The notes below the pieces were generated by a model. It was given only the letters and a program-made list of their open reading frames with translations, did not search any database and was not told the DNA's origin. From Bacteroidota bacterium (GTDB taxonomy: Bacteria > Bacteroidota > Bacteroidia > 2-12-FULL-35-15), in contig CANNHN010000003.1 of the NCBI GenBank assembly GCA_947504725.1, forward strand, positions 338,945 to 402,944: a DNA stretch of 64,000 nt, written 5' to 3'. Numbering within the stretch: the stretch's first letter is position 1; the number at the start of each line of letters is the position of its first letter. Positions 1 through 64,000 of this stretch are shown here, in pieces. The position numbers and the translations under genes were made by a program.

Positions 1-1
1 A

Positions 2-994
2 AACATTAAATCGAAGGGCATTGAAGTTTTTGGAATCATTTATTTTCTAGTAGGCATTTCAATGTTTACTAATATATTAGTCCCTGTAGTTGGTATTGTT
101 GGTGAGCGTTTTGCATATATTCCGTCCTTAGGTTTGTGCTTTATTGCTGCCTGGGCTTTATTCAAAACCTTCAAAATTTCATATGAAAATAAAGACTTGA
201 AATTTCCTGCAATTTCGAGTTCAATTTGTGTAGCATTATGTGTTTTGATTTTACTTTTCGGAGGGCGGTCTTTTGCTAGGATTAAGGACTGGAAAGATAC
301 ATATACACTTTATGCCACTGATGTTAAAAATGCTCCAGAATCTGCTCATGGCAACTCCTTGATTGCGGCTGCATCCATCCAAAAGATAAAGGAAAATCCG
401 AAAATGACAATCGAAGAAAAACGTATTCATGTTCAAAATGCTGAAAAATATTATTTGGAATCGATAAGAATCATTCCTGAATACATTTCTTCTTTAAATA
501 ATTTAGGGATGATTTATTATACATACTATAACAAACCTGATAAAGCAATTGTGTATCTAAAAAAAGCAATTATACTAGATACAAACTATGTTGAAGCATA
601 TTTTAATTTAGCCACGTGCGAAGCAAAAATGAAAAACTATGATGCCGCTGAAAAACATTACTTGAAATCAGTTGAAAAAGATCCCAATTTCGTAAGTACT
701 TATTTTTCTTTAAGTGCAATGTATGCTGAAGAGAAAAAATATGATGAAATTATTAAATTGAACCAAAGTGCTATTGATAAAGGGGTTAAGGCGGATGTTT
801 TGTATGTAAATATAGGGAATGTTTACTTTGTGAAAGGCGATACTTTATCCGCAATTCCTTATTTTCAGGAGTGTATAAAACTAAATTCGAACAATAAGTC
901 TTTGAATACTTTTTTAGCTAATTATTTTAAAGAAAAAGGCGATCTAGAGAAAGCCAATATGTATTATGATTTAATGGGCAATTCTACCCATTGA
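2..994 (+). CDS. Membrane-anchored TPR protein, 5' end outside the window
   Basis: The frame is open to the left edge, so the N-terminus is missing; the first ATG inside the window is at 62 but the same frame reads through from base 2. The visible part starts with two hydrophobic helices containing the stretch GERFAYIPSLG, then a third helix, a periplasmic-type segment (RIKDWKDTYTLY) and about five tetratricopeptide repeats up to the end. This layout is known from bacterial relatives of the TMTC/PMT glycosyltransferase-like TPR membrane proteins, where the motif VGERFxYxPS closes the membrane domain. The catalytic part, if any, is not visible, so the activity cannot be judged. It is followed by a small secreted protein in the same direction. 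Confidence 0.7.
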   Translation, partial: NIKSKGIEVFGIIYFLVGISMFTNILVPVVGIVGERFAYIPSLGLCFIAAWALFKTFKISYENKDLKFPAISSSICVALCVLILLFGGRSFARIKDWKDTYTLYATDVKNAPESAHGNSLIAAASIQKIKENPKMTIEEKRIHVQNAEKYYLESIRIIPEYISSLNNLGMIYYTYYNKPDKAIVYLKKAIILDTNYVEAYFNLATCEAKMKNYDAAEKHYLKSVEKDPNFVSTYFSLSAMYAEEKKYDEIIKLNQSAIDKGVKADVLYVNIGNVYFVKGDTLSAIPYFQECIKLNSNNKSLNTFLANYFKEKGDLEKANMYYDLMGNSTH

Positions 995-1095
995 TTCAAA
1001 TGCAACTTTTATGGTTAAAAAAGCATCTTATTAAGCAGATTAATAGTATTTTAGACAAATTATTAAAGGTGAAATTACTTAAACAGAACTTCTTT

Positions 1096-1560
1096 ATGAA
1101 AAATTACTCCAACTTTTTTTCTAAAGCCTTGCTTTTATTGGCTTTTGTCGCTCTAAGTGTAAATGCATTCGCTCAACAGGAAAAATTTCCTGCCGAATTT
1201 CATTATGATAACAAAGCTGGTAAGTTGGTTCTTGGCAACCAAGTGACATTAACTTTTCTTTTGTCGAAAATTAAAAATCAGGCTGATTACGAACTTTTAT
1301 ATGAGAAGTTTAGCAAACAGGACGGTATCAGAAAAGTAGTTATGTCGCCATTAGACGCTACAAATGGAACAGCAATTTGTTCTTTTACTTTTAACAACAA
1401 ACCTGAATTTCCTTTTAAACCTAGTTATTTGCAAAAGACATTCACTTATTTAGGTGTTCCAAGTGTATACTTTGATACAGATCTTGTTCAAACTGAAAAT
1501 ATTGCCATTTACATGGTTGGCAGAGAGAAGCAAGAATATCGCAAACAAAACGGTAAATAA
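1096..1560 (+). CDS. Small secreted protein of unknown function
   Basis: A 154-residue protein starting at the ATG at 1096. An upstream TTG at 991 is also in frame, but it would put 35 residues in front of a clear signal peptide (MKNYSNFFSKALLLLAFVAL, cleavage near NAFAQQ), so 1096 is preferred. The mature part is about 125 residues with mixed helix and strand character (YELLYEKFSKQDGIRKVVMS, then a strand with one Cys), loosely like a ferredoxin-fold or HMA-type unit but without a CxxC motif. No family is recognised. It lies between the TPR membrane protein and the giant repeat protein in the same direction and could be cotranscribed with either. Confidence 0.7.
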   Translation: MKNYSNFFSKALLLLAFVALSVNAFAQQEKFPAEFHYDNKAGKLVLGNQVTLTFLLSKIKNQADYELLYEKFSKQDGIRKVVMSPLDATNGTAICSFTFNNKPEFPFKPSYLQKTFTYLGVPSVYFDTDLVQTENIAIYMVGREKQEYRKQNGK

Positions 1561-1603
1561 TTTACGATAATTTATAATTGATTAGAATATAAAACTTCCA
1601 CTT

Positions 1604-4600
1604 ATGAATAAAAAGCTACTTCTATTTTTATTGGTAATTACAATCCACTCAAATTCATTGTTTTCGCAAACATTCAGCGGAGCTGTTGGAGGGATACCTG
1701 ATACAGATGTTCAAACTTGTTTTCCTGTTACAGTTACTGGCTTGCCAGCGGGCTTAACAGCAGCAAATGGGTTAACGCAGGTTTGTATTAACATAACTCA
1801 TCCATATGTTTCTGATATTGATGTATGGTTGGTTTCTCCAAACGGTGGATCTATACTTTTAACTTCTTTTAACGGAGGCGCTGGAGCAAATTATGCTACT
1901 ACTTGTTTTACTGCTTCTGCAGGGACTTCTATCACAGCTGGTGCAGCTCCTTTTAACGGAACCTATCTTCCAGAAGGTTCTTGGGGATGTGTTAACAACG
2001 GAACTAGTGGAAATGGCGTTTGGTATTTGTGTATTAGAGATTATTATTTATTTGATGCGGGGACATTAAACTCATGGAGTATCACATTTGGAGCAGGAGC
2101 AACAACAGGAACTGCACCTGGTTGCGGAACTAGTAATCTTGCTAATGATGTTTGTCAGTCTGCTACACCGATTTGTTCTTTAAATGGCTTTTGCGGAAAT
2201 ACAAGTAACTGTTATTCTCCAGGTCAAGTTCCAGCAGGATTTTGTGGTTCTGTAGAAAATAACTCTTGGTTATCTTTTGTTGCAAGTGCAACTTCTGCAA
2301 CGTTAAATATTACAGTTAGTAACTGTTTCTGGGGAGATGGTATTCAAATGGAAATTTATGGAACAACAAACTGTGCAACGTTTACTTCCTATTCAACTTG
2401 TTGGAGTCCTGGAATTATGACGAATGGAAGCATTACCGCCACCGGCTTAACGATTGGAACAACCTATTATCTGATGATTGATGGTTTTGCAGGCGATAAT
2501 TGTGACTACTCTATTGCCGCCACCTCGGGTGTATTTACCGTGAATGTTACGGCTTCTGCTTCTACTATATGTCTAGGGCAAAGTACAACATTAACAGCCA
2601 ATGCCGTTGGTGCAACGGGTTACGTATGGGCTCCAGGTGGTGCAACAACCTCTGCAATTACGGTTAGTCCTGCTGTAACTACTACATATACGGTTACTAT
2701 TGCAGGAGCATGTGGTGCTTCTCAAACTGCAACAAGTACTGTAGTTGTAAACACGCCTGCAACAGTTGGAGCTGGTGTAGATCAAAGTATTTGCTCTGGA
2801 ACTACAGTTACCATGGCTGGCTCATTTGTTGGAGGTGCTACAAGTGCTACTTGGTCAACAAGTGGAAGTGGTTCTTTTAGTTCGTCAACTGCAACTAACG
2901 CTGTGTACACGCCTTCAGCAGCTGATATAGCTTCTGGTACGGTAACAATAACGTATACTACAAATGATCCTGCTGGTCCATGTCCAGCAGTGAGTGATAT
3001 TATGGTATTGACTATAAGCCCTGCTGCCACGGTGAGTGCCAGTGCAGATCAAGCAATTTGTTCTGGTAGTACTGCTACTTTGGGTGGATCAATGGGTGGT
3101 GGAGCAAGTACTATTACTTGGACAACCAGCGGAACGGGTACATTTAGTAATTCAACAATTTTAAATCCTGTTTATACGCCTTCTGCTGCTGATGTTTTGT
3201 CGGGGTCGGTTACATTAACAATTACTACAAATAACCCAGCTGGACCATGTAACGCTGTTACGGATTTTATGATTCTTACCATTAATTTACCTGCGGCTAC
3301 AAATGCAGGACCTCCAGCGGCAAGCATATGTGCTGGAAGTACATATCCAACTGCTGGTGCAAATATTAGTGGAAGTGCAACATCGTCTACCTGGACAACT
3401 AGTGGAAGTGGTACGTTTGCAAGTGCTGGAACTCCAGTTACTACGTATACACCATCAGCTGCTGATATTGCGTCAGGAACTGTGACATTAACAATTACAA
3501 CAAATGATCCAGCTGGACCATGCCCTGCTGCAACTGATTTTTTAACGTTAACAATTAGTCCAGCTGCAACCGTTGCTGCGGGAGCTAATCAAACGATATG
3601 TTCTGGAAGTGCTGTTACACTTACTGGTTCAATAGGAGGTAGTGCTACTACTTCAACTTGGACAACCAGTGGTAGCGGAACGTTTGCAAATGCATCTCTT
3701 GTAAACACTACGTATACACCTTCTGCAGCAGACATCGCAGCAGGAACTGTTACATTAACATTAACTACGAATGACCCTGCAGGAGCTTGTCCTGCTGTTT
3801 CTAGCGCTTTAACGGTTACAATTAATCCTATTCCAACTACTAGTGCCAATGTAAATGCTACTATTTGCGCTGGAAGTACCTATATATTAGCCGGTTCTAT
3901 TGGAGGAGGAGCAAGTACTTTAACCTGGACAACTAGTGGAAGTGGATCATTTAGCTCTTCAACATCCGCTACTGCAACGTATACTCCCTCAGCGTCTGAC
4001 ATAAGTGCTGGAACTGTTACATTAACAATTACAACCAACGATCCTGCTGGTCCATGTAGTTCAGCAACCGATAATATGGTTTTAACAATTAGTCCAGGAG
4101 CTACTGCTAGTGCAGGTCCTGCGGCCACTATTTGTGCTGGTACGACATATTCACTTCCTGGTTCAATTGGTGGAAGTGCAGTAACTGTTACTTGGACAAC
4201 TTCTGGAACGGGTACTTTTTCAAGTACAACTTCTGTAACTCCGACATATACTCCATCAGCTGCTGATATTGCAGCTGGAACTGTAACGTTAACAATTACT
4301 ACTAATGATCCTGCTGGTCCATGCCCTGCTGCAACGGCCAATATGGTATTAACAATTAATCCTGCTGCAACAGTAAATGCTGGGCCTGCTACAGGTACCA
4401 TTTGTGCTAACCAAACTTTTACATTAGCTGGTTCTCAAGGTGGAGCAACTACTTCAATTGCATGGACATCCAGTGGCAGTGGAACGTTTAGTAACACTAC
4501 AATTCTTACTCCTGTTTATACACCTTCTGCATCTGATATCTCTGCGGGTTCAGTTACTCTTACGATTACTTCAAATGATCCTGCTGGCCCTTGTGGTCCT

Positions 4601-7600
4601 GTTACGGATGTAATTGTGTTAACGATTACGCCATTACAAAGTGCTGCATTTACATTCGGTTCTGCAACTTATTGTCAAACAGGAACGAATCCAACTCCTA
4701 CAATTACAGGTGTTGCAGGCGGAACATTTACTTCTGCACCAGCTGGTTTATCAATTAATGGCGCAACGGGTACAATAAATTTAGCTGCTTCTACTTTAGG
4801 AACTTATACAGTAACGTATACAACGCCTGGTCCTTGTGCAAATACAAGTAACGTTAGTGTAACCATCACTTTAGCTCCTACTGCGGTAATTAGTTATGCA
4901 GGTCCTTATTGTACATCTGGTGCAGATCCATTTCCAACATTTGGTGGTGGTTCTACGGCTGGTACATTTTCTGCTGTTCCTGCTGGTTTAACATTTGTAA
5001 ACGTAAACACAGGTCAAATTGATGTTTCAGCATCAACACCTGGAACTTATACAGTTACTAATTCTATTGTTGCTTCTGGTGGATGTGCTGCTGCAAGTGC
5101 AACTGCATCTGTAACGATTAATGCTGCTGCTACTGCTAGTGCAGGAGTGAATGCTACAATTTGTGCAGGTTCAACTTATACTTTAGCGGGTTCTTTAGGC
5201 GGTAGTGCAGCTACTTTAACTTGGACTACTTCTGGTTCAGGAACGTTTAGTTCTGCTACTTCAGCGACAGCTGTTTATACTCCATCTGCAGCTGATATTG
5301 CAGCTGGTACTGTAACGTTAACATTAACAACAAACGATCCTGCTGGTCCTTGTCCTTTTGTGACTAGCACAATGGTTCTTACAATTAGTCAAGCTGCAAC
5401 TGCTGCAGCGGGAAGTAATGCTACAATTTGTTCAGGAAGTACCTTTACACTTGCTGGCGTAATTGGTGGAAGTGCAACTTCATCAACTTGGTCTACTAGC
5501 GGGACAGGTACTTTTAATAACGTAGCTTTATTAGGTGCAATTTATACTCCTTCTGCAGGTGATATCGCAGCAGGAACTATAACTTTAACAATAACTACTA
5601 ATGATCCTGCTGGTCCTTGTCCAGCAGTTACAAGTTTTTTAGTTCTTACAATTAATCCTATACCAACAGTAACAGCAGGTGCTAATGCAACAATTTGTTC
5701 AGGTTCTACTTATACCTTAGGTGGAACCATGGGCGGTGGAGCAACGTCTATTACTTGGACAACAAGTGGTACAGGTACATTTAGTTCGGCTACTTCTCTT
5801 TCTGCAGTTTATACTCCATCCGCTGCAGATATTGCTTCTGGAACTGTAGTCTTAACAATTACAACAAATGATCCGGCTGGGCCTTGTTCTTTTGCAGTAA
5901 GTGCATTAACGTTAACAATCAATCCTGCTGCTACTGTTTCTGCAGGTGCAGCTGCTACAATTTGCTCAGGTTCTACATATGCTTTATCTGGAACCATGGG
6001 AGGTGGAGCAACGTCTATTACTTGGTCAACTAGTGGAACGGGTACATTTAATAATACAGCTTCTGCTACAGCAATTTATACGCCATCTGCAGGTGATATT
6101 GCTGCTGGAACGGTTACTTTAACAATAACAACAAATGATCCTGCTGGTCCTTGTCCTGCTGTAACTGCGACAATGGTCTTAACTATTAATCCTGCTCCTA
6201 CAGTTGTAGCAGGTGCAAATGCTACAATTTGTGCTGGTACAACTTACACATTGGCTGGTTCAATGGGTGGAGGTGCAACTTCAATAACTTGGACTACTAG
6301 TGGAACAGGAACATTCAGTTCTGCATCTTCAACTACAGCTACCTATACTCCTTCAGCTGCAGATATTGCTTTTGGTTCTGTAACCCTTACTATCACTACC
6401 AATGATCCTGCTGGCCCGTGTAATGCCATAACTGATTTCTTAACGTTGACGATCAATCCTGCTGCAACAGTTAGTGCTGGTCCTGCAAATTCTATATGTG
6501 CGGGTAGTACGTTCACATTAGCTGGAACGATGGGAGGAAGTACAACTTTAGTAACGTGGACTACTTCTGGAACAGGAACTTTTAGTAACCCGAATATTAC
6601 AACGCCAACGTATACTCCTTCTGCTGCTGACATTGCTGCTGGAACGGTTACGTTAACAATCACTTCAAACGATCCGGTTGGACCTTGTGGTGTAGTTACA
6701 AATTCAATGATTTTGACTATTAGTCCTGCTGCTACTGTTACTGCAGGTGGAAATGCTACAATTTGTTCTACAGGTACCTATGCTTTATTAGGTTCAATGG
6801 GTGGAAGTGCTACTTCGATAACATGGACAACTACTGGTTCTGGAACATTTAGTAGCACTAGTTCTCCTACTGCAACTTATACTCCTTCAGCTGCAGATAT
6901 CGCTGCTGGTTCTGTTACATTAACTATTACAACAAATAATCCTGCCGGCCCTTGTAATGCGGCTGTAGATGTTATGACGCTAACAATAAGTCCTGCAGCT
7001 ACTGTAAATGCTGGCCCTAATGATGTTATTTGTTCAAACGTTGCTGCTAACTTGGTAGGAATATTTGGCGGAAGTGCTTCAGGTGTAACTTGGACTACAA
7101 GTGGAACTGGGACTTTTGGTAGTTCAACTTCTGCAACTACAACATATACACCATCTGCTGCAGATGTAACTGCCGGTAGCGTAACATTAACTTTAACTAC
7201 AAATGATCCTGCTGGAGTTTGTGGTGCAGTAACAGATGTTTTGGTATTAACTATCAATCCTCAAGATGATGCAACATTCTCTTATCCTTCTTCAACATTC
7301 TGTCAAACAGGCTTAGATCCAACAGCAACAACTGTAGGTGGTGTGAGTGGAACATTTGTGGCTACCCCTGTGGGATTAGTTTTCTTGAATCCATCAACTG
7401 GATTAATTGATGTAAGCGCAAGTGCGTTGGGTACGTATTTCGTCACTTTTACCACAAGTGGTATTTGTCCTAATAATAACACAATTACAGTTACAGTTAC
7501 TTCAGCTCCGGATGCAACATTTACGTTTGGAACGCCTTTCTGTCAAAACGGAACTGCATCGCCTTCGTTTGGTGCAGGTGCAAGTGCAGGAGTATTTAGT

Positions 7601-9808
7601 GCATCTCCTGCAGGATTGGTTTTTGTAAGTACTTCTACAGGTGAAATTGATTTAGGTGCAAGTACTGCTGGAACATACATTATTACCAACACAATAGCAG
7701 CAGCTTCTGGTTGTGCTGCTTCAATTGAAACAACTACCATTGTAATTGATCCAGTGCCTACGGTATCTGCAGGTGTTGATGGAACAATTTGTGAAGGAAG
7801 TGCATATTTACTTGGAGGAACAATGGGAGGAAGTACTTCTACTATTACTTGGACTTCTAGTGGAACAGGTACTTTTAGCAATTCAACTAGTTTATCATCT
7901 ACATATACTCCATCTGCTTTGGATGTTACAGCTGGAAGTGTAGTTTTAACAATCACTACAGACGATCCTGCAGGAGTTTGTGCACAAACAACAGATGTAA
8001 TGACTTTAGCAATTTCTCCTTTAGATGTTGCCACATTTAGTTATGTTGGTTCTACCTTCTGTCAAACAGGCTTGAATCCTATGCCTACAATTTCTGGATT
8101 ACCAGGAGGAACATTTAGTTCTGTCCCTGCTACATTAGTATTTGTAAGCACTTTAACTGGAGAAATTAATTTAATTGGTTCCCCATTAGGAACCTACGAT
8201 ATTATTTATTCAACAAATGGTGTTTGTCCGAATGCTGATACTGTAAGTATTACTATCACAAACGCACCAAGTGCTGTATTTAGTTATTCAACTCCATTCT
8301 GTCAAACTGATGCAAATCCAACACCTTCATTTGTTGCTGGATCTAGCGCAGGGGTGTTTACGTCTGCTCCTGTAGGTATAACTTTTGTTAGTACTAGTAC
8401 AGGTGAAATTGATTTGGCTACTTCTACAGTTGGAACATATACGATAACAAATACAATTGTTGCTTCGGGTGGTTGCGCTGCAGCTTCTTCTACTGCAGTT
8501 ATTGTAATTGATCCTTCTGCAACAGTTGATGCAGGAATAGATGGAATCATTTGTGCGGGCAATACTTACTTGATTACAGGTGCAACAATTGGTGGAAGTG
8601 CAACTGGTTCGTCATGGACAACGAGTGGTTCTGGTACATTCGACAATGCTGCTATCTTAGGTGCAACATATACGCCTTCTTTAGCTGATACAACAGCTGG
8701 AACAGTTACATTGTATTTAACTACAAACGACCCTGCTGGTGCGTGTGGTGCTGTTTTAGATAGTATTACAATAACTATAAACAATACACCAAGTGCTCCT
8801 TTAGCATCTAATCCACCTCCTGCATGTTTTGGAAGCCCAATATCTCCTATTAATGCAACAGGTACAGGTGGAACGTACATTTGGTATACCGATGCAGGTT
8901 TAACAACGATTGCTAGTACTGGAAACCCTTTCTCTCCAATAACTACAACAACTTCATCTTATTGGGTTACTGAAACAATAGGTACTTGCGAAGGTTTACC
9001 TACAATGGTTACCGTTAAAATAAATCCATTACCTGTTGCAGATACTTCAGTGGTAACAATTACAGCAGCTGATTGTGGCACAGCAACTGGTTCAATCACA
9101 GGAGTTACTGTGGTTAGCGGAATTGCTCCATTGGCATATTCTTGGGTAGATACGTCTGGAACAGTAGTTAGCACGACCTTGAATTTAACAGGTGTTGGAC
9201 CTGGCAATTATGTCTTAACGATAACTGATTCAAACGGATGTTCAATTACATTGGGCGGTTTATCTGGATATGTGGTTAACTCATCTTCAAGTGTTGTAGC
9301 TTCTTTTACTGCAAACCCAATTACTGGTGAAACTCCTCTTGCAGTTACATTCACAAATACAAGTACAGGAGCATCATCCTATTTCTGGACTTTTGGAACA
9401 GGCGATACGTCAACAGTGTTTAGTCCAACTTATATTTACACACCACTTGGGCAGTTTCCAGCTTGTTTAATTGCTACAAATGCGGCAGGATGTGCGGATA
9501 CAGCGTGCACAACGATCGATGTCTTTATTAATTCGGTATTTGTGATACCAAATATTTTTACTCCGAATGGCGACAACAACAATGATGTATTTACAATTCA
9601 AGCAGTTGGATTAGAAACGTTAGAAGCAGAAATATTTAATCGCTGGGGACAAAAGGTATATGAATGGCAAACAACCAATGGAGGGTGGGATGGACGTACT
9701 CTTAGCGGTGTTGAAGCTCCTGATGGAACATATTATTTTATCATAAAAGCAAAAGGTATTGATGACAAAGAGTATTTCGAAAAAGGTTATCTATTATTAA
9801 CTCGATAA
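1604..9808 (+). CDS. Giant T9SS-exported repeat adhesin, 2734 residues
   Basis: A signal peptide (MNKKLLLFLLVITIHSNSLF) is followed by a P/homoB (proprotein convertase P) like domain at about 25-165 with the typical ITHPYVSDIDVWLVSPNGG strand, a Cys-rich beta domain at about 175-310, and one Ig-like unit. Then come 17 copies of an 89-residue Ig-like repeat (consensus TICAGSTYTLAGSMGG ... TWTTSGTGTF ... YTPSAADIAAGTVTLT ... TTNDPAGPC) in blocks of 7, 8, 1 and 1, separated by three pairs of a second, 82-residue repeat with FCQTG and STGEIDL. An Ig-like unit, a SprB-like unit, a PKD domain (TPLAVTFTNTSTGASSYFW) and a type B (gliding motility/CHU_C) sorting domain (FTPNGDNNNDVF, FNRWGQKVYEW, GTYYFIIKAKG) end the protein. 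By family knowledge it is exported by T9SS and displayed or released; an adhesin role is inference. Confidence 0.9.
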   Translation: MNKKLLLFLLVITIHSNSLFSQTFSGAVGGIPDTDVQTCFPVTVTGLPAGLTAANGLTQVCINITHPYVSDIDVWLVSPNGGSILLTSFNGGAGANYATTCFTASAGTSITAGAAPFNGTYLPEGSWGCVNNGTSGNGVWYLCIRDYYLFDAGTLNSWSITFGAGATTGTAPGCGTSNLANDVCQSATPICSLNGFCGNTSNCYSPGQVPAGFCGSVENNSWLSFVASATSATLNITVSNCFWGDGIQMEIYGTTNCATFTSYSTCWSPGIMTNGSITATGLTIGTTYYLMIDGFAGDNCDYSIAATSGVFTVNVTASASTICLGQSTTLTANAVGATGYVWAPGGATTSAITVSPAVTTTYTVTIAGACGASQTATSTVVVNTPATVGAGVDQSICSGTTVTMAGSFVGGATSATWSTSGSGSFSSSTATNAVYTPSAADIASGTVTITYTTNDPAGPCPAVSDIMVLTISPAATVSASADQAICSGSTATLGGSMGGGASTITWTTSGTGTFSNSTILNPVYTPSAADVLSGSVTLTITTNNPAGPCNAVTDFMILTINLPAATNAGPPAASICAGSTYPTAGANISGSATSSTWTTSGSGTFASAGTPVTTYTPSAADIASGTVTLTITTNDPAGPCPAATDFLTLTISPAATVAAGANQTICSGSAVTLTGSIGGSATTSTWTTSGSGTFANASLVNTTYTPSAADIAAGTVTLTLTTNDPAGACPAVSSALTVTINPIPTTSANVNATICAGSTYILAGSIGGGASTLTWTTSGSGSFSSSTSATATYTPSASDISAGTVTLTITTNDPAGPCSSATDNMVLTISPGATASAGPAATICAGTTYSLPGSIGGSAVTVTWTTSGTGTFSSTTSVTPTYTPSAADIAAGTVTLTITTNDPAGPCPAATANMVLTINPAATVNAGPATGTICANQTFTLAGSQGGATTSIAWTSSGSGTFSNTTILTPVYTPSASDISAGSVTLTITSNDPAGPCGPVTDVIVLTITPLQSAAFTFGSATYCQTGTNPTPTITGVAGGTFTSAPAGLSINGATGTINLAASTLGTYTVTYTTPGPCANTSNVSVTITLAPTAVISYAGPYCTSGADPFPTFGGGSTAGTFSAVPAGLTFVNVNTGQIDVSASTPGTYTVTNSIVASGGCAAASATASVTINAAATASAGVNATICAGSTYTLAGSLGGSAATLTWTTSGSGTFSSATSATAVYTPSAADIAAGTVTLTLTTNDPAGPCPFVTSTMVLTISQAATAAAGSNATICSGSTFTLAGVIGGSATSSTWSTSGTGTFNNVALLGAIYTPSAGDIAAGTITLTITTNDPAGPCPAVTSFLVLTINPIPTVTAGANATICSGSTYTLGGTMGGGATSITWTTSGTGTFSSATSLSAVYTPSAADIASGTVVLTITTNDPAGPCSFAVSALTLTINPAATVSAGAAATICSGSTYALSGTMGGGATSITWSTSGTGTFNNTASATAIYTPSAGDIAAGTVTLTITTNDPAGPCPAVTATMVLTINPAPTVVAGANATICAGTTYTLAGSMGGGATSITWTTSGTGTFSSASSTTATYTPSAADIAFGSVTLTITTNDPAGPCNAITDFLTLTINPAATVSAGPANSICAGSTFTLAGTMGGSTTLVTWTTSGTGTFSNPNITTPTYTPSAADIAAGTVTLTITSNDPVGPCGVVTNSMILTISPAATVTAGGNATICSTGTYALLGSMGGSATSITWTTTGSGTFSSTSSPTATYTPSAADIAAGSVTLTITTNNPAGPCNAAVDVMTLTISPAATVNAGPNDVICSNVAANLVGIFGGSASGVTWTTSGTGTFGSSTSATTTYTPSAADVTAGSVTLTLTTNDPAGVCGAVTDVLVLTINPQDDATFSYPSSTFCQTGLDPTATTVGGVSGTFVATPVGLVFLNPSTGLIDVSASALGTYFVTFTTSGICPNNNTITVTVTSAPDATFTFGTPFCQNGTASPSFGAGASAGVFSASPAGLVFVSTSTGEIDLGASTAGTYIITNTIAAASGCAASIETTTIVIDPVPTVSAGVDGTICEGSAYLLGGTMGGSTSTITWTSSGTGTFSNSTSLSSTYTPSALDVTAGSVVLTITTDDPAGVCAQTTDVMTLAISPLDVATFSYVGSTFCQTGLNPMPTISGLPGGTFSSVPATLVFVSTLTGEINLIGSPLGTYDIIYSTNGVCPNADTVSITITNAPSAVFSYSTPFCQTDANPTPSFVAGSSAGVFTSAPVGITFVSTSTGEIDLATSTVGTYTITNTIVASGGCAAASSTAVIVIDPSATVDAGIDGIICAGNTYLITGATIGGSATGSSWTTSGSGTFDNAAILGATYTPSLADTTAGTVTLYLTTNDPAGACGAVLDSITITINNTPSAPLASNPPPACFGSPISPINATGTGGTYIWYTDAGLTTIASTGNPFSPITTTTSSYWVTETIGTCEGLPTMVTVKINPLPVADTSVVTITAADCGTATGSITGVTVVSGIAPLAYSWVDTSGTVVSTTLNLTGVGPGNYVLTITDSNGCSITLGGLSGYVVNSSSSVVASFTANPITGETPLAVTFTNTSTGASSYFWTFGTGDTSTVFSPTYIYTPLGQFPACLIATNAAGCADTACTTIDVFINSVFVIPNIFTPNGDNNNDVFTIQAVGLETLEAEIFNRWGQKVYEWQTTNGGWDGRTLSGVEAPDGTYYFIIKAKGIDDKEYFEKGYLLLTR
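2756..4633 (+). repeat. A-repeat block 1: 7 tandem 267-bp coding repeats
   Basis: Seven in-frame copies, about 89 residues each, of the Ig-like repeat in the giant adhesin. The block is 1878 bp, 9 bp longer than seven exact 267-bp units, because a few copies carry one extra residue. Each unit has one Cys pair (TIC and DPAGPC). Confidence 0.9.
4634..5125 (+). repeat. B-repeat pair 1 (492 bp)
   Basis: Two copies of a different beta repeat, about 82 residues each, recognised by CQTG or CTSG near the start and GTYTVT near the end. It interrupts the A-repeat array. The pair is 164 codons long. Confidence 0.85.
5126..7261 (+). repeat. A-repeat block 2: 8 tandem 267-bp coding repeats
   Basis: Eight in-frame copies; the block is 2136 bp, exactly 8 x 267, so no copy has gained or lost a codon. 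Neighbouring units share long DNA stretches such as GATCCTGCTGGTCCTTG. Confidence 0.9.
7262..7753 (+). repeat. B-repeat pair 2 (492 bp)
   Basis: Second pair of the FCQTG/STGEIDL repeat, again exactly 164 codons, followed by a single A repeat at 7754-8020 (267 bp). Confidence 0.85.
8021..8515 (+). repeat. B-repeat pair 3 (495 bp)
   Basis: Third pair of B repeats, one codon longer than the other two, followed by the last and most diverged A repeat at about 8516-8785. Confidence 0.85.
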
Positions 9809-9828
9809 GAAAGTATATGAAAGAAAAA

Positions 9829-9858
9829 AAGGAGCCCAATATTGGGCTCCTTTTTTTT
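9829..9858 (+). terminator. Rho-independent terminator after the giant adhesin
   Basis: Perfect inverted repeat GGAGCCCAAT/ATTGGGCTCC (9831-9850) flanked by A and T tracts; eight T follow. It lies 20 bp after the adhesin stop and insulates the ribosomal operon downstream. Confidence 0.92.
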
Positions 9859-9860
9859 AG

Positions 9861-10194
9861 TTTATTTACAAGTTTTTATTCTTTTATTTCTGGAAAAACG
9901 GACTCGCAATTTATTTTTTTTTGCCCCATTTTACATTTTTTTGAAAAATGATTTTAATCCTTCTACCATTTTTTTCTTAAATAAGAAAGCGACTATTTTC
10001 TTAGAAGCATAATCCTTATTTGATAGGCGATTCCCGCTTTTTTACGTCCAAAACAGTAAATATTTCAAATAATTCACATTTTTTTTTGAACTGACTATTG
10101 TTTATAATAAATATTTATTACCTTTGCCCTCCCCAAAAAAGCGGGGGTGTATTTAATTTACACTGAAAAAAGATAGAAATTTAACAACAGAAAA
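9861..10194 (+). other. 334-bp gene-free AT-rich leader region of the ribosomal superoperon
   Basis: No credible ORF is seen on either strand. The stretch is very T-rich and holds a small perfect inverted repeat at 9973-9988 (TTTCTTA AA TAAGAAA), the main promoter at 10098-10126, and a GC-rich patch just after the presumed transcription start (CCCC at 10131-10134 facing GGGGG at 10143-10147) that could form a small 5' leader hairpin. About 60 nt of leader separate the promoter from rpsL. Confidence 0.6.
10098..10126 (+). promoter_or_regulatory. Bacteroidota-type promoter of the rpsL superoperon
   Basis: TTG at 10098-10100 and TACCTTTG at 10119-10126, 18 bp apart, match the known Bacteroidota sigma consensus (TTG at -33, TAnnTTTG at -7). 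Transcription would start near 10132, right before the CCCC...GGGGG leader hairpin. Confidence 0.75.
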
Positions 10195-10596
10195 ATGCCT
10201 ACAATATCACAATTAGTGCGTAAAGGGAGATTAAAAGCAGTAAACAAAAGTAAGTCTGCGGCTCTTGATTCTTGTCCTCAAAAACGTGGAGTTTGTACTC
10301 GCGTTTACACAACAACTCCTAAAAAGCCGAATTCGGCAATGAGAAAAGTTGCCCGTGTGCGTTTAACCAACAAAAAAGAGGTGAATGCTTACATCCCGGG
10401 AGAAGGGCATAACCTACAAGAACACTCGATTGTGTTGATTCGTGGTGGAAGAGTTAAAGATTTACCAGGAGTTCGATATCACATCGTTCGTGGTGCTTTA
10501 GATACTTCTGGCGTTGATGGTCGTAACCAAAGACGTTCAAAATATGGAACTAAAAAACCAAAAGCAGGAGCTGCTAAACCAGCTGCTAAAAAATAA
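10195..10596 (+). CDS. rpsL: 30S ribosomal protein uS12
   Basis: A 133-residue S12, first gene of the ribosomal superoperon. S12 sits at the decoding centre of the 30S subunit. The universal loop [11 protein letters not shown] (residues 41-51) and [11 protein letters not shown] (86-96) are intact; the lysines at 43 and 88, where streptomycin-resistance changes usually fall in other species, are both present, so the allele looks wild type. A short Lys/Ala-rich tail follows SKYGTKKPK. The start has no Shine-Dalgarno, only A-rich sequence, as is usual in this phylum. rpsG follows after 69 bp. Confidence 0.97.
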
Positions 10597-10665
10597 TTTA
10601 AACCGAGTTAGGATTTGAGTAAGGGAAACCTGAAGCAACAAATTTAAGCTCTAAAAAAACAAATA

Positions 10666-11136
10666 ATGAGAAAGACCAAAGCCAAAAAGAGAATTCTTTT
10701 ACCTGATCCAAAATTCAATGATATTTTGGTAACACGTTTCGTGAACAATTTAATGTATGATGGTAAAAAAAGTACATCTTATGATGTGTTTTATGATGCA
10801 ATCGAAATCGTTCAAAAAAGAACTCCTGATGTTGATGGATTAGAAACTTTCAAAAAAGCATTGAGTAACATCACTCCTGCAGTTGAAGTACGTAGCCGTA
10901 GAGTAGGTGGTGCAACTTTTCAGATTCCATCTGAAATTCGTCCAGAAAGAAAACTTTCAATGGGAATTAAATGGATGATTCTTTATGCTCGTAAGCGTAA
11001 CGAAAAATCAATGGCTCAGAAATTAGCTGGAGAAATTGTTGCTGCAGCAAAAGAAGAAGGCGCGGCTTACAAAAAGAAAGAAGATGTTCATAAAATGGCA
11101 GAGGCTAACAAAGCTTTCTCTCATTTTAGATTCTAA
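10666..11136 (+). CDS. rpsG: 30S ribosomal protein uS7
   Basis: A 156-residue S7, the assembly initiator of the 30S head that binds the 3' domain of 16S rRNA. Recognised by MRKTKAKKR at the start, [16 protein letters not shown] in the middle and the C-terminal helix ending NKAFSHFRF. Length is normal for bacteria. In Escherichia coli S7 represses the str operon by binding the rpsL-rpsG spacer; here that spacer (10597-10665) is 69 bp and shows no strong hairpin by eye, so the same control cannot be claimed. fusA follows after 62 bp. Confidence 0.97.
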
Positions 11137-11198
11137 TTAATATTAGAATAGAATAATAGAATATAGAGATTAAAAATAAGCGTTTAGAATAAAACAAA

Positions 11199-13322
11199 AT
11201 GGCAGATTTAAGATTTACAAGAAACATTGGAATTGCAGCTCACATCGATGCAGGTAAAACAACTTGTACCGAGCGTATTCTTTATTATACAGGAGTGAAT
11301 CACAAAATTGGTGAAGTACATGATGGTGCTGCAACTATGGATTGGATGGTTCAGGAGCAAGAGCGTGGTATAACAATCACTTCTGCTGCTACTACTTGTT
11401 TTTGGAAATACAGAGATCAGCAATATAAGGTGAATATTATCGATACTCCGGGCCACGTTGACTTTACAGTTGAGGTGAATCGTTCTTTACGTATCCTTGA
11501 TGGTTTAGTGTTTTTGTTTTCTGCTGTTGATGGTGTTGAGCCACAATCAGAAACAAACTGGAGATTAGCAAACAATTATAACGTAACTCGTATTGGTTTC
11601 GTAAATAAAATGGACCGTTCAGGTGCAGATTTTTTAAAGGTTGTAGGACAAGTAAAAGAAGTATTGGGTGGAAATCCTTTGCCATTGCAATTACCAATTG
11701 GTGCTGAAGAAACATTTATTGGAGTAGTTGATTTAATTAACTTCCGTGGAATTGTATGGAATGAAGAAGATCAAGGAATGACTTTCAAAGAAGTTCCTAT
11801 TCCAGCAGAAATGATGGAAGAAGCAAAAGAATGGAGAGGAAAATTATTGGAAGCAATCGCTGAATTCGATGATAGATTGATGGAAAAATTCTTCGAAGAT
11901 CCAGAATCTCTTACAGAGCGTGAAATTCTTGATGCACTTCGTCAAGCTTGTGTTGCCAATAAAGTGGTTCCTATGGTTTGTGGATCAGCATTTAAAAATA
12001 AAGGTGTACAAACAATGTTGGATTTGGTAATGGAATTAATGCCATCACCAATGGATAAAGAAGAAACAAAAGGAACACATCCTGATACTGGTGCAGAAAT
12101 TTCTCGCAAGCCAGATGTTAAAGAACCATTTACAGCATTAGCATTTAAAATTGCAACCGATCCTTTTGTTGGTCGTTTGTGTTTCTTCCGTGCTTATTCT
12201 GGTCGTTTAGATGCAGGTTCATACGTTTTGAATACTCGCAGTGGAAACAAAGAGCGTATTTCTCGTATTTTCCAAATGCATGCAAACAAACAAAATGCAA
12301 TTGAATTTATTGAAGCAGGTGATATTGGTGCAGCAGTAGGATTTAAAGATATCAAAACAGGTGATACACTTTGTGATGAGAAACATCCTATCGTACTTGA
12401 ATCAATGAACTTTCCTGAACCTGTTATTGGTGTTGCTATTGAGCCTAAAACTCAAGCAGACTTAGATAAATTAGGTGTTTCATTAAATAAATTAGCTGAA
12501 GAGGATCCTACTTTCCGCGTTAAAACGGATGAAGATAGCGGTCAAACGATTATTAGTGGGATGGGTGAACTTCACTTGGAGATCATTATGGATCGTTTGA
12601 AGCGTGAATTTAAAGTTGAGTGTAACCAAGGACCTCCTCAAGTATCTTACAAAGAGACAATCAATGCAGAAGTATCACACCGTGAAGTTTACAAAAAACA
12701 ATCTGGTGGTCGTGGTAAGTTTGCCGATATACAAGTTGTTATTTCTCCAGTTGATGCAGATTTTGATGCAACGACAAAAAAAGCTGGTGGATTACAATTC
12801 ATTAACGAAATTTCTGGTGGTAACATTCCTCGTGAATTTATTCCTGCAGTTGAAAAAGGATTTAAATCTGCAATGGCAAATGGTGTATTAGCAGGTTACC
12901 CTGTAGATACATTAAAAGTTAGATTGTTAGATGGTTCTTATCACAATGTCGATTCTGATGCATTGTCTTTCGAGATTTGTGCTCGTTCTGCATTCCGTGA
13001 GGCTATGCCAAAAGCGAAGCCAGTATTATTAGAGCCAATCATGAAAGTGGAAGTTTTAACACCAGAACAAAACATGGGTGATGTTGTAGGTGATTTGAAT
13101 AAACGTAGAGGTATGATTGAAGGAATGGATACGAGAGCTGGTTCTCAAGTTATCAAAGCTAAAGTTCCATTATCTGAAATGTTTGGATACGTAACAACTT
13201 TGCGTACGATCACTTCTGGACGTGCAACTTCAACAATGGAATTCTCTCATTATGCTGAAGCTCCACGAAGCACTTCAGATGAGGTAATCGCAAAAGCAAA
13301 AGGTAAAGCAGAAAAAGTATAA
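11199..13322 (+). CDS. fusA: Elongation factor G
   Basis: A 707-residue EF-G, the GTPase that drives ribosomal translocation and, with RRF, recycling. All G motifs are present: AHIDAGKT (residues 14-21), [12 protein letters not shown] (switch I), DTPGH (switch II), NKMD and GSAFKNKG. Domains II to V follow to a normal C-terminus ([20 protein letters not shown]). It sits at the classic place after rpsG, but tuf does not follow: rpsJ comes next after 33 bp, so the str and S10 operons are fused without an EF-Tu gene. No second fusA is visible in the window. Confidence 0.97.
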
Positions 13323-13355
13323 TAAATTAAACATCGTTCTTTATAAAACAAAACT

Positions 13356-13664
13356 ATGAGCCAAAAAATCAGAATCAAATTAAAATCTTATGACTTCAAC
13401 TTAGTTGACAAGTCAGCAGAGAAAATTGTTAAAACTGTGAAAATGACAGGCGCTGTTGTTAGTGGACCTATCCCATTGCCAACACAGAAAAAAATCTACA
13501 CTGTTTTGCGTTCACCGCACGTTAACAAAAAAGCACGTGAACAATTTCAATTGTGCTCATACAAAAGATTATTAGATATCTACAATTCAACTTCTAAAAC
13601 AGTTGATGCACTTATGAAATTAGAATTACCAAGTGGAGTAGAAGTTGAAATCAAAGCATCGTAA
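13356..13664 (+). CDS. rpsJ: 30S ribosomal protein uS10
   Basis: A 102-residue S10, normal length, with [20 protein letters not shown] at the start and the RNA-binding loop [21 protein letters not shown]10 is part of the 30S head and also the NusE partner of NusB in antitermination. First gene of the S10 segment; in this genome it follows fusA by only 33 bp, so it probably has no promoter of its own. The Val/Lys/His pattern near the loop matches the usual tigecycline-site sequence seen in other species. Confidence 0.97.
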
Positions 13665-13692
13665 TAAAAAACAAATAATAAATTAATAAACA

Positions 13693-14310
13693 ATGTCTGG
13701 AATAATAGGTAAAAAAATTGGAATGACCAGTATCTTCAGTGCCAATGGTAAATATATACCATGCACAGTTATTGAAGCTGGTCCTTGCGTTGTTACGCAA
13801 GTAAAAACCTTGGAGAAAGACGGTTATGCTTCAGTACAATTGGCATTTGATGAGAAGAAAGATAAACATACTTCTTCTGCAATGAAAGGTCATTTTGCTA
13901 AAGCAGCTACGACTCCTAAACGTAAATTGGTTGAATTTAAATACTTCGAAACTGAGAAAAATCTTGGTGAAGTTGTTACAGTTGATCTTTTCGCTGAAGG
14001 CGATTTTATTGATGTTGCAGGAACTTCTAAAGGAAAAGGTTTTCAAGGTGTTGTTAAGCGCCATGGTTTTGCTGGAGTTGGTGGAACAACTCACGGTCAA
14101 CATGATCGTTTGCGTGCACCAGGTTCTTTGGGAGCTTCGTCTTGGCCTTCACGTGTATTCAAAGGGATGCGCATGGCAGGTAGAACAGGTGGAGATCGCG
14201 TTAAAATCCAAAACTTGGAAGTAGTAAAAGTGATTGCAGATAAAAATCTTTTAATTGTAAAAGGTTCTATCGCAGGCGCAAAAGGTTCATACGTTACAAT
14301 CGAGAAATAA
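13693..14310 (+). CDS. rplC: 50S ribosomal protein uL3
   Basis: A 205-residue L3, one of the early assembly proteins of the 50S subunit, with its long loop reaching the peptidyl-transferase centre. Visible signatures are [16 protein letters not shown] at the start, [17 protein letters not shown] and [21 protein letters not shown] in the loop. The length is typical. It is followed by rplD after a single base, and both are likely translated in a coupled way. Confidence 0.97.
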
Positions 14311-14311
14311 A

Positions 14312-14941
14312 ATGGAAGTATCAATTTTAAATATAAGCGGTAAAGCAACTTCTAAGAAGTTAAGCTTAAGCGATGCAATATTTGGCATCGAGCCAAATGA
14401 CCATGCTATTTATTTAGATGTTAAACAACATTTAGCTAATAAACGTCAAGGTACACATAAATCAAAAGAAAGAGCAGAAGTTCGTGGTTCAAGCAAGAAA
14501 TTGAAAAACCAAAAAGGAACAGGTGGAGCTCGTGCTGGTAATGATAAATCTCCAACCCGTGTTGGTGGAGGTAGAGCATTCGGTCCTCGTCCTCGTGACT
14601 ACGCTTTCAAATTGAATAAAAAATTAAAGCGTTTAGCTCGTATGTCTGCTTTGACATATAAAGCTCAAGGAAGTAGTATTACTATTTTAGAAGATTTCAT
14701 TTTCGATTCTCCTAAAACTCAGAAATATGCTGATTTGATGAATAATTTGAAGCTTTCAGACAAAAAAACACTATTGGTGTTGGGCGAATCAAATAAAAAC
14801 ATATATTTGTCCTCCCGAAATTTGACCAATGCAAAAGTCGTAACTGCTTCGGATTTAAACACTTACGATATTTTGAATGCAAATAATCTGTTGCTTGTAG
14901 AAAGCTCAGTGAAGGAAATTGAAAATTTATTAAGCAATTAA
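14312..14941 (+). CDS. rplD: 50S ribosomal protein uL4
   Basis: A 209-residue L4, which lines the nascent peptide tunnel with an extended loop; the loop is visible as [33 protein letters not shown]. The start ATG is one base after the rplC stop and the stop is four bases before rplW, so translation is probably coupled through three genes. L4 represses the S10 operon in enterobacteria; no comparable leader was identified upstream of rpsJ here. The C-terminal part is less conserved, as usual. Confidence 0.97.
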
Positions 14942-14945
14942 TAAG

Positions 14946-15236
14946 ATGAACGTGATAGTAAAACCGGTTATAACCGAAAAAATGACAGCACAAGGCGAGA
15001 AATTTAATCGCTATGGTTTTGTAGTAGCAAAAGCTGCTAACAAAGTGGAAATTAAATCAGCTGTTGAGAAATTATATGGAGTAACTGTTGAATCAGTTAA
15101 TACTCAAAATTATGTTGGTAAAGTGAAAACTCGTAATACTACAAGAGGTATTGCAGTTGGTCGTGTTAATCAACATAAAAAAGCAGTTGTGACGCTTAAA
15201 GCAGGTGAATCAATTGATTTTTACGCAAGCATTTAG
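14946..15236 (+). CDS. rplW: 50S ribosomal protein uL23
   Basis: A 96-residue L23 at the exit of the peptide tunnel, docking site for trigger factor and SRP. Starts MNVIVKPVITEKMTAQGEKF and contains the typical VEKLYGVTVESVNTQN followed by GKVKTRNTTRGIAVGR. Size is normal. The start is 4 bp after rplD. A longer spacer of 108 bp with two perfect hairpins separates it from rplB, which is the largest gap in this part of the operon. Confidence 0.96.
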   Translation: MNVIVKPVITEKMTAQGEKFNRYGFVVAKAANKVEIKSAVEKLYGVTVESVNTQNYVGKVKTRNTTRGIAVGRVNQHKKAVVTLKAGESIDFYASI

Positions 15237-15265
15237 TAAATAATAGGGAAGGTTAAAACCACCTA

Positions 15266-15326
15266 TGAACAGAAGAAAATCTGTTCAAGAGAAATATAAA
15301 AGTAATTATACAGGTTTGTAACCTGT
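15266..15326 (+). promoter_or_regulatory. Two hairpins in the rplW-rplB spacer
   Basis: TGAACAGA agaaaa TCTGTTCA (15266-15287, 8 bp stem) and ACAGGTT tgt AACCTGT (15310-15326, 7 bp stem, loop of 3). Neither is followed by a T tract, so they are not ordinary terminators. The second ends 18 nt before the rplB start. Confidence 0.6.
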
Positions 15327-15344
15327 GAAAATAAAAAAACTGAG

Positions 15345-16169
15345 ATGGCTTTAAAGAAATTTAGACCCCTAACCCCAGGGCAACGTTTTAAATTAGTAAG
15401 TGATAACGATGATATTACTCACGGCAAACCTGAAAAGAGTTTGTTAGTGCCAGTAAAAAAATCGGGAGGGCGCGATAACACAGGTAAAATGACAATGCGC
15501 TATATTGGCGGTGGTCACAAACAGCAATATCGTATTATCGACTTCAAAAGAGATAAATCAGGAATTCCTGCAACAGTTAAAACAATTGAGTACGATCCAA
15601 ATCGTACTGCACGTATTGCTCTAGTTGTTTATGCTGATGGTGAAAAACGTTACATCGTTGCTCCAACAGGATTACAAGTAGGTCAAAAAATTCTTTCTGG
15701 TAAAGATGCTACTCCAGAAATTGGAAACGCACTTTATTTATCAGATATTCCATTAGGAACAACTATACACAATATTGAATTACGTCCTGGTCAAGGTGCT
15801 ATCATGGCTCGTAGCGCAGGTTCTGCAGCTCAATTGAGTGCTAGAGATGGTAAATATGCAATCATTAAAATGCCTTCAGGTGAAACACGTATGGTGTTGA
15901 TTACTTGTATGGCTACTATTGGTTCAGTATCTAACGCAGATCACAACTTGGAAATCAGCGGTAAAGCTGGTCGTACTCGTTGGCAAGGTCGCAGACCGAG
16001 AACTCGTCCGGTTGCAATGAACCCAGTAGATCACCCGATGGGTGGAGGTGAAGGTAGAGCTTCAGGAGGTCACCCACGTTCACGTACGGGTACGCCTTCT
16101 AAAGGATACAAAACACGTTATCCTAAAAAGGCTTCTAACAAATACATTATCGAAAGAAGAAAAAAATAG
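15345..16169 (+). CDS. rplB: 50S ribosomal protein uL2
   Basis: A 274-residue L2, needed for subunit association and peptidyl transferase. The near-universal C-terminal segment with the functional His is seen as [19 protein letters not shown], followed by the usual basic tail ([27 protein letters not shown]). The N-terminal [10 protein letters not shown] start is that of the Bacteroidota form. It lies between a 108-bp spacer and a 58-bp spacer before rpsS. Confidence 0.97.
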
Positions 16170-16227
16170 TATAAACAGTTTAATGGTCCTAAGTAATTTG
16201 GGGTTCACAACTTTAAAACAAAAATAA

Positions 16228-16506
16228 ATGTCACGTTCATTAAAAAAAGGTCCTTTTATCGACTGGAAACTTGAGAAAAAATTATTAGATCTTCAAGCTT
16301 CAGGTAAAAAAACAGTAATCAAAACTTGGTCACGTAGATCAATGATTTCTCCGGATTTCGTTGGTTTGACAGTTGCAGTTCATAATGGAAATAAATTTAT
16401 TCCAGTTTATGTTACAGAAAACATGGTTGGTCATAAGTTTGGTGAATTTGCACCAACACGTACATTCAGAGGTCACTCTGGAAACAAAGATAAAGTAGCA
16501 AAATAG
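16228..16506 (+). CDS. rpsS: 30S ribosomal protein uS19
   Basis: A 92-residue S19 of the 30S head, contacting S13 and the A-site t[23 protein letters not shown] at the start and [19 protein letters not shown] near the end are diagnostic. Normal length. Follows rplB by 58 bp and precedes rplV by 29 bp in the standard S10 order L2-S19-L22-S3. Confidence 0.97.
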
Positions 16507-16535
16507 TTATTAAGAGATTTATAATATAAAGTAAA

Positions 16536-16976
16536 ATGGGAGTTAGAAAACAAAACGCGGCAGATGCACGCAAAGAGGCAAACAAAAGCAGATATTTTGC
16601 TGTGTTGAAAAATTGCCCTACGTCTCCACGTAAAATGAGATTGTTGGCCGACCTTATCAGAGGTAAAGAAGTATTTATGGCTTTGAATATTTTAAAATTC
16701 AATCCAAAAGAAGCATCTGGACGATTAGAAAAATTGTTGACTTCAGCAATTTCTAACTATGAAGCTAAAACTGGACAACGTCCTGAAGATAGCAACTTAG
16801 TTGTAAAAGAAATCTTTGTTGACAGTGCACTTCAAATGAAGCGTTTAAGAACAGCTCCTCAAGGGCGTGCAAACAGAATCAGAAAACGTTCAAACCACGT
16901 TACGATTGTTGTTGACAGCAAAAAAGTAGAAGAGAAGAAAAAAGTATCAAACAAGAAACAAGAAGAAACTAAATAA
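16536..16976 (+). CDS. rplV: 50S ribosomal protein uL22
   Basis: A 146-residue L22, which binds 23S rRNA and reaches into the exit tunnel with a hairpin (here [20 protein letters not shown]). It is longer than the about 110 residues of Escherichia coli: there is an N-terminal extension ([20 protein letters not shown]) and a Lys-rich C-terminal tail ([17 protein letters not shown]), both usual in Bacteroidota. The region [19 protein letters not shown] is the core start. rpsC begins 12 bp after the stop. Confidence 0.96.
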
Positions 16977-16988
16977 TAATAATTTTCA

Positions 16989-17774
16989 ATGGGACAAAAA
17001 GCAAATCCGATAGGCTTACGTTTAGGCATCATTAAAGGATGGGATTCAAACTGGTACGGTGGTAAAAACTTCGCTGATAAATTAGTTGAGGATTTTAAAA
17101 TCAGAGAATATTTGAAAGCTCGTTTGGCAAAAGCAAGTATTTCAAAAATTGTGATCGAAAGAACAGTGAAAATTATTACTGTTACAATTAACACATCTCG
17201 TCCGGGAATCATTATCGGTAAAGGCGGAGCTGAAGTTGATAAAATCAAAGAAGAATTAAAAAAGATTACCAAAAAAGATATACAAATCAATATTTTTGAA
17301 ATTAAACGTCCTGAGTTAGATGCTCGTTTAGTTGCAGATAGTATTGCTCGTCAAATTGAAGGACGTATTTCTTTCCGTAGAGCTGTGAAAATGGCAGTTG
17401 CTTCTACAATGAGAATGGGTGCTGAAGGTATTAAAGTAAAATGTTCTGGTCGTTTGGCTGGTGCTGAGATGGCTCGAACAGAAGGATATAAAGAAGGACG
17501 TACACCATTACATACTTTACGTGCTGATATTGACTACGCTTTAGGTGAAGCTCATACAACATATGGTCGTATTGGTGTGAAAGTTTGGATTTGCAAAGGT
17601 GAAGTTTATGGAAAACGTGATCTTTCTCCAAATGTTGGTAATGCTGCTGCAGGTGCTAAAGACGGAAAAGGTGGACCACAAAAAGGTGGAAACCCAAAGT
17701 TTGATAACAAACGTGGACCAGGTGGACCAAGAAAAGGTGGGAACGATAACAGAGGAAGAGATTCTAGAAAATAA
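16989..17774 (+). CDS. rpsC: 30S ribosomal protein uS3
   Basis: A 261-residue S3, part of the mRNA entry channel. The N-terminal [18 protein letters not shown], the KH-domain GXXG loop ([16 protein letters not shown]) and the C-domain [20 protein letters not shown] are all present. The last 40 or so residues form a Gly/Lys/Arg-rich tail ([20 protein letters not shown]), longer than in enterobacteria, and plausibly disordered and RNA-binding. Confidence 0.97.
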
Positions 17775-17823
17775 TTTTTGAAAAAGATAGATAAAAGTAT
17801 AATTGTTATAATAAAGAAATAAA

Positions 17824-18252
17824 ATGTTACAGCCGAAAAGAACCAAATATAGAAAGATGCACAAAATGAAGATGAAAGGCAACGCGAAGCGTGGCGATCA
17901 ACTTTCATTCGGTTCATTTGGATTAAAGGCAACTGAAGGATGCTGGGTGACAGCACGTCAATTGGAAGCTGCAAGGGTTGCAGTAACACGTTTCATGAAA
18001 CGTGAAGGTCAAATATGGATTTGCGTGTTTCCTGATAAACCAATTACATCTAAACCTGCTGAGGTTCGTATGGGTAAAGGTAAAGGTGCTCCTGAATATT
18101 GGGTTGCTGTTGTTAAACCAGGACGTATTATGTTTGAAGCAGAAGGCGTTCCAATGGAAGTTGCAAAAGAAGCATTACGTTTAGCTGCTCAAAAATTACC
18201 TTTAACAACTAAGTTTATTGTTAGAAGAGATTATGCAGCTGATTCAAACTAA
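17824..18252 (+). CDS. rplP: 50S ribosomal protein uL16
   Basis: A 142-residue L16, a late-assembling protein near the A site. Recognised by [19 protein letters not shown] at the start and [20 protein letters not shown] in the middle, the loop that carries the hydroxylated Arg in some bacteria. Length is slightly above the usual 136-140. Begins 49 bp after rpsC. Confidence 0.97.
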
Positions 18253-18280
18253 AAATTAGAAATAATAGAACATCAATAAA

Positions 18281-18484
18281 ATGAAACAAGAAGATATTAA
18301 ACAACTTTCAACTCCTGATCTTAACGACAGAATCAAAGAACAGAAAATTTCTTTGTCAAAATTAAAGTTGAATCATTCAGTGTCTCCTATTGAAAATCCT
18401 GCTAGCATAACAGACAGCAGAAAAACAGTAGCAAGATTACAAACCGAACTTCGCTCTAGACAAATAGCTGAGGCAAAAAAATAA
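18281..18484 (+). CDS. rpmC: 50S ribosomal protein uL29
   Basis: A 67-residue two-helix L29 at the tunnel exit next to L23. The pattern [20 protein letters not shown], then [20 protein letters not shown] and a second helix [14 protein letters not shown] fits the family. Starts 28 bp after rplP and ends 8 bp before rpsQ, in the standard L16-L29-S17 order. Confidence 0.95.
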
Positions 18485-18492
18485 TTTCAAAC

Positions 18493-18750
18493 ATGGAAGA
18501 AAGAAATTTAAGAAAAGAAAAAGTTGGTATTGTTACCAGCAACAAAATGGAAAAATCCATTGTTGTTTCAGTTGAACGTAAAGTAAAACATCCGAAATAC
18601 GGAAAGTTTTTGAACAAAACTACAAAGTTTGTTGCGCATGATGATGCTAACACTTGTAACATCGGTGATACTGTAAAAATTATCGAAACTCGTCCTTTAA
18701 GCAAAAGTAAATGCTGGAGATTAGTAGAAGTAATTGAAAGAGCGAAATAG
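18493..18750 (+). CDS. rpsQ: 30S ribosomal protein uS17
   Basis: An 85-residue S17, an early 16S-binding OB-fold protein. [39 protein letters not shown] and [19 protein letters not shown] are the conserved parts. Normal length. The following 66-bp spacer contains an inverted repeat TTTGGG/CCCAAA (18764-18800) ending 16 nt before rplN. Confidence 0.96.
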
Positions 18751-18816
18751 TTAAACAAAAACCTTTGGGGTGCGCTGACTATAAAGTATATCAACCCAAA
18801 TTAGATAAATAAAAAA

Positions 18817-19185
18817 ATGGTACAACAGGAATCAAGATTATTAGTGGCAGATAACAGCGGTGCAAAAGAAGTGCTAGTTATTCGTGTACTTGGTGGAACG
18901 AAAAAAAGATATGCTTCTATTGGAGATAAAGTGGTAGTAACTGTAAAACACGCTTTGCCTTCTGGAAACATTAAAAAAGGTGCAGTTTCCAAAGCAGTTG
19001 TAGTGAGAACGAAAAAAGAAATTAGCCGTTCTGACGGATCTTATATTCGTTTTGATGACAATGCAGTTGTATTATTAAATGCTACTGACGAATTAAGAGG
19101 AACACGTATTTTCGGGCCAGTTGCTCGTGAATTAAGAGATAAAAATTTCATGAAAATTATCTCTCTTGCTCCAGAAGTATTATAA
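18817..19185 (+). CDS. rplN: 50S ribosomal protein uL14
   Basis: A 122-residue L14, an intersubunit bridge protein that contacts L19 and helix 44 region. [20 protein letters not shown] and [20 protein letters not shown] are diagnostic. First gene of the spc segment. A 45-bp spacer with an 8-bp hairpin (one mismatch; CCATCACC ttga GGTTGTGG at 19192-19211) lies between it and rplX. Confidence 0.97.
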
Positions 19186-19230
19186 TTATTACCATCACCT
19201 TGAGGTTGTGGAACAAAAATAAAATAAACA

Positions 19231-19557
19231 ATGAAAGTTAAATTACATATCAAAAAAGACGACTTAGTAAAAGTCCTTGCAGGAGACTCAAAAGGTCAAG
19301 AAGGGAAAGTTTTATCAATCGATAAAATTAAAAACCGTGCAGTTGTTGAAGGAGTTAATTTAGTATCTAAACATACTAAACCGGATGCAAAAAATCCTCA
19401 GGGAGGAATCGTTAAAAAAGAAGCATCAGTTCATGTTTCTAATTTAATGTTAGTAGAACCAGGCACTGGTAAGGTGACTCGTATCGGTCGCAAATTAGAT
19501 GATACATCAAAAAAATTAGTACGTTATTCAAAAAAGACAGGGGAGGTAATTAAATAA
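19231..19557 (+). CDS. rplX: 50S ribosomal protein uL24
   Basis: A 108-residue L24, an assembly initiator of the 50S subunit with a KOW motif ([21 protein letters not shown]). [20 protein letters not shown] is the second conserved block. The stop TAA shares its last A with the ATG of rplE. The final codons of rplX carry GGGGAGG (19540-19546), one of the few strong Shine-Dalgarno sequences in this operon, serving rplE. Confidence 0.96.
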
Positions 19558-20114
19558 TGGCTTATTCACCACGTTTAAAAGACAAATATAAAGCAGACGT
19601 AGTTCCAGCTTTACAAAAAAAGTACGGTTACAGCAGTTCAATGCAAGTGCCTAAACTTCAAAAAATATGCCTTAATCAAGGTGTTGGAGATGCTGTTTCC
19701 GATAAAAAATTGATTGAAGGTGCTATCAAAGAAATGACAACAATCAGCGGACAAAAAGCTGTTTCAACCATTTCTAAAAAGGATATTTCTAACTTCAAAC
19801 TTCGTAAAGGAGTGCCTATTGGAGTAAGAGTAACACTTCGTGGCGATATGATGTATGAGTTTTTAGATAGATTAATTTCTGTTGCTCTTCCTCGTATTCG
19901 CGACTTTAGAGGTATTAATGACAAAGGATTTGATGGAAGTGGTAACTACACTTTAGGTGTTACTGAGCAAATCATTTTTCCTGAAATTGATATTGATAAA
20001 GTAAGCAAAATCATGGGTATGGATATTACCTTTGTAACTTCTGCTTCTTCTGATGGAGAAGCATTAGCATTGCTAAGCGAATTTGGATTACCTTTTAAGA
20101 ACCAAAAGAAATAA
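19557..20114 (+). CDS. rplE: 50S ribosomal protein uL5
   Basis: A 185-residue L5, part of the 5S rRNP and bridge to S13. The start ATG at 19557 overlaps the rplX stop by one base (TAATG), which together with GGGGAGG ten bases upstream supports translational coupling. Conserved parts: [51 protein letters not shown] and [11 protein letters not shown]. Normal length. Confidence 0.97.
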
Positions 20115-20162
20115 TAAAATTAATCCCATACGTACGGGACAAAATCTTAAATAAGAAAAAGA

Positions 20163-20432
20163 ATGGCAAAAGAATCAATGAAAGCAAGAGAAGTTAAACG
20201 TAAGAAACTTGGTGATCTATACGCTGAAAGAAGAGCTGCTTTAAAAGCTGCAGGTGATTCAGTTGGGTTACAAAAATTACCTAGAGCTTCATCTCCAACT
20301 CGTCAACGTAACCGTTGTAAATTAACAGGTCGTCCGAGAGGTTATATGCGTCAATTCGGTATTTCACGTAACCAGTTCCGTGAAATGGTTCTTGACGGAT
20401 TGATTCCGGGATTGACCAAATCAAGCTGGTAA
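20163..20432 (+). CDS. rpsN: 30S ribosomal protein uS14 (zinc-free form)
   Basis: An 89-residue S14. The C-terminal half [20 protein letters not shown] with RNQFREM is standard, but only a single Cys is left, so this is the C-minus form without the CxxC zinc ribbon found in short, 61-residue S14 proteins. The 48-bp spacer upstream holds a small inverted repeat (TCCC/GGGA, 20124-20139). Confidence 0.96.
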
Positions 20433-20466
20433 TTCAGCTCGATAACAAAAGAGTATTAATGTATAA

Positions 20467-20486
20467 TTATCCTGCGTGCGGGATAA
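20467..20486 (+). promoter_or_regulatory. Hairpin in the rpsN-rpsH spacer
   Basis: TTATCCTG cgtg CGGGATAA, an 8-bp stem with one G-U pair and a four-base loop. No T tract follows. It ends 18 nt before the rpsH ATG. Confidence 0.6.
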
Positions 20487-20504
20487 GATATAAAACCAAA
20501 TAAA

Positions 20505-20900
20505 ATGACAGATACAATTGCAGATTACCTCACAAGAGTGAGAAATGCTATCAAAGCAAACCACAGAATCGTAGAGATTCCTTCTTCTAATCTTAAAAAA
20601 GAGATCACAAAGATTCTTTTTGAAAAAGGTTACATCCTAAGTTACAAATTTGAAGATTCAGCTTCTCAAGGCAACATTAAAATTGCATTGAAATACCATC
20701 CTGTTAATAAACAGTCGGCTATCAAAAATCTTCAAAGAGTGAGTTCTCCTGGTTTGAGAAAATATACTGGGTCAACAGAATTGCCTCGCGTATTAAACGG
20801 ATTAGGTATCGCTATTATTTCTACTTCTAAAGGTGTAATGACTGATAAAGAAGCGAAGACTCAAAAAGTAGGTGGCGAAGTATTATGTTATGTTTATTAA
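20505..20900 (+). CDS. rpsH: 30S ribosomal protein uS8
   Basis: A 131-residue S8, binding the central domain of 16S rRNA. MTDTIADYLTRVRNAIKANH at the start and the C-terminal STSKGVMTDKEAKTQKVGGE are diagnostic. In enterobacteria S8 represses the spc operon at the L5 start; no look-alike site was identified here. A good hairpin (8 bp, TTATCCTG cgtg CGGGATAA) ends 18 nt before its start. Confidence 0.97.
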   Translation: MTDTIADYLTRVRNAIKANHRIVEIPSSNLKKEITKILFEKGYILSYKFEDSASQGNIKIALKYHPVNKQSAIKNLQRVSSPGLRKYTGSTELPRVLNGLGIAIISTSKGVMTDKEAKTQKVGGEVLCYVY

Positions 20901-20905
20901 TATTT

Positions 20906-20911
20906 AGGAGG
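20906..20911 (+). promoter_or_regulatory. Strong Shine-Dalgarno of rplF
   Basis: AGGAGG lies 7 nt before the rplF ATG. This is a full anti-Shine-Dalgarno match, whereas most starts in this window have none. It falls in the 18-bp spacer between rpsH and rplF, directly after the rpsH stop. Confidence 0.8.
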
Positions 20912-20918
20912 AAAGAAA

Positions 20919-21473
20919 ATGTCAAGAATAGGTAAATTACCAATCACACTTCCGAAAGGAGTTGAATTCAATGTTTCAGATAAGAACGTTGCAACAGTTA
21001 AAGGTCCTAAAGGAACTTTAACACAAGCTATGGACACAGCAATTACGGTTGCAAACACGGATGGTGTTTTAACTGTAACTCGTGCTACTGAACAAAAACG
21101 TCACAAAGCTATGCATGGCTTATACCGCGCATTATTAGCTTCTATGATTAAAGGAGTTAGTGAAGGATATAAAACAGAGCAAGAATTAGTAGGTGTTGGT
21201 TACCGTGCTGCAAACAAAGGACAAATGTTGGAATTAACTTTAGGTTATTCTCATAACGTGGCTTTTGAATTGCCAATCGAAATTAAAGTAACTACTGCAA
21301 CGGAAAAAGGACAAAATCCTAAAATTATTTTGGAATCTGCTGATAAACAATTGATAGGTGCTGTAGCAGCTAAAATTCGTTCATTACGTAAACCTGAACC
21401 ATATAAAGGAAAAGGTATCAAGTTTACTGGTGAAATATTAAGAAGAAAAGCTGGTAAATCTGCTGGTAAATAA
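20919..21473 (+). CDS. rplF: 50S ribosomal protein uL6
   Basis: A 184-residue L6 with the two-fold repeated alpha/beta domain, near the factor-binding site. MSRIGKLPITLPKGVEFNVS and the C-terminal motif KPEPYKGKGIKFTGEILRRK are diagnostic. Its start is set by AGGAGG 7 nt upstream, 18 nt after rpsH. The following spacer carries TATCGG/CCGATA at 21490-21507. Confidence 0.97.
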   Translation: MSRIGKLPITLPKGVEFNVSDKNVATVKGPKGTLTQAMDTAITVANTDGVLTVTRATEQKRHKAMHGLYRALLASMIKGVSEGYKTEQELVGVGYRAANKGQMLELTLGYSHNVAFELPIEIKVTTATEKGQNPKIILESADKQLIGAVAAKIRSLRKPEPYKGKGIKFTGEILRRKAGKSAGK

Positions 21474-21489
21474 TAAATAAGAATTTAAT

Positions 21490-21507
21490 TATCGGCTCAA
21501 ACCGATA
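21490..21507 (+). promoter_or_regulatory. Hairpin in the rplF-rplR spacer
   Basis: TATCGG ctcaaa CCGATA, a perfect 6-bp stem ending 17 nt before the rplR start, without a T tract. Confidence 0.55.
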
Positions 21508-21524
21508 GAAATAAGTTAAATAAA

Positions 21525-21884
21525 ATGGCTAATAACACAAAAGAATTCAGAAGAAACAGAATTAAACAACGTATCCGTAAAGTAGTTAACGGTGATGCTC
21601 AAAGCCCGCGTTTGTCTGTATTCAGAAGTAATAAAGGTATTTACGTTCAATTAATTGATGATGTTTCTGAAAAAACATTAATCGCTGCATCATCTGCTGA
21701 TAAAGGCATTGCAGATGCTAAAGGAAATAAAATTGACCAAGCGAAAATGGTTGGTAAAGCAATCGCTGAAAAAGCAATTAAAGCTGGTATTTCTTCAGTT
21801 CGTTTTGATAGAAATGGATATTTATATCATGGACGTGTGAAATCATTGGCAGAAGGTGCTCGTGAAGCTGGTTTAAAATTCTAA
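21525..21884 (+). CDS. rplR: 50S ribosomal protein uL18
   Basis: A 119-residue L18, 5S rRNA binding together with L5 and L25. The signature [20 protein letters not shown] and the C-terminal [20 protein letters not shown] are clear. Normal length. The 48-bp spacer that follows holds TCCC ataata GGGA (21897-21910), 22 nt before rpsE. Confidence 0.97.
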
Positions 21885-21932
21885 TTAAAAATTAAATCCC
21901 ATAATAGGGACTGAATCTAAAAATAACAGATA

Positions 21933-22451
21933 ATGTCAAACGCAAACATTAAAAGAGTAAAGTCAAGTGATATCGAATTAAAAGATAAACTTGTTAGCAT
22001 CCAACGTGTAACGAAAGTTACTAAAGGAGGAAGAAACTTCACGTTTTCAGCTATTGTTGTAGTTGGAAATGAAAAAGGTATTGTTGGTTACGGTTTAGGA
22101 AAAGCAAAAGAAGTTACTGATGCAATTACTAAAGGTATAGATGATGCTAAAAAGAATTTGATCAAAGTTGCAATCGTAAAAGGAACTGTTCCTCACGAAC
22201 AATATGGTAAATTCAGTGGATCTTTGGTGTTTTTAAAACCAGCAGCTCACGGAACAGGTGTTATTGCAGGTGGTGCGATGCGTGCAGTTTTAGAAAGTGT
22301 TGGTGTAACAGATGTATTGGCGAAATCAAAAGGTTCATCAAATCCTCACAACGTTGTTAAAGCAACAATGGATGCATTGATGAAAATGCGTGATGCATCA
22401 ACAGTTGCACAAACTCGTGGCATTTCAATGGAAAAAGTATTTAACGGATAA
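21933..22451 (+). CDS. rpsE: 30S ribosomal protein uS5
   Basis: A 172-residue S5, part of the accuracy centre and mRNA entry helicase. The N-terminal dsRBD-like part ([20 protein letters not shown], then [18 protein letters not shown]) and the C-terminal [20 protein letters not shown] with [16 protein letters not shown] are typical. Followed by rpmD after 46 bp. Confidence 0.97.
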
Positions 22452-22497
22452 TTTAATTTTAGATTTCTAAAATTCAATAAGTCAAAAAATAAAAACA

Positions 22498-22674
22498 ATG
22501 GCAACAATTAAAATTAAACAGATAAAAAGCGGAATTGGACAAACAGTTCGTCAAAAGCGTACTTTACAAGCTTTAGGTTTTATCAAATTGCACCAAACAA
22601 TTGAAAAGGAAGCAACTCCTCAGATTCTTGGAATGGTAAAAAAGGTAGCTCATTTGCTAGTTGAAGTAAAATAA
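22498..22674 (+). CDS. rpmD: 50S ribosomal protein uL30
   Basis: A 58-residue protein (ATG at 22498, TAA at 22672). It reads MATIKIKQIKSGIGQTVRQK and continues RTLQALGFIKLHQT, with GMVKKVAHLLVEVK at the end, an unmistakable L30. It binds 23S rRNA domain II as a ferredoxin-like fold. It sits in the standard S5-L30-L15 order, which confirms it in spite of the short length. Confidence 0.96.
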   Translation: MATIKIKQIKSGIGQTVRQKRTLQALGFIKLHQTIEKEATPQILGMVKKVAHLLVEVK

Positions 22675-22761
22675 AAATTAGAGAAGTATTGAAAATAGTG
22701 AAATAAAAAATTGTAAAATTTTTAAACCGCTAAATTCTTCAAATCAATAAAAATAAAAGAA

Positions 22762-23229
22762 ATGAATTTAAGTAATTTAACACCAGCAGAAGGTTCTGTA
22801 AAAAACGCAAAAAAGCGTATTGGTAGAGGACAAGGATCAGGTAAAGGTGGAACTTCAACAAAAGGTCACAAGGGTGCTCAATCACGTTCAGGATACTCTG
22901 CAAAAAGAGGTTTTGAAGGAGGTCAAATGCCATTGCAAAGACGTGTTCCTAAATTTGGATTCAAAAACATTAACCGTGTTGAATATCGTGGAATTAACTT
23001 AGATGTTATCCAAGGTTTAGTTGATAACAATAAAGTGACTACAATTGATTTAGCTTTCTTGATTTCAAAAGGATTAGCTCACAAAAATGACAAAGTTAAA
23101 ATACTTGGTCGTGGTGAATTAAAATCAAAAGTAGATGTTTCTGTTCATGCATTTTCTGCAGCAGCAAAAACGGCAATTGAAGCAACTGGTGGATCAGCTG
23201 TTTCTGTTGAAAAAGTTGCTAAAGCATAA
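22762..23229 (+). CDS. rplO: 50S ribosomal protein uL15
   Basis: A 155-residue L15, an early assembly protein. The Gly/Lys/Arg-rich N-terminal extension that threads into rRNA is visible (GRGQGSGKGGTSTKGHKGAQ, then RGFEGGQMPLQRRVPKFGF). Length is normal. The 87-bp spacer before it is AT-rich without clear structure. secY begins 22 bp after the stop, the usual spc arrangement. Confidence 0.96.
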   Translation: MNLSNLTPAEGSVKNAKKRIGRGQGSGKGGTSTKGHKGAQSRSGYSAKRGFEGGQMPLQRRVPKFGFKNINRVEYRGINLDVIQGLVDNNKVTTIDLAFLISKGLAHKNDKVKILGRGELKSKVDVSVHAFSAAAKTAIEATGGSAVSVEKVAKA

Positions 23230-23251
23230 TTAAACACAGTAATACTGTTTT

Positions 23252-24598
23252 ATGAAAAATTTTATAAATACATTAAAAAACATTTGGAAAATCGAAGAAT
23301 TACGAGGTCGTATTTTAATGACTCTTGGTTTGATTTTGGTTTACCGTTTGGGTTCATATGTTGTTCTTCCGGGAGTTAATGCACAAGCACTTTCTGACGC
23401 AAGTCAAACATCAAATGAAGGAATTATAGGATTGATAAATATTTTTGCAGGTGGCGCTTTTTCTCGTGCATCTGTTTTTGGGTTGGGTATTATGCCTTAT
23501 ATCTCTGCTTCTATCGTAGTTCAGTTGTTAGGAATGGCGTTGCCTTATTTCAGAAAATTACAAATGTCAGGTGAAAGCGGACGTAAAAAAATAAATCAAA
23601 TTACTCGTTTTTTAACGGTTGCAATTACTTTGATGCAAGCACCAGGTTATATTGCAACTCAAATTACAAATAAAGCAGGCGTTGTTGCTGATCCAAGTTT
23701 TGGTTGGATGGCACAATCTATTTTAATCTTAATCACAGGAACTATGTTCGTGATGTGGTTAGGTGAAAAAATTACTGATAAAGGAATTGGAAATGGTATT
23801 TCATTAATCATTATGATTGGTATTATCGCTCGTTTACCAGAATCATTTTTGCAAGAATTCGCAAATCGCTTAGGCGGTGAAGGTGGAGGCGGAGGATTAA
23901 TTATGTTGTTAATCGAGATCGTTCTTTTATTATTAATTATTGTTGGAACAATCATGTTAGTTCAAGGTACTCGAAAAATTCCAGTTCAATATGCTAAGAA
24001 AATTGTTGGAAGCAAACAATATGGTGGTACTCGTCAGTATATTCCTTTAAAAGTGAACGCTGCAGGTGTTATGCCAATCATTTTTGCTCAAGCAATTATG
24101 TTTATTCCTATTACAATTATATCTTATACTCAATCGGAGTCGTTAACTGGCGTATTGGGTGCTTTGTCTAATCACAATGGTTTTTGGTATAATTTAGTTT
24201 TTGCTTTGTTAATTATTGTTTTCACATATTTCTATACTGCAATTACTGTTAATCCAAATCAAATGGCAGAAGATATGAAACGTAATGGTGGATTTGTACC
24301 AGGAGTAGTTCCGGGTAAAAAAACTGCTGAGTTTATTGATGCTGTAATGTCACGCATTACATTGCCTGGTTCAATTTTGTTAGCATTTGTAGCTATTTTG
24401 CCAGCCTTTGCATATTTAATGAATGTTGATGCTGGATTCGCACAGTTTTTTGGTGGAACATCGTTGTTGATTTTGGTAGGTGTTGTTTTGGACACATTGC
24501 AACAAATTGAAAGTCATTTATTGATGCGTCATTATGATGGATTAATGCAAAATGGAAGAATAAAAGGTCGTTCATCAATGAGTATGACCACATCTTAA
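23252..24598 (+). CDS. secY: Protein translocase subunit SecY
   Basis: A 448-residue integral membrane protein with ten predicted helices, the channel of the Sec translocon. MTLGLILVYRLGSYVVLPGV, GIMPYISASIVVQLLG, GNGISLIIMIGI, RKIPVQYAKK and AEDMKRNGGFVPGVVPGKKT are the standard conserved segments, including the plug-side and cytosolic C5 loop residues. All Sec-dependent and T9SS-exported proteins in this window need it. Compared with Escherichia coli SecY it has a longer Gly-rich loop (GGEGGGGGLIM). map follows after 24 bp. Confidence 0.97.
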   Translation: MKNFINTLKNIWKIEELRGRILMTLGLILVYRLGSYVVLPGVNAQALSDASQTSNEGIIGLINIFAGGAFSRASVFGLGIMPYISASIVVQLLGMALPYFRKLQMSGESGRKKINQITRFLTVAITLMQAPGYIATQITNKAGVVADPSFGWMAQSILILITGTMFVMWLGEKITDKGIGNGISLIIMIGIIARLPESFLQEFANRLGGEGGGGGLIMLLIEIVLLLLIIVGTIMLVQGTRKIPVQYAKKIVGSKQYGGTRQYIPLKVNAAGVMPIIFAQAIMFIPITIISYTQSESLTGVLGALSNHNGFWYNLVFALLIIVFTYFYTAITVNPNQMAEDMKRNGGFVPGVVPGKKTAEFIDAVMSRITLPGSILLAFVAILPAFAYLMNVDAGFAQFFGGTSLLILVGVVLDTLQQIESHLLMRHYDGLMQNGRIKGRSSMSMTTS

Positions 24599-24622
24599 TA
24601 CTAAGTAGAAGGGAAGGATTAC

Positions 24623-25408
24623 GTGAAAGGATTGTATTATAAGACGAAAGAAGAGATTGAATTAATAAGAGAAAGTTCTTTACTTGTTGGAAAAACTTTA
24701 GCCGAAGTTGCAAAAGTTATTAAACCCGGAATCACTACATTATCCTTGGATAAGGTAGCTTACGAGTTTATTAAGGATAACAAAGCAATTCCCGCTTTTT
24801 TGAATTACAGCGGTTTCCCAAACTCATTATGCATTTCAGTAAATGCACAAGTGGTTCACGGAATACCTGGAAAGTATGAATTAAAAGATGGTGATGTTGT
24901 TTCTGTTGATTGTGGAGTCATAAAAAATAAATTTTTTGGTGACTCAGCTTACACCTTTGCAATTGGAGAAGTAAAGCCTGAAATTTTGAACCTTCTAAAG
25001 GTTACAAAAGAAAGTCTTTATAAGGCAATTGAAGTATCAATAGTTGGAAAACGATTAGGTGATATTGGTGATGCAGTTCAAGCTTATGCCGAACAAAATG
25101 GATTTTCTGTTGTAAGAGAATTAGTTGGACACGGTATTGGTCAGAATCTTCACGAATCGCCAGAAGTGCCTAATTATGGTAAAAAAGGCACAGGTTTGAA
25201 ATTGCAAGAAGGCTTAGTGATTGCAATTGAACCGATGATTAATTTTGGAAAAAAAGCAATTAGAACGGATAGTGATGGATGGACGATAACAACAGCTGAT
25301 ATGTTACCTTCAGCTCATTTTGAACATACAATTGCAATAGGAAAAAATAAAGCAGATATTTTATCAAGCTTTGAATATATTGAAGAAGTATTAAAGAGTA
25401 AAAAATAA
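24623..25408 (+). CDS. map: Type I methionine aminopeptidase
   Basis: A 261-residue MetAP that removes the initiator Met. Start is GTG at 24623, preceded by GGGAAGGA (24611-24618); no ATG is available nearby. Metal-binding motifs are present: DCGVIKN with FFGDSAYTF (two Asp), [10 protein letters not shown] (His), IEPMINFG (Glu) and HFEHTIAIG (Glu). The short N-terminus without SH3 or zinc-finger extension fits type I. It sits between secY and infA, the common Gram-positive and Bacteroidota order. Confidence 0.95.
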
Positions 25409-25430
25409 AAGATTAGGTTTTAAAAAGAGT

Positions 25431-25649
25431 ATGGCTAAACAAGCATCAATTGAGCAAGATGGAACAATTTTAGAAGCATTGTCAAATGCGATGTTTCGTG
25501 TTGAGCTTGAAAATGGACATGTGATTACAGCTCATATTTCAGGAAAAATGCGAATGCATTATATTAAAATTTTAACAGGTGATAAAGTGAAAATTGAAAT
25601 GTCGCCATACGATTTAACAAAAGGAAGAATTTCTTACAGGTACAAATAA
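25431..25649 (+). CDS. infA: Translation initiation factor IF-1
   Basis: A 72-residue OB-fold protein, same length as Escherichia coli IF-1. It binds the 30S A site with IF-2 and IF-3. [40 protein letters not shown] and [14 protein letters not shown] match the family along the full length. Located between map and rpmJ, 22 bp after map. Confidence 0.97.
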
Positions 25650-25660
25650 AAAATAGTAAA

Positions 25661-25777
25661 ATGAAAGTTAGAACATCAATTAAGAAAAGAAGTGTTGACT
25701 GCAAAATTGTTCGCAGAAAGGGCGTTTTGTATGTAATCAACAAAAAAAATCCAAAGTTTAAACAAAGACAAGGATAA
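25661..25777 (+). CDS. rpmJ: 50S ribosomal protein bL36 (zinc-free form)
   Basis: A 38-residue L36: [20 protein letters not shown] followed by [18 protein letters not shown]. The Cys3His zinc site of the classical form is lost; only the Cys at residue 14 remains, and the other ligand positions are Ser, Asn and Lys or Phe. Such C-minus L36 proteins are common in Bacteroidota. Starts 11 bp after infA. Confidence 0.96.
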
Positions 25778-25783
25778 AAATAA

Positions 25784-25844
25784 GTTCAAAGTTCAAAGTT
25801 GAAAAGTTGGATTACCTAAGACTTTAAATTTTAAACTTTCAAAC
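25784..25844 (+). repeat. Dispersed intergenic repeat with imperfect inverted arms (rpmJ-rpsM)
   Basis: A tandem GTTCAAAGTTCAAAGTTGAAA on the left and ACTTTAAATTTTAAACTTTC on the right form an imperfect inverted repeat around ATTACCTAAG. AAAGTTCAAAGTT-type strings recur in intergenic DNA of many Bacteroidota, which suggests a mobile or slippage-derived element. It ends 18 nt before rpsM. Confidence 0.5.
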
Positions 25845-25862
25845 ATTAAACTAAAAAATAAA

Positions 25863-26240
25863 ATGGCTAGAATTGCAGGTATTGACTTACCAAACAACAA
25901 AAGAGGAGAAATCGGTTTAACATATATTTATGGAATCGGTAGAAGTACTGCTCAAAAAGTATTAACAGAAGCTGGTATCGATTGGAACACAAAAGTTCAG
26001 GATTGGAATGATGATCAGTTAACTGCTATTCGTACGATCCTTACAGATAAATATAAATTAGAAGGTTCTTTGCGTTCTGAAATTCAGTTGAATATCAAAC
26101 GCTTAATGGATATTGGTGCTTACAGAGGAATCCGTCACCGTGTTGGTTTACCTGTTCGTGGACAAACAACTAAAAATAACGCACGTACTAGAAAAGGTAA
26201 GCGTAAAACAGTTGCAAACAAGAAAAAAGTAACTAAATAA
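25863..26240 (+). CDS. rpsM: 30S ribosomal protein uS13
   Basis: A 125-residue S13, top of the 30S head with contacts to L5 and P-site t[36 protein letters not shown] and [20 protein letters not shown] are diagnostic; the basic C-terminal tail that reaches the P site is present. First gene of the alpha segment. A 76-bp spacer with two hairpins follows. Confidence 0.97.
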
Positions 26241-26248
26241 TAATCTTG

Positions 26249-26295
26249 CCGTCAGTTTAAACTGATGGACATAAAACGGTCAGCGTTACAGCTGA
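26249..26295 (+). promoter_or_regulatory. Tandem hairpins in the rpsM-rpsK spacer
   Basis: CCGTCAGT ttaa ACTGATGG (26249-26268, 8 bp with one G-U pair) and TCAGC gttaca GCTGA (26280-26295). Both contain GTCAG on the left and CTGA on the right, so they look like two versions of one structure. No T tract. The second ends 21 nt before rpsK. A protein-binding site (for example for S4 or S11) is a guess. Confidence 0.55.
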
Positions 26296-26316
26296 TGATC
26301 ATATAAATAAAAAAAA

Positions 26317-26727
26317 ATGGCTAAAACAAACCAAACAACAACTACTACAAAAGCTGCGGCTAAGAAAAGAGTTGTAAAAGTAGATGCAATTGGCGAAGCG
26401 CATATCAATGCTACCTTCAACAATATCATCATTTCATTAACGAACCTAAGCGGACAAGTTATTTCTTGGTCAAGTGCTGGTAAAATGGGTTTTCGTGGTT
26501 CTAAGAAAAACACTCCTTATGCTGCTCAATTAGCTGCACAAGATTGTGCTAAAGTTGCTCATGACAATGGCTTGAGAAAAGTAAAAGTTTTTGTAAAAGG
26601 ACCAGGTGCAGGTCGCGAATCTGCAATTCGTACTTTGGCAGGTGCTGGAATCGAAGTGACTGAAATTATGGACATTACTCCAATTCCTCACAACGGTTGT
26701 CGTCCTCCAAAACGTAGAAGAGTTTAA
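26317..26727 (+). CDS. rpsK: 30S ribosomal protein uS11
   Basis: A 136-residue S11 of the 30S platform near the Shine-Dalgarno duplex. [39 protein letters not shown] and [17 protein letters not shown] at the C-terminus are unmistakable. A Thr/Lys/Ala-rich N-terminal extension of about 20 residues precedes the core. Normal alpha operon position. Confidence 0.97.
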
Positions 26728-26807
26728 TCTTTAGTTTAAAGAGGATTGTGAAGAAGTCAAAAGACTTTTAAAAAATAATATTAGAATATAAAAAATAAAA
26801 AAATACA

Positions 26808-27413
26808 ATGGCAAGATACATCGGCCCCAAGTCACGAATAGCAAGAAAATTTAAAGAGCCAATTTTTGGACCTGATAAAGTTTTAGAAAAAAAGAACTAC
26901 CCTCCGGGACAACATGGTTTGTCTAAGAAGCGTTCAAAACAATCAGAATACGCAGTTCAGTTACAAGAGAAACAAAAAGCAAAATATACTTACGGTATTT
27001 TAGAGCGTCAATTCTGGAAAATTTATACAATGGCTCAACGTGCACATGGTGTTACAGGTGAGGTATTGTTACAATTAATCGAATCTCGTATCGATAATGT
27101 AGTTTATCGTATGGGTATTGCTCCTACACGTAGTGGTGCTCGCCAATTGGTTGGTCACCGTCACATTACTGTGAACGGAAACGTAATGAACATTCCTTCT
27201 TATATATTAAAACCAGGTGATATTGTTGCAGTTCGCGAACGTTCAAAAACGTTAGAAGTAATCAATAACAGTGTTGCTGGTGCTACTAATGCTTATCCTT
27301 GGATGGATTTTGATAAAACTTCAATGACAGGAAAATTCATTTCTGTTCCTGAAAGAGTTCAAATTCCAGAAAACATCAAAGAACAACTTATTGTCGAGTT
27401 GTACTCTAAATAA
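26808..27413 (+). CDS. rpsD: 30S ribosomal protein uS4 (zinc-free form)
   Basis: A 201-residue S4, primary 16S-binding protein and, in other bacteria, the repressor of the alpha operon. [15 protein letters not shown] and the S4 RNA-binding domain ([33 protein letters not shown]) are present. The N-terminal zinc Cys residues of some S4 proteins are absent. Two spacers in its vicinity carry hairpins (AAGTC aaaa GACTT at 26754-26767 upstream, TGATGC tt GCATCA at 27428-27441 downstream). Confidence 0.97.
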
Positions 27414-27488
27414 TAGAGAATTGATAGTGATGCTTGCATCATTTATTAGACAAATTAAAATAGTAATTAACTTAATAAAATATAACAC

Positions 27489-28481
27489 ATGGCAATTTTA
27501 GCTTTTCAAAAACCTGATAAGGTGATTATGATTAACTCTAGTGAAACTGAAGGTCAATTCGAGTTTCGCCCACTAGAGCCTGGTTATGGTATTACTGTTG
27601 GTAATGCTTTACGAAGAATTTTATTGTCATCTTTAGAAGGTCATGCTATCACTACTATCAAAATAGAAGGTGTTGATCACGAATTTTCTACACTTAAAGG
27701 TGTTGCTGAAGATATAACTGAGATTATTTTGAATTTGAAACAAGTACGTTTCAAGAAACAAATTGAAACAACTGATTTCGAAAAAGTAACTGTTACTGTA
27801 ACTGGTAAAACACAGTTAACTGCTGGTGATATCGGTAAATTTACTTCAGGATTCCAAGTATTGAATTCAGATTTAGTTATCTGTAACATGGAACCAAATG
27901 TGAAATTGAAAATCGAATTGACTATTGATAAAGGTCGTGGTTATGTTCCTGCTGAAGAGAACAAACCAGTAAATGCTTCTGCTGGATTAATTCCAATTGA
28001 TTCTATTTACACGCCAATTAAAAATGTTCAATACAGCATCGAAAATTTCCGTGTTGAGCAAAAAACAGATTACGAAAAATTGATTATGAACATCACTACG
28101 GATGGTTCTATTCATCCGAAAGAAGCTTTGAAAGAAGCAGCTAAAATATTAATTCACCACTTCATGTTATTCTCTGATGAGCGTATCACTTTGGATACTG
28201 AAGAAAAAATGGCTACTGAAGAGTTTGATGAAACATCATTACACATGCGTCAGTTGCTTAAAACTAAACTAGTTGATATGGATTTGTCAGTTCGTGCTTT
28301 AAATTGCTTAAAAGCTGCTGATGTTGAAACGTTAGCTGATCTTGTATCATTTGCAAAACACGACTTATTAAAATTCAGAAACTTTGGTAAGAAATCACTT
28401 ACTGAATTGGAAGACTTAGTTGCTAATAAGGGTTTGACTTTTGGAATGAACTTAGCAAAATATAAATTAGATAAAGAATAA
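27489..28481 (+). CDS. rpoA: DNA-directed RNA polymerase subunit alpha
   Basis: A 330-residue RpoA. The N-terminal dimerisation domain ([20 protein letters not shown]) and the C-terminal DNA- and activator-binding domain ([36 protein letters not shown]) are complete. Length equals that of other Bacteroidota RpoA. It is followed by an 82-bp spacer with a repeat/hairpin element and by rplQ, the standard end of the alpha operon. Confidence 0.97.
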
Positions 28482-28484
28482 ATC

Positions 28485-28533
28485 AATTTGAAAATGTGCT
28501 AATTTGAAAATGTATTAATGTAATTTTCAAATT
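28485..28533 (+). repeat. Tandem 16-bp repeat and hairpin between rpoA and rplQ
   Basis: AATTTGAAAATGTGCT (28485-28500) is followed directly by AATTTGAAAATGTATT (28501-28516), then by the inverted arm ATTTTCAAATT (28523-28533), giving a perfect 11-bp stem with 28501-28511 and an 11-base loop. The AATTTGAAAATGTGCTAATTT string resembles intergenic repeats seen widely in Bacteroidota. It ends 30 nt before rplQ. Confidence 0.65.
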
Positions 28534-28563
28534 TCCAAATTATCGAATTAACAAATTAATAAA

Positions 28564-29058
28564 ATGAGACACGGAGATAAATTAAATAATTTAGGCAGAA
28601 AATCTGCTCATCGTAAGGCGATGTTAGCTAATATGGCTAGTTCATTGATTTTACATAAACGCATCAGCACAACACTTGCTAAAGCTAAGGCTTTGAGAAT
28701 TTATGTAGAGCCTATTTTGACTAGATCAAAAGATGATTCAACACATTCTAGACGTACAGTGTTTGCTTATTTAGGTAACAAAGAAGCTGTGGATATGCTT
28801 TTTAAGGATATATCAACTAAAATTGCTGATCGTCCAGGTGGATACACACGTATCCTTAAGACAGGTGGTCGCTTAGGTGATAATGCTGATATGTGCTTTA
28901 TCGAATTGGTTGACTTCAACGAAAATATGTTGGCAGCAAAAGCTCCTGCAAAAGCGAAGACATCAAGACGTGGTGGAAAAAAGAAATCAACAGACGCAAC
29001 TGCTAAAACAGTTGATAAATCTGAAGAATCAACAGATCACAACACAAAAAGTGAATAA
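28564..29058 (+). CDS. rplQ: 50S ribosomal protein bL17
   Basis: A 164-residue L17. The core [40 protein letters not shown] and [20 protein letters not shown] is standard; about 45 C-terminal residues form a Lys/Ser/Thr-rich tail ([20 protein letters not shown]) not found in Escherichia coli but usual in this phylum. Last gene of the ribosomal superoperon; a strong terminator starts 27 bp later. Confidence 0.97.
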
Positions 29059-29084
29059 TTTGTTAACTTAATATTTTCAATCTT

Positions 29085-29119
29085 AAAAAGGATAAAGTAA
29101 TTTTGCTTTATCCTTTTTT
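29085..29119 (+). terminator. Rho-independent terminator ending the ribosomal superoperon
   Basis: AAAAAGGATAAAG / CTTTATCCTTTTT with an 8-base loop and a run of seven T. It closes the rpsL-rplQ transcript. Confidence 0.9.
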
Positions 29120-29167
29120 TATGCACGTACCTCAATAACTCCTCGGAGAATGAGAAAAAGATAAACT

Positions 29168-30301
29168 ATGAAATACACAGCGAAAACTCCAGCAATTTTA
29201 TTACTTGAAGATGGTAAAGTGTTCCACGGAAAAGCAGCCGGGAAAATTGGCATTGCTACTGGTGAAATATGCTTTAATACTGGAATGACTGGCTATCAAG
29301 AGATTTTTACTGATCCATCTTATTTCGGCCAGATTATCGTTACGACCAATGTTCATATTGGAAATTATGGTGTAAATGATGACGAAGTTGAATCTGATTC
29401 TATAAAAATTGCTGGATTGGTATGTAAGCAATTCAATGAATTTCATTCTAGAAAACGTTCAAATGGTTCGTTAAAGAACTATTTCGAAGATGGAGGGATA
29501 GTTTCCATATCTGATGTAGATACACGCGCTATCGTTCGTTATATTCGCGATAAAGGTGCTATGAATTGCATCATCTCTTCCGAAACTTTAGATATTGAAG
29601 TGTTGAAAGAAAAGCTTTCAAAAGTGCCTTCTATGGAAGGTTTGGAGCTTTCATCAAAAGTGAGCACAACAAAAGCCTATTTTGTAGGTGACCCCAATGC
29701 AGATTTTAAGGTTGCCGTTACAGATTTTGGTGTAAAGAAAAACATCCTTCGTTCATTAGTGGAGCGTGGTTGTTATTTGCAAATTTTTCCTATGAAAACT
29801 TCTTTCGAAGAAATGCAAAAATGGAACCCTGATGGTTATATGATATCAAATGGTCCTGGCGATCCTTCCGTAATGAAAGATGAAATGGCAACCGTTAAAA
29901 CCATTATTAATTCAGGTGTTCCAACATTTGGTATTTGCTTAGGACACCAGCTAATTGCTGAAGCATCCGGTATTTCAACCTTTAAGATGCATAAAGGACA
30001 TCGCGGAATCAACCATCCTGTTAAAAATCTAATCACTGGAAAAAGTGAAATCACTTCTCAAAACCACGGATTTGGAGTAAAAGCAGAAGATGTGGCGAAA
30101 GTGAAAAATATGGAAGTAACGCATATCAATTTAAATGATAATACAATTGAAGGATTGCGTTATACCGATAGAAATGTGTTTTCTGTTCAATACCATCCTG
30201 AGGCTTGTCCTGGCCCTTACGATTCTCGCTATTTATTTGATGATTTTATTACAATGATTTCATCTGTGAAGAAAAAAGAAAAGAAAGTTGTTACAGCATA
30301 A
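29168..30301 (+). CDS. carA: Carbamoyl-phosphate synthase, small (glutaminase) subunit
   Basis: A 377-residue CarA, which hydrolyses glutamine and passes ammonia to CarB for carbamoyl phosphate (pyrimidine and arginine synthesis). The N-terminal domain (GFNTGMTGYQEIFTDPSY type, here CFNTGMTGYQEIFTDPSY) and the class I amidotransferase domain with nucleophile Cys257 (GICLGHQL) and the His/Glu pair (QYHPEACPGP) are intact. carB is not in the window. It lies 48 bp after the superoperon terminator; no clear TAnnTTTG promoter is visible in that gap. Confidence 0.96.
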   Translation: MKYTAKTPAILLLEDGKVFHGKAAGKIGIATGEICFNTGMTGYQEIFTDPSYFGQIIVTTNVHIGNYGVNDDEVESDSIKIAGLVCKQFNEFHSRKRSNGSLKNYFEDGGIVSISDVDTRAIVRYIRDKGAMNCIISSETLDIEVLKEKLSKVPSMEGLELSSKVSTTKAYFVGDPNADFKVAVTDFGVKKNILRSLVERGCYLQIFPMKTSFEEMQKWNPDGYMISNGPGDPSVMKDEMATVKTIINSGVPTFGICLGHQLIAEASGISTFKMHKGHRGINHPVKNLITGKSEITSQNHGFGVKAEDVAKVKNMEVTHINLNDNTIEGLRYTDRNVFSVQYHPEACPGPYDSRYLFDDFITMISSVKKKEKKVVTA

Positions 30302-30302
30302 T

Positions 30303-30336
30303 AAAAAAATCCAAGAAATTATTCTTGGATTTTTTT
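30303..30336. terminator. Bidirectional terminator shared by carA and tRNA-Arg
   Basis: ATCCAAGAA atta TTCTTGGAT (30309-30330) with A7 before and T6 after, so it works for carA on the plus strand and for the convergent tRNA on the minus strand, whose 3' end is at 30338. Confidence 0.88.
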
Positions 30337-30337
30337 G

Positions 30338-30411
30338 TGACCTCGAAGGGAGTCGAACCCCCAACCTTCGGTACCGGAAACCGACACTCTATCCAGTTGA
30401 GCTACGAAGCC
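30338..30411 (-). tRNA. tRNA-Arg, anticodon CCG
   Basis: A 74-nt cloverleaf on the minus strand. Acceptor stem GGCTTCG/CGAGGTC, D arm with AGCTCAACTGGATAGAGT, anticodon stem TCGGT/ACCGA around the loop TTCCGGT (anticodon CCG, reads CGG), T arm GTTCGACTC. The discriminator base is A and CCA is not encoded. A -7 box TACCTTTG lies 10 bp upstream (30421-30428). Confidence 0.95.
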
Positions 30412-30420
30412 AAGTAGCAA

Positions 30421-30428
30421 CAAAGGTA
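30421..30428 (-). promoter_or_regulatory. -7 box of the tRNA-Arg gene
   Basis: On the minus strand this reads TACCTTTG, a perfect TAnnTTTG box, ending 10 bp before the tRNA 5' end. No good TTG is found at the -33 position. Confidence 0.6.
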
Positions 30429-30517
30429 TTAAGATTTTCCTTAATTTTTTATTATAAACGATACAATAAAATCACTACTTTTATGTTAATGTAATGCACT
30501 AATTGTGTTTATCAAGA

Positions 30518-32866
30518 ATGAGAAAAATAAGTCTACTATTACCTTTCCTCTTAATTATTAGTTTCCTTTCTGCACAACAAATTCCAATTGGCGGTTGGCA
30601 AGAGCATCTTTCCTATAAAAATGCGTTGTCTGTTGCTGAAGGCAATGGATTTGTGTATTGTTTAACAACAAGCGGAATTTTTAATTTTAAAAAGTCAGAT
30701 AATTCTATGACCCGTTTGTCTAAAGTCAACGGTCTTTCAGATATTGAAGGTGTAATGGTTAATTACAATCCATACAACAATAAATTTTTAATAGCTTATA
30801 AAAATTCAAATATTGATATTATTGAATCGAATCAAATTATTAATATTTCAGATATCAAAAGAAAACCAATTATTGGAAATAAAGCAATTAACAATATTCA
30901 TTATATAAATCAATTTGCTCATTTAGCTTGTGGATTCGGAATTGTTGTTTTAGATACAGAGAGAAATGAAGTGAAGGACACCTATTATATTGGTCCTGTA
31001 GGAGCTGCAATTAATGTTTTAGATATCACATCTGATGGAACTTATATTTACGCATCCACTGAAACTGGTATTTACAGAGCATTGTTGAGTGACCCTAATT
31101 TAGCAAATTATGCTTCGTGGACTATGATAAATAATGTGGCAACTGGATTGGATTTGCCGACTGGTATGTACAATTCTATTACTGCTTTTTATGGAAAGAT
31201 ATATACCAATTATTCAAAATATTTAATGTCAAATGTTTCAAATCAAGATACACTTTTTGTTTTTGATGGAACTTCATGGACAATTTTTATCCCCCCAGGT
31301 TTTCCGTCTTCTGGAAGTGGATATGTTACTCGTTCAATTAAAAATAATCAAAATCAACTTGTCTTAGTGTTAGATGGATCAATTCTTCTTTTTAATTCTT
31401 CAGTAGTTGGTTCAGGTTATTTTTCGGGGTACTTTGGAGATGTTACCCGTGCTAATGCTGCTGTGCTTGACGCAGCTGGTTCAATTTGGATAGCTGATTC
31501 AAAATATGGATTGGCCTCTTGGCGACCAAGTATTGGATATCAATACCGATATCCAAATGGACCTTCAACAGAAAGATCATTAAATATGGCTATTGCAAAA
31601 AATCAATTATTGATAGCTCCTGGTGGATATGCAAATTTCTTAGTTGATGGTATTTATCAATTTAAGGAGGAGGAATGGAATAATGTGAAAACAACATCTG
31701 CAGCAGTTTCTATGGATTCGATTTATGATATTATGAATGTAGTGATCGACCCCGATGATTCAAAAAAAGTATTTGCTGCAACTTGGGGACAAGGAGTTTT
31801 AGAATTATATGATGGAACACCTGTGAAATTACATAACTCAACTAATAGTTCTTTGCAAGGATTAGGGTTGCCAGGATATAATCCTGTTAATATCTATGGT
31901 ATGGCATTTGACGAGGGAGGAAGTTTGTGGGTAACCAATTCTGGTGTTGCTAATTCTGTATCGTATAAAAATACAAGTGGCACATGGAACGCACTTTATT
32001 TTCAACCCATTATTGGACTTGTAAATATGGAGCAAATTTTAATAGATAAGGAAGATCAGAAATGGATTGTGTTGTCAAATGGTGGCGGAGGAATATTAGT
32101 TTATCAAGGAAATACGACCGCTCCCCCAAGTGCTTCTAATTCGAAAAAATTAACTGTAACAGCTGGGAATGGTGGTTTGCCAAGTAACTTGGTTTATTGC
32201 TTAGCAAAAGATTTAGATGATGAAATATGGGTAGGAACGGATAAGGGAATCGCTGTTTTTTATTCCCCAGAAAATGTTTTCTCTGGTTCTAATTTCGATG
32301 CACAACAAATTTTAATAGAGCAGGATGGGAATGTGCAGATATTACTTGAAACTGAAAATGTTTTATCAATTGCTGTAGATGGTGCTAACCGCAAATGGAT
32401 TGGAACTTCCAATTCTGGTGCATATTTAATGTCTGCTGATGGAACGACTCAAATTCATCATTTCGATGAGTCCAATAGCCCACTTTTTAGTAATTCTGTA
32501 AAAAGTATTTCAATAAATAACGAAACTGGCGAAGTGTATTTTGGAACAACTAAAGGAATTATTTCTTTCAGAGGTACGTCAATTGAGGCATTTGAAGAAT
32601 TTACAGATGTATATGCTTTTCCAAACCCTGTTAAACACGATTATGATGGACCTATTGCAATAAAAGGTCTAATGAATAATTCAACATTAAAAATAACAGA
32701 TATAAGCGGGGCCCTCGTTTATGAAACAAAATCAGAAGGTGGTCAAGCCATTTGGTATGGTAAAAATTTCAAAGACGAACGTGTTAGTTCGGGTGTTTAT
32801 ATGGTTTTTTGTACCAGTGAAGATGGCCAGCAAAAAACCGTTACTAAAATACTGGTGATAAATTGA
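30518..32866 (+). CDS. porZ: PorZ-like T9SS attachment-complex protein (two beta-propellers plus sorting domain)
   Basis: A 782-residue protein from the ATG at 30518; a TTG 15 bases upstream is in frame but would only lengthen the signal peptide (MRKISLLLPFLLIISFLSAQ). The mature start IPIGGWQEHLSYKNALSVAE and the block MTRLSKVNGLSDIEGVMVNY match the N-terminal propeller of the PorZ family. Further propeller blades end in ANRKWIGTSNSGAYLMSA, and a C-terminal type A sorting-like domain follows (YAFPNPVKHDYDG, SSGVYMVF). Porphyromonas gingivalis PorZ has similar length and domains; there it delivers A-LPS in the PorU-V-Q-Z complex that cleaves and anchors T9SS cargo. The role here is inferred from family. 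recO follows after 33 bp. Confidence 0.78.
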   Translation: MRKISLLLPFLLIISFLSAQQIPIGGWQEHLSYKNALSVAEGNGFVYCLTTSGIFNFKKSDNSMTRLSKVNGLSDIEGVMVNYNPYNNKFLIAYKNSNIDIIESNQIINISDIKRKPIIGNKAINNIHYINQFAHLACGFGIVVLDTERNEVKDTYYIGPVGAAINVLDITSDGTYIYASTETGIYRALLSDPNLANYASWTMINNVATGLDLPTGMYNSITAFYGKIYTNYSKYLMSNVSNQDTLFVFDGTSWTIFIPPGFPSSGSGYVTRSIKNNQNQLVLVLDGSILLFNSSVVGSGYFSGYFGDVTRANAAVLDAAGSIWIADSKYGLASWRPSIGYQYRYPNGPSTERSLNMAIAKNQLLIAPGGYANFLVDGIYQFKEEEWNNVKTTSAAVSMDSIYDIMNVVIDPDDSKKVFAATWGQGVLELYDGTPVKLHNSTNSSLQGLGLPGYNPVNIYGMAFDEGGSLWVTNSGVANSVSYKNTSGTWNALYFQPIIGLVNMEQILIDKEDQKWIVLSNGGGGILVYQGNTTAPPSASNSKKLTVTAGNGGLPSNLVYCLAKDLDDEIWVGTDKGIAVFYSPENVFSGSNFDAQQILIEQDGNVQILLETENVLSIAVDGANRKWIGTSNSGAYLMSADGTTQIHHFDESNSPLFSNSVKSISINNETGEVYFGTTKGIISFRGTSIEAFEEFTDVYAFPNPVKHDYDGPIAIKGLMNNSTLKITDISGALVYETKSEGGQAIWYGKNFKDERVSSGVYMVFCTSEDGQQKTVTKILVIN

Positions 32867-32899
32867 TTTTAAATATCAGCTGAAAGTATTATAAATAAT

Positions 32900-33625
32900 A
32901 TGCTTCACAAAACAAGTGGTATAATACTTCAAACAATCAATTATTCTGACACCAGCTTAATCGCTAAAATTTATACCGAAATTTTTGGGTTGCAATCATA
33001 TATAATTTCGGGCGCGAGGAGTAAGAAGTCAAAAACAAAAGCAACTTTATTTCAGCCAATGACGCTTATAGAACTGGAAGTTTCCAATTCTCAAAAAGCC
33101 TCCTTGCAACGTATTTCAGAAATATCTATTCAGCACCCTTACACTGAAATTCCGTATAATATTATCAAAAGCTCCATAGCTCTTTTTTTAAATGAAGTTT
33201 TATTTCGTTCATTAAAAGAAGAACATCCAGATGAAGATTTGTTTTCATTCATTAAAAATTCAATGTTGATTTTAGATTTAAAAACAGAAAGCTGCTCCAA
33301 TTTTCATGTTTCTTTTTTAGTGCAGATTAGTAAGTTTTTTGGTTTTTTTCCTCAAGGAAATTTTTCTGAAAAAACTTCTTATTTTGATTTATGCAATGGA
33401 AGTTTTTGTCAAGGAATGCCTAGTCATAATAATTATTTGAATCCGGCCATTTCAAAGATTTTACAGGAGTTGATGAATTCTAATTTCGAAGCCATTCATG
33501 AAGTTAAAATTGATGGGAAAGAACGAAAAATACTGCTCAATTCTCTGGTTTTTTTCTTTCAGTTTCACATTCCATCTTTCGGGGAAATCAAGTCTCTGGC
33601 GGTTTTGGAGGAGGTGATAAGCTAA
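32900..33625 (+). CDS. recO: DNA repair protein RecO
   Basis: A 241-residue RecO, the mediator that loads RecA on SSB-coated gaps with RecR. The N-terminal OB domain starts MLHKTSGIILQTINYSDTSL and contains the family pattern YTEIFGLQSYIISGARSKKS; a helical domain follows. No zinc-finger Cys set is seen, as in most Bacteroidota RecO. It begins 33 bp after the PorZ-like gene, and could be cotranscribed with it. The GGAGG in its last codons (33607-33614) is not followed by a start codon at the right distance. Confidence 0.9.
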   Translation: MLHKTSGIILQTINYSDTSLIAKIYTEIFGLQSYIISGARSKKSKTKATLFQPMTLIELEVSNSQKASLQRISEISIQHPYTEIPYNIIKSSIALFLNEVLFRSLKEEHPDEDLFSFIKNSMLILDLKTESCSNFHVSFLVQISKFFGFFPQGNFSEKTSYFDLCNGSFCQGMPSHNNYLNPAISKILQELMNSNFEAIHEVKIDGKERKILLNSLVFFFQFHIPSFGEIKSLAVLEEVIS

Positions 33626-33626
33626 A

Positions 33627-33658
33627 TTTTGATTTTTCCGATAAATTTCGTACGTTTG
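33627..33658 (+). promoter_or_regulatory. Promoter of the first cupredoxin gene
   Basis: TTTTG at 33627-33631 and TACGTTTG at 33651-33658, 19 bp apart, a near-perfect Bacteroidota promoter. The start codon follows 28 bp after the -7 box. Confidence 0.78.
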
Positions 33659-33686
33659 ATATTATTAACCCTTAAAACCAAATCAT

Positions 33687-34304
33687 ATGAAAAAAATTTA
33701 CTCTTTAATTTTTGCTTCATCTTTAATATTGTTAAGCTTGAATTCAAAAGCTGCAACAATAACTGTTGGTGTTGGAGTTGACGCTACGTTCAGTCCAGCT
33801 AACCAATTCACTCCTGCTGCAGTTACTGCAGTTATTGGAGATGTTGTTCAATTTATTTTAGGAAATGGAATACACAACGTTACTAGTACTTCGGTACCGG
33901 GAGGCGCTGCTGCAATGAGTTCAGGTACAATGTCTACATTAGGGCAAATGTATACCTATAATGTAACAGTAGCTGGAACTTACTTGTACTCTTGTACTTT
34001 CCACCCAGGAATGAGCGGAACCATTAACGCAACTGCAGCTTCTGGGATTTCAACTCCTGCTGTTGATTTGTTAACTAGCGCTTATCCAAACCCTTTCAAG
34101 GATAAATTGACATTTAAATATAATGCAATTGAATCAATTGACTTAATTAACATTTTAGGTGAAAAGGTAAAGCACTATGAATTGCCTTCAAATGAAACAA
34201 AAACAGAAATCGATCTTTCAGATTTAAATTCTGGTGTTTATTTCATTCGTACTTACAACCAAGGTCAAGTTATTGAAACTAAGAAAATTGTAAAAACGAA
34301 GTAG
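33687..34304 (+). CDS. Secreted cupredoxin with T9SS type A sorting domain (copy 1)
   Basis: A 205-residue protein: signal peptide (MKKIYSLIFASSLILLSLNS), a plastocyanin-like domain at about 24-116 and a C-terminal sorting domain (YPNPFKDKLTFKY, SGVYFIRTYNQGQVIETKKI). All four type 1 copper ligands are visible: His63 (GIHNVTS), Cys103, His106 and Met109 (CTFHPGM). The expected role is electron transfer or copper binding outside the cell or on the surface after T9SS export. It has its own promoter and terminator, so it is a single-gene unit, and it is a tandem paralogue of the next gene. Confidence 0.88.
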   Translation: MKKIYSLIFASSLILLSLNSKAATITVGVGVDATFSPANQFTPAAVTAVIGDVVQFILGNGIHNVTSTSVPGGAAAMSSGTMSTLGQMYTYNVTVAGTYLYSCTFHPGMSGTINATAASGISTPAVDLLTSAYPNPFKDKLTFKYNAIESIDLINILGEKVKHYELPSNETKTEIDLSDLNSGVYFIRTYNQGQVIETKKIVKTK

Positions 34305-34323
34305 TTTTTTATAGTAGTTATTG

Positions 34324-34357
34324 AAAAACGCTCAGAGTTTAAACTCTGAGCGTTTTT
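34324..34357 (+). terminator. Terminator after cupredoxin copy 1
   Basis: ACGCTCAGAGTTT/AAACTCTGAGCGT, a perfect 13-bp arm pair (effective loop within the centre) flanked by A5 and T5. Confidence 0.9.
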
Positions 34358-34470
34358 GTTTTTGTTAAAATTAGAGCAAACAAGTAGTTTAATTCGAAAT
34401 AAGTCAATTTAAAAATATTGTCGGAAATTAGTTTGTGCCTTTTAAAGCCCATCTAATGAAAGATTTTCCA

Positions 34471-34478
34471 TACATTTG
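34471..34478 (+). promoter_or_regulatory. -7 box of the second cupredoxin gene
   Basis: TACATTTG matches TAnnTTTG, 29 bp before the start codon, the same distance as in copy 1. The -33 element is not clear. Confidence 0.6.
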
Positions 34479-34507
34479 GTAGATATAAACCTATAAAACC
34501 AAATCAA

Positions 34508-35119
34508 ATGAAAAAATTTTACTCTTTAATTTTTGCTTCAGCGATTACTTTGTTTTCTATTAATGCAAATGCAATTAATATTACTGTAATGGTTGGTCAG
34601 AATTCTAGCGGTGGTGCAGCTAATGCATTTAATCCAGCAACCTTTACTGCTAGTGTTGGCGATAACATTGTTTTTACTCTTTTTAGTGGAACGCATAATG
34701 TTACTTCAGTTTCACTACCAGTGGGTGCCGGACCTATTAGTTCTGGAACAATGACTAGTACTCCTTATATCTATAATGTTGGACAAGCTGGGACATACGG
34801 GTATGTGTGTACTTTCCATTCTTCTACTATGGCTGGTGGATTTAGTGCTACTACTGTAGGTATTGCTAATCCAACCGTTGATTTATTGACTTCTGTTTAT
34901 CCGAATCCTTTTGTTGAGAAATTTACTCTTAAATACAACGGTATAGAGTCAGTTGATTTTTATAACATCCTTGGTGATAAAGTAAGAACAATTGAATTGT
35001 CATCCGTAGAAAATAAAATTGAAATTGACCTTACTGATCTTGCAGCAGGTGTTTATTTTTTACGTTCTAAAAAAGATGGAATAATCGTTGAGACAAAGAA
35101 AATAGTTAAGTCTAAATAG
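34508..35119 (+). CDS. Secreted cupredoxin with T9SS type A sorting domain (copy 2)
   Basis: A 203-residue paralogue of the preceding gene with the same layout. Copper ligands are His63 (GTHNVTS), Cys101, His104 and Met108 (CTFHSSTM); the Cys-to-Met loop is one residue longer than in copy 1, which in this fold usually tunes the redox potential. DNA around the start (ACCAAATCAAATGAAAAA) and through the signal peptide is nearly identical to copy 1, pointing to tandem duplication. The sorting tail reads YPNPFVEKFTLKY and AAGVYFLRSKKDG. Confidence 0.88.
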   Translation: MKKFYSLIFASAITLFSINANAINITVMVGQNSSGGAANAFNPATFTASVGDNIVFTLFSGTHNVTSVSLPVGAGPISSGTMTSTPYIYNVGQAGTYGYVCTFHSSTMAGGFSATTVGIANPTVDLLTSVYPNPFVEKFTLKYNGIESVDFYNILGDKVRTIELSSVENKIEIDLTDLAAGVYFLRSKKDGIIVETKKIVKSK

Positions 35120-35139
35120 ATTTTGTAATTAAACATTAA

Positions 35140-35171
35140 AACGTCAAGAGTTCATCTCTTGACGTTTTTTT
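35140..35171 (+). terminator. Terminator after cupredoxin copy 2
   Basis: AACGTCAAGAG ttcat CTCTTGACGTT, an 11-bp perfect stem followed by a T tract. Confidence 0.9.
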
Positions 35172-35215
35172 ATTTATATTTATATCACACTAATCCTATC
35201 TTTAAAAAGCAATAA

Positions 35216-36223
35216 ATGTACAAAACACTTCAGCAGTTAGTAGAAATTGATTCTCCAACGGGATATACCGAAAAAGCTTGTAAATATATTTTTGATTTAT
35301 TAAAAAGTTATGGCTACAAGCCAGAATATACAAACAAAGGTGCTGTGAAATGCGCTTTAGGCAAAAATCCAACTTTGGCCATTGCAGCACATGTGGATAC
35401 ATTAGGCGCTATTGTTTCAGGAATTAAAAGTAACGGTACGCTTTCTTTTTCAACGTTAGGTGGACTGCAATTGGTAAGTGCAGAAGGGGAATATGTGAAA
35501 GTGATGACGATGAAAGGACAAGAATACACAGGAACATTGTTGCTTAATAATCCTTCTTCCCATGCTAATAACTTGCGAGAAGAAACGAAACGTAATTATG
35601 ATACCATGCATATTCGCTTGGATGAAGAAGTTTATTCTAAAAGTGATGTAGAGAAATTAAATATCAATACAGGCGATATAATCTGTTTTGAACCCCGTTA
35701 TCGAGAGTATAAAAATGGTTTTATAAAATCTCGGTTTATGGATAATAAAGCAGGATGTTATGCTTTATTCGAAATTGCTAGAAGATTAAAAGAAAAGAAA
35801 AAGGAAGTTCCTGTAGAATTGTTTTTTTCTAATTATGAAGAGGTTGGGCACGGTGGAACTGTTGGATATTCTGACACAATATCAGAATTGCTGGTGATTG
35901 ATATGGGTGTTTTAGGTGATGCATGTGAGGGAAATGAAGTTAGTTGTTCTATTTGTGTTAAAGATTCTTCTGGTCCGTATGATTATAATTTCCGAAAAAA
36001 ATTAGTTGACCTTTCGGTTAAAAATAAAATCCCATATAAGCTGGATGTCTATCCTCATTACGGTTCGGATGGTTCTGCTGCTTTAAGGGCAGGCAATGAT
36101 TTTCGGGTTGCATTAATTGGACCAGGAGTAGCAGCTAGTCATGGCGTTGAGCGCACACATAAAAAAGGGGTTGAAGCAACTATAGATCTTTGTTTGGCAT
36201 ATATAAAATATTCTTTTAAGTAA
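35216..36223 (+). CDS. M42-family metallopeptidase (aminopeptidase)
   Basis: A 335-residue cytosolic dinuclear metallopeptidase of the M42 (glutamyl aminopeptidase/endoglucanase-like) family. Motifs: AHVDTLGA (first metal His and Asp), the bridging Asp in RFMDNKAGCYALFE, NYEEVGHGG (catalytic Glu and metal Glu), DMGVLGD (Asp) and SHGVERTHKKG (last His). Length is typical for M42. It starts 45 bp after the upstream terminator and leads a three-gene run with a TonB C-terminal-domain protein and an outer-membrane protein. Confidence 0.88.
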   Translation: MYKTLQQLVEIDSPTGYTEKACKYIFDLLKSYGYKPEYTNKGAVKCALGKNPTLAIAAHVDTLGAIVSGIKSNGTLSFSTLGGLQLVSAEGEYVKVMTMKGQEYTGTLLLNNPSSHANNLREETKRNYDTMHIRLDEEVYSKSDVEKLNINTGDIICFEPRYREYKNGFIKSRFMDNKAGCYALFEIARRLKEKKKEVPVELFFSNYEEVGHGGTVGYSDTISELLVIDMGVLGDACEGNEVSCSICVKDSSGPYDYNFRKKLVDLSVKNKIPYKLDVYPHYGSDGSAALRAGNDFRVALIGPGVAASHGVERTHKKGVEATIDLCLAYIKYSFK

Positions 36224-36235
36224 TAAAATATAAAA

Positions 36236-36619
36236 ATGAAAAACCCAATTCTTATTCTCGTCTTAATTTTGTTTTTTGTAAATGGATTTGCGCAAGCTGA
36301 CAAACAAAATATAAAGGTGGTAACCAATACAGAACCTGCTTTTCCTAAAGGTGATAATGCTTTATTCACTTTTGTGTATATGAATTTAAAGTATTCTGAT
36401 GAATCTAAGAAAAAATATGTTGAAGGAGAAGTTACACTTAGTTTTGATGTAAAAGCAGATAGTTCTGTTACGAATACAGTGATAATAAGTGGCGTTGGTT
36501 ATGGCGTTGATGAAGAAGTGAAGCGGTTAATTCAAACCTTGAAATTTAGTCCAGGTTTTCAAAATGGAACTGCGATTAAAATGAATACAATGTACACCTT
36601 TCCAGTTAAAGCTCATTAA
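36236..36619 (+). CDS. Secreted TonB C-terminal-domain protein
   Basis: A 127-residue protein with a signal peptide (MKNPILILVLILFFVNGFAQ) and a TonB C-terminal-like domain: EPAFPKGDNALFTFVYMNLK, VEGEVTLSFDVKADSSVTNT, IQTLKFSPGFQNGTAIKMN. It lacks the membrane helix and Pro-rich spacer of true TonB, so it is unlikely to energise receptors by itself. Stand-alone secreted units of this kind are common in Bacteroidota. It is 12 bp after the M42 gene and 5 bp before the outer-membrane protein gene. Confidence 0.75.
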   Translation: MKNPILILVLILFFVNGFAQADKQNIKVVTNTEPAFPKGDNALFTFVYMNLKYSDESKKKYVEGEVTLSFDVKADSSVTNTVIISGVGYGVDEEVKRLIQTLKFSPGFQNGTAIKMNTMYTFPVKAH

Positions 36620-36624
36620 TTTTA

Positions 36625-37647
36625 ATGAGAACTCTTTATTCTATATTGTTTTTATTTATTTCGACAGCGTCTTTTGCAGATGGAAGATTTCGAAAAGGGG
36701 ACACAACTCATGTTTTCAATAAAATCGATACTAACTATATTGAAGATTATCATGATATGTTTACTCTTAGAACGATTGCTGTTACGCGGTTCAATAATTT
36801 TACGTTAACCGATAATATTTCAGGCGCCAAACTGCAATATGGAATAAACGATAATCTAAATATGGGTTTGGGTTTAAGTTTTAAATCAATTGGAATTGAG
36901 TATCAGCAAAAAATATATGGTAATTCCTATCAATTTGCTTTGGCAACTGGAGGGAATTCAAGACGCTTTATATACGATGTGTATTTTAGATATACAAGAG
37001 GATTTCGTTCTCGTGAAAGGTATTTGACAGGTGATACTTTGTTGGGTAAGCCAGTGTGGGATTATATATACAGACCTGACATTGAAAATTACAATGCGGG
37101 CTTTAATTTGATTTATGTATTTAATAATAAACAATTTTCTAGTGCTGCTCCATATAGTTTTACCCAACGTCAAAAAAAGAGTGCAGGCTCACTTTTGTTA
37201 GGTACATATGCATTGCTGTACGGACTTTCAGCTGATACGGTTTTAATTCCCGATTCTTTGACGAAATCATTTCAGCCCGAATTGCAATTTAATAATGCTT
37301 CTTCTTATACTTGGGGTGTTTCTTGCGGATATACATATACCTTAGTTATTGGAAAGTTTTGGTACGTTAACATAGCAACGATTCCTGGAATTTCATTTCA
37401 AAGTTTTTATTCTACTAATGCCTATGATAAATCATCATATCAAAATAATTCAATTGGATTGACTTTGCAATCAAGATTTTCTATAGGTTTTAATAATAAA
37501 TTAAATTATTTAGGCTTATGTTATTCTGCAAATAATTATTTGATTGATAATGATTCAAGGTCTTCTTTAAATTATAAATTCAGTTCCATCAGGATATATT
37601 ATGGTCATCGATTTGACATTAGAAAATTTCTAAAAAAGCATATGTAA
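36625..37647 (+). CDS. Probable outer-membrane beta-barrel protein, unknown function
   Basis: A 340-residue protein (DUF4421-like by general pattern, not certain): signal peptide (MRTLYSILFLFISTASFADG), then alternating aromatic beta strands such as YGINDNLNMGLGLSFKSIGI and LQSRFSIGFNNKLNYLGLCY, ending with a strand YYGHRFDIRK. The motif KIDTNYIEDYHDMFTLRTIA after the signal is typical of Bacteroidota barrels with a short N-terminal plug. The gene ends 6 bp from the convergent pbpC stop; no terminator fits in between. Confidence 0.65.
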   Translation: MRTLYSILFLFISTASFADGRFRKGDTTHVFNKIDTNYIEDYHDMFTLRTIAVTRFNNFTLTDNISGAKLQYGINDNLNMGLGLSFKSIGIEYQQKIYGNSYQFALATGGNSRRFIYDVYFRYTRGFRSRERYLTGDTLLGKPVWDYIYRPDIENYNAGFNLIYVFNNKQFSSAAPYSFTQRQKKSAGSLLLGTYALLYGLSADTVLIPDSLTKSFQPELQFNNASSYTWGVSCGYTYTLVIGKFWYVNIATIPGISFQSFYSTNAYDKSSYQNNSIGLTLQSRFSIGFNNKLNYLGLCYSANNYLIDNDSRSSLNYKFSSIRIYYGHRFDIRKFLKKHM

Positions 37648-37653
37648 GCTTTT

Positions 37654-40029
37654 TTATTTTTTCTTACTAACGATTTCAAATTGCTGAATAATCGATTCGC
37701 CTTCTTCATCCACTAAGGTAAGTGTGTGAACGCCTTCATCTGGTGTTAGCCCCATTTGATGATTGCCTTGTGTTGTTCCTAAGAACAAACCATCTAAATG
37801 CCAATAGATAATTGTATTTTCCTTTCGATGCGCCACTTGAAAAATTGTTTTTCCAATAGTTCCGTCAATTTCTATTGGAACATAAATTTTACTGAATTGT
37901 TTTGGATAAATAATTTCCATTCCACTCAACCCTGTTGTTTCGCAATCGCTTCTCAAGGGCGGTATTTCTTTATAATTTGAATTTTTAGATTTATAATACC
38001 ATTCCATTGCGGGTGGTAGCACAAACCAACTGATATGTTTCATTTTATTTACATCTTCACAATTACTGTTTACTCTAAATGTTTCGCTTGCATCTAAATG
38101 TATTAGTCGATGGTATTTGCAAGGCTCTGTTCTTAGTCCATTTTTTTGAATCCAAACTATTTCTACAGGTTCGCAAATATCTGTAGCACGACTACCGCTT
38201 TGTTTACAGAGTTTTATTTTTTCCATTTCATCATAAGGTGGCGTAAACCATTTTGAAGGTTTTAACACACTAAAGATGTCGAATAGGATAGGAGCTGCTG
38301 TTTGTAATCCAACCAACCCAGGTCTGCCTTCACCATCTGCATTTCCAACCCAAACACCAACTACATACTTTGGAGTTACTCCAATTGCCCATCCATCTCT
38401 GTAACCAAAACTGGTCCCCGTTTTCCAAGCAACTTTTGATGAAGATGTATATTGTTTCCATCCAGCATCTTCATCCGGACGAGAGACTTCAACCATCGCT
38501 TCAAACGTGAAATATATTGATGCGGCATCAATTATAGATGTATTATCTAAGTCTATTTTTTGTTCGTCTTGTATAAGATAATATGGGGGATGAAAATCAT
38601 TCTTATCGTATTTGCCATTGTAGGTAGTATAGTGGTTTAAAGTTCTAGCCATGCTTGCATACATTCCAGTTATATCCCAAAGTTTACCTTCCGCTCCTCC
38701 TAAAATGACAGATAATCCATAATGATCTGGAGTGTTTGTGAGCGTTGTCATCCCATACTTTTTTAGATTATAGTTAAATTTTTCAATTCCATAATTTTGT
38801 AACATGCGTACAGCAGGAATATTTAAACTTCTAGCTAATGCTCGTTTAGCAGGAACAGCTCCATCAAATGTTTGATTGTAATTTTGTGGGGCATAGCCTG
38901 CAATTTGTGTAGGGATGTCTGGAATTAAGCTGGTTGATAATATCTCGCCATCGTTTAGCATACTTGCAAATAAAAATGGCTTTAAAATACTTCCTGTGCT
39001 TCTTGGAGCACTTATGATGTCTACATCTCCCTCATACTCTGGTTTCCCTTTATTGTATGTATTTCCAACATATGCCAAAACATTTCCAGTATTTACATCT
39101 AAAACAATTGCACATGCATTGTGAATTTCATTTCCTCTTAAAATTTTATGATGATTTTCAATAATTGCATTTACGCGTTCTTGTAAATGCCCATCAATAG
39201 TAGACTCTATTCTTTGTCCTGAATAATTTTCTTTTGCCGCTCTTTGGAGTAGGTGAGGAGCAATTTGCGGAAGTACATGAGGTTTGCCTGGCAATGGTTC
39301 TTGCTTACTTAACTCGCAAATTTCTTTGTCAATTATTTTTGCAACCAACAATTGATCCAATAACCGATTACGTTTTTTTAATAAACGTTCTTGGTTTTTC
39401 CCTGGATATATTAAACTGGGTGCATTGGGTAATACTGCTAATGTTGCAGCTTCGGCCCATGATAATTTTGAAGGGTCTCTGCCAAAGTAGCGCCAGGATG
39501 CAGCATCAATTCCTACTACATTGCTTCCGAATGGAGCGTTTGATGAGTATAATTCAAGTATTTCTTTTTTTGAATAACTAAATTCTAATCGTGTAGCTAA
39601 AATGATTTCAATTATTTTTTCTAGAAACGTACGTTTTTGCCCTTTTCGTGACATACGTATTACTTGCATACTAATTGTACTTCCGCCACTTAATGTTCGT
39701 TTTGCTTTTATGTTTTGTTTGGTCGCTCTTACTATTGCTGATGGACTAACTCCCCAGTGTGAATAAAATCCTCTGTCTTCGAATTGAATGATGCAATCAA
39801 TAAACTTTTGTGGTAATTTTTTAGTTAATGGGAATCTCCACTGGCCGTCTTTGGCAATTTTTGCTGATAATAGTTCACCTTTATTGTCTTCAAGCACTGT
39901 GCTCGTCTCATTTTTGAATAATGGTGATGGCAGACAGAAATAGTACCAAATGAAGAAAATAAGAAGTGCAATCGAAGATATTCCTTTTTTAGTTTTTAAA
40001 AAAATCAGTATGGAAGGAATGTTTTTCAA
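37654..40029 (-). CDS. pbpC: Penicillin-binding protein 1C
   Basis: A 791-residue class A PBP for peptidoglycan polymerisation and cross-linking in the periplasm. One membrane helix at about 17-32 is followed by the GT51 glycosyltransferase with catalytic Glu84 (FEDRGFYSHWG) and GGSTISMQ, then the transpeptidase with SILK (Ser347), SLN (401-403) and KTGTS (536-540), and a C-terminal BiPBP_C domain (about 700-791). The family is usually next to a large alpha-2-macroglobulin gene; none is found here. The start codon is 6 bp from the stop of the upstream hydroxylase gene, so the two are probably cotranscribed. Confidence 0.93.
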   Translation of the reverse strand: MKNIPSILIFLKTKKGISSIALLIFFIWYYFCLPSPLFKNETSTVLEDNKGELLSAKIAKDGQWRFPLTKKLPQKFIDCIIQFEDRGFYSHWGVSPSAIVRATKQNIKAKRTLSGGSTISMQVIRMSRKGQKRTFLEKIIEIILATRLEFSYSKKEILELYSSNAPFGSNVVGIDAASWRYFGRDPSKLSWAEAATLAVLPNAPSLIYPGKNQERLLKKRNRLLDQLLVAKIIDKEICELSKQEPLPGKPHVLPQIAPHLLQRAAKENYSGQRIESTIDGHLQERVNAIIENHHKILRGNEIHNACAIVLDVNTGNVLAYVGNTYNKGKPEYEGDVDIISAPRSTGSILKPFLFASMLNDGEILSTSLIPDIPTQIAGYAPQNYNQTFDGAVPAKRALARSLNIPAVRMLQNYGIEKFNYNLKKYGMTTLTNTPDHYGLSVILGGAEGKLWDITGMYASMARTLNHYTTYNGKYDKNDFHPPYYLIQDEQKIDLDNTSIIDAASIYFTFEAMVEVSRPDEDAGWKQYTSSSKVAWKTGTSFGYRDGWAIGVTPKYVVGVWVGNADGEGRPGLVGLQTAAPILFDIFSVLKPSKWFTPPYDEMEKIKLCKQSGSRATDICEPVEIVWIQKNGLRTEPCKYHRLIHLDASETFRVNSNCEDVNKMKHISWFVLPPAMEWYYKSKNSNYKEIPPLRSDCETTGLSGMEIIYPKQFSKIYVPIEIDGTIGKTIFQVAHRKENTIIYWHLDGLFLGTTQGNHQMGLTPDEGVHTLTLVDEEGESIIQQFEIVSKKK

Positions 40030-40035
40030 TCAGAT

Positions 40036-40929
40036 TTATGAAGAAGAATTTTTATTTAATAACTCGTTTCGCAGTTGTCGTGCAGTTTTTTTGCTTCCAT
40101 CGTGGCTCCATCCTGGAGGTCCGAATATATACATGAACTTAGCTTTTAAGCTCGATGGTTTTTTTAAATCCTTTGCTATGTTTATCCATTCGTGAAAAAC
40201 CATTTTTAGTGGGTGATATGTTTTTATGTTTTCTGTTAATCCGAAAACAACAACTTCTTTTTTGTCTTCTTCTACAAATGTTCCAAATAGTTTATCCCAT
40301 ATAATAAATACCATTCCCATGTTTTTATCTAAATACATTACATTGCTTGCATGATGAACTCTGTGATGTGAGGGTGTTGACATGAAATGTTCTAAAAAGC
40401 CTAGTTTGTTTACGGTTTTTGTATGAATTAAAATTCCATAAATCTGTGTTGCAGAATAGATAAACATAATATCAATTCCTTTAAACCCTATTAATGCTAA
40501 TGGAATAAAATAGAAGAACCTATATAGTGGTTGAAATACGGATGAACGAAAGCCTACTGTTAAATTAAATTCCTCCGATGAATGGTGTGTTACATGAACG
40601 GCCCAAAACATTCTGCAATAATGATCTACACGATGTAGCCAATAATACATAAAATCTTGCGTAATTAATAAAACAGCCCAATATGCGTACTGATTAGATA
40701 TTTCAACAAATTTAAATTGAAAAAAATAATTTAGAACTATTAAACATATTCCGCGAACAAGAATATCTAACCCTAAATTTAATGATGTAAGATAAATGTT
40801 AGATAGCGTTCCTTTTACTGAATAGTAATTTTTATGATGGATATAACTGAATAGAATTTCAGCCCCAATTACGATTGCATAAATTGGCGTGGTAATAGCA
40901 ATAAGAAGTGCTTCTCTAAACTCATTCAT
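40036..40929 (-). CDS. Fatty acid hydroxylase/sterol desaturase superfamily membrane protein
   Basis: A 297-residue di-iron membrane enzyme with four or more helices. The histidine boxes HRVDH, HVTHHS, and HHRVHH, plus HTKTVNKLG in between, are complete. The family includes sterol C4/C5 oxidases, alkylglycerol monooxygenase-like proteins and carotenoid hydroxylases; the substrate cannot be told from sequence. It sits 6 bp upstream of pbpC on the same strand. A Lys/Asn-rich cytoplasmic tail ends the protein. Confidence 0.85.
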   Translation of the reverse strand: MNEFREALLIAITTPIYAIVIGAEILFSYIHHKNYYSVKGTLSNIYLTSLNLGLDILVRGICLIVLNYFFQFKFVEISNQYAYWAVLLITQDFMYYWLHRVDHYCRMFWAVHVTHHSSEEFNLTVGFRSSVFQPLYRFFYFIPLALIGFKGIDIMFIYSATQIYGILIHTKTVNKLGFLEHFMSTPSHHRVHHASNVMYLDKNMGMVFIIWDKLFGTFVEEDKKEVVVFGLTENIKTYHPLKMVFHEWINIAKDLKKPSSLKAKFMYIFGPPGWSHDGSKKTARQLRNELLNKNSSS

Positions 40930-40944
40930 TCTACAAAATTATAT

Positions 40945-40979
40945 AAAAAAGCCATCCTTCTTATCGAGGAATGGCTTTA
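40945..40979 (-). terminator. Terminator after the sorted secreted protein gene
   Basis: On the minus strand AAAGCCAT/ATGGCTTT arms, continued past a one-base bulge, are followed by T6. It separates the 41003-41830 gene from the hydroxylase gene. Confidence 0.75.
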
Positions 40980-41002
40980 ATTATCAAATTATTATAAATT
41001 AA

Positions 41003-41830
41003 TTAATGGATGTAAACCTTTTTGGTATAAACGATACTTTCTTGTGAAATAGTGACAAAATATATCCCTGTTTTTTCTTTTTTCATATCAATCGAAGTTT
41101 CCTTGTCTGCTATTGACCCAACGTAAACTTCTTGTCCAAGAGCGTTGGTTATCCTCACATCTGCTTGTATTAGTTCGTTTGTGGTAAATTGAATGACGAT
41201 GTTATTATCAGAACTGTAAATTGAAGCATTATTCATTAATGCATTTTCAGATATGCCTACTGGCATTTCTCCAGCCAAAATATATGCATTTGGAACGGAA
41301 TTGTAAGCATAATCTTTAATTGTAAACAGGCTAGCAGTCGCATCAATATCAAATCTAGCCCATCCATAATGTAATTGTGATCCAATATAAAATTGCAATC
41401 CAATATACTTATCAGTTTGTCCTAAAAAGTTACCATAACTAGACCCAGAACCAAAATAGCTTGCCATCGACTGACTCGAACCAAAGTTGAATTGTAAAGT
41501 TGATTTGATTGTATCTCCAGAGTTAAATGCAAATGGATATACATATGCTCCAATTGTGTCGCCTGCGACCCCATTGCTACCTGCTGGCGTTACAGCTACT
41601 TGATTAGATGTATACGATGATGATGTGCCTATATTTAAATTAAATGCAAAGTCGAAAACACCACCATTGTCCAAATCAAGGTTATAATATGAACCTCCTA
41701 AAGTTGTTGTTGAATCTGGATTAACATCGGTATAAATAATTTGAGCATCCGCTTGCGTGCTAATTAATGCAATTGATCCAGCAAGTGCTGAATATGACTT
41801 TAGTTTGTTGTTTAACGAAGGAGTTGTCAT
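41003..41830 (-). CDS. Secreted protein with T9SS type A sorting domain
   Basis: A 275-residue protein from the ATG at 41830. An in-frame ATG at 41848 exists, but a -7 box lies at 41846-41853, so the shorter start is preferred. The N-terminal LKSYSALAGSIALISTQADA is a signal peptide; a beta-rich domain follows (YTDVNPDSTTTLGGSYYNLD, then YGWARFDIDATASLFTIKDY), and the sorting domain has VRITNALGQEVYVGSI and TGIYFVTISQESIVYTKKVY. Such domains occur with choice-of-anchor proteins of unknown role. Function unknown. Confidence 0.78.
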   Translation of the reverse strand: MTTPSLNNKLKSYSALAGSIALISTQADAQIIYTDVNPDSTTTLGGSYYNLDLDNGGVFDFAFNLNIGTSSSYTSNQVAVTPAGSNGVAGDTIGAYVYPFAFNSGDTIKSTLQFNFGSSQSMASYFGSGSSYGNFLGQTDKYIGLQFYIGSQLHYGWARFDIDATASLFTIKDYAYNSVPNAYILAGEMPVGISENALMNNASIYSSDNNIVIQFTTNELIQADVRITNALGQEVYVGSIADKETSIDMKKEKTGIYFVTISQESIVYTKKVYIH

Positions 41831-41845
41831 ATTATTTAGTTTTAT

Positions 41846-41853
41846 CAAATATA
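41846..41853 (-). promoter_or_regulatory. -7 box upstream of the 41830 gene
   Basis: Minus strand TATATTTG, a perfect TAnnTTTG box, 16 bp before the ATG at 41830. It overlaps the end region of the next upstream gene (stop at 41864) and excludes the longer start at 41848. Confidence 0.55.
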
Positions 41854-41863
41854 ATAAAAATTG

Positions 41864-44425
41864 TTATGCCGAATTATTTTTTTTATTCCTATAAAGTAAA
41901 GGGTCTACATTTTTTATCATTGCATCTATGTTTAAATCTGCATCTAGGAACATTGATAGTTTTTCGGCAACATCTGATGGATTGGAAATTACATCTTTGT
42001 AGTCAACATACAATACATCAAATTGTGGATGGTTCTGGATCCAAGACCTTGTTTTTTCTAATTGTTTAGTAAATGTTTCCGCTAATACGGTTGGATATAC
42101 TTTGTTTTTAATTTCTAAAGATTTTCCTAACATTATTTGTTGCGATTGAATAATTTCTTCCATTTCACGCTCCATAAAAATTACTTTATAATTATAGTTT
42201 GTGGGTAAATGTTGAAGAAGTTGCGCGATTACTTTTATTACTTTGTTCTGTCCTTCATCCAACCATGAATTATCTTTAGCTATATTTTTTACCTTTTGAT
42301 ATTCTAAATATCCTTTTGGATTATTAGAATCCTCTTTTCTTTCATTGTCTGTTAAAATAGCTAATCCTCCTGCTTGCATCATCTGCATCATCATTGAAGT
42401 TCCAGATCTTGGCAGTCCAGATACAATTGTTATAGTTCCTTTAATATTATTTTTTATAAATGCGTTGTGCTTTTCAGCTTCTTCTATATTCAAGACATTG
42501 TTAGTATATAACTTTATTAGATAGCTATGCGCTTTTCTATTCCCTGGTTGAAATGTAGTAACTACTTTAAATGCTTCAATTGCTCTTTCATACATTTCTA
42601 AACGGTAAAATACTTCTCCTAAAAAATAATGGGCAAGCGGATTATTAAAAATAAGTGAAACGGAGGAAAGAAGATGGTCTAAAGATTTTTCTAATTGGTC
42701 TTGACGAAGAAATGAAATACCTATTCCCATGTGTGCTCCCGCGTTGTCCGGATCTATAGCTAATGCTTTTTCAAATGCAGCTTGTGCTTCTTTCCATTCT
42801 TTTAGTTTAATAAATGCCTCACCAATTTTAATGTGCAATGTTGGCATATGCGCTATTGTTTCCATTGCTTTTCTAAAAAGCACCAACGCCTTTTTGGGTT
42901 TGTTTTGAGACACTAAAAAAACACCTTCTAAGTAATCCAGTTGTGGTAATTCTTTTTTATCTAATTTTTTTATTTCATCAATTACTGAAATGCATTTATC
43001 AAATCTTCTTGATTTTTGCAAACATTCAATATATTTTAATCCGTATCGGGCAATTCCTGGTGATTGACTGTATAGTTTTTCTAGTATTACTTCGGCTAAA
43101 TTTGCTTGATCTTTATATAAATATATTCGTGCTAAATTAAATTGCGTTTCATTTACAACTTTCTCAACGGTTTTTGTTGCATCTTCATCAGCAGGTTCTA
43201 TATACCCTAATTCTATTAGCTGTTTAAGGGATTCTTGCGCTGCAAGTGGGTCTTCTTTTAATGTTTCTGGATGATTTCCGGAATTCCCTTCAACTGTTTC
43301 CCACGTATCAATATATTCTGGAATTATTTTTTTATCGAATACTTGAGTTAATACTTTTCCATCCATATCTTTTCCAACTGGCAAACCAAATAAGGTTAAA
43401 ATAGTTGGAGTGATATCTAATAACGTAGCACCATAAACTCGCTCATCTTTTAGTATGTTTGGACCTGACATACAAAACATTCCAAATTGACGATGTTCCA
43501 AAGCAGGCGCCATTGGTTCTGTTGGTAGGCGTTTTGGGCGAAGATGGTCGGAGTGAAACCCGTGGTCAGAAAGAATGATGATGGTAGCATCTTCACCAGC
43601 AAGTTTAATATATCGTTCTAACATCATATCGTGAAAACGATATATGCCATTGATAACATCTTTGTAAAGTTCAAATTTTTCATCAGAAATGCCTTGCATC
43701 TGAGGCGGATGATATTTCATAAAACCATGACTCAAATGGTCAATCGTATCAAAATATACAGCAGTTAAATCCCACGGTTCATTCTCCATGAGCCATGTTG
43801 CAGCAGCATGTATGGATGCGCATTCTGAAATGTTTTTTGCAAGCACTACTAAGTTTTTATCTTTTTCTTGATCAACTAAATGTGCTTTTGGAATAAATGG
43901 AAGTATGTGTTCTGATGTTATTTCTGTAGGATGTACTCTGAAGTCTGCAATTGTTTTTGCTAGTGCTTCCGGGAAAATGGTTCCATCTTTAATTTGCCAG
44001 TCTTCTAATTTCTCACTTGTTATTTTTTGAAATAAATTCGAAACCATAACTCCATTAATTGGCTCTGCAGGATTACTTGGCCACCAGCCAACGATATTAG
44101 ATTTTAAATTGTTTTGTGATAAAATATTCCACAATGCTTTACATTTTCTACTTGTCGATGTCACTGGTCGTATTTCCATTTTATCTGGAACGGGTTCAGT
44201 GAAATTTAATATTCCATGCTTGTCTCCTAATTTTCCCGTTGCTATGGAGGTCCATAAAATTGGAGATAGTACAGGTTCAAGTGTAGCGATGTCACCCATT
44301 ACACCTTTGTTAATTAATGATTCTAATGTAGGCATGAGTCCTGCATCAAGTAATGGATTTATGATTTTCCAATCGGCAGCATCCCAGCCAAGTAATAAAA
44401 CTTTTTTTGCTAATCGATCATTCAT
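41864..44425 (-). CDS. Alkaline-phosphatase-superfamily hydrolase / TPR / sulfotransferase fusion
   Basis: An 853-residue protein counted from the ATG at 44425, which overlaps the stop of the small upstream ORF (ATGAATGA); a longer start at 44464 would run through that ORF. Residues 8-360 are a phosphodiesterase/nucleotide-pyrophosphatase-type alkaline phosphatase: Asp15 (LGWDAADW), probable nucleophile Ser54 (LSPILWTS), DTIDHLSH (Asp226, His230), SDHG (Asp287, His288) and His311. Residues 425-655 are about six TPR units. Residues 664-850 are a sulfotransferase with the 5'-phosphosulfate loop GLPRSGTSMMMQMM and the MEREMEEIIQSQ and VDYKDVISNP regions. No signal peptide is visible, so it should be cytosolic. 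Substrates are unknown. Confidence 0.85.
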   Translation of the reverse strand: MNDRLAKKVLLLGWDAADWKIINPLLDAGLMPTLESLINKGVMGDIATLEPVLSPILWTSIATGKLGDKHGILNFTEPVPDKMEIRPVTSTSRKCKALWNILSQNNLKSNIVGWWPSNPAEPINGVMVSNLFQKITSEKLEDWQIKDGTIFPEALAKTIADFRVHPTEITSEHILPFIPKAHLVDQEKDKNLVVLAKNISECASIHAAATWLMENEPWDLTAVYFDTIDHLSHGFMKYHPPQMQGISDEKFELYKDVINGIYRFHDMMLERYIKLAGEDATIIILSDHGFHSDHLRPKRLPTEPMAPALEHRQFGMFCMSGPNILKDERVYGATLLDITPTILTLFGLPVGKDMDGKVLTQVFDKKIIPEYIDTWETVEGNSGNHPETLKEDPLAAQESLKQLIELGYIEPADEDATKTVEKVVNETQFNLARIYLYKDQANLAEVILEKLYSQSPGIARYGLKYIECLQKSRRFDKCISVIDEIKKLDKKELPQLDYLEGVFLVSQNKPKKALVLFRKAMETIAHMPTLHIKIGEAFIKLKEWKEAQAAFEKALAIDPDNAGAHMGIGISFLRQDQLEKSLDHLLSSVSLIFNNPLAHYFLGEVFYRLEMYERAIEAFKVVTTFQPGNRKAHSYLIKLYTNNVLNIEEAEKHNAFIKNNIKGTITIVSGLPRSGTSMMMQMMQAGGLAILTDNERKEDSNNPKGYLEYQKVKNIAKDNSWLDEGQNKVIKVIAQLLQHLPTNYNYKVIFMEREMEEIIQSQQIMLGKSLEIKNKVYPTVLAETFTKQLEKTRSWIQNHPQFDVLYVDYKDVISNPSDVAEKLSMFLDADLNIDAMIKNVDPLLYRNKKNNSA

Positions 44426-44594
44426 TTGTAGTATTGTTTTTTTTCTTGTCAATACTTTCTTCACGTTTTTTTCTCCATGCTTTTATTCCAACAGCTCCCA
44501 ATGCAAGCAGGCCAAGCGATCCATCAGCAGGTATTTCAACAGCGGTTAAGTTTTTTGTTGAAATAGTATTTTCAGAATTATTTTTCTTACCCAT
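44418..44594 (-). CDS. 58-residue small protein with a sorting-signal-like C-terminus
   Basis: ATG at 44594, TGA at 44418. The N-terminal part is polar (MGKKNNSENTISTKNLTAVE); then comes IPADGSLGLLALGAVGIKAW, directly followed by RKKREE and a Lys/Asn-rich tail. The order Pro-containing motif, short hydrophobic stretch, basic cluster recalls PEP-CTERM and PID-CTERM type sorting signals or a single weak membrane anchor. The stop overlaps the start of the hydrolase-sulfotransferase gene in ATGAATGA, strong evidence for translational coupling and thus for a real gene. No exosortase is visible in the window. Function unknown. Confidence 0.65.
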   Translation of the reverse strand: MGKKNNSENTISTKNLTAVEIPADGSLGLLALGAVGIKAWRKKREESIDKKKNNTTNE

Positions 44595-44728
44595 TTTTTT
44601 ATAGTAAAAATATGGTTTTTAATGAAGATTTGCCACGAAACCCTTGGTTTAAGGTCTGTTTTAACTGAGTTTATTAACAAAATGCCCGTTTTTCAACAAT
44701 TTTATTATTATTTTGCTTTAAAACTTGC

Positions 44729-44756
44729 TTTGTGTATGTTTTCTGCATTACATTCG
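44729..44756 (+). promoter_or_regulatory. Likely promoter of the HU gene
   Basis: TACATTCG (44749-44756) is one base from TAnnTTTG. TTG at 44725-44727 and TTTG at 44729-44732 are candidates for -33. The HU start follows after 37 bp. Confidence 0.4.
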
Positions 44757-44793
44757 TTATATAAATTAATGTTTAACCCAAAAACAAAACAAG

Positions 44794-45069
44794 ATGAACA
44801 AAGCAGAATTAGTTGATGCAATTGCAGCAGAAACAAAATTAACAAAAGCTGATGCTGGAAGAGCATTAGAAGCATTCGTTAACGCAACAACAAAAGCACT
44901 TAAAAAAGGTGACAGAGTTGCATTAGTAGGATTTGGTTCTTTCTCAGTTTCTAAAAGAGCTGCTAGAAATGGCCGTAACCCACAAACAGGAAAAGCTATT
45001 AAAATTGCTGCTAAAAAAGTAGCAAAATTTAAAGCTGGAGCTGATTTAGCTAAAACAGTTAACAAATAA
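44794..45069 (+). CDS. hup: HU-family DNA-binding protein
   Basis: A 91-residue [42 protein letters not shown] and [20 protein letters not shown] are the classical features: helix-turn-helix dimer core, beta arm with RNP motif and C-terminal helix. It compacts and bends DNA as a dimer. It stands alone with its own terminator; the arm RxGRNPQTG is intact. Confidence 0.96.
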
Positions 45070-45080
45070 TTTTGTCAACT

Positions 45081-45116
45081 AAAAAAAGCCCATGCTTTTA
45101 GCTTGGGCTTTTTTTT
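45081..45116 (+). terminator. Terminator after the HU gene
   Basis: AAAAAAGCCCATGC / GCTTGGGCTTTTTT with one mismatch and a T8 tract, 12 bp after the HU stop. Confidence 0.88.
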
Positions 45117-45188
45117 ATTTCTTTTTGTAATCGATTTTTATTTCTCCGCTTGAATATCAAATGAGCGGAATTCGAAGAATAGTAAAAA

Positions 45189-46430
45189 TTAAGATTTTTC
45201 TTCCCAAATCATACATAAATTTACAATTGTAGAAACAGCCGTTTCCATATCCTGCACACTCACCCATTCGTGTTTTGAATGAAAAGCATGTTCTCCCGCA
45301 AAAATATTCGGACAAGGTAAACCCATATACGAAAAACGTGAACCATCTGTTCCACCTCTGATACTTGACAATACAGGTTCTACTCCAGCTCTTTTAATCG
45401 CTTCTAAAGCGTAGTTTACGATCTCGGGGTTTTTATCTAGCACTTGTTTCATATTTCTGTATTGTTGTTTAACAATAAAATCAAAAGAAGAGTGTGAGTA
45501 GTTTTTGATGGTTTTTTCAGTTAACTCTTTTAGAAAATCCTCTTGAGTTTTTAAACTCTCTTCATCAAAAGCACGAATAATAAATTGTAATGTTGTTTCC
45601 TCTATTCCTCCAGAAATACTTACAGGGTGCACAAATGGTTCTTTTTTCTCGGTAGATTCCGGACTCATTTTATCTTTTGGCAAACCCGCTACAATTTCAC
45701 TTGCAATTTTGATTGCGCTCTCCATTTTGTTTTTTGCAAAACCTGGATGTGTGCTAACCCCATGAATATTGATGGTTACGCCATCTGCAGAAAACGTTTC
45801 ATTTTCAATATGCCCTAATTCCTCACCATCAATGGTATACCCAAAATCGGCACCTAATTTTTTCATATCGGCTTTGTCTGCCCCTCTACCAATTTCTTCA
45901 TCAGGTGTAAATAGTATTTTTATTGTACCATGTTTAATTTCAGGATGTTTCATTAAATGATTTGCAGCGTCCATAATTTCGGCAACTCCTGCTTTGTTAT
46001 CAGCACCCAATAATGTTGTTCCATCTGTTGTAATAATATCGTTGCCAATTTGTTTTGTTAATGAAGGATGGTCTTTTACTCGAATTACTTGTGTTTTATC
46101 ATTTAATAAAACAATATCTTTTCCATCATATTTAGTATGTACCTGTGGATTCACATCTTTTCCAGAACAGTCAGGAGATGTATCCATATGAGAACAAAAA
46201 CATATCACAGGTACCTTTTTTGTCGTATTACTTGGAATAGTAGCATAAATGTAACCATGTTCATCCATGTGTGCATCAGTAACACCCATTTCCAATAGTT
46301 CTGATACTAATATTTTACCTAGATCCTTTTGTTTCATTGTGGATGGGCAGGTAGGAGACGATGGATCACTTTGAGTGTCTATTTTTACGTATTTTAAGAA
46401 GCGTTCAGTAACGGTATGGTTGAATATCAT
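45189..46430 (-). CDS. pepT: Peptidase T (tripeptide aminopeptidase)
   Basis: A 413-residue M20B di-zinc peptidase that removes the N-terminal residue of tripeptides in the cytosol. Motifs: His81/Asp83 in CFCSHMDTSPD, LLGADNKAGVAEI (bridging Asp), FTPDEEIGRGADK (catalytic and metal Glu), the Asp in YTIDGEELGHIENE and the last His in FAGEHAFHSKHEWV. Length and motif spacing equal known PepT. The region between 45117 and 45188 holds the convergent end with HU; no separate terminator for pepT is clear. Confidence 0.95.
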   Translation of the reverse strand: MIFNHTVTERFLKYVKIDTQSDPSSPTCPSTMKQKDLGKILVSELLEMGVTDAHMDEHGYIYATIPSNTTKKVPVICFCSHMDTSPDCSGKDVNPQVHTKYDGKDIVLLNDKTQVIRVKDHPSLTKQIGNDIITTDGTTLLGADNKAGVAEIMDAANHLMKHPEIKHGTIKILFTPDEEIGRGADKADMKKLGADFGYTIDGEELGHIENETFSADGVTINIHGVSTHPGFAKNKMESAIKIASEIVAGLPKDKMSPESTEKKEPFVHPVSISGGIEETTLQFIIRAFDEESLKTQEDFLKELTEKTIKNYSHSSFDFIVKQQYRNMKQVLDKNPEIVNYALEAIKRAGVEPVLSSIRGGTDGSRFSYMGLPCPNIFAGEHAFHSKHEWVSVQDMETAVSTIVNLCMIWEEKS

Positions 46431-46502
46431 GATTGTTAGATTTGGAGTAAATTATATTACGAATTACACTATTTTTAGGCAATATTCAAAATAATATTAG
46501 GA

Positions 46503-46967
46503 ATGAAATACAAACGGTTAGAAAGTTCTGAATTAAAAGAATTAGAAAGGGAGTTCATTCATTTTCTTTCATCAGCGCAAATTACTGGGCCTGATTGGGA
46601 AAAGATGAAAGAAGTTGAACTGGAAAGGGCTGAAGAGTTGATTGATGTTTTTAGTGATTTGGTGTATGAGAAAGTAATGAGTAAAATAGAGTTCTTAGAA
46701 TTCAGAGACCACAAGTCGCTTAATATATTTCATCTTGCGAATGATAAGATATATTTACTAGGTATAAGAGTAAAAGAGAATCACGATTTAGATTTAATCT
46801 CAGATAATCTATTTGAACAATGGAATCAAGGTAAAATCACATCAATAAATCTTGTTAAAACAGAAAGGGAATATATTAAAGAAAGAGGATTAGAAGTATT
46901 TGATTTAATACAGACCGGTTGTTTTATTACGGATGATAGATTATTTAATCTATTGAAAAAAGTATAA
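46503..46967 (+). CDS. DUF6495-like conserved protein
   Basis: A 154-residue soluble protein without signal peptide: MKYKRLESSELKELEREFIH, then FLSSAQITGPDWEKMK, ELIDVFSDLVYEKVMSKIEF, and a beta-rich second half. The start pattern fits a family of about 150-160 residues conserved in Bacteroidota (DUF6495 as far as I recognise it); no function is known. It is divergent from pepT, with 72 bp between, and ends one base before the convergent small secreted gene. Confidence 0.65.
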   Translation: MKYKRLESSELKELEREFIHFLSSAQITGPDWEKMKEVELERAEELIDVFSDLVYEKVMSKIEFLEFRDHKSLNIFHLANDKIYLLGIRVKENHDLDLISDNLFEQWNQGKITSINLVKTEREYIKERGLEVFDLIQTGCFITDDRLFNLLKKV

Positions 46968-46968
46968 A

Positions 46969-47205
46969 TTAACTGCGAGATGTAGAAGTGCGAGCTACTT
47001 TGCCTGCTTTTTTTAAACTTCCATTATTGCTATTTAATGCTGGAGATGGAATCATTTTAAAAATAACAATGTTGCTTTTAGTAGTAATAGTGGAGTCGCT
47101 ACCTTTAGGAGTAGGTTTGCTCAAGTCGCCAGTGTTTTTTGAAAAACCGTAATTGGCAATCAATGTAAATAATGTTGAAAGGATGATTTTTGAAAAGGTG
47201 TTCAT
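46969..47205 (-). CDS. Small secreted protein, unknown
   Basis: A 78-residue protein with a signal peptide (MNTFSKIILSTLFTLIANYG, cleavage near GFSK) and a short Ser/Thr/Lys-rich mature part ending KAGKVARTSTSRS. No family is recognised. It is convergent with the DUF6495-like gene (one base apart), and lies downstream of the M43 protease gene behind its terminator. Small size and low complexity leave some doubt, but the signal peptide is clean. Confidence 0.5.
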   Translation of the reverse strand: MNTFSKIILSTLFTLIANYGFSKNTGDLSKPTPKGSDSTITTKSNIVIFKMIPSPALNSNNGSLKKAGKVARTSTSRS

Positions 47206-47295
47206 TTTCTTGATTCTTTATATTCAAAAAAAATATTTGTAAATAAACAATGCGTTAATTTTATAGACTAATAACTCATTTTCAATCAAAATGTA

Positions 47296-47324
47296 AAAAA
47301 AAAGGGGGCGTTAGCCCCCTTTTT
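47296..47324 (-). terminator. Terminator of the M43 protease gene
   Basis: AAAGGGGGC gtta GCCCCCTTT with A tract on one side and T tract on the other; lies 4 bp after the stop codon of the protease on the minus strand. Confidence 0.9.
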
Positions 47325-47327
47325 AAT

Positions 47328-50093
47328 TTATTCAGATATAACTAATTTTTTAGTAACGGTAGAATTATCAATTGAAACTTTGATAAAATAAATACCATTT
47401 TGTAGATTCAATTCTTGTTTAGAAATTTGGAAAGTATAGTCACCTTCAGTTTGACCAAGGTTGTTTACTGCCATAATTTGTTTACCTAAAACATCTACCA
47501 AACTTATTTTAACATCACCTTTTTTCTTCACAGAATATGAAAGGGTTGTAGTTTGGTTTGCAGGGTTAGGGAAGATTGAAACGTTAGATGCGTCAAGTGC
47601 ATTTTCATTAACACCTAAAACACCAGTCATATTAATGTCATCCAAATAAATGCTGTTTGATTCAAATCCTGTAGTGTACTCAAATTTAAAACGAGTATTT
47701 GCAGAAAGTGCTCCAGCTGGAACGGTAACCGTTTTTAAAGCCCATTCCGTTGTAGAAGCAGGAATGTATTCTTCTGGGTGATAACCGTTGTTAATTAAAG
47801 ATGTTGTAGCTGTACCAGCTCCAGCAAAAGTTCTGATCGTACTCCATGTTGCACCGCAAGTAGTTGAATAAGATAAAACTAGTTTGTCGTTCATGTCAGC
47901 AGCAGCAGTTGCATGCGTTGCAGCAGCAATTCTGAATTCAAGTACAGGAGATGTAATAAATGATAAGTTATAAGATGGAGAAATTAATTGATCTACATCA
48001 TATGCGTAGTTATAATATGGATTCATCATTACACTATGAGTTCCACTATATCCAGCAGCACTTGAATACCACCATGTTCTCAAGTTGTTATCCAAATCAT
48101 TGCTTTTCCATAGAGAAAAATAATCAGAAGAATTTTCAAAATCTTCAGAATAAGTATTGGAAACCTGAGCAAAAGCATCAGAAACATAAATGTAATTCGT
48201 TTTTGTCAATGAAACTGGAGGCATACCAGCAACTGTAATAGTTAATGTAACATCGTATGCACCTGGAGTGTTATATGTAACAACTGGAGTTGCAGCAGTT
48301 GAAGTTCCTGTTCCTACTGATCCTGGGAAAGACCAACTTTGAGTTGTTGGAAGAGAAGTATAAGTTGTTGTACCTAGTATCCCAGTAAGGTTGAAAACAT
48401 TTTTAGTAAATGTTACAGTGTTACCTGGGCAAATAGTTGTTCTATTTGCATAGAATTCAGGAGTAACAGCACAAGTATCCGTTAAATCATCTACACCAGT
48501 AGCAATTAAATTTGAGGTAATCCACAAGTTGTTTCTAGCAGAAAGTGTGTAATCTAATGCCGAACGCATACGTATTTTTTGATCTACTGTATACATTTTA
48601 GAGCAATAAGAATACTCCATATAGTTTTCAACGTTTTCAACAATACCATGTGTTCCAGTAAAGCCAATGTTGTCTATTCCAAATGATCCTGTGCTATCCT
48701 CAGCATTCCATCCATAAATGCGGAATGTTCTAGATGTGTTGTTGATGTTTGTAAATGCAGCACCACTTAATGTGATTTTGCTACCAACCATTGAAATTGT
48801 AGTATCAGTATTTATAAAAAATACGTTTCCTGATTGTACACTTAAATTCGGATTTGAAGGAGTGATTGTTGCAGATAAATTTGAAAAATAACTATCAGCG
48901 TTAGAGCGCACAGCAAATGTTCTGATTCCGTTTGTGTCACGCTTTACATTAAATGTAATTCCAGTCATTGTTAATGCTTGCGCTAAATCTGGAGTTATCG
49001 TAAATTGGTAATATTTTCCAGTATTGATTGCTCCAGTTAAACCAGCAAAAGATGTTTCACCATTTAGTGCACCATTATCCCAATCTGAAAATTCAAACAT
49101 GGACGCTGATTCAGAGTTTGTAGATACACCAACAGCCACTGGGCTAGTAAATGTTATAGCAGAATCAGTTGCTTCAGGAGCAGCAGACGGGTCTGTTGTT
49201 CCTGATGTTGTAGTTACACTTCCAAAAGTGTAAGAACCTGTTAATGCTTTTGAATCACAGTTGAAATCAAATCTGTTTCCACAGCTCAAGTGACCTTCTG
49301 TAGTTGGTGTGTCATTTACACCTTCGTCACCGCAAGATACTTCAGGCTCATTGGTGGATCCCCAAACGTGTGGCAAGTTTAGCCAGTGTCCAACCTCATG
49401 TGTTAATGCTCTTGAGTTTGTAATGTTAGCTGTTCCAATGCTTCCTATGTATTGGTGGATAATAATAATTCCATCAAATGGTTCCATGTACCATGGGTCT
49501 GAACCAGAAGGATAATATGCATATCCAGCTGTTCCAACGCTTTCCATTGTTTTGATAACCCATACGTTTAAGTATTTGCTACGTGGCCAAGCATTTAACT
49601 TTGATGCATCATTTGCATTTTCAGTTTTGTGAGAATAAATTCTATCAATACCATTTGTACAATTTCCGTCAGGATCTAATTGTGCTAAACGAAATTCAAT
49701 TTTTGAATCTGTTGCAAGTGGCTGAAATGGCGCAACGATTGCAGACGTATCAGCATTTCTTTTTCTAAAATCACGATTAAGGATATTTACTTGATCCATA
49801 ATCTGCGCATCAGAAATGTTTTCAGTTCCGTTTGTATGAATAATATGAAAAACAATTGGAATAATAAAAATGTGATTTGGATCAACAGAAGCTGATCTGT
49901 TTTCCTTTATTTGTTTCTCCAGTATAGCGTTGTAATCGGCTTCTGCTTTTGCTATCTCAGGGTGCTGAGCTAACAATTTATTATGCATTTGAGTTGTTCC
50001 GCATTTGTATTCGCCTTGAGCTAATACACTGTTATTGCTTACAAAGCAAAAAGCAGAACCTAAAAATAGATAAGTAAGTAGATTTTTTTTCAT
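47328..50093 (-). CDS. Secreted M43-family zinc metalloprotease with T9SS sorting domain
   Basis: A 921-residue protein: signal peptide (MKKNLLTYLFLGSAFCFVSN), propeptide-like region, then a pappalysin-type catalytic domain with HEVGHWLNLPHVWG (His232, Glu233, His236, His242) and the Met-turn ENYMEYSYC (Met492). Between these, at about 283-485, sits an inserted beta-sandwich-like domain (TFGSVTTTSGTTDPSAAPEA, FGIDNIGFTG) that normal M43 enzymes lack. A PKD-like domain (about 545-645), a MAM/jelly-roll-like domain (about 650-830) and a type A sorting domain (IFPNPANQTTTLSY, NGIYFIKV) follow. Expected role: extracellular protein degradation. It has its own terminator. Confidence 0.88.
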   Translation of the reverse strand: MKKNLLTYLFLGSAFCFVSNNSVLAQGEYKCGTTQMHNKLLAQHPEIAKAEADYNAILEKQIKENRSASVDPNHIFIIPIVFHIIHTNGTENISDAQIMDQVNILNRDFRKRNADTSAIVAPFQPLATDSKIEFRLAQLDPDGNCTNGIDRIYSHKTENANDASKLNAWPRSKYLNVWVIKTMESVGTAGYAYYPSGSDPWYMEPFDGIIIIHQYIGSIGTANITNSRALTHEVGHWLNLPHVWGSTNEPEVSCGDEGVNDTPTTEGHLSCGNRFDFNCDSKALTGSYTFGSVTTTSGTTDPSAAPEATDSAITFTSPVAVGVSTNSESASMFEFSDWDNGALNGETSFAGLTGAINTGKYYQFTITPDLAQALTMTGITFNVKRDTNGIRTFAVRSNADSYFSNLSATITPSNPNLSVQSGNVFFINTDTTISMVGSKITLSGAAFTNINNTSRTFRIYGWNAEDSTGSFGIDNIGFTGTHGIVENVENYMEYSYCSKMYTVDQKIRMRSALDYTLSARNNLWITSNLIATGVDDLTDTCAVTPEFYANRTTICPGNTVTFTKNVFNLTGILGTTTYTSLPTTQSWSFPGSVGTGTSTAATPVVTYNTPGAYDVTLTITVAGMPPVSLTKTNYIYVSDAFAQVSNTYSEDFENSSDYFSLWKSNDLDNNLRTWWYSSAAGYSGTHSVMMNPYYNYAYDVDQLISPSYNLSFITSPVLEFRIAAATHATAAADMNDKLVLSYSTTCGATWSTIRTFAGAGTATTSLINNGYHPEEYIPASTTEWALKTVTVPAGALSANTRFKFEYTTGFESNSIYLDDINMTGVLGVNENALDASNVSIFPNPANQTTTLSYSVKKKGDVKISLVDVLGKQIMAVNNLGQTEGDYTFQISKQELNLQNGIYFIKVSIDNSTVTKKLVISE

Positions 50094-50289
50094 TATCGTG
50101 TTGATTTGTTGATAGTAAATTTGTAATTACACAAAGGCAATATTAAGCATAAAAACATTAAAAAGAAAGCTTTGTTTAGTAAACTATATCATTTTTTATT
50201 AAGCGGTTGATTTTAAGGGAAATCTGGTAGGAAAAGGGAGGAAAAAGGGATATTTGAATTTGCCCCCTTTTCACCAAATTAAAGAAATT

Positions 50290-52716
50290 CTAGAATTGAG
50301 CTTTCAAGGAAAGGATGAAATTCCTTCCCGGAGAGCTTATTCCAGATGAATATGGTCGATAAAGCTGGTCGGTAATATTTTCAACTCCTGCATTTATTGA
50401 AACATACGTATTTATATAATATCCAACTTTTAGATTTAGTGAATACCAAGCGGGTACAAAAGGCAATCCATTAGAGTCTTTTGCAAAAGAAGCATTGTCA
50501 GTTCTGTCTACTAAAGGTAAGTCGTTGTAATCCATTTTACTGTTATACATAGCATATAGATCTATTTTTATCTTTTTTGCAAGGTATGTCAAGTGTGTGC
50601 TTCCAAACAAAGGAGCTACGTGGGGTTTGGGATAATAAAGTAAACTGTCCTCACTTTGCTCTTCGCCTTTTTGATAGCTAATTGTGCTTTTAAAGCCAAA
50701 CCCTTTTCCGAAACTAATTTCAATACCTCCTTGTATTCCATAAACATAGGCTTGAGTAATGTTTTGTACGGCCATTACTTGACTCAATTGTCCATCATAC
50801 ATAATACTGTCTTGCCCATTATAGTTGAAAGCTCCTCTAGCCATCGCATCTTTCATTATAGTATAATATGCCGCCATATCAATTTTTACAAATCGTCCGA
50901 GTGTTTTAACGGTGCCAATTTCTCCGTTGTATGCGAATTCTGGCTTCAGATTAGCGTTTGCAACAACTACAGTTCCGGGTTGTGAATCAAACACTTTTCC
51001 CATATCATCAATATTAGGAGCTCTGAAACCCGAAGATACGTTTGTATAAAGTTGCCAAGTTGTGTTTGGATTAAATACGATTCCTAAGCTGCCATTCAAA
51101 GCTCCGTTATTGTTTTCGGCATGTACAAATGGGAAGGGGAATTGTGTGGTATCAAAATCTGCAGTTATCATATACTGCGTATAACGTACTCCAATATTGG
51201 CAATCCATTTCGGGTGTAATTTGTATTTCAGATTTAAATATGCACCATAGGCTTGCCAAGTGGATCCATCCGGATATCGAGTGTTGGTTGGTTCTTCAAC
51301 AAGCGTTTCTATGTGAACTCTGTTGGCTTTTGAGCCCACAAGATTGTAAATGCCCTCTAAACCATAAAACAAAGTTGCTTTTTCATTTAGTTTTTTATCT
51401 AAGTCTACATTCAAAGAATAAGCGTCAACGGTTTCGGTTTGATTACGGAGTTTTTTGTTGTTGAATCTTCTGTCGTGTCGACTTTCTTCATAGTTCTGCA
51501 TAGAAAATGAAATCCGAAATTGGTCATATACTTTCGTTTTTTTAGTGCTGATTATTCCTAAACGATTCATCATCCATTTTTGGGGACCATAATACCACTC
51601 TGCATTATCCAAAACTCCATTTGTGTTTGCATCCAAATACAAACGATCGTAACGAGGTGCATTTGATGTTGCCGAATAATGAAATGCGTATTCGATTTCA
51701 AATTTTTTGTTTGGTTGAAAAAGAATTTTCTGCATTAAGTTCAATTGACTAAATCCAGAACCAACTTGAAGGGTAGAATCATTGTTCACAAACATGGAGT
51801 CTTTGCCATCAACTGTTTCAACATAAGAAGGGCGTAAAAAATAATTGTTCCCATAAGTCCCTGTTCTTAAGTCATCGTAATCGGAATAGGTAACACTTGT
51901 TAAAAATGCCCATTTTTTTAGTCCAATGTTAAAATCAAAATGCCCCGTTTTTTCTGTATTTGCACTTGAATATCTTCCAAATGCACTTCCTGTAAGTGAC
52001 ATTTTGCGAGCACTATCTGTTGTCGTTTTTGGTTTTAATGTGTGAAAGTCCATTACCCCACCAATAGCATCACTGCCATACATTACAGCACCTGGGCCGA
52101 AAAGAATTTCCGTGCTTTCAATGGAAGAAGCATCAATTGAAATAACATTTTGCAAATTCCCTGCTCTAAAAATGGCGTTGTTCATCCGTATTCCATCCAC
52201 AACAATCATTACCCTGTTGGTTGCAAATCCTCTTAAATTAGGTGATCCACCTGCAAGTTGGCTTTTTTGAATAAAAACATAACCACTTGTCTCTAATACA
52301 TCTGCAGATGTTTGCGAGTTTTGAAATGCAATATTTTTCTTCGTTATTTTTTCTATTCTGTTGGGAGTTTCAATTTTATCTTCTTCCCATCGGTTGGATG
52401 AAACAGTAATAGCGGCAAGTGAAATAGGGCTTTCCGATAATTCAAGTTTGAATTTTTTTGATTCAAGGGTTTTGTAATCGGATGATACAAGTGCATAGCC
52501 AACTATTTTGAAGAAGATGGTGTCAGCAGTTTTAAATGTGGATATTTCAACTTGTCCCTTGCTATTTGTTGCACTAGATAATTTTGGTTGATTTGAAAAA
52601 ACAATCACACCCGGTATTGTTTCTCGTGTAGTTTTATCAACTACTGTAATCGTTTGAGCTGTTGCTATTAATGTATATAACATAAATACAACAGACAGAA
52701 TCTGTTTGCTATTCAT
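50290..52716 (-). CDS. TonB-dependent outer-membrane receptor (heme/hemoglobin-receptor-like plug)
   Basis: An 808-residue receptor. Signal peptide (MNSKQILSVVFMLYTLIATA), a CarboxypepD_reg-like domain (about 21-105), then the plug with GGSPNLRGFATNRVMIVVDG and IRMNNAIFRAGNLQNVISID, GPGAVMYGSDAIGG, and a barrel ending in the standard RPYSSGISSPGRNFILSLKAQF-type strand. The plug wording RGFxxNRVxxVVDGxRMNNAI is that of the hemoglobin/heme/transferrin receptor group, so iron or heme, or another metal chelate, is a likely substrate. A small anchored partner gene lies 79 bp upstream. Confidence 0.9.
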   Translation of the reverse strand: MNSKQILSVVFMLYTLIATAQTITVVDKTTRETIPGVIVFSNQPKLSSATNSKGQVEISTFKTADTIFFKIVGYALVSSDYKTLESKKFKLELSESPISLAAITVSSNRWEEDKIETPNRIEKITKKNIAFQNSQTSADVLETSGYVFIQKSQLAGGSPNLRGFATNRVMIVVDGIRMNNAIFRAGNLQNVISIDASSIESTEILFGPGAVMYGSDAIGGVMDFHTLKPKTTTDSARKMSLTGSAFGRYSSANTEKTGHFDFNIGLKKWAFLTSVTYSDYDDLRTGTYGNNYFLRPSYVETVDGKDSMFVNNDSTLQVGSGFSQLNLMQKILFQPNKKFEIEYAFHYSATSNAPRYDRLYLDANTNGVLDNAEWYYGPQKWMMNRLGIISTKKTKVYDQFRISFSMQNYEESRHDRRFNNKKLRNQTETVDAYSLNVDLDKKLNEKATLFYGLEGIYNLVGSKANRVHIETLVEEPTNTRYPDGSTWQAYGAYLNLKYKLHPKWIANIGVRYTQYMITADFDTTQFPFPFVHAENNNGALNGSLGIVFNPNTTWQLYTNVSSGFRAPNIDDMGKVFDSQPGTVVVANANLKPEFAYNGEIGTVKTLGRFVKIDMAAYYTIMKDAMARGAFNYNGQDSIMYDGQLSQVMAVQNITQAYVYGIQGGIEISFGKGFGFKSTISYQKGEEQSEDSLLYYPKPHVAPLFGSTHLTYLAKKIKIDLYAMYNSKMDYNDLPLVDRTDNASFAKDSNGLPFVPAWYSLNLKVGYYINTYVSINAGVENITDQLYRPYSSGISSPGRNFILSLKAQF

Positions 52717-52794
52717 AAATTTGAATTAAAATAATTTAACATCAATCAACTTTTAATAAGTCGATTTATAAATAAAAATGTGTTGCTAGCTATT

Positions 52795-53322
52795 TTAACA
52801 GCGGGGAGGTGGAGTAGAGATCAAAACATCAACGGATGTATATGATTTTGTGAAGTGTTTGAAATTGGATGATGAAGAGTCATGAAATAGACTAGAAATA
52901 AGCTCTTCAAAAAAATAAGTCTTAACAATATTGTCTGCATTCTTTTTTGAAGAATCACTTTTAGAATTTTTAGTGTGTTCTATTTGTTTTAATATTTGTA
53001 CTTCGAGATTTTGAAATAATTTCTTTTCCTGTTTATCGTTAATACAATAAAATGTTGTTTCATTATTGTTGCTTGAACTTTTAACAATATCAAACATTTG
53101 ATTGTGATAAATAAATTCTTTATTGTTTTCAATCCAGTGAATAGTATTGATATCGGAATTTAAAAATGTAATAACTGTAAGTTCATCGTTTTGGAGGCTA
53201 AGTTTGATTTCCTTCTTGATTTCTTTTTTGATTTCAATTTGAGCTATTTTAAAAAACACGTAATAGCCTGTAGTGTTAAACAAGAAGATTCCTAATAATA
53301 CTATGGAGATTGCCTTTTTCAT
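52795..53322 (-). CDS. Small membrane-anchored partner of the TonB-dependent receptor
   Basis: A 175-residue protein from the ATG at 53322; an upstream ATG at 53343 lies within the promoter region and is rejected. One N-terminal helix (MKKAISIVLLGIFLFNTTGY) with a conserved-looking YYVFF end, a Lys/Glu-rich segment (KKEIKKEIKLSL), a beta-rich domain (NKEFIYHNQMFDIV, TTFYCINDKQEKKLF) and a C-terminus ending STPPPRC. Proteins of this build are often found before TonB receptors in Bacteroidota. Function unknown; the terminal PPPRC is notable. Confidence 0.6.
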   Translation of the reverse strand: MKKAISIVLLGIFLFNTTGYYVFFKIAQIEIKKEIKKEIKLSLQNDELTVITFLNSDINTIHWIENNKEFIYHNQMFDIVKSSSNNNETTFYCINDKQEKKLFQNLEVQILKQIEHTKNSKSDSSKKNADNIVKTYFFEELISSLFHDSSSSNFKHFTKSYTSVDVLISTPPPRC

Positions 53323-53331
53323 TTTAATAAA

Positions 53332-53362
53332 CAAATATAACATTTACTATTCGAAAATCAAA
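53332..53362 (-). promoter_or_regulatory. Promoter of the receptor-partner operon
   Basis: Minus strand TTTG at 53362-53359, then 19 bp, then TATATTTG at 53339-53332: a perfect Bacteroidota promoter. The ATG at 53322 is only 9 bp after the -7 box, so the leader would be a few bases long. Confidence 0.7.
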
Positions 53363-53432
53363 CTCTGTCTTTTTGTCGTTTTTCTACTTTGGTATAAACA
53401 TTGACTCTGGAAAACTGTTATATTTAATCATT

Positions 53433-54134
53433 ATGCGAAATACGACCTCAAAACTATTCTTCAGCTTTTTATATCCTTCCTTGTTTGTGATTGTGCTTTG
53501 GGGTGTTAAATTATTTGAAATAGTAGAACAGGTTAATTTGTCGTGGTATGGTTTGTATCCTAGAAGGGTGGATGGACTCATTGGAATTTTTACCGCTCCA
53601 TTGTTGCATGGTGATTTACCACATTTAATTTCGAATACTTTTCCTTTGTTGGTTTTAGGGCCAATCATTTTCTATTTTTATAGATCCATCGCTTTCAATG
53701 TTTTCTTTTGGGTTTATATTATGACAGGAGTTTGGGTGTGGGCTGCTGGAGGTGATGCTTACCATATTGGGGCTAGTGGAATCATTTATGGCTTTATTAC
53801 CTTCTTGTTTTTTAGCGGTATTTTCAGAAAAGACACAAGGCTTTTAGCATTGTCATTATTTGTAACATTTTTATACGGTTCAGCTATTTGGGGCGTTTTG
53901 CCATATCAAAAGGGAATTTCATGGGAATCGCATATGCTTGGATCTTTGGCAGGATTAATTACTGCTTATAACTTCCGTAAGGAAGGTCCGCCTCCTCGCA
54001 AATACGACTTTGGTGATGACGAAGAAAATGAAAAAATTGATGTCAGTGGCGATGACCAAGTAATACATGAAGAAGAGCCTCCCAATCAAATTAATGTCAA
54101 TTATACTTTTATTGAAAAGGATAAAGAAGAATAA
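53433..54134 (+). CDS. Rhomboid-family intramembrane serine protease
   Basis: A 233-residue membrane protein from the ATG at 53433, chosen because the 60 upstream bases in frame start only with TTG. Six helices are likely. Catalytic Ser115 in HIGASGIIYG and His167 in WESHMLGSLAG are present, with the oxyanion His/Asn in DLPHLISNTFP (His64, Asn68). The acidic C-terminal tail (DDEENEKIDVSGDD) is cytosolic. Substrates unknown. Divergent from the receptor operon. Confidence 0.92.
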   Translation: MRNTTSKLFFSFLYPSLFVIVLWGVKLFEIVEQVNLSWYGLYPRRVDGLIGIFTAPLLHGDLPHLISNTFPLLVLGPIIFYFYRSIAFNVFFWVYIMTGVWVWAAGGDAYHIGASGIIYGFITFLFFSGIFRKDTRLLALSLFVTFLYGSAIWGVLPYQKGISWESHMLGSLAGLITAYNFRKEGPPPRKYDFGDDEENEKIDVSGDDQVIHEEEPPNQINVNYTFIEKDKEE

Positions 54135-54149
54135 TTCAGAAAATGTACG

Positions 54150-54225
54150 CACTTCGATAATGTCTGCTTCAACGCAGAATGCTCAGTGTGACATTTAGGA
54201 CGTCAGGCTGAGCGGAGTCGAAGAC
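54150..54225. repeat. Dispersed palindromic intergenic repeat (rhomboid-abcF spacer)
   Basis: CACTTCGA (54150-54157) and GCTCAGTGTGAC (54181-54192) face the arm GTCAGGCTGAGCGGAGTCGA (54202-54221). The two halves are inverted versions of one sequence and can fold into a hairpin. The arm recurs at 58412-58435 and, inverted, inside the ABC-F gene at 55985-56008. Confidence 0.75.
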
Positions 54226-54265
54226 TTCATTATTATTTACTATATGTCCAAAGCTTAATTTTACC

Positions 54266-54273
54266 TACCTTTG
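54266..54273 (+). promoter_or_regulatory. -7 box of the ABC-F gene
   Basis: TACCTTTG, a perfect TAnnTTTG box, 44 bp before the GTG start. No clear TTG at -33. Confidence 0.6.
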
Positions 54274-54317
54274 CGCCTTCTAAAAATAAATTTAGAAGTT
54301 TAATTACCCTATTCGTT

Positions 54318-56243
54318 GTGAATTATTTATCAGTAGAATCCGTTTCAAAATCATACGGAGTAAAGGCATTATTTAATAAAATCAGTTTTGGCTTAAACCA
54401 AGGGGATAGAATTGCTTTGATTGCAAAAAACGGAGCAGGAAAATCTACTTTGCTAAAAGTGCTTATTGGGAAAGAGATTGCTGATGAAGGGTCTGTCACT
54501 TTTCGTAAAGACATTGTAGTAACCTACTTGGATCAAAATCCATTGTTAAATGAAAATGATACCGTTTTAGAAGCCATTTATAATTCAGACAATCCGATGT
54601 TGAATGCTGTAAGAGCTTATGAAGAAGCACTTGTGGCGTTTGAGAAAGATTACAACGATGATACTTCTGCTATATTAGAAACGTGCACTGCCCAAATGGA
54701 CAAGTTAGATGCGTGGGGATTTGAAGCGAAGGTACAGGAGGTTTTACAACGATTAAAAATTGCTTTTTTAGATAAGAAAATAGGAATGTTGTCGGGTGGA
54801 CAAAAGAAACGGGTGGCATTGGCTAAAGTTTTAATTGATGAACCACATTTGTTAATCCTTGATGAGCCTACCAATCACTTGGATGTTGAAATGATTGAGT
54901 GGTTAGAAAATTATCTTGTTTCGAGAGACATGACATTGTTGCTTGTTACGCACGATCGTTATTTCTTGGATAGAATTTGTAATGAGATTATTGAAATAGA
55001 TGACGGGAAAATTCATCACTACAGAGGCGATTTCCAATATTATGTTGAGAAAAAAGCGGAGCGCGAAGCAATGGAAGGAAGCGAGATTGATAAAGCAAAA
55101 AATTTATTTCGAAGAGAATTAGAGTGGGTAAGAAAAATGCCCAAAGCTCGTGGCACAAAATCTAAATCGCGTTTGAATGCTTTTGAAGATACAAAAGACA
55201 AAGCATTTAGTGGTAAGGTAGAAACCAAGCTGGAGTTGGGTGTTAAGATGAGTCGGATTGGTGGAAAAATTCTTGAATTCAAAAATGTCAAAAAAGCATT
55301 TGGTGAAACAAAAATTGTAAACGACTTTTCTTACATCTTTAAAAAAGGAGAAAAAATTGGTGTGATTGGAAAAAATGGAGTTGGAAAATCTACTTTTTTA
55401 AATATGATTATGGGTTTGGAAAATCCTGATTCAGGAGATATTCAAACGGGCGAAACAATGGTGTTTGGATATTACTCACAAGAAGGATTAAAACTTACGG
55501 AGGATAAACGTGTAATTGAAGTTGTAAAAGATATTGCAGAATTTATTCCGTTAGCAGATGGTTCTAAACTTTCTGCATCGGGATTGTTGACTAAGTTTTT
55601 GTTTCCGCCAGAAGTTCAATACAGCATGGTTTCCAAGTTAAGTGGAGGTGAACGTAGACGATTGTATTTGATGACCATTCTGATTAAAAATCCAAATTTT
55701 TTAATTTTAGATGAGCCAACAAACGATTTGGATATTGTCACGTTAAGTGTATTGGAAGATTTCTTAACCAACTTTCAAGGTTGTGTTTTAATTGTAACGC
55801 ATGATCGTTACTTTATGGATAAGATGGTGGATCACTTGTTTGTGTTTGAAGGTGCTGGTGTTTTGCGCGATTTTCCTGGAAATTATACCGAGTATCGTGA
55901 TAAAAAAGAGTTAGAAGATAAGGCAGCTAGTAAGTTAGGACAGGCAGTTGTCTCTGAGAAAGAAGTTGTAGTTGCTAAAGTGGACACTTCGACTACGCTC
56001 AGTGTGACAAAAGAAGTCGCTACACCAAAAAAGAAGTTGAGTTTCAAAGAAAAATTGGAATACGATCAGTTGGAAAAAGAAATTGCAAATCTGGAAACAG
56101 AAAAAGCAAAAATTACCTCTTTATTAAATGCTGGTAGCGATAATCATGAAGATGTTATGAAGTGGAGCGAAGAAGTGGGAGTGATTATTTCTAAGTTGGA
56201 TGAAAAGTCTTTTCGTTGGTTGGAGTTAGGCGAAAGTGTTTAG
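54318..56243 (+). CDS. ABC-F family ATPase (Uup/EttA type)
   Basis: A 641-residue soluble protein with two ABC domains and no membrane part; GTG start at 54318 (NYLSVESVSKSYGVKALFNK begins the first ABC). Walker A motifs NGAGKST and NGVGKST, signatures LSGGQKKR and LSGGERRR, and Walker B LDEPTNHLD and LDEPTNDLD are all there, joined by the Arg/Lys-rich linker typical of ABC-F. ABC-F proteins act on the ribosomal E site or in DNA-related roles (Uup). The C-terminal coiled coil is interrupted by a copy of a dispersed repeat, see 55985-56008. Confidence 0.93.
   Translation: MNYLSVESVSKSYGVKALFNKISFGLNQGDRIALIAKNGAGKSTLLKVLIGKEIADEGSVTFRKDIVVTYLDQNPLLNENDTVLEAIYNSDNPMLNAVRAYEEALVAFEKDYNDDTSAILETCTAQMDKLDAWGFEAKVQEVLQRLKIAFLDKKIGMLSGGQKKRVALAKVLIDEPHLLILDEPTNHLDVEMIEWLENYLVSRDMTLLLVTHDRYFLDRICNEIIEIDDGKIHHYRGDFQYYVEKKAEREAMEGSEIDKAKNLFRRELEWVRKMPKARGTKSKSRLNAFEDTKDKAFSGKVETKLELGVKMSRIGGKILEFKNVKKAFGETKIVNDFSYIFKKGEKIGVIGKNGVGKSTFLNMIMGLENPDSGDIQTGETMVFGYYSQEGLKLTEDKRVIEVVKDIAEFIPLADGSKLSASGLLTKFLFPPEVQYSMVSKLSGGERRRLYLMTILIKNPNFLILDEPTNDLDIVTLSVLEDFLTNFQGCVLIVTHDRYFMDKMVDHLFVFEGAGVLRDFPGNYTEYRDKKELEDKAASKLGQAVVSEKEVVVAKVDTSTTLSVTKEVATPKKKLSFKEKLEYDQLEKEIANLETEKAKITSLLNAGSDNHEDVMKWSEEVGVIISKLDEKSFRWLELGESV
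55985..56008. repeat. Copy of the dispersed palindromic repeat inside the ABC-F coding sequence
   Basis: CACTTCGACTACGCTCAGTG plus TGAC is the inverse of GTCA(CA)CTGAGCG(T)AGTCGA, the arm of the intergenic element at 54202-54225. It is read in frame as TSTTLSV in the linker before the C-terminal coiled coil. Confidence 0.7.
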
Positions 56244-56537
56244 TTATAAAACTACTTTCTGCTCAACACTCCAAGCTTCTGGTTTAGCACTAAACAAAAC
56301 TTTTGTTTGTGACCATACTTTTGCAAATACATCCGAGTTTCTGTAGGTATTTAAATCAGTTTCTGATTCCCAATAACTATAGGTAAAATAAATATTCGTT
56401 TCGTTCACATCATTTAATAATTCCAAATGTGAACATCCTTCCATGTTTCTAATGAGATGTTTTGATTCATTAAAAATAGTTTTGAATTCATTTATCTTTT
56501 CAATTTGAAAAGTCATTTTTACGATGCGAATAATCAT
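56244..56537 (-). CDS. Antibiotic biosynthesis monooxygenase (ABM) domain protein
   Basis: A 97-residue ABM-fold protein: MIIRIVKMTFQIEKINEFKT, EGCSHLELLNDVNETNIYFT, YWESETDLNTYRNSDVFAKV. Members are small dimeric ferredoxin-fold enzymes or binding proteins (cofactor-less monooxygenases, heme-degrading relatives); the substrate cannot be told. Its ATG overlaps the TGA of the upstream SAM hydroxide adenosyltransferase gene by four bases (56534-56537), so the two are translationally coupled. It converges with the ABC-F gene without a gap. Confidence 0.85.
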   Translation of the reverse strand: MIIRIVKMTFQIEKINEFKTIFNESKHLIRNMEGCSHLELLNDVNETNIYFTYSYWESETDLNTYRNSDVFAKVWSQTKVLFSAKPEAWSVEQKVVL

Positions 56538-57292
56538 TGAAAACGGATGGTTATAGAATCATTTAATTTTAAGTTAAGCATGCTGTTTGCTCTGTCGCTA
56601 TTCATAGCAATCTCCAATTGGTTAGCTGAGTTGAAGAGTGCAAGAATTTCTCCTTCTGGAACATCGTTATAGGTTTTGCTGATTTTATCAATCTTGTATC
56701 GAGCAAATTCAATTTCAAATTCTCTCCCTTTTCCAACTTGATTAAATAAGTTTTGAGTGATGTTACACATGACGTTTCCATATGAATCAATATATTCAAC
56801 AGTTCCTCTTATCATATCGCCCATTGTGGCAGCACGGAATGGCATTCGTTCCAATAAGTTTTCTTTGGGTATTCCTAATTCTTCCATTTTACTTCCAGTT
56901 GCCATTGCACTTGCAACAACTGCAAACACATCACGTGTCGGAAAAGTAGAAATAGTAGCTGGTAGTTCTATTATTTTTTCGATGGCTGTATCTAAAAAAG
57001 AGAAAATTCCATTGTCGGCACTTATAAAATAATGTCCGTCCGAAAAAACGATGACATGTGAAGATTGGCTATTTTGTTCGGCTTTAATTCCTATGATGTG
57101 AATGCTTCCTTTTGGAAAACTTGTATAGGCGTTTTTTACGATATATGCCGCATCTTGTATGTTGTATGTTGGTATTTGGTGCGAAATGTCTACAATGGTA
57201 ATATTTGGAACCCGACTAAGAATAGAACCTTTTATGGAACCAACATAATGGTCTTTCAATCCTAAATCAGTAGTAAGAGTGATGATTGCCAT
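56534..57292 (-). CDS. SAM hydroxide adenosyltransferase family protein (DUF62)
   Basis: A 252-residue protein of the SAM hydrolase/fluorinase family, forming adenosine and methionine from SAM and hydroxide. ITLTTDLGLKDHYVGSIKGS (N-terminal Asp motif), ADNGIFSF and the C-terminal domain with YIDSYGNVMCNIT are typical. In the classical motif HGRD the segment here is FPTRDVFAV, so the usual His is not at its place. Forms an operon with the ABM protein. Confidence 0.88.
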   Translation of the reverse strand: MAIITLTTDLGLKDHYVGSIKGSILSRVPNITIVDISHQIPTYNIQDAAYIVKNAYTSFPKGSIHIIGIKAEQNSQSSHVIVFSDGHYFISADNGIFSFLDTAIEKIIELPATISTFPTRDVFAVVASAMATGSKMEELGIPKENLLERMPFRAATMGDMIRGTVEYIDSYGNVMCNITQNLFNQVGKGREFEIEFARYKIDKISKTYNDVPEGEILALFNSANQLEIAMNSDRANSMLNLKLNDSITIRFQ

Positions 57293-57360
57293 TTGTTAGT
57301 AAATTGTGATTTTTTCGGTTTCCGTTTAACCTTAAGAATACACAAAAATATGTTATTTTC

Positions 57361-58359
57361 GTGCTTTCTGAGAAAAAAAACAAGTTTTTATTTAATTCGA
57401 TCAGCAGCGTGAGTGAAAAGAAAATACTTTTAGAAGATATTGCACCTATTAATCTTTATGGTGTGAATGACTCGAAATTAGAGTTGATAAAAACGCGTTT
57501 CCCAAAATTAAAAATTGTTGCAAGAGGAGAAACCATTAAAGCAAGTGGGGAAGAGGAAGAGTTGAATCAGTTTGAAATGGTAATAAATATTTTGATTGCA
57601 TACTATAATCGTTTTGGAAATCTTACTGAAAATGCAATTGAACAAATTCTAAATGGAAGAGCAAAACGCAATGGTAGTGTAGAACATGCGGATGGTGCGG
57701 CCGATGTCATTACGTTTGGAAATAGTGGACTAATTGTAAAAGCAAGAACTGATAATCAGCGTAAAATGGTGGAAGCCATCCTAAATAATGATATGCTATT
57801 TGCTATTGGTCCTGCTGGAACTGGGAAAACATATACAGCTGTTGCATTAGCTGTTCGAGCATTAAAAAATAAAGAAGTAAAGAAAATTATATTAACTCGT
57901 CCAGCAGTTGAGGCAGGAGAAAATTTAGGTTTTTTACCTGGAGATTTAAAAGAGAAATTGGATCCATACATGCAACCACTTTACGATGCATTAGGAGATA
58001 TGATTGCTCCTGAAAAATTAACCTATTATCTGGAAAATAGAGTAATTCAAATTGCTCCTTTAGCTTTTATGCGTGGAAGAACATTGGATAGTGCTTTTGT
58101 GATTTTAGATGAAGCTCAGAATGCTACAGAAGGCCAATTGAAAATGTTTTTGACGCGAATGGGTTCTTCTGCAAAGTTTGTCATTACTGGCGATATTACT
58201 CAAATAGATTTGCCTAAACATCAGCCTTCAGGTTTGCCACAAGCGATAAAATTATTAAACAAAGTAGACGGAATTGTGTTTGTTGAGTTAGATGGCACTG
58301 ATGTTATTCGACATAAGTTGGTAAAGAAAATTGTGGAGTTGTACGATGCAAAAAAGTAG
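57361..58359 (+). CDS. PhoH-family ATPase
   Basis: A 332-residue protein from a GTG at 57361; the ATG at 57350 is out of frame. An N-terminal KH-like region is followed by the PhoH ATPase core: Walker A GPAGTGKT (residues 150-157), LTRPAVEAGENLGFLPGD, DEAQNA (Walker B) and ITGDITQIDLP. The family is linked to RNA metabolism and phosphate or stress responses; the Bacteroidota form of about 320 residues is standard. It is divergent from the SAM hydroxide adenosyltransferase gene. Confidence 0.93.
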   Translation: MLSEKKNKFLFNSISSVSEKKILLEDIAPINLYGVNDSKLELIKTRFPKLKIVARGETIKASGEEEELNQFEMVINILIAYYNRFGNLTENAIEQILNGRAKRNGSVEHADGAADVITFGNSGLIVKARTDNQRKMVEAILNNDMLFAIGPAGTGKTYTAVALAVRALKNKEVKKIILTRPAVEAGENLGFLPGDLKEKLDPYMQPLYDALGDMIAPEKLTYYLENRVIQIAPLAFMRGRTLDSAFVILDEAQNATEGQLKMFLTRMGSSAKFVITGDITQIDLPKHQPSGLPQAIKLLNKVDGIVFVELDGTDVIRHKLVKKIVELYDAKK

Positions 58360-58411
58360 ACAAATAAAAAAGTAGACAATTTACAATTGTCCCAAAGGCA
58401 AAGTAATACCT

Positions 58412-58435
58412 GTCAGTTCGAGCGGAGTCGAGAAC
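58412..58435. repeat. Dispersed repeat arm in the PhoH-purC spacer
   Basis: GTCAGTTCGAGCGGAGTCGA then GAAC: 24 bases with the same core GAGCGGAGTCGA as the arm at 54202-54225. It lies in an AT-rich 147-bp spacer. Confidence 0.7.
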
Positions 58436-58506
58436 AAAGGAGTTGAATATGCGAATTTTAAAAGTAGGCAATAAATAAAAAATCAATAAATCAATAATTT
58501 TTTAAA

Positions 58507-59448
58507 ATGGAAGCGATAACAGAAACTAAATTTAGTTTTCCGAAACAAAAAAGTTTTTACAAAGGAAAAGTGCGTGATGTTTATAATATTGAAGACAAAC
58601 AATTAGTAATGGTGGTGAGTGATCGCATTTCTGCCTTTGATGTTGTTTTGCCTAAAGGCATACCATACAAAGGACAAGTGCTGAATCAAATTGCAGCAAA
58701 GTTTTTAAAAGCTACGGAAGATATTTTACCAAATTGGGTGATTTCTGTTCCGGATCCAATGGTAACAGTTGGTTTGTTTTGTGAGCCTTTTAAAGTAGAA
58801 ATGGTTATTCGTGGATATTTATCAGGCCATGCTTGGCGCGAATATAAGTCTGGAAAAAGAACGGTTTGTGGTGTTTCTATGCCAGAGGGTATGAAAGAAA
58901 ATGACAAATTTCCTGAGCCTATTCTTACACCAACAACTAAAGCTTCTGTTGGTCACGATGAAGACATTTCTAAAGAAGAAATTTTGAAACAAGGGATTGT
59001 CTCTAAAGAAGATTATGAGCAATTAGAAAAATATACGCGTGCAATTTTTCAAAGAGGGACTGAAATGGCAGCTAAAATGGGTTTGATTTTAGTAGATACA
59101 AAATATGAATTTGGTAAAAAAGATGGAATTATCTATCTGATAGATGAAATTCATACTCCAGACTCTTCACGTTATTTTTATAAAGATGGATATGCTGAAA
59201 GACAAACTAAAGATGAGCCTCAAAAACAATTATCAAAGGAGTTTGTGCGCGAATGGTTGATGGAAAATGGTTTTCAAGGCAAGGATGGACAAAAAATTCC
59301 TGAAATGACTCCTGAAATAATTGCTTCTATATCTGATAGATACATAGAACTTTATGAGAATATTGTTGGAGAAAAATTTATTAAAGCTGATGCTACTGAT
59401 GTGGTTAAACGTGTGGAAACGAATATTAATAGCTTTTTACAACATTAG
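58507..59448 (+). CDS. purC: SAICAR synthetase
   Basis: A 313-residue phosphoribosylaminoimidazole-succinocarboxamide synthase, purine pathway. [60 protein letters not shown] and [14 protein letters not shown] are diagnostic. It is of the long, about 300-residue type (as in yeast and many Bacteroidota), not the 237-residue enterobacterial type. A terminator follows. No other pur gene is in the window. Confidence 0.95.
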
Positions 59449-59468
59449 ATATATTTATACATTATCTT

Positions 59469-59506
59469 AATCCTCCTTACATCATAAATGTTTGGAGGAT
59501 TTTTTA
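59469..59506 (+). terminator. Terminator after purC
   Basis: AATCCTCC and GGAGGATT arms with a 17-base loop, then T6; 20 bp after the purC stop. Confidence 0.85.
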
Positions 59507-59530
59507 TTTTTTAATTTAAACGTTTAAAAG

Positions 59531-59561
59531 TTTTGATTTTACGTAAGCATTATTATATTTA
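59531..59561 (+). promoter_or_regulatory. Promoter of the 168-residue orphan gene
   Basis: TTTTG at 59531-59535, 18 bp spacer, TATATTTA at 59554-59561 (one base from TAnnTTTG). Start codon 44 bp downstream. Confidence 0.6.
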
Positions 59562-59605
59562 CAAAAACAATTAACTAATTATTAAACCTTAAAAACTTAG
59601 AAATT

Positions 59606-60112
59606 ATGGCTAAAGGCACGGTAAAAGGAATTCCAACAACAACACCAACACCTGTTAAAACGGTTATTACTGTTGAGTACGACACAATAAAAAATACTGA
59701 TACAACTAGTTATGCCGCTACCACTCCTGTTGGAAGTGTTGTTGCTGGACAGATTGTTGATAGTGTTACAGGATTGGATGTAGATTTTGAGCAATCTTTT
59801 GGAATAGAAATTGGTTTAGCCAATGGATTGAAAGTAAGTTATGAATTTGTAACTATCAATGGTAAAAATATTGCTAATTCGGTTAAGCTTCTGGAAAGAG
59901 GCGTTATTCAAACGATTAATACTACAAACGATGGTGGCACTTTGTTGGATAAAGCAACTAATCTAGTTATTCCATTTGCTCAAACATATTGTAAAGAATC
60001 AGGATTTGTTGCTCCTACTCAAGGTGGAAAGGGTTCAGTTGTTTCTTTTGAAAGAATAATTGATCCTAAAACAGCTTCTTTTATTGCTGTTTGCCTTGAT
60101 TTAAAAAAATAA
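59606..60112 (+). CDS. Orphan 168-residue protein, unknown
   Basis: MAKGTVKGIPTTTPTPVKTV begins the protein: no signal peptide, a Thr/Pro-rich N-terminus, then a beta-rich body (VVAGQIVDSVTGLDVDFEQS, GLANGLKVSYEFVTINGK) with two Cys (QTYCKESG and IAVCLDL). No family is recognised. It has its own promoter and strong terminator, which suggests an independently expressed, perhaps abundant protein. Length, codon use and start context look normal. Confidence 0.65.
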   Translation: MAKGTVKGIPTTTPTPVKTVITVEYDTIKNTDTTSYAATTPVGSVVAGQIVDSVTGLDVDFEQSFGIEIGLANGLKVSYEFVTINGKNIANSVKLLERGVIQTINTTNDGGTLLDKATNLVIPFAQTYCKESGFVAPTQGGKGSVVSFERIIDPKTASFIAVCLDLKK

Positions 60113-60128
60113 ACTTTTTAATTAATTA

Positions 60129-60160
60129 AACCGGACGATGGAAGTCGTCCGGTTATTTTA
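60129..60160 (+). terminator. Terminator of the orphan gene, next to the following start codon
   Basis: AACCGGACGA tggaag TCGTCCGGTT, a perfect 10-bp stem followed by ATTTTATTC. The stem ends 9 bp before the ATG of the TPR/SpoIIE gene. Confidence 0.85.
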
Positions 60161-60163
60161 TTC

Positions 60164-62161
60164 ATGACTCTCCATAATAAAAAATTAATTTTTGTCCTAT
60201 TTCTACTTTTTTTAGTAGCTGGTTCGGTATTCTCTCAATCCAATGTTGATTCTATTCAAAAGCTCGTAAATGCTAAAGTAGGGAATGAAAAATTTAATTT
60301 TTTACTTAAACTTTCGCAAACAAATAGAGCTAACGGTCAATATGATGTTGCATTCATTTTCGCAAAACAACTTTTAGAATTATCCATTTCTGATAGTTCG
60401 ATTAAAGATAAAGTGAGTCCATATTTTGAATTAGGAATTATACATCAAAACAAACAAGAATTTGATAAGTCTCTAAAGTATTATTTGAAAGCAAGTGAGT
60501 TGTATGAGAACGCAAATTTTAGAATTGGATTAGCATCAGTTAGTAACAATATTGGTGAAGTATACAGGCAGATGCGAAACTATCCCAAAGCGATTGAGTT
60601 TATGATAAATGCGATGGATCTGCATAAGAAGTTGGAAAATCATGCTGGCATTGCTTCTTCAGAGAATGGATTAGGTGCCGTGTATTATGATATGAATGAA
60701 TTGGAAAAAGCTATTACTTATTTTAAATCTGCTTTGCTTTATTATAAATTAAATAGAGAATTTACAAATGTAGCTCTTTCTCAAAACAATATTGGTAGTA
60801 TTTATAATGAACTTGAAAAATATCCAGAAGCAATTGCTAACTACAAAGGTGCTATGGAAGTTTTTACTCAATTAAATGATAGTGTAAATTATGCTATGTG
60901 TTTAGCTAATGTGGGAAACGTTTACAATATTATGGGTGATTATAAACAAGGAATTGATTGCTCATTAAAGGCATTTAAAATATCTACTCGATTAAATGAT
61001 CGATTCAATATTGCGGCTTGTTATGTATTTTTAGCTGAAGGGTATCAGTTTTCAGGTGATTATAAACATGCTTTTGAGTATCAAACCAAATTATTGAATT
61101 TGAAGGATACAATCTATGATTTGGAAACGAATCAAAATATAGCAGAGATGCAAACACGATTTGATACTGAGAAAAAGGAAAAAGTAAATCAAATTTTAAA
61201 ACAAGAAAATGAGTTACAAATTTTGAGTATTAACAGACAAAAAATTATTAATTATTCTGTTTCTTTTGGACTTCTACTAGTTTTAGGTCTGGCATTTTTT
61301 ATCTATAAAGGTTATAAACAAAAGCAAAAAGCGAATTTACAATTAGAAGAAAAAAATATTTTAATTGAAGAAAAAAATAAAATTGTTGAAGAAAAAAACA
61401 AAGATATTACAGATAGTATTCGTTATGCAAAACGTTTGCAGACGGCAATTTTAAAACCTGAAAACACATTAACAAATTACTTTGATGATGGTTTTGTTTT
61501 ATTTAAACCAAAAGATATTGTGAGTGGAGATTTTTATTGGTTTGAAAAATTTGGAAATCTTTCCTTGATTGCTGCGGCAGATTGCACAGGTCATGGTGTT
61601 CCTGGAGCATTTATGTCGATTATCGGTTGTAATTTATTGTCGCAAGCCGTAAATGAATATGCCATTACGCAACCGGCTGCCATTTTGAATTCTATTAATA
61701 AAGGATTAACAAAAGTTTTGCAACAAAAAGGCGATTCAGATTCTTTTGTAACAGATGGAATGGATATTGCGCTGTGCTCTTTCAATCACGATAAAATGAT
61801 TGTTGAGTATTCAGGCGCGTTCAATCCAATGTGGCTCATTAGAAATAATGAGTTAATTGAATTTACAGCGGATAAATTTCCTGTTGGTGCATTTATTGAT
61901 AGCCAAGTTAGATTGTTTAAATGCCACGAAATTCCGGTGCAAAAAGGAGATATGATTTATATGTTTTCTGATGGTTATGCAGATCAGTTTGGTGGTCCAT
62001 TAGGAAAAAAATTCAAGTATAAGCCATTGCAAGCATTGATATTAGACAATCATAAAAAATCTGGTAGTGAACAAAAACTAGCTCTTGCTAATGCTTTTGA
62101 AAGCTGGAGGGGAAGCTTGGAACAAATCGATGATGTTTTAGTAATTGGAATACGAATTTGA
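60164..62161 (+). CDS. TPR-containing membrane SpoIIE-type serine phosphatase
   Basis: A 665-residue protein: signal peptide or anchor (MTLHNKKLIFVLFLLFLVAG), about seven TPR units to residue 330, one membrane helix at about 360-383, a coiled coil (LEEKNILIEEKNKIVEEKNK) and a PP2C-like SpoIIE phosphatase domain at about 425-665 with DCTGHGVPGAFMSIIG, DGMDIALC and FSDGYADQFGG, ending DDVLVIGIRI. The TPR domain is extracytoplasmic and the phosphatase cytosolic. Such proteins likely act on anti-anti-sigma-type phosphoproteins; none is in the window. The stop overlaps the next start (TGATG). Confidence 0.9.
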   Translation: MTLHNKKLIFVLFLLFLVAGSVFSQSNVDSIQKLVNAKVGNEKFNFLLKLSQTNRANGQYDVAFIFAKQLLELSISDSSIKDKVSPYFELGIIHQNKQEFDKSLKYYLKASELYENANFRIGLASVSNNIGEVYRQMRNYPKAIEFMINAMDLHKKLENHAGIASSENGLGAVYYDMNELEKAITYFKSALLYYKLNREFTNVALSQNNIGSIYNELEKYPEAIANYKGAMEVFTQLNDSVNYAMCLANVGNVYNIMGDYKQGIDCSLKAFKISTRLNDRFNIAACYVFLAEGYQFSGDYKHAFEYQTKLLNLKDTIYDLETNQNIAEMQTRFDTEKKEKVNQILKQENELQILSINRQKIINYSVSFGLLLVLGLAFFIYKGYKQKQKANLQLEEKNILIEEKNKIVEEKNKDITDSIRYAKRLQTAILKPENTLTNYFDDGFVLFKPKDIVSGDFYWFEKFGNLSLIAAADCTGHGVPGAFMSIIGCNLLSQAVNEYAITQPAAILNSINKGLTKVLQQKGDSDSFVTDGMDIALCSFNHDKMIVEYSGAFNPMWLIRNNELIEFTADKFPVGAFIDSQVRLFKCHEIPVQKGDMIYMFSDGYADQFGGPLGKKFKYKPLQALILDNHKKSGSEQKLALANAFESWRGSLEQIDDVLVIGIRI

Positions 62162-62523
62162 TGTTTTTCAAAAAACAAACTACCTGGATAAAACTCTTCC
62201 CAACATTAGAGGCTGCTCACAACAGAGTTGCTTTAGGCAAAGTAACAACTATTGAAATAGGAAAGAAAAAAGTTTGTGTAGCTCATACTTCTGAAGGTTT
62301 TTTTGCCGTTAATGATAAGTGTCCGCATAACGGAGCATCATTAGGTAGTGGCTTTTGCACCGACCAAGGAAGTGTGGTATGTCCCGTTCATAGATATCAT
62401 TTCGATTTAAAAACAGGTAGAGCAAAGAGTGGAGGAGGAGATTGTGTTCAACCTTACCCCATTGAAATTCGTGACGATGGCGTTTACATTGGTTTTGAAG
62501 AGACCGTCTGGAATCTCTTTTGA
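62161..62523 (+). CDS. Rieske [2Fe-2S] ferredoxin
   Basis: A 120-residue Rieske protein from the ATG at 62161, which shares its A with the TGA stop of the phosphatase gene. The cluster ligands are in CPHNG and CPVHRYHF (CxH...CxxH), with no signal peptide or membrane helix, so it is cytosolic and of the ferredoxin type seen with dioxygenases and NirD-like proteins. No oxygenase partner is adjacent; the overlap ties its expression to the phosphatase. Confidence 0.9.
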   Translation: MFFKKQTTWIKLFPTLEAAHNRVALGKVTTIEIGKKKVCVAHTSEGFFAVNDKCPHNGASLGSGFCTDQGSVVCPVHRYHFDLKTGRAKSGGGDCVQPYPIEIRDDGVYIGFEETVWNLF

Positions 62524-62588
62524 TTTTTTTTACTTTCACATGTATCTTCATTCCTTTTCTCCGTTATAAGAATAAAGTTCTTAAAAAA

Positions 62589-62594
62589 AGGAGG
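62589..62594 (+). promoter_or_regulatory. Strong Shine-Dalgarno of the 62600 gene
   Basis: AGGAGG 5 nt before the ATG at 62600, a full anti-Shine-Dalgarno match, rare in this window; it fixes the start. Confidence 0.75.
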
Positions 62595-62599
62595 CAAAA

Positions 62600-63460
62600 A
62601 TGAAATCGTTTCACCCCATTAGTTTTATGTTAATTGCTTTTAGTCTTAGTGATACGCCCGTATTTGCTAATGCTATGTTATCTGTTGAAGAAGCTGCAAA
62701 AAAAGGTTTTGTAAAATTGTTTATCAAAAGCAAAGGCGGTTATACCGGAGATGTTATAGAAATGAAAGTACAGAATTTAACGAACCGAAAATTAGATCTA
62801 AGACTTGAAGCAGGAAGAAGATTGGATTCTAAACAACAAAATGAACAAGATATTCTGGTAACGAAAGAACAGGAGTTTTTTGTAAATGCAAATCAAACAA
62901 AATGGTTCAATGTAAGCGGAATGTGCTGTCAAGCACACAATGCTGCTCCGACAGTTAAGCATGAATACTTAGTAGGTAAATTGGCCGATAGCAGTTTAAT
63001 AAAACTAGCGATGTATATTGATAAAAATAAATATTATTCAAACTATTCTGCCCAACAATCTGTTTGGGTTGTTTCTGATGATAATTCATTAGGAAGTATT
63101 GATGATGGGGATAAAGAAATAAAAAACAATTTGAGAACGTTTGTTTCAAAGTTGACCGGCAAAGTAATCCCGCCTTACGATGTGAGATACCAAAGTGGAA
63201 ATGATGGCAGTGCAATGGGAAAAGCAGTTAGAATTGAAGGTGTTTTTGATTATTCGTTACCAATGGCTTGTCACTCAACTATGGCTATTTATAATGAGCA
63301 CGGAGATGTTGTGCAACTCATTTTTGAAAATTTACAAAGTGATAAAGGCGAGTATAAACATTATTATACTTTCAGAATAAAAGAATTACCGCAAGGAACT
63401 TATTACGCAAGAGTTAATGCAGATGGTATACTGCAAAAAGAAATGAAAATTATATTCTGA
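62600..63460 (+). CDS. Secreted protein of unknown function
   Basis: A 286-residue protein whose start is fixed by AGGAGG. A signal peptide (MKSFHPISFMLIAFSLSDTP, cleavage near VFANA) is followed by a beta-rich domain (GFVKLFIKSKGGYTGDVIEM), a block with MCCQAHNAA (two adjacent Cys and a nearby His), a middle region, and a C-terminal beta part ending LPQGTYYARVNADGILQKEM, similar in style to T9SS tails but not diagnostic. No family is recognised. It is 76 bp after the Rieske gene. Confidence 0.65.
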   Translation: MKSFHPISFMLIAFSLSDTPVFANAMLSVEEAAKKGFVKLFIKSKGGYTGDVIEMKVQNLTNRKLDLRLEAGRRLDSKQQNEQDILVTKEQEFFVNANQTKWFNVSGMCCQAHNAAPTVKHEYLVGKLADSSLIKLAMYIDKNKYYSNYSAQQSVWVVSDDNSLGSIDDGDKEIKNNLRTFVSKLTGKVIPPYDVRYQSGNDGSAMGKAVRIEGVFDYSLPMACHSTMAIYNEHGDVVQLIFENLQSDKGEYKHYYTFRIKELPQGTYYARVNADGILQKEMKIIF

Positions 63461-63487
63461 TTAAATTAGTTTTGTTTAGGAGAGAAA

Positions 63488-63503
63488 GGAGCGAAGTCGG
63501 AAC
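63488..63503. repeat. Possible degenerate copy of the dispersed repeat
   Basis: GGAGCGAAGTCGGAAC partly matches the core GAGCGGAGTCGA of the elements at 54202 and 58412. It lies between two genes that converge. Match is weaker, so low confidence. Confidence 0.35.
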
Positions 63504-63523
63504 ATAGGCTTTGCTTCTTTTGC

Positions 63524-64000
63524 TTACTTTCCGAAATATTCATCAAAAGAAAAAGTTTCTTTTAATCGAACTCCTTTGTCTGTATTCTGAACGGTGCAAC
63601 ATTGGTTTACAGAATCGTGTTCTAAGAATAAAACAAATTCTTCATCTGCAGCACGTTTTAAAAACTTATCTTTTTCAGTAAGCGTAAGCAAAGGACGAGT
63701 ATCATATCCCATCACATAAGGAAGAGGAATATGTCCAGTTGAAGGAAGTAGATCTGCCATAAAAGCAACAGTTTTCCCTTTGTATTTAATTTGTGGAATC
63801 ATCATTGCATCTGTATGTCCACGCATATAACTTAGAGAAATATTTTCTCCTAGTTGTTTGCTGTTTTCTCCATCAATAAATTTTAGTTGACCGCTTTCCT
63901 GAATAGGAATAATGTTTTCTTTTATGAAACTAGCCTTTTCGCGAGGATTGGGTTTTGTTGCCCATTCCCAATGTTCGGCATTGCTCCAATAGTTAGCATT
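63524..64000 (-). CDS. MBL-fold metallo-hydrolase, N-terminal part outside the window
   Basis: The minus-strand frame is open from the right edge to the stop at 63524, giving 158 residues of C-terminal sequence. SYMRGHTDAMMIPQIKYKGK, FMADLLPSTGHIPLPYVMGY and FLEHDSVNQCC match the second half of a metallo-beta-lactamase fold hydrolase: GHTD (metal His), AD (bridging Asp) and EHD (last His). Residue NANYWSNAEHWEWATKPNP at the edge is the loop before it. The first metal motif HxHxDH lies outside. Substrate unknown. Confidence 0.82.
   Translation of the reverse strand, partial: NANYWSNAEHWEWATKPNPREKASFIKENIIPIQESGQLKFIDGENSKQLGENISLSYMRGHTDAMMIPQIKYKGKTVAFMADLLPSTGHIPLPYVMGYDTRPLLTLTEKDKFLKRAADEEFVLFLEHDSVNQCCTVQNTDKGVRLKETFSFDEYFGK

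Follow-up and report, generated by a model that had tools for sequence, protein, structure and literature searches.

The window analysed here is a 64,000-nucleotide stretch of contig CANNHN010000003.1 from a Bacteroidota bacterium, and reading from 44594 to 44418 on its minus strand we find a small ORF (44418..44594, (-)) that starts with ATG, has 58 codons and encodes a 58 aa protein (MGKKNNSENTISTKNLTAVEIPADGSLGLLALGAVGIKAWRKKREESIDKKKNNTTNE) with a PEP-CTERM-like core and no signal peptide. It overlaps the following gene by 8 bases, ATGAATGA (44418..44425, (-)), which hold both the TGA stop of the small ORF and the ATG of the large gene and are the same in most congeners, suggesting translational coupling of the two. 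The large gene (41864..44425, (-)) encodes the predicted partner enzyme, an 853 aa protein in which a type I phosphodiesterase domain assigned by Pfam (PF01663) is followed by TPR and sulfotransferase domains. Fold matches are to ENPP/NPP phosphodiesterases and to an OGT-like TPR superhelix, the catalytic and PAPS-loop residues are conserved, and no signal peptide was apparent by eye. The phosphodiesterase domain shares the NPP fold with ENPP/NPP phosphodiesterases and, similar to O-GlcNAc transferase-type enzymes, the protein places a TPR superhelix before a transferase; however, none of the solved-structure matches examined (OGT-type and ENPP/NPP) combines a three-domain sulfotransferase fusion with a coupled peptide. 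The third member of the module is a secreted protein of the YGWxR family (41003..41830, (-)), recognised by a signal peptide with KLKSYSALAG, by HYGWARFD...DYAY, and by a T9SS tail that matches TIGR04183. Downstream of the module the window carries a fatty-acid-hydroxylase-family gene (40036..40929), present after the module in most congeners, and a penicillin-binding protein 1C-like gene (37654..40029), present there in several.

The initial annotation had proposed that a 58-residue protein was overlooked here and is tightly coupled to the enzyme gene, and on both counts our data agree with it: the small ORF is a real, coupled and conserved small protein, with homologs in the same gene order and under purifying selection. 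Homologs were found in 12/59 relatives, and no Pfam or NCBIfam model among those used captures the family. Columns that are invariant or nearly so in two alignments (A1 and A2) define a conserved core, GSLGLLALGAVGIKAWRKKR (residues 25-44; 44463..44522, (-)), with the family consensus [IV]PxEGSLGLLALGxxGLxxWRxxR, which replaces the PADGSLG motif put forward earlier. Among nine congeners pS is 0.62 and pN 0.054 in the core, giving a pN/pS of ~0.09 with synonymous sites near saturation, whereas in the flanks, 15 codons either way, pN is 0.44-0.51 and pN/pS ~0.7-0.8, a pattern that indicates strong purifying selection on the core. Because the residues of GSLGLLALG are encoded by 4-7 different codons per position among 32 sequences, selection acts on the protein. 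In the same 32 sequences R41 is present in all, R44 in 30 and Ser26 in 30 (T or M in the other two), and polar residues are tolerated at positions 35, 38, 42 and 43, which make up one helix face. A scan of named genomes had been searched by core patterns, which overstated the invariance and biased the counts; it was replaced by a sample selected by the enzyme, and in the latter GSIGLLALG, GSMGILALG, GSLGILAHG and GSLALLAMG are found as tolerated variants.

For a fair test of linkage we used 30 Bacteroidia loci picked by the enzyme alone, and a core ORF lies upstream of the enzyme in 29 of them, 27 times as a separate ORF directly upstream and twice as an in-frame fusion, with one locus (L161) having no core. 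In the set of the genus and its relatives linkage is 12/12, the 12 relatives with the core being the same 12 that hold a full-length enzyme, while a thirteenth (G001) has an enzyme that is fragmented and less closely related, the gene seen upstream of it being a ligase. A related phosphodiesterase-TPR protein with neither sulfotransferase domain nor core was also seen in this genome (L078/L136), directly after an AMP-ligase-like gene. One enzyme search scored two candidates per genome, and it was not counted as evidence of absence. Overlaps or short gaps between core ORF and enzyme gene are conserved, with a spacing that ranges from overlap to >60 bases. As the short ORF overlaps the enzyme start in most loci, its translation might merely regulate that of the enzyme gene; however, the core amino acids are conserved while the spacing varies, and the core is also found fused in frame, within another protein and unlinked to the enzyme, so that we regard a leader peptide as very improbable.

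The two native fusions come from genomes of two different families (G614 and G653) and place the core at the enzyme N-terminus: L149 starts MSSPNYTIPKEGSLGLLALGAKGLKAWREV... and L157 starts MTEKTYTPDAQGSLGLLALGYRGLEAWRKA..., and both read without a stop into the enzyme with no other ATG between. In a further locus (L041, 1468-2436) the core forms the C-terminus of a glycosyltransferase-like protein that ends 3 bases before the enzyme gene. Of all the evidence, this locus and the two fusions speak most strongly for a cytosolic peptide working alongside the enzyme. The peptide had been suggested to be a substrate, a sorting tag or a membrane anchor of the enzyme; the in-frame fusions favour a cytosolic subunit over the first two, and an anchor role stays in contention, as discussed below. 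That the enzyme sulfates the peptide, or modifies it in some other way, could be argued from the peptide being encoded together with a sulfotransferase and from the nearly invariant Ser26, but the family has no conserved Tyr or Thr, the serine is itself replaced in two sequences, and a fusion in two species better fits a subunit than a substrate that is turned over, which makes this role improbable. An orphan core protein (MEQHNHTREF...EGSLGLLALGSQGLLTWRQKRAEL...) occurs in G298 (L051/L093), a genome rated complete in which we looked for the enzyme and an exosortase and found neither.

When the native fusion L149 was modelled with AlphaFold, using the fusion itself as query and an alignment with 33 core rows, the mean pLDDT was 92.6 and the pTM 0.87, with ~95 over the core and 68 in the linker, and helices were predicted in the core at 14-18 and 21-31. 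Naive addition of free-core rows had misaligned the enzyme N-terminus, and the alignment that gave the best compromise (A9) misplaces the tail after the core in the linker. High pLDDT values in the core may mean no more than that a helix is locally well predicted, and need not indicate docking. A model of L032 with its stop read through gave a core pLDDT of 39-58, with only two alignment rows covering the core, and mutual information between core and enzyme showed nothing above noise.

The initial annotation had also likened the peptide to PEP-CTERM and PID-CTERM sorting signals. The PEP-CTERM likeness is genuine in the order of its parts, as the Pro, hydrophobic and WR-basic segments are colinear with those of PEP-CTERM (TIGR02595, PF07589; compare VPEPASLGLLAVGAAGLLIWRRSR of L124 with VPLEGSLGLLALGAEGLLQWRKKR of L147), the window core having WRKKR as its basic cluster after the hydrophobic stretch, and as a version in cis stands on the YGW protein adjoining the same enzyme in Verrucomicrobia. 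PEP-CTERM is defined by a near-invariant Pro-Glu-Pro, a strongly hydrophobic transmembrane stretch of 14 residues and then a basic cluster, placed at the extreme C-terminus of proteins that have an N-terminal signal peptide (97% of members) and occur in several copies per genome (Haft 2006, PMC1569441). Against this definition, none of the aligned free cores has the PEP tripeptide, the window reading IPADG and the family PxEG or TxxG. The uncharged run is 13 residues in the window, and the median is 13 (7-20) in free cores versus 16 (13-23) in the PEP-CTERM tails found in cis (p=3e-5), with a minority of free cores reaching 14; position 35 is polar or charged in 11/32, and the run is often interrupted by K, D, R or E. 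No signal peptide is present in the free core proteins, the longest uncharged run of each lying in the core itself, and the core stands alone or is fused to a cytosolic enzyme, apparently with no exosortase required. The core is followed by a further tail of 14 residues in the window and 4-34 in homologs, sits at the N-terminus or inside the protein where it is fused (two loci), and occurs in a single copy in the window's genome (G000).

In profile searches PF07589 gives the window protein 15.4 bits, below the cut-off of 20.7, TIGR02595 matches 1/28 family members at E<=0.01, and the best sub-threshold match is to PFE-CTERM (NF050011), which is reached by 6/28 members at E<=0.01 and gives the window protein 17.8 bits, below its curated cut-off of 24. 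The PID-CTERM model (NF046080) does not match the window protein at E<=10, although the protein starts with a P-x-D-G-x-L-like segment and the genome does hold a PID-CTERM/exosortase X pair. Thus membership in PEP-CTERM fails, and the core would appear to be either related to or a close mimic of PEP-CTERM tails. A working sorting signal is not supported, for the peptide has neither signal peptide nor PEP, its hydrophobic run is shorter and often interrupted, it has a further tail, it is present in one copy, and in many of its carriers no exosortase was detected.

The remark that no exosortase is visible holds for the window only, as the same genome encodes exosortase X (XrtX; NF046081, 183 bits against a cut-off of 170) on another contig. 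There, on contig 8 (L018, 1471-1983 and 2011-2259), XrtX adjoins an 82-aa PID-CTERM-like protein that scores 20.9 bits against NF046080 (cut-off 26) and bears a signal peptide, unlike the small ORF product. Repeated T9SS-type proteins flank this pair. Cleavage of the peptide by the organism's own exosortase would accord with XrtX in the genome, with the sub-threshold matches to PFE-CTERM, PEP-CTERM and related models, and with the suggestive finding that among the 59 relatives an exosortase-like match occurs in 12/12 core carriers versus 24/47 non-carriers, a comparison confounded by kinship. We nevertheless consider an exosortase substrate quite improbable given the features just listed, the PID-CTERM-like partner that XrtX already has beside it, and the lack of an exosortase match at E<=0.01 in 13/24 wider carriers, most of these 13 being draft assemblies but the complete G298 among them. 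Tethering of the soluble enzyme by a peptide that sits in or on the inner membrane, with no exosortase processing, fares somewhat better: a hydrophobic run followed by WRxxR resembles a short helix with an interfacial Trp and a basic cluster, the PEP-CTERM relatives are membrane helices, and two species have the core joined to the N-terminus of the enzyme. Yet in many cases the run spans just 7-13 residues, with charged residues breaking it, and the residue-by-residue conservation of GSLGLLALG far exceeds the needs of an anchor, so we view this as unlikely.

The module as a whole consists of the core, the enzyme and one to three YGWxR secreted proteins (HYGWxR...DYAY), whose genes follow that of the enzyme or, in some loci, precede it. 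It is present in contigs assigned to several phyla, and we found no description of it in the open-licence literature. The signal peptides of the YGW proteins (window, L019-L049, L123, L124, L174 and L182) share a [KR]LxxYSxxAG-like motif that is unusually conserved across phyla, with its tyrosine standing where the hydrophobic part of the signal peptide begins; the sulfotransferase encoded alongside might act on this tyrosine. In Verrucomicrobia, where PEP-CTERM proteins are common generally (PMC1569441), no free core was seen, and the YGW-type protein directly upstream of the enzyme often ends in a PEP-CTERM tail that matches the core (about 12 loci). A search of 141 Verrucomicrobia genomes with the free-core profile returned 15 matches, of which 11 are YGW tails, the best being PAEGSLGLLALGAVGLQAWWKSRR in G464. 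The free core and the YGW tail are likely related by descent, one lineage having either lost the tail from the protein to a free peptide or the other having gained it by fusion, while convergence may also account for so short a segment.

For this real, conserved and enzyme-linked small protein, with its in-frame fusions and its place in a module with the YGW protein, the explanation we favour, at a probability of roughly 0.6, is that it is a cytosolic docking subunit of the enzyme that matches the PEP-CTERM tail of the co-encoded YGW protein. A short helical docking peptide would be produced in step with the enzyme through translational coupling and would pack against the NPP-TPR-sulfotransferase protein. 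The free peptide would correspond to the C-terminal PEP-CTERM tail of the YGW protein in Verrucomicrobia, and in Bacteroidota, as in some contigs with another assignment, this tail would have been detached from its client and kept free or fused to the enzyme, with the client, presumably the YGW protein, using T9SS or another anchor. By binding, the peptide would mimic or replace the tail of the client and so might recruit, activate or position the enzyme. Counting against a docking subunit are the orphan core of G298 with no enzyme, the enzyme of L161 with no core, the core on a glycosyltransferase-like protein in L041, the low core pLDDT where few core rows were available, and the null mutual information. 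A more far-reaching version, which we offer as speculation, is that a PEP-CTERM-like tail acting in trans serves as a recognition cofactor with which the NPP-TPR-sulfotransferase modifies a co-encoded surface protein before export, perhaps at the tyrosine near the signal peptide, in an undescribed multi-phylum system.

These observations add a conserved family of small proteins tied to an unstudied three-domain enzyme and to a candidate secreted client, and they suggest that PEP-CTERM-type tails may be recognised by something besides an exosortase, an idea that the fused, free and in-cis forms of the core make directly testable.
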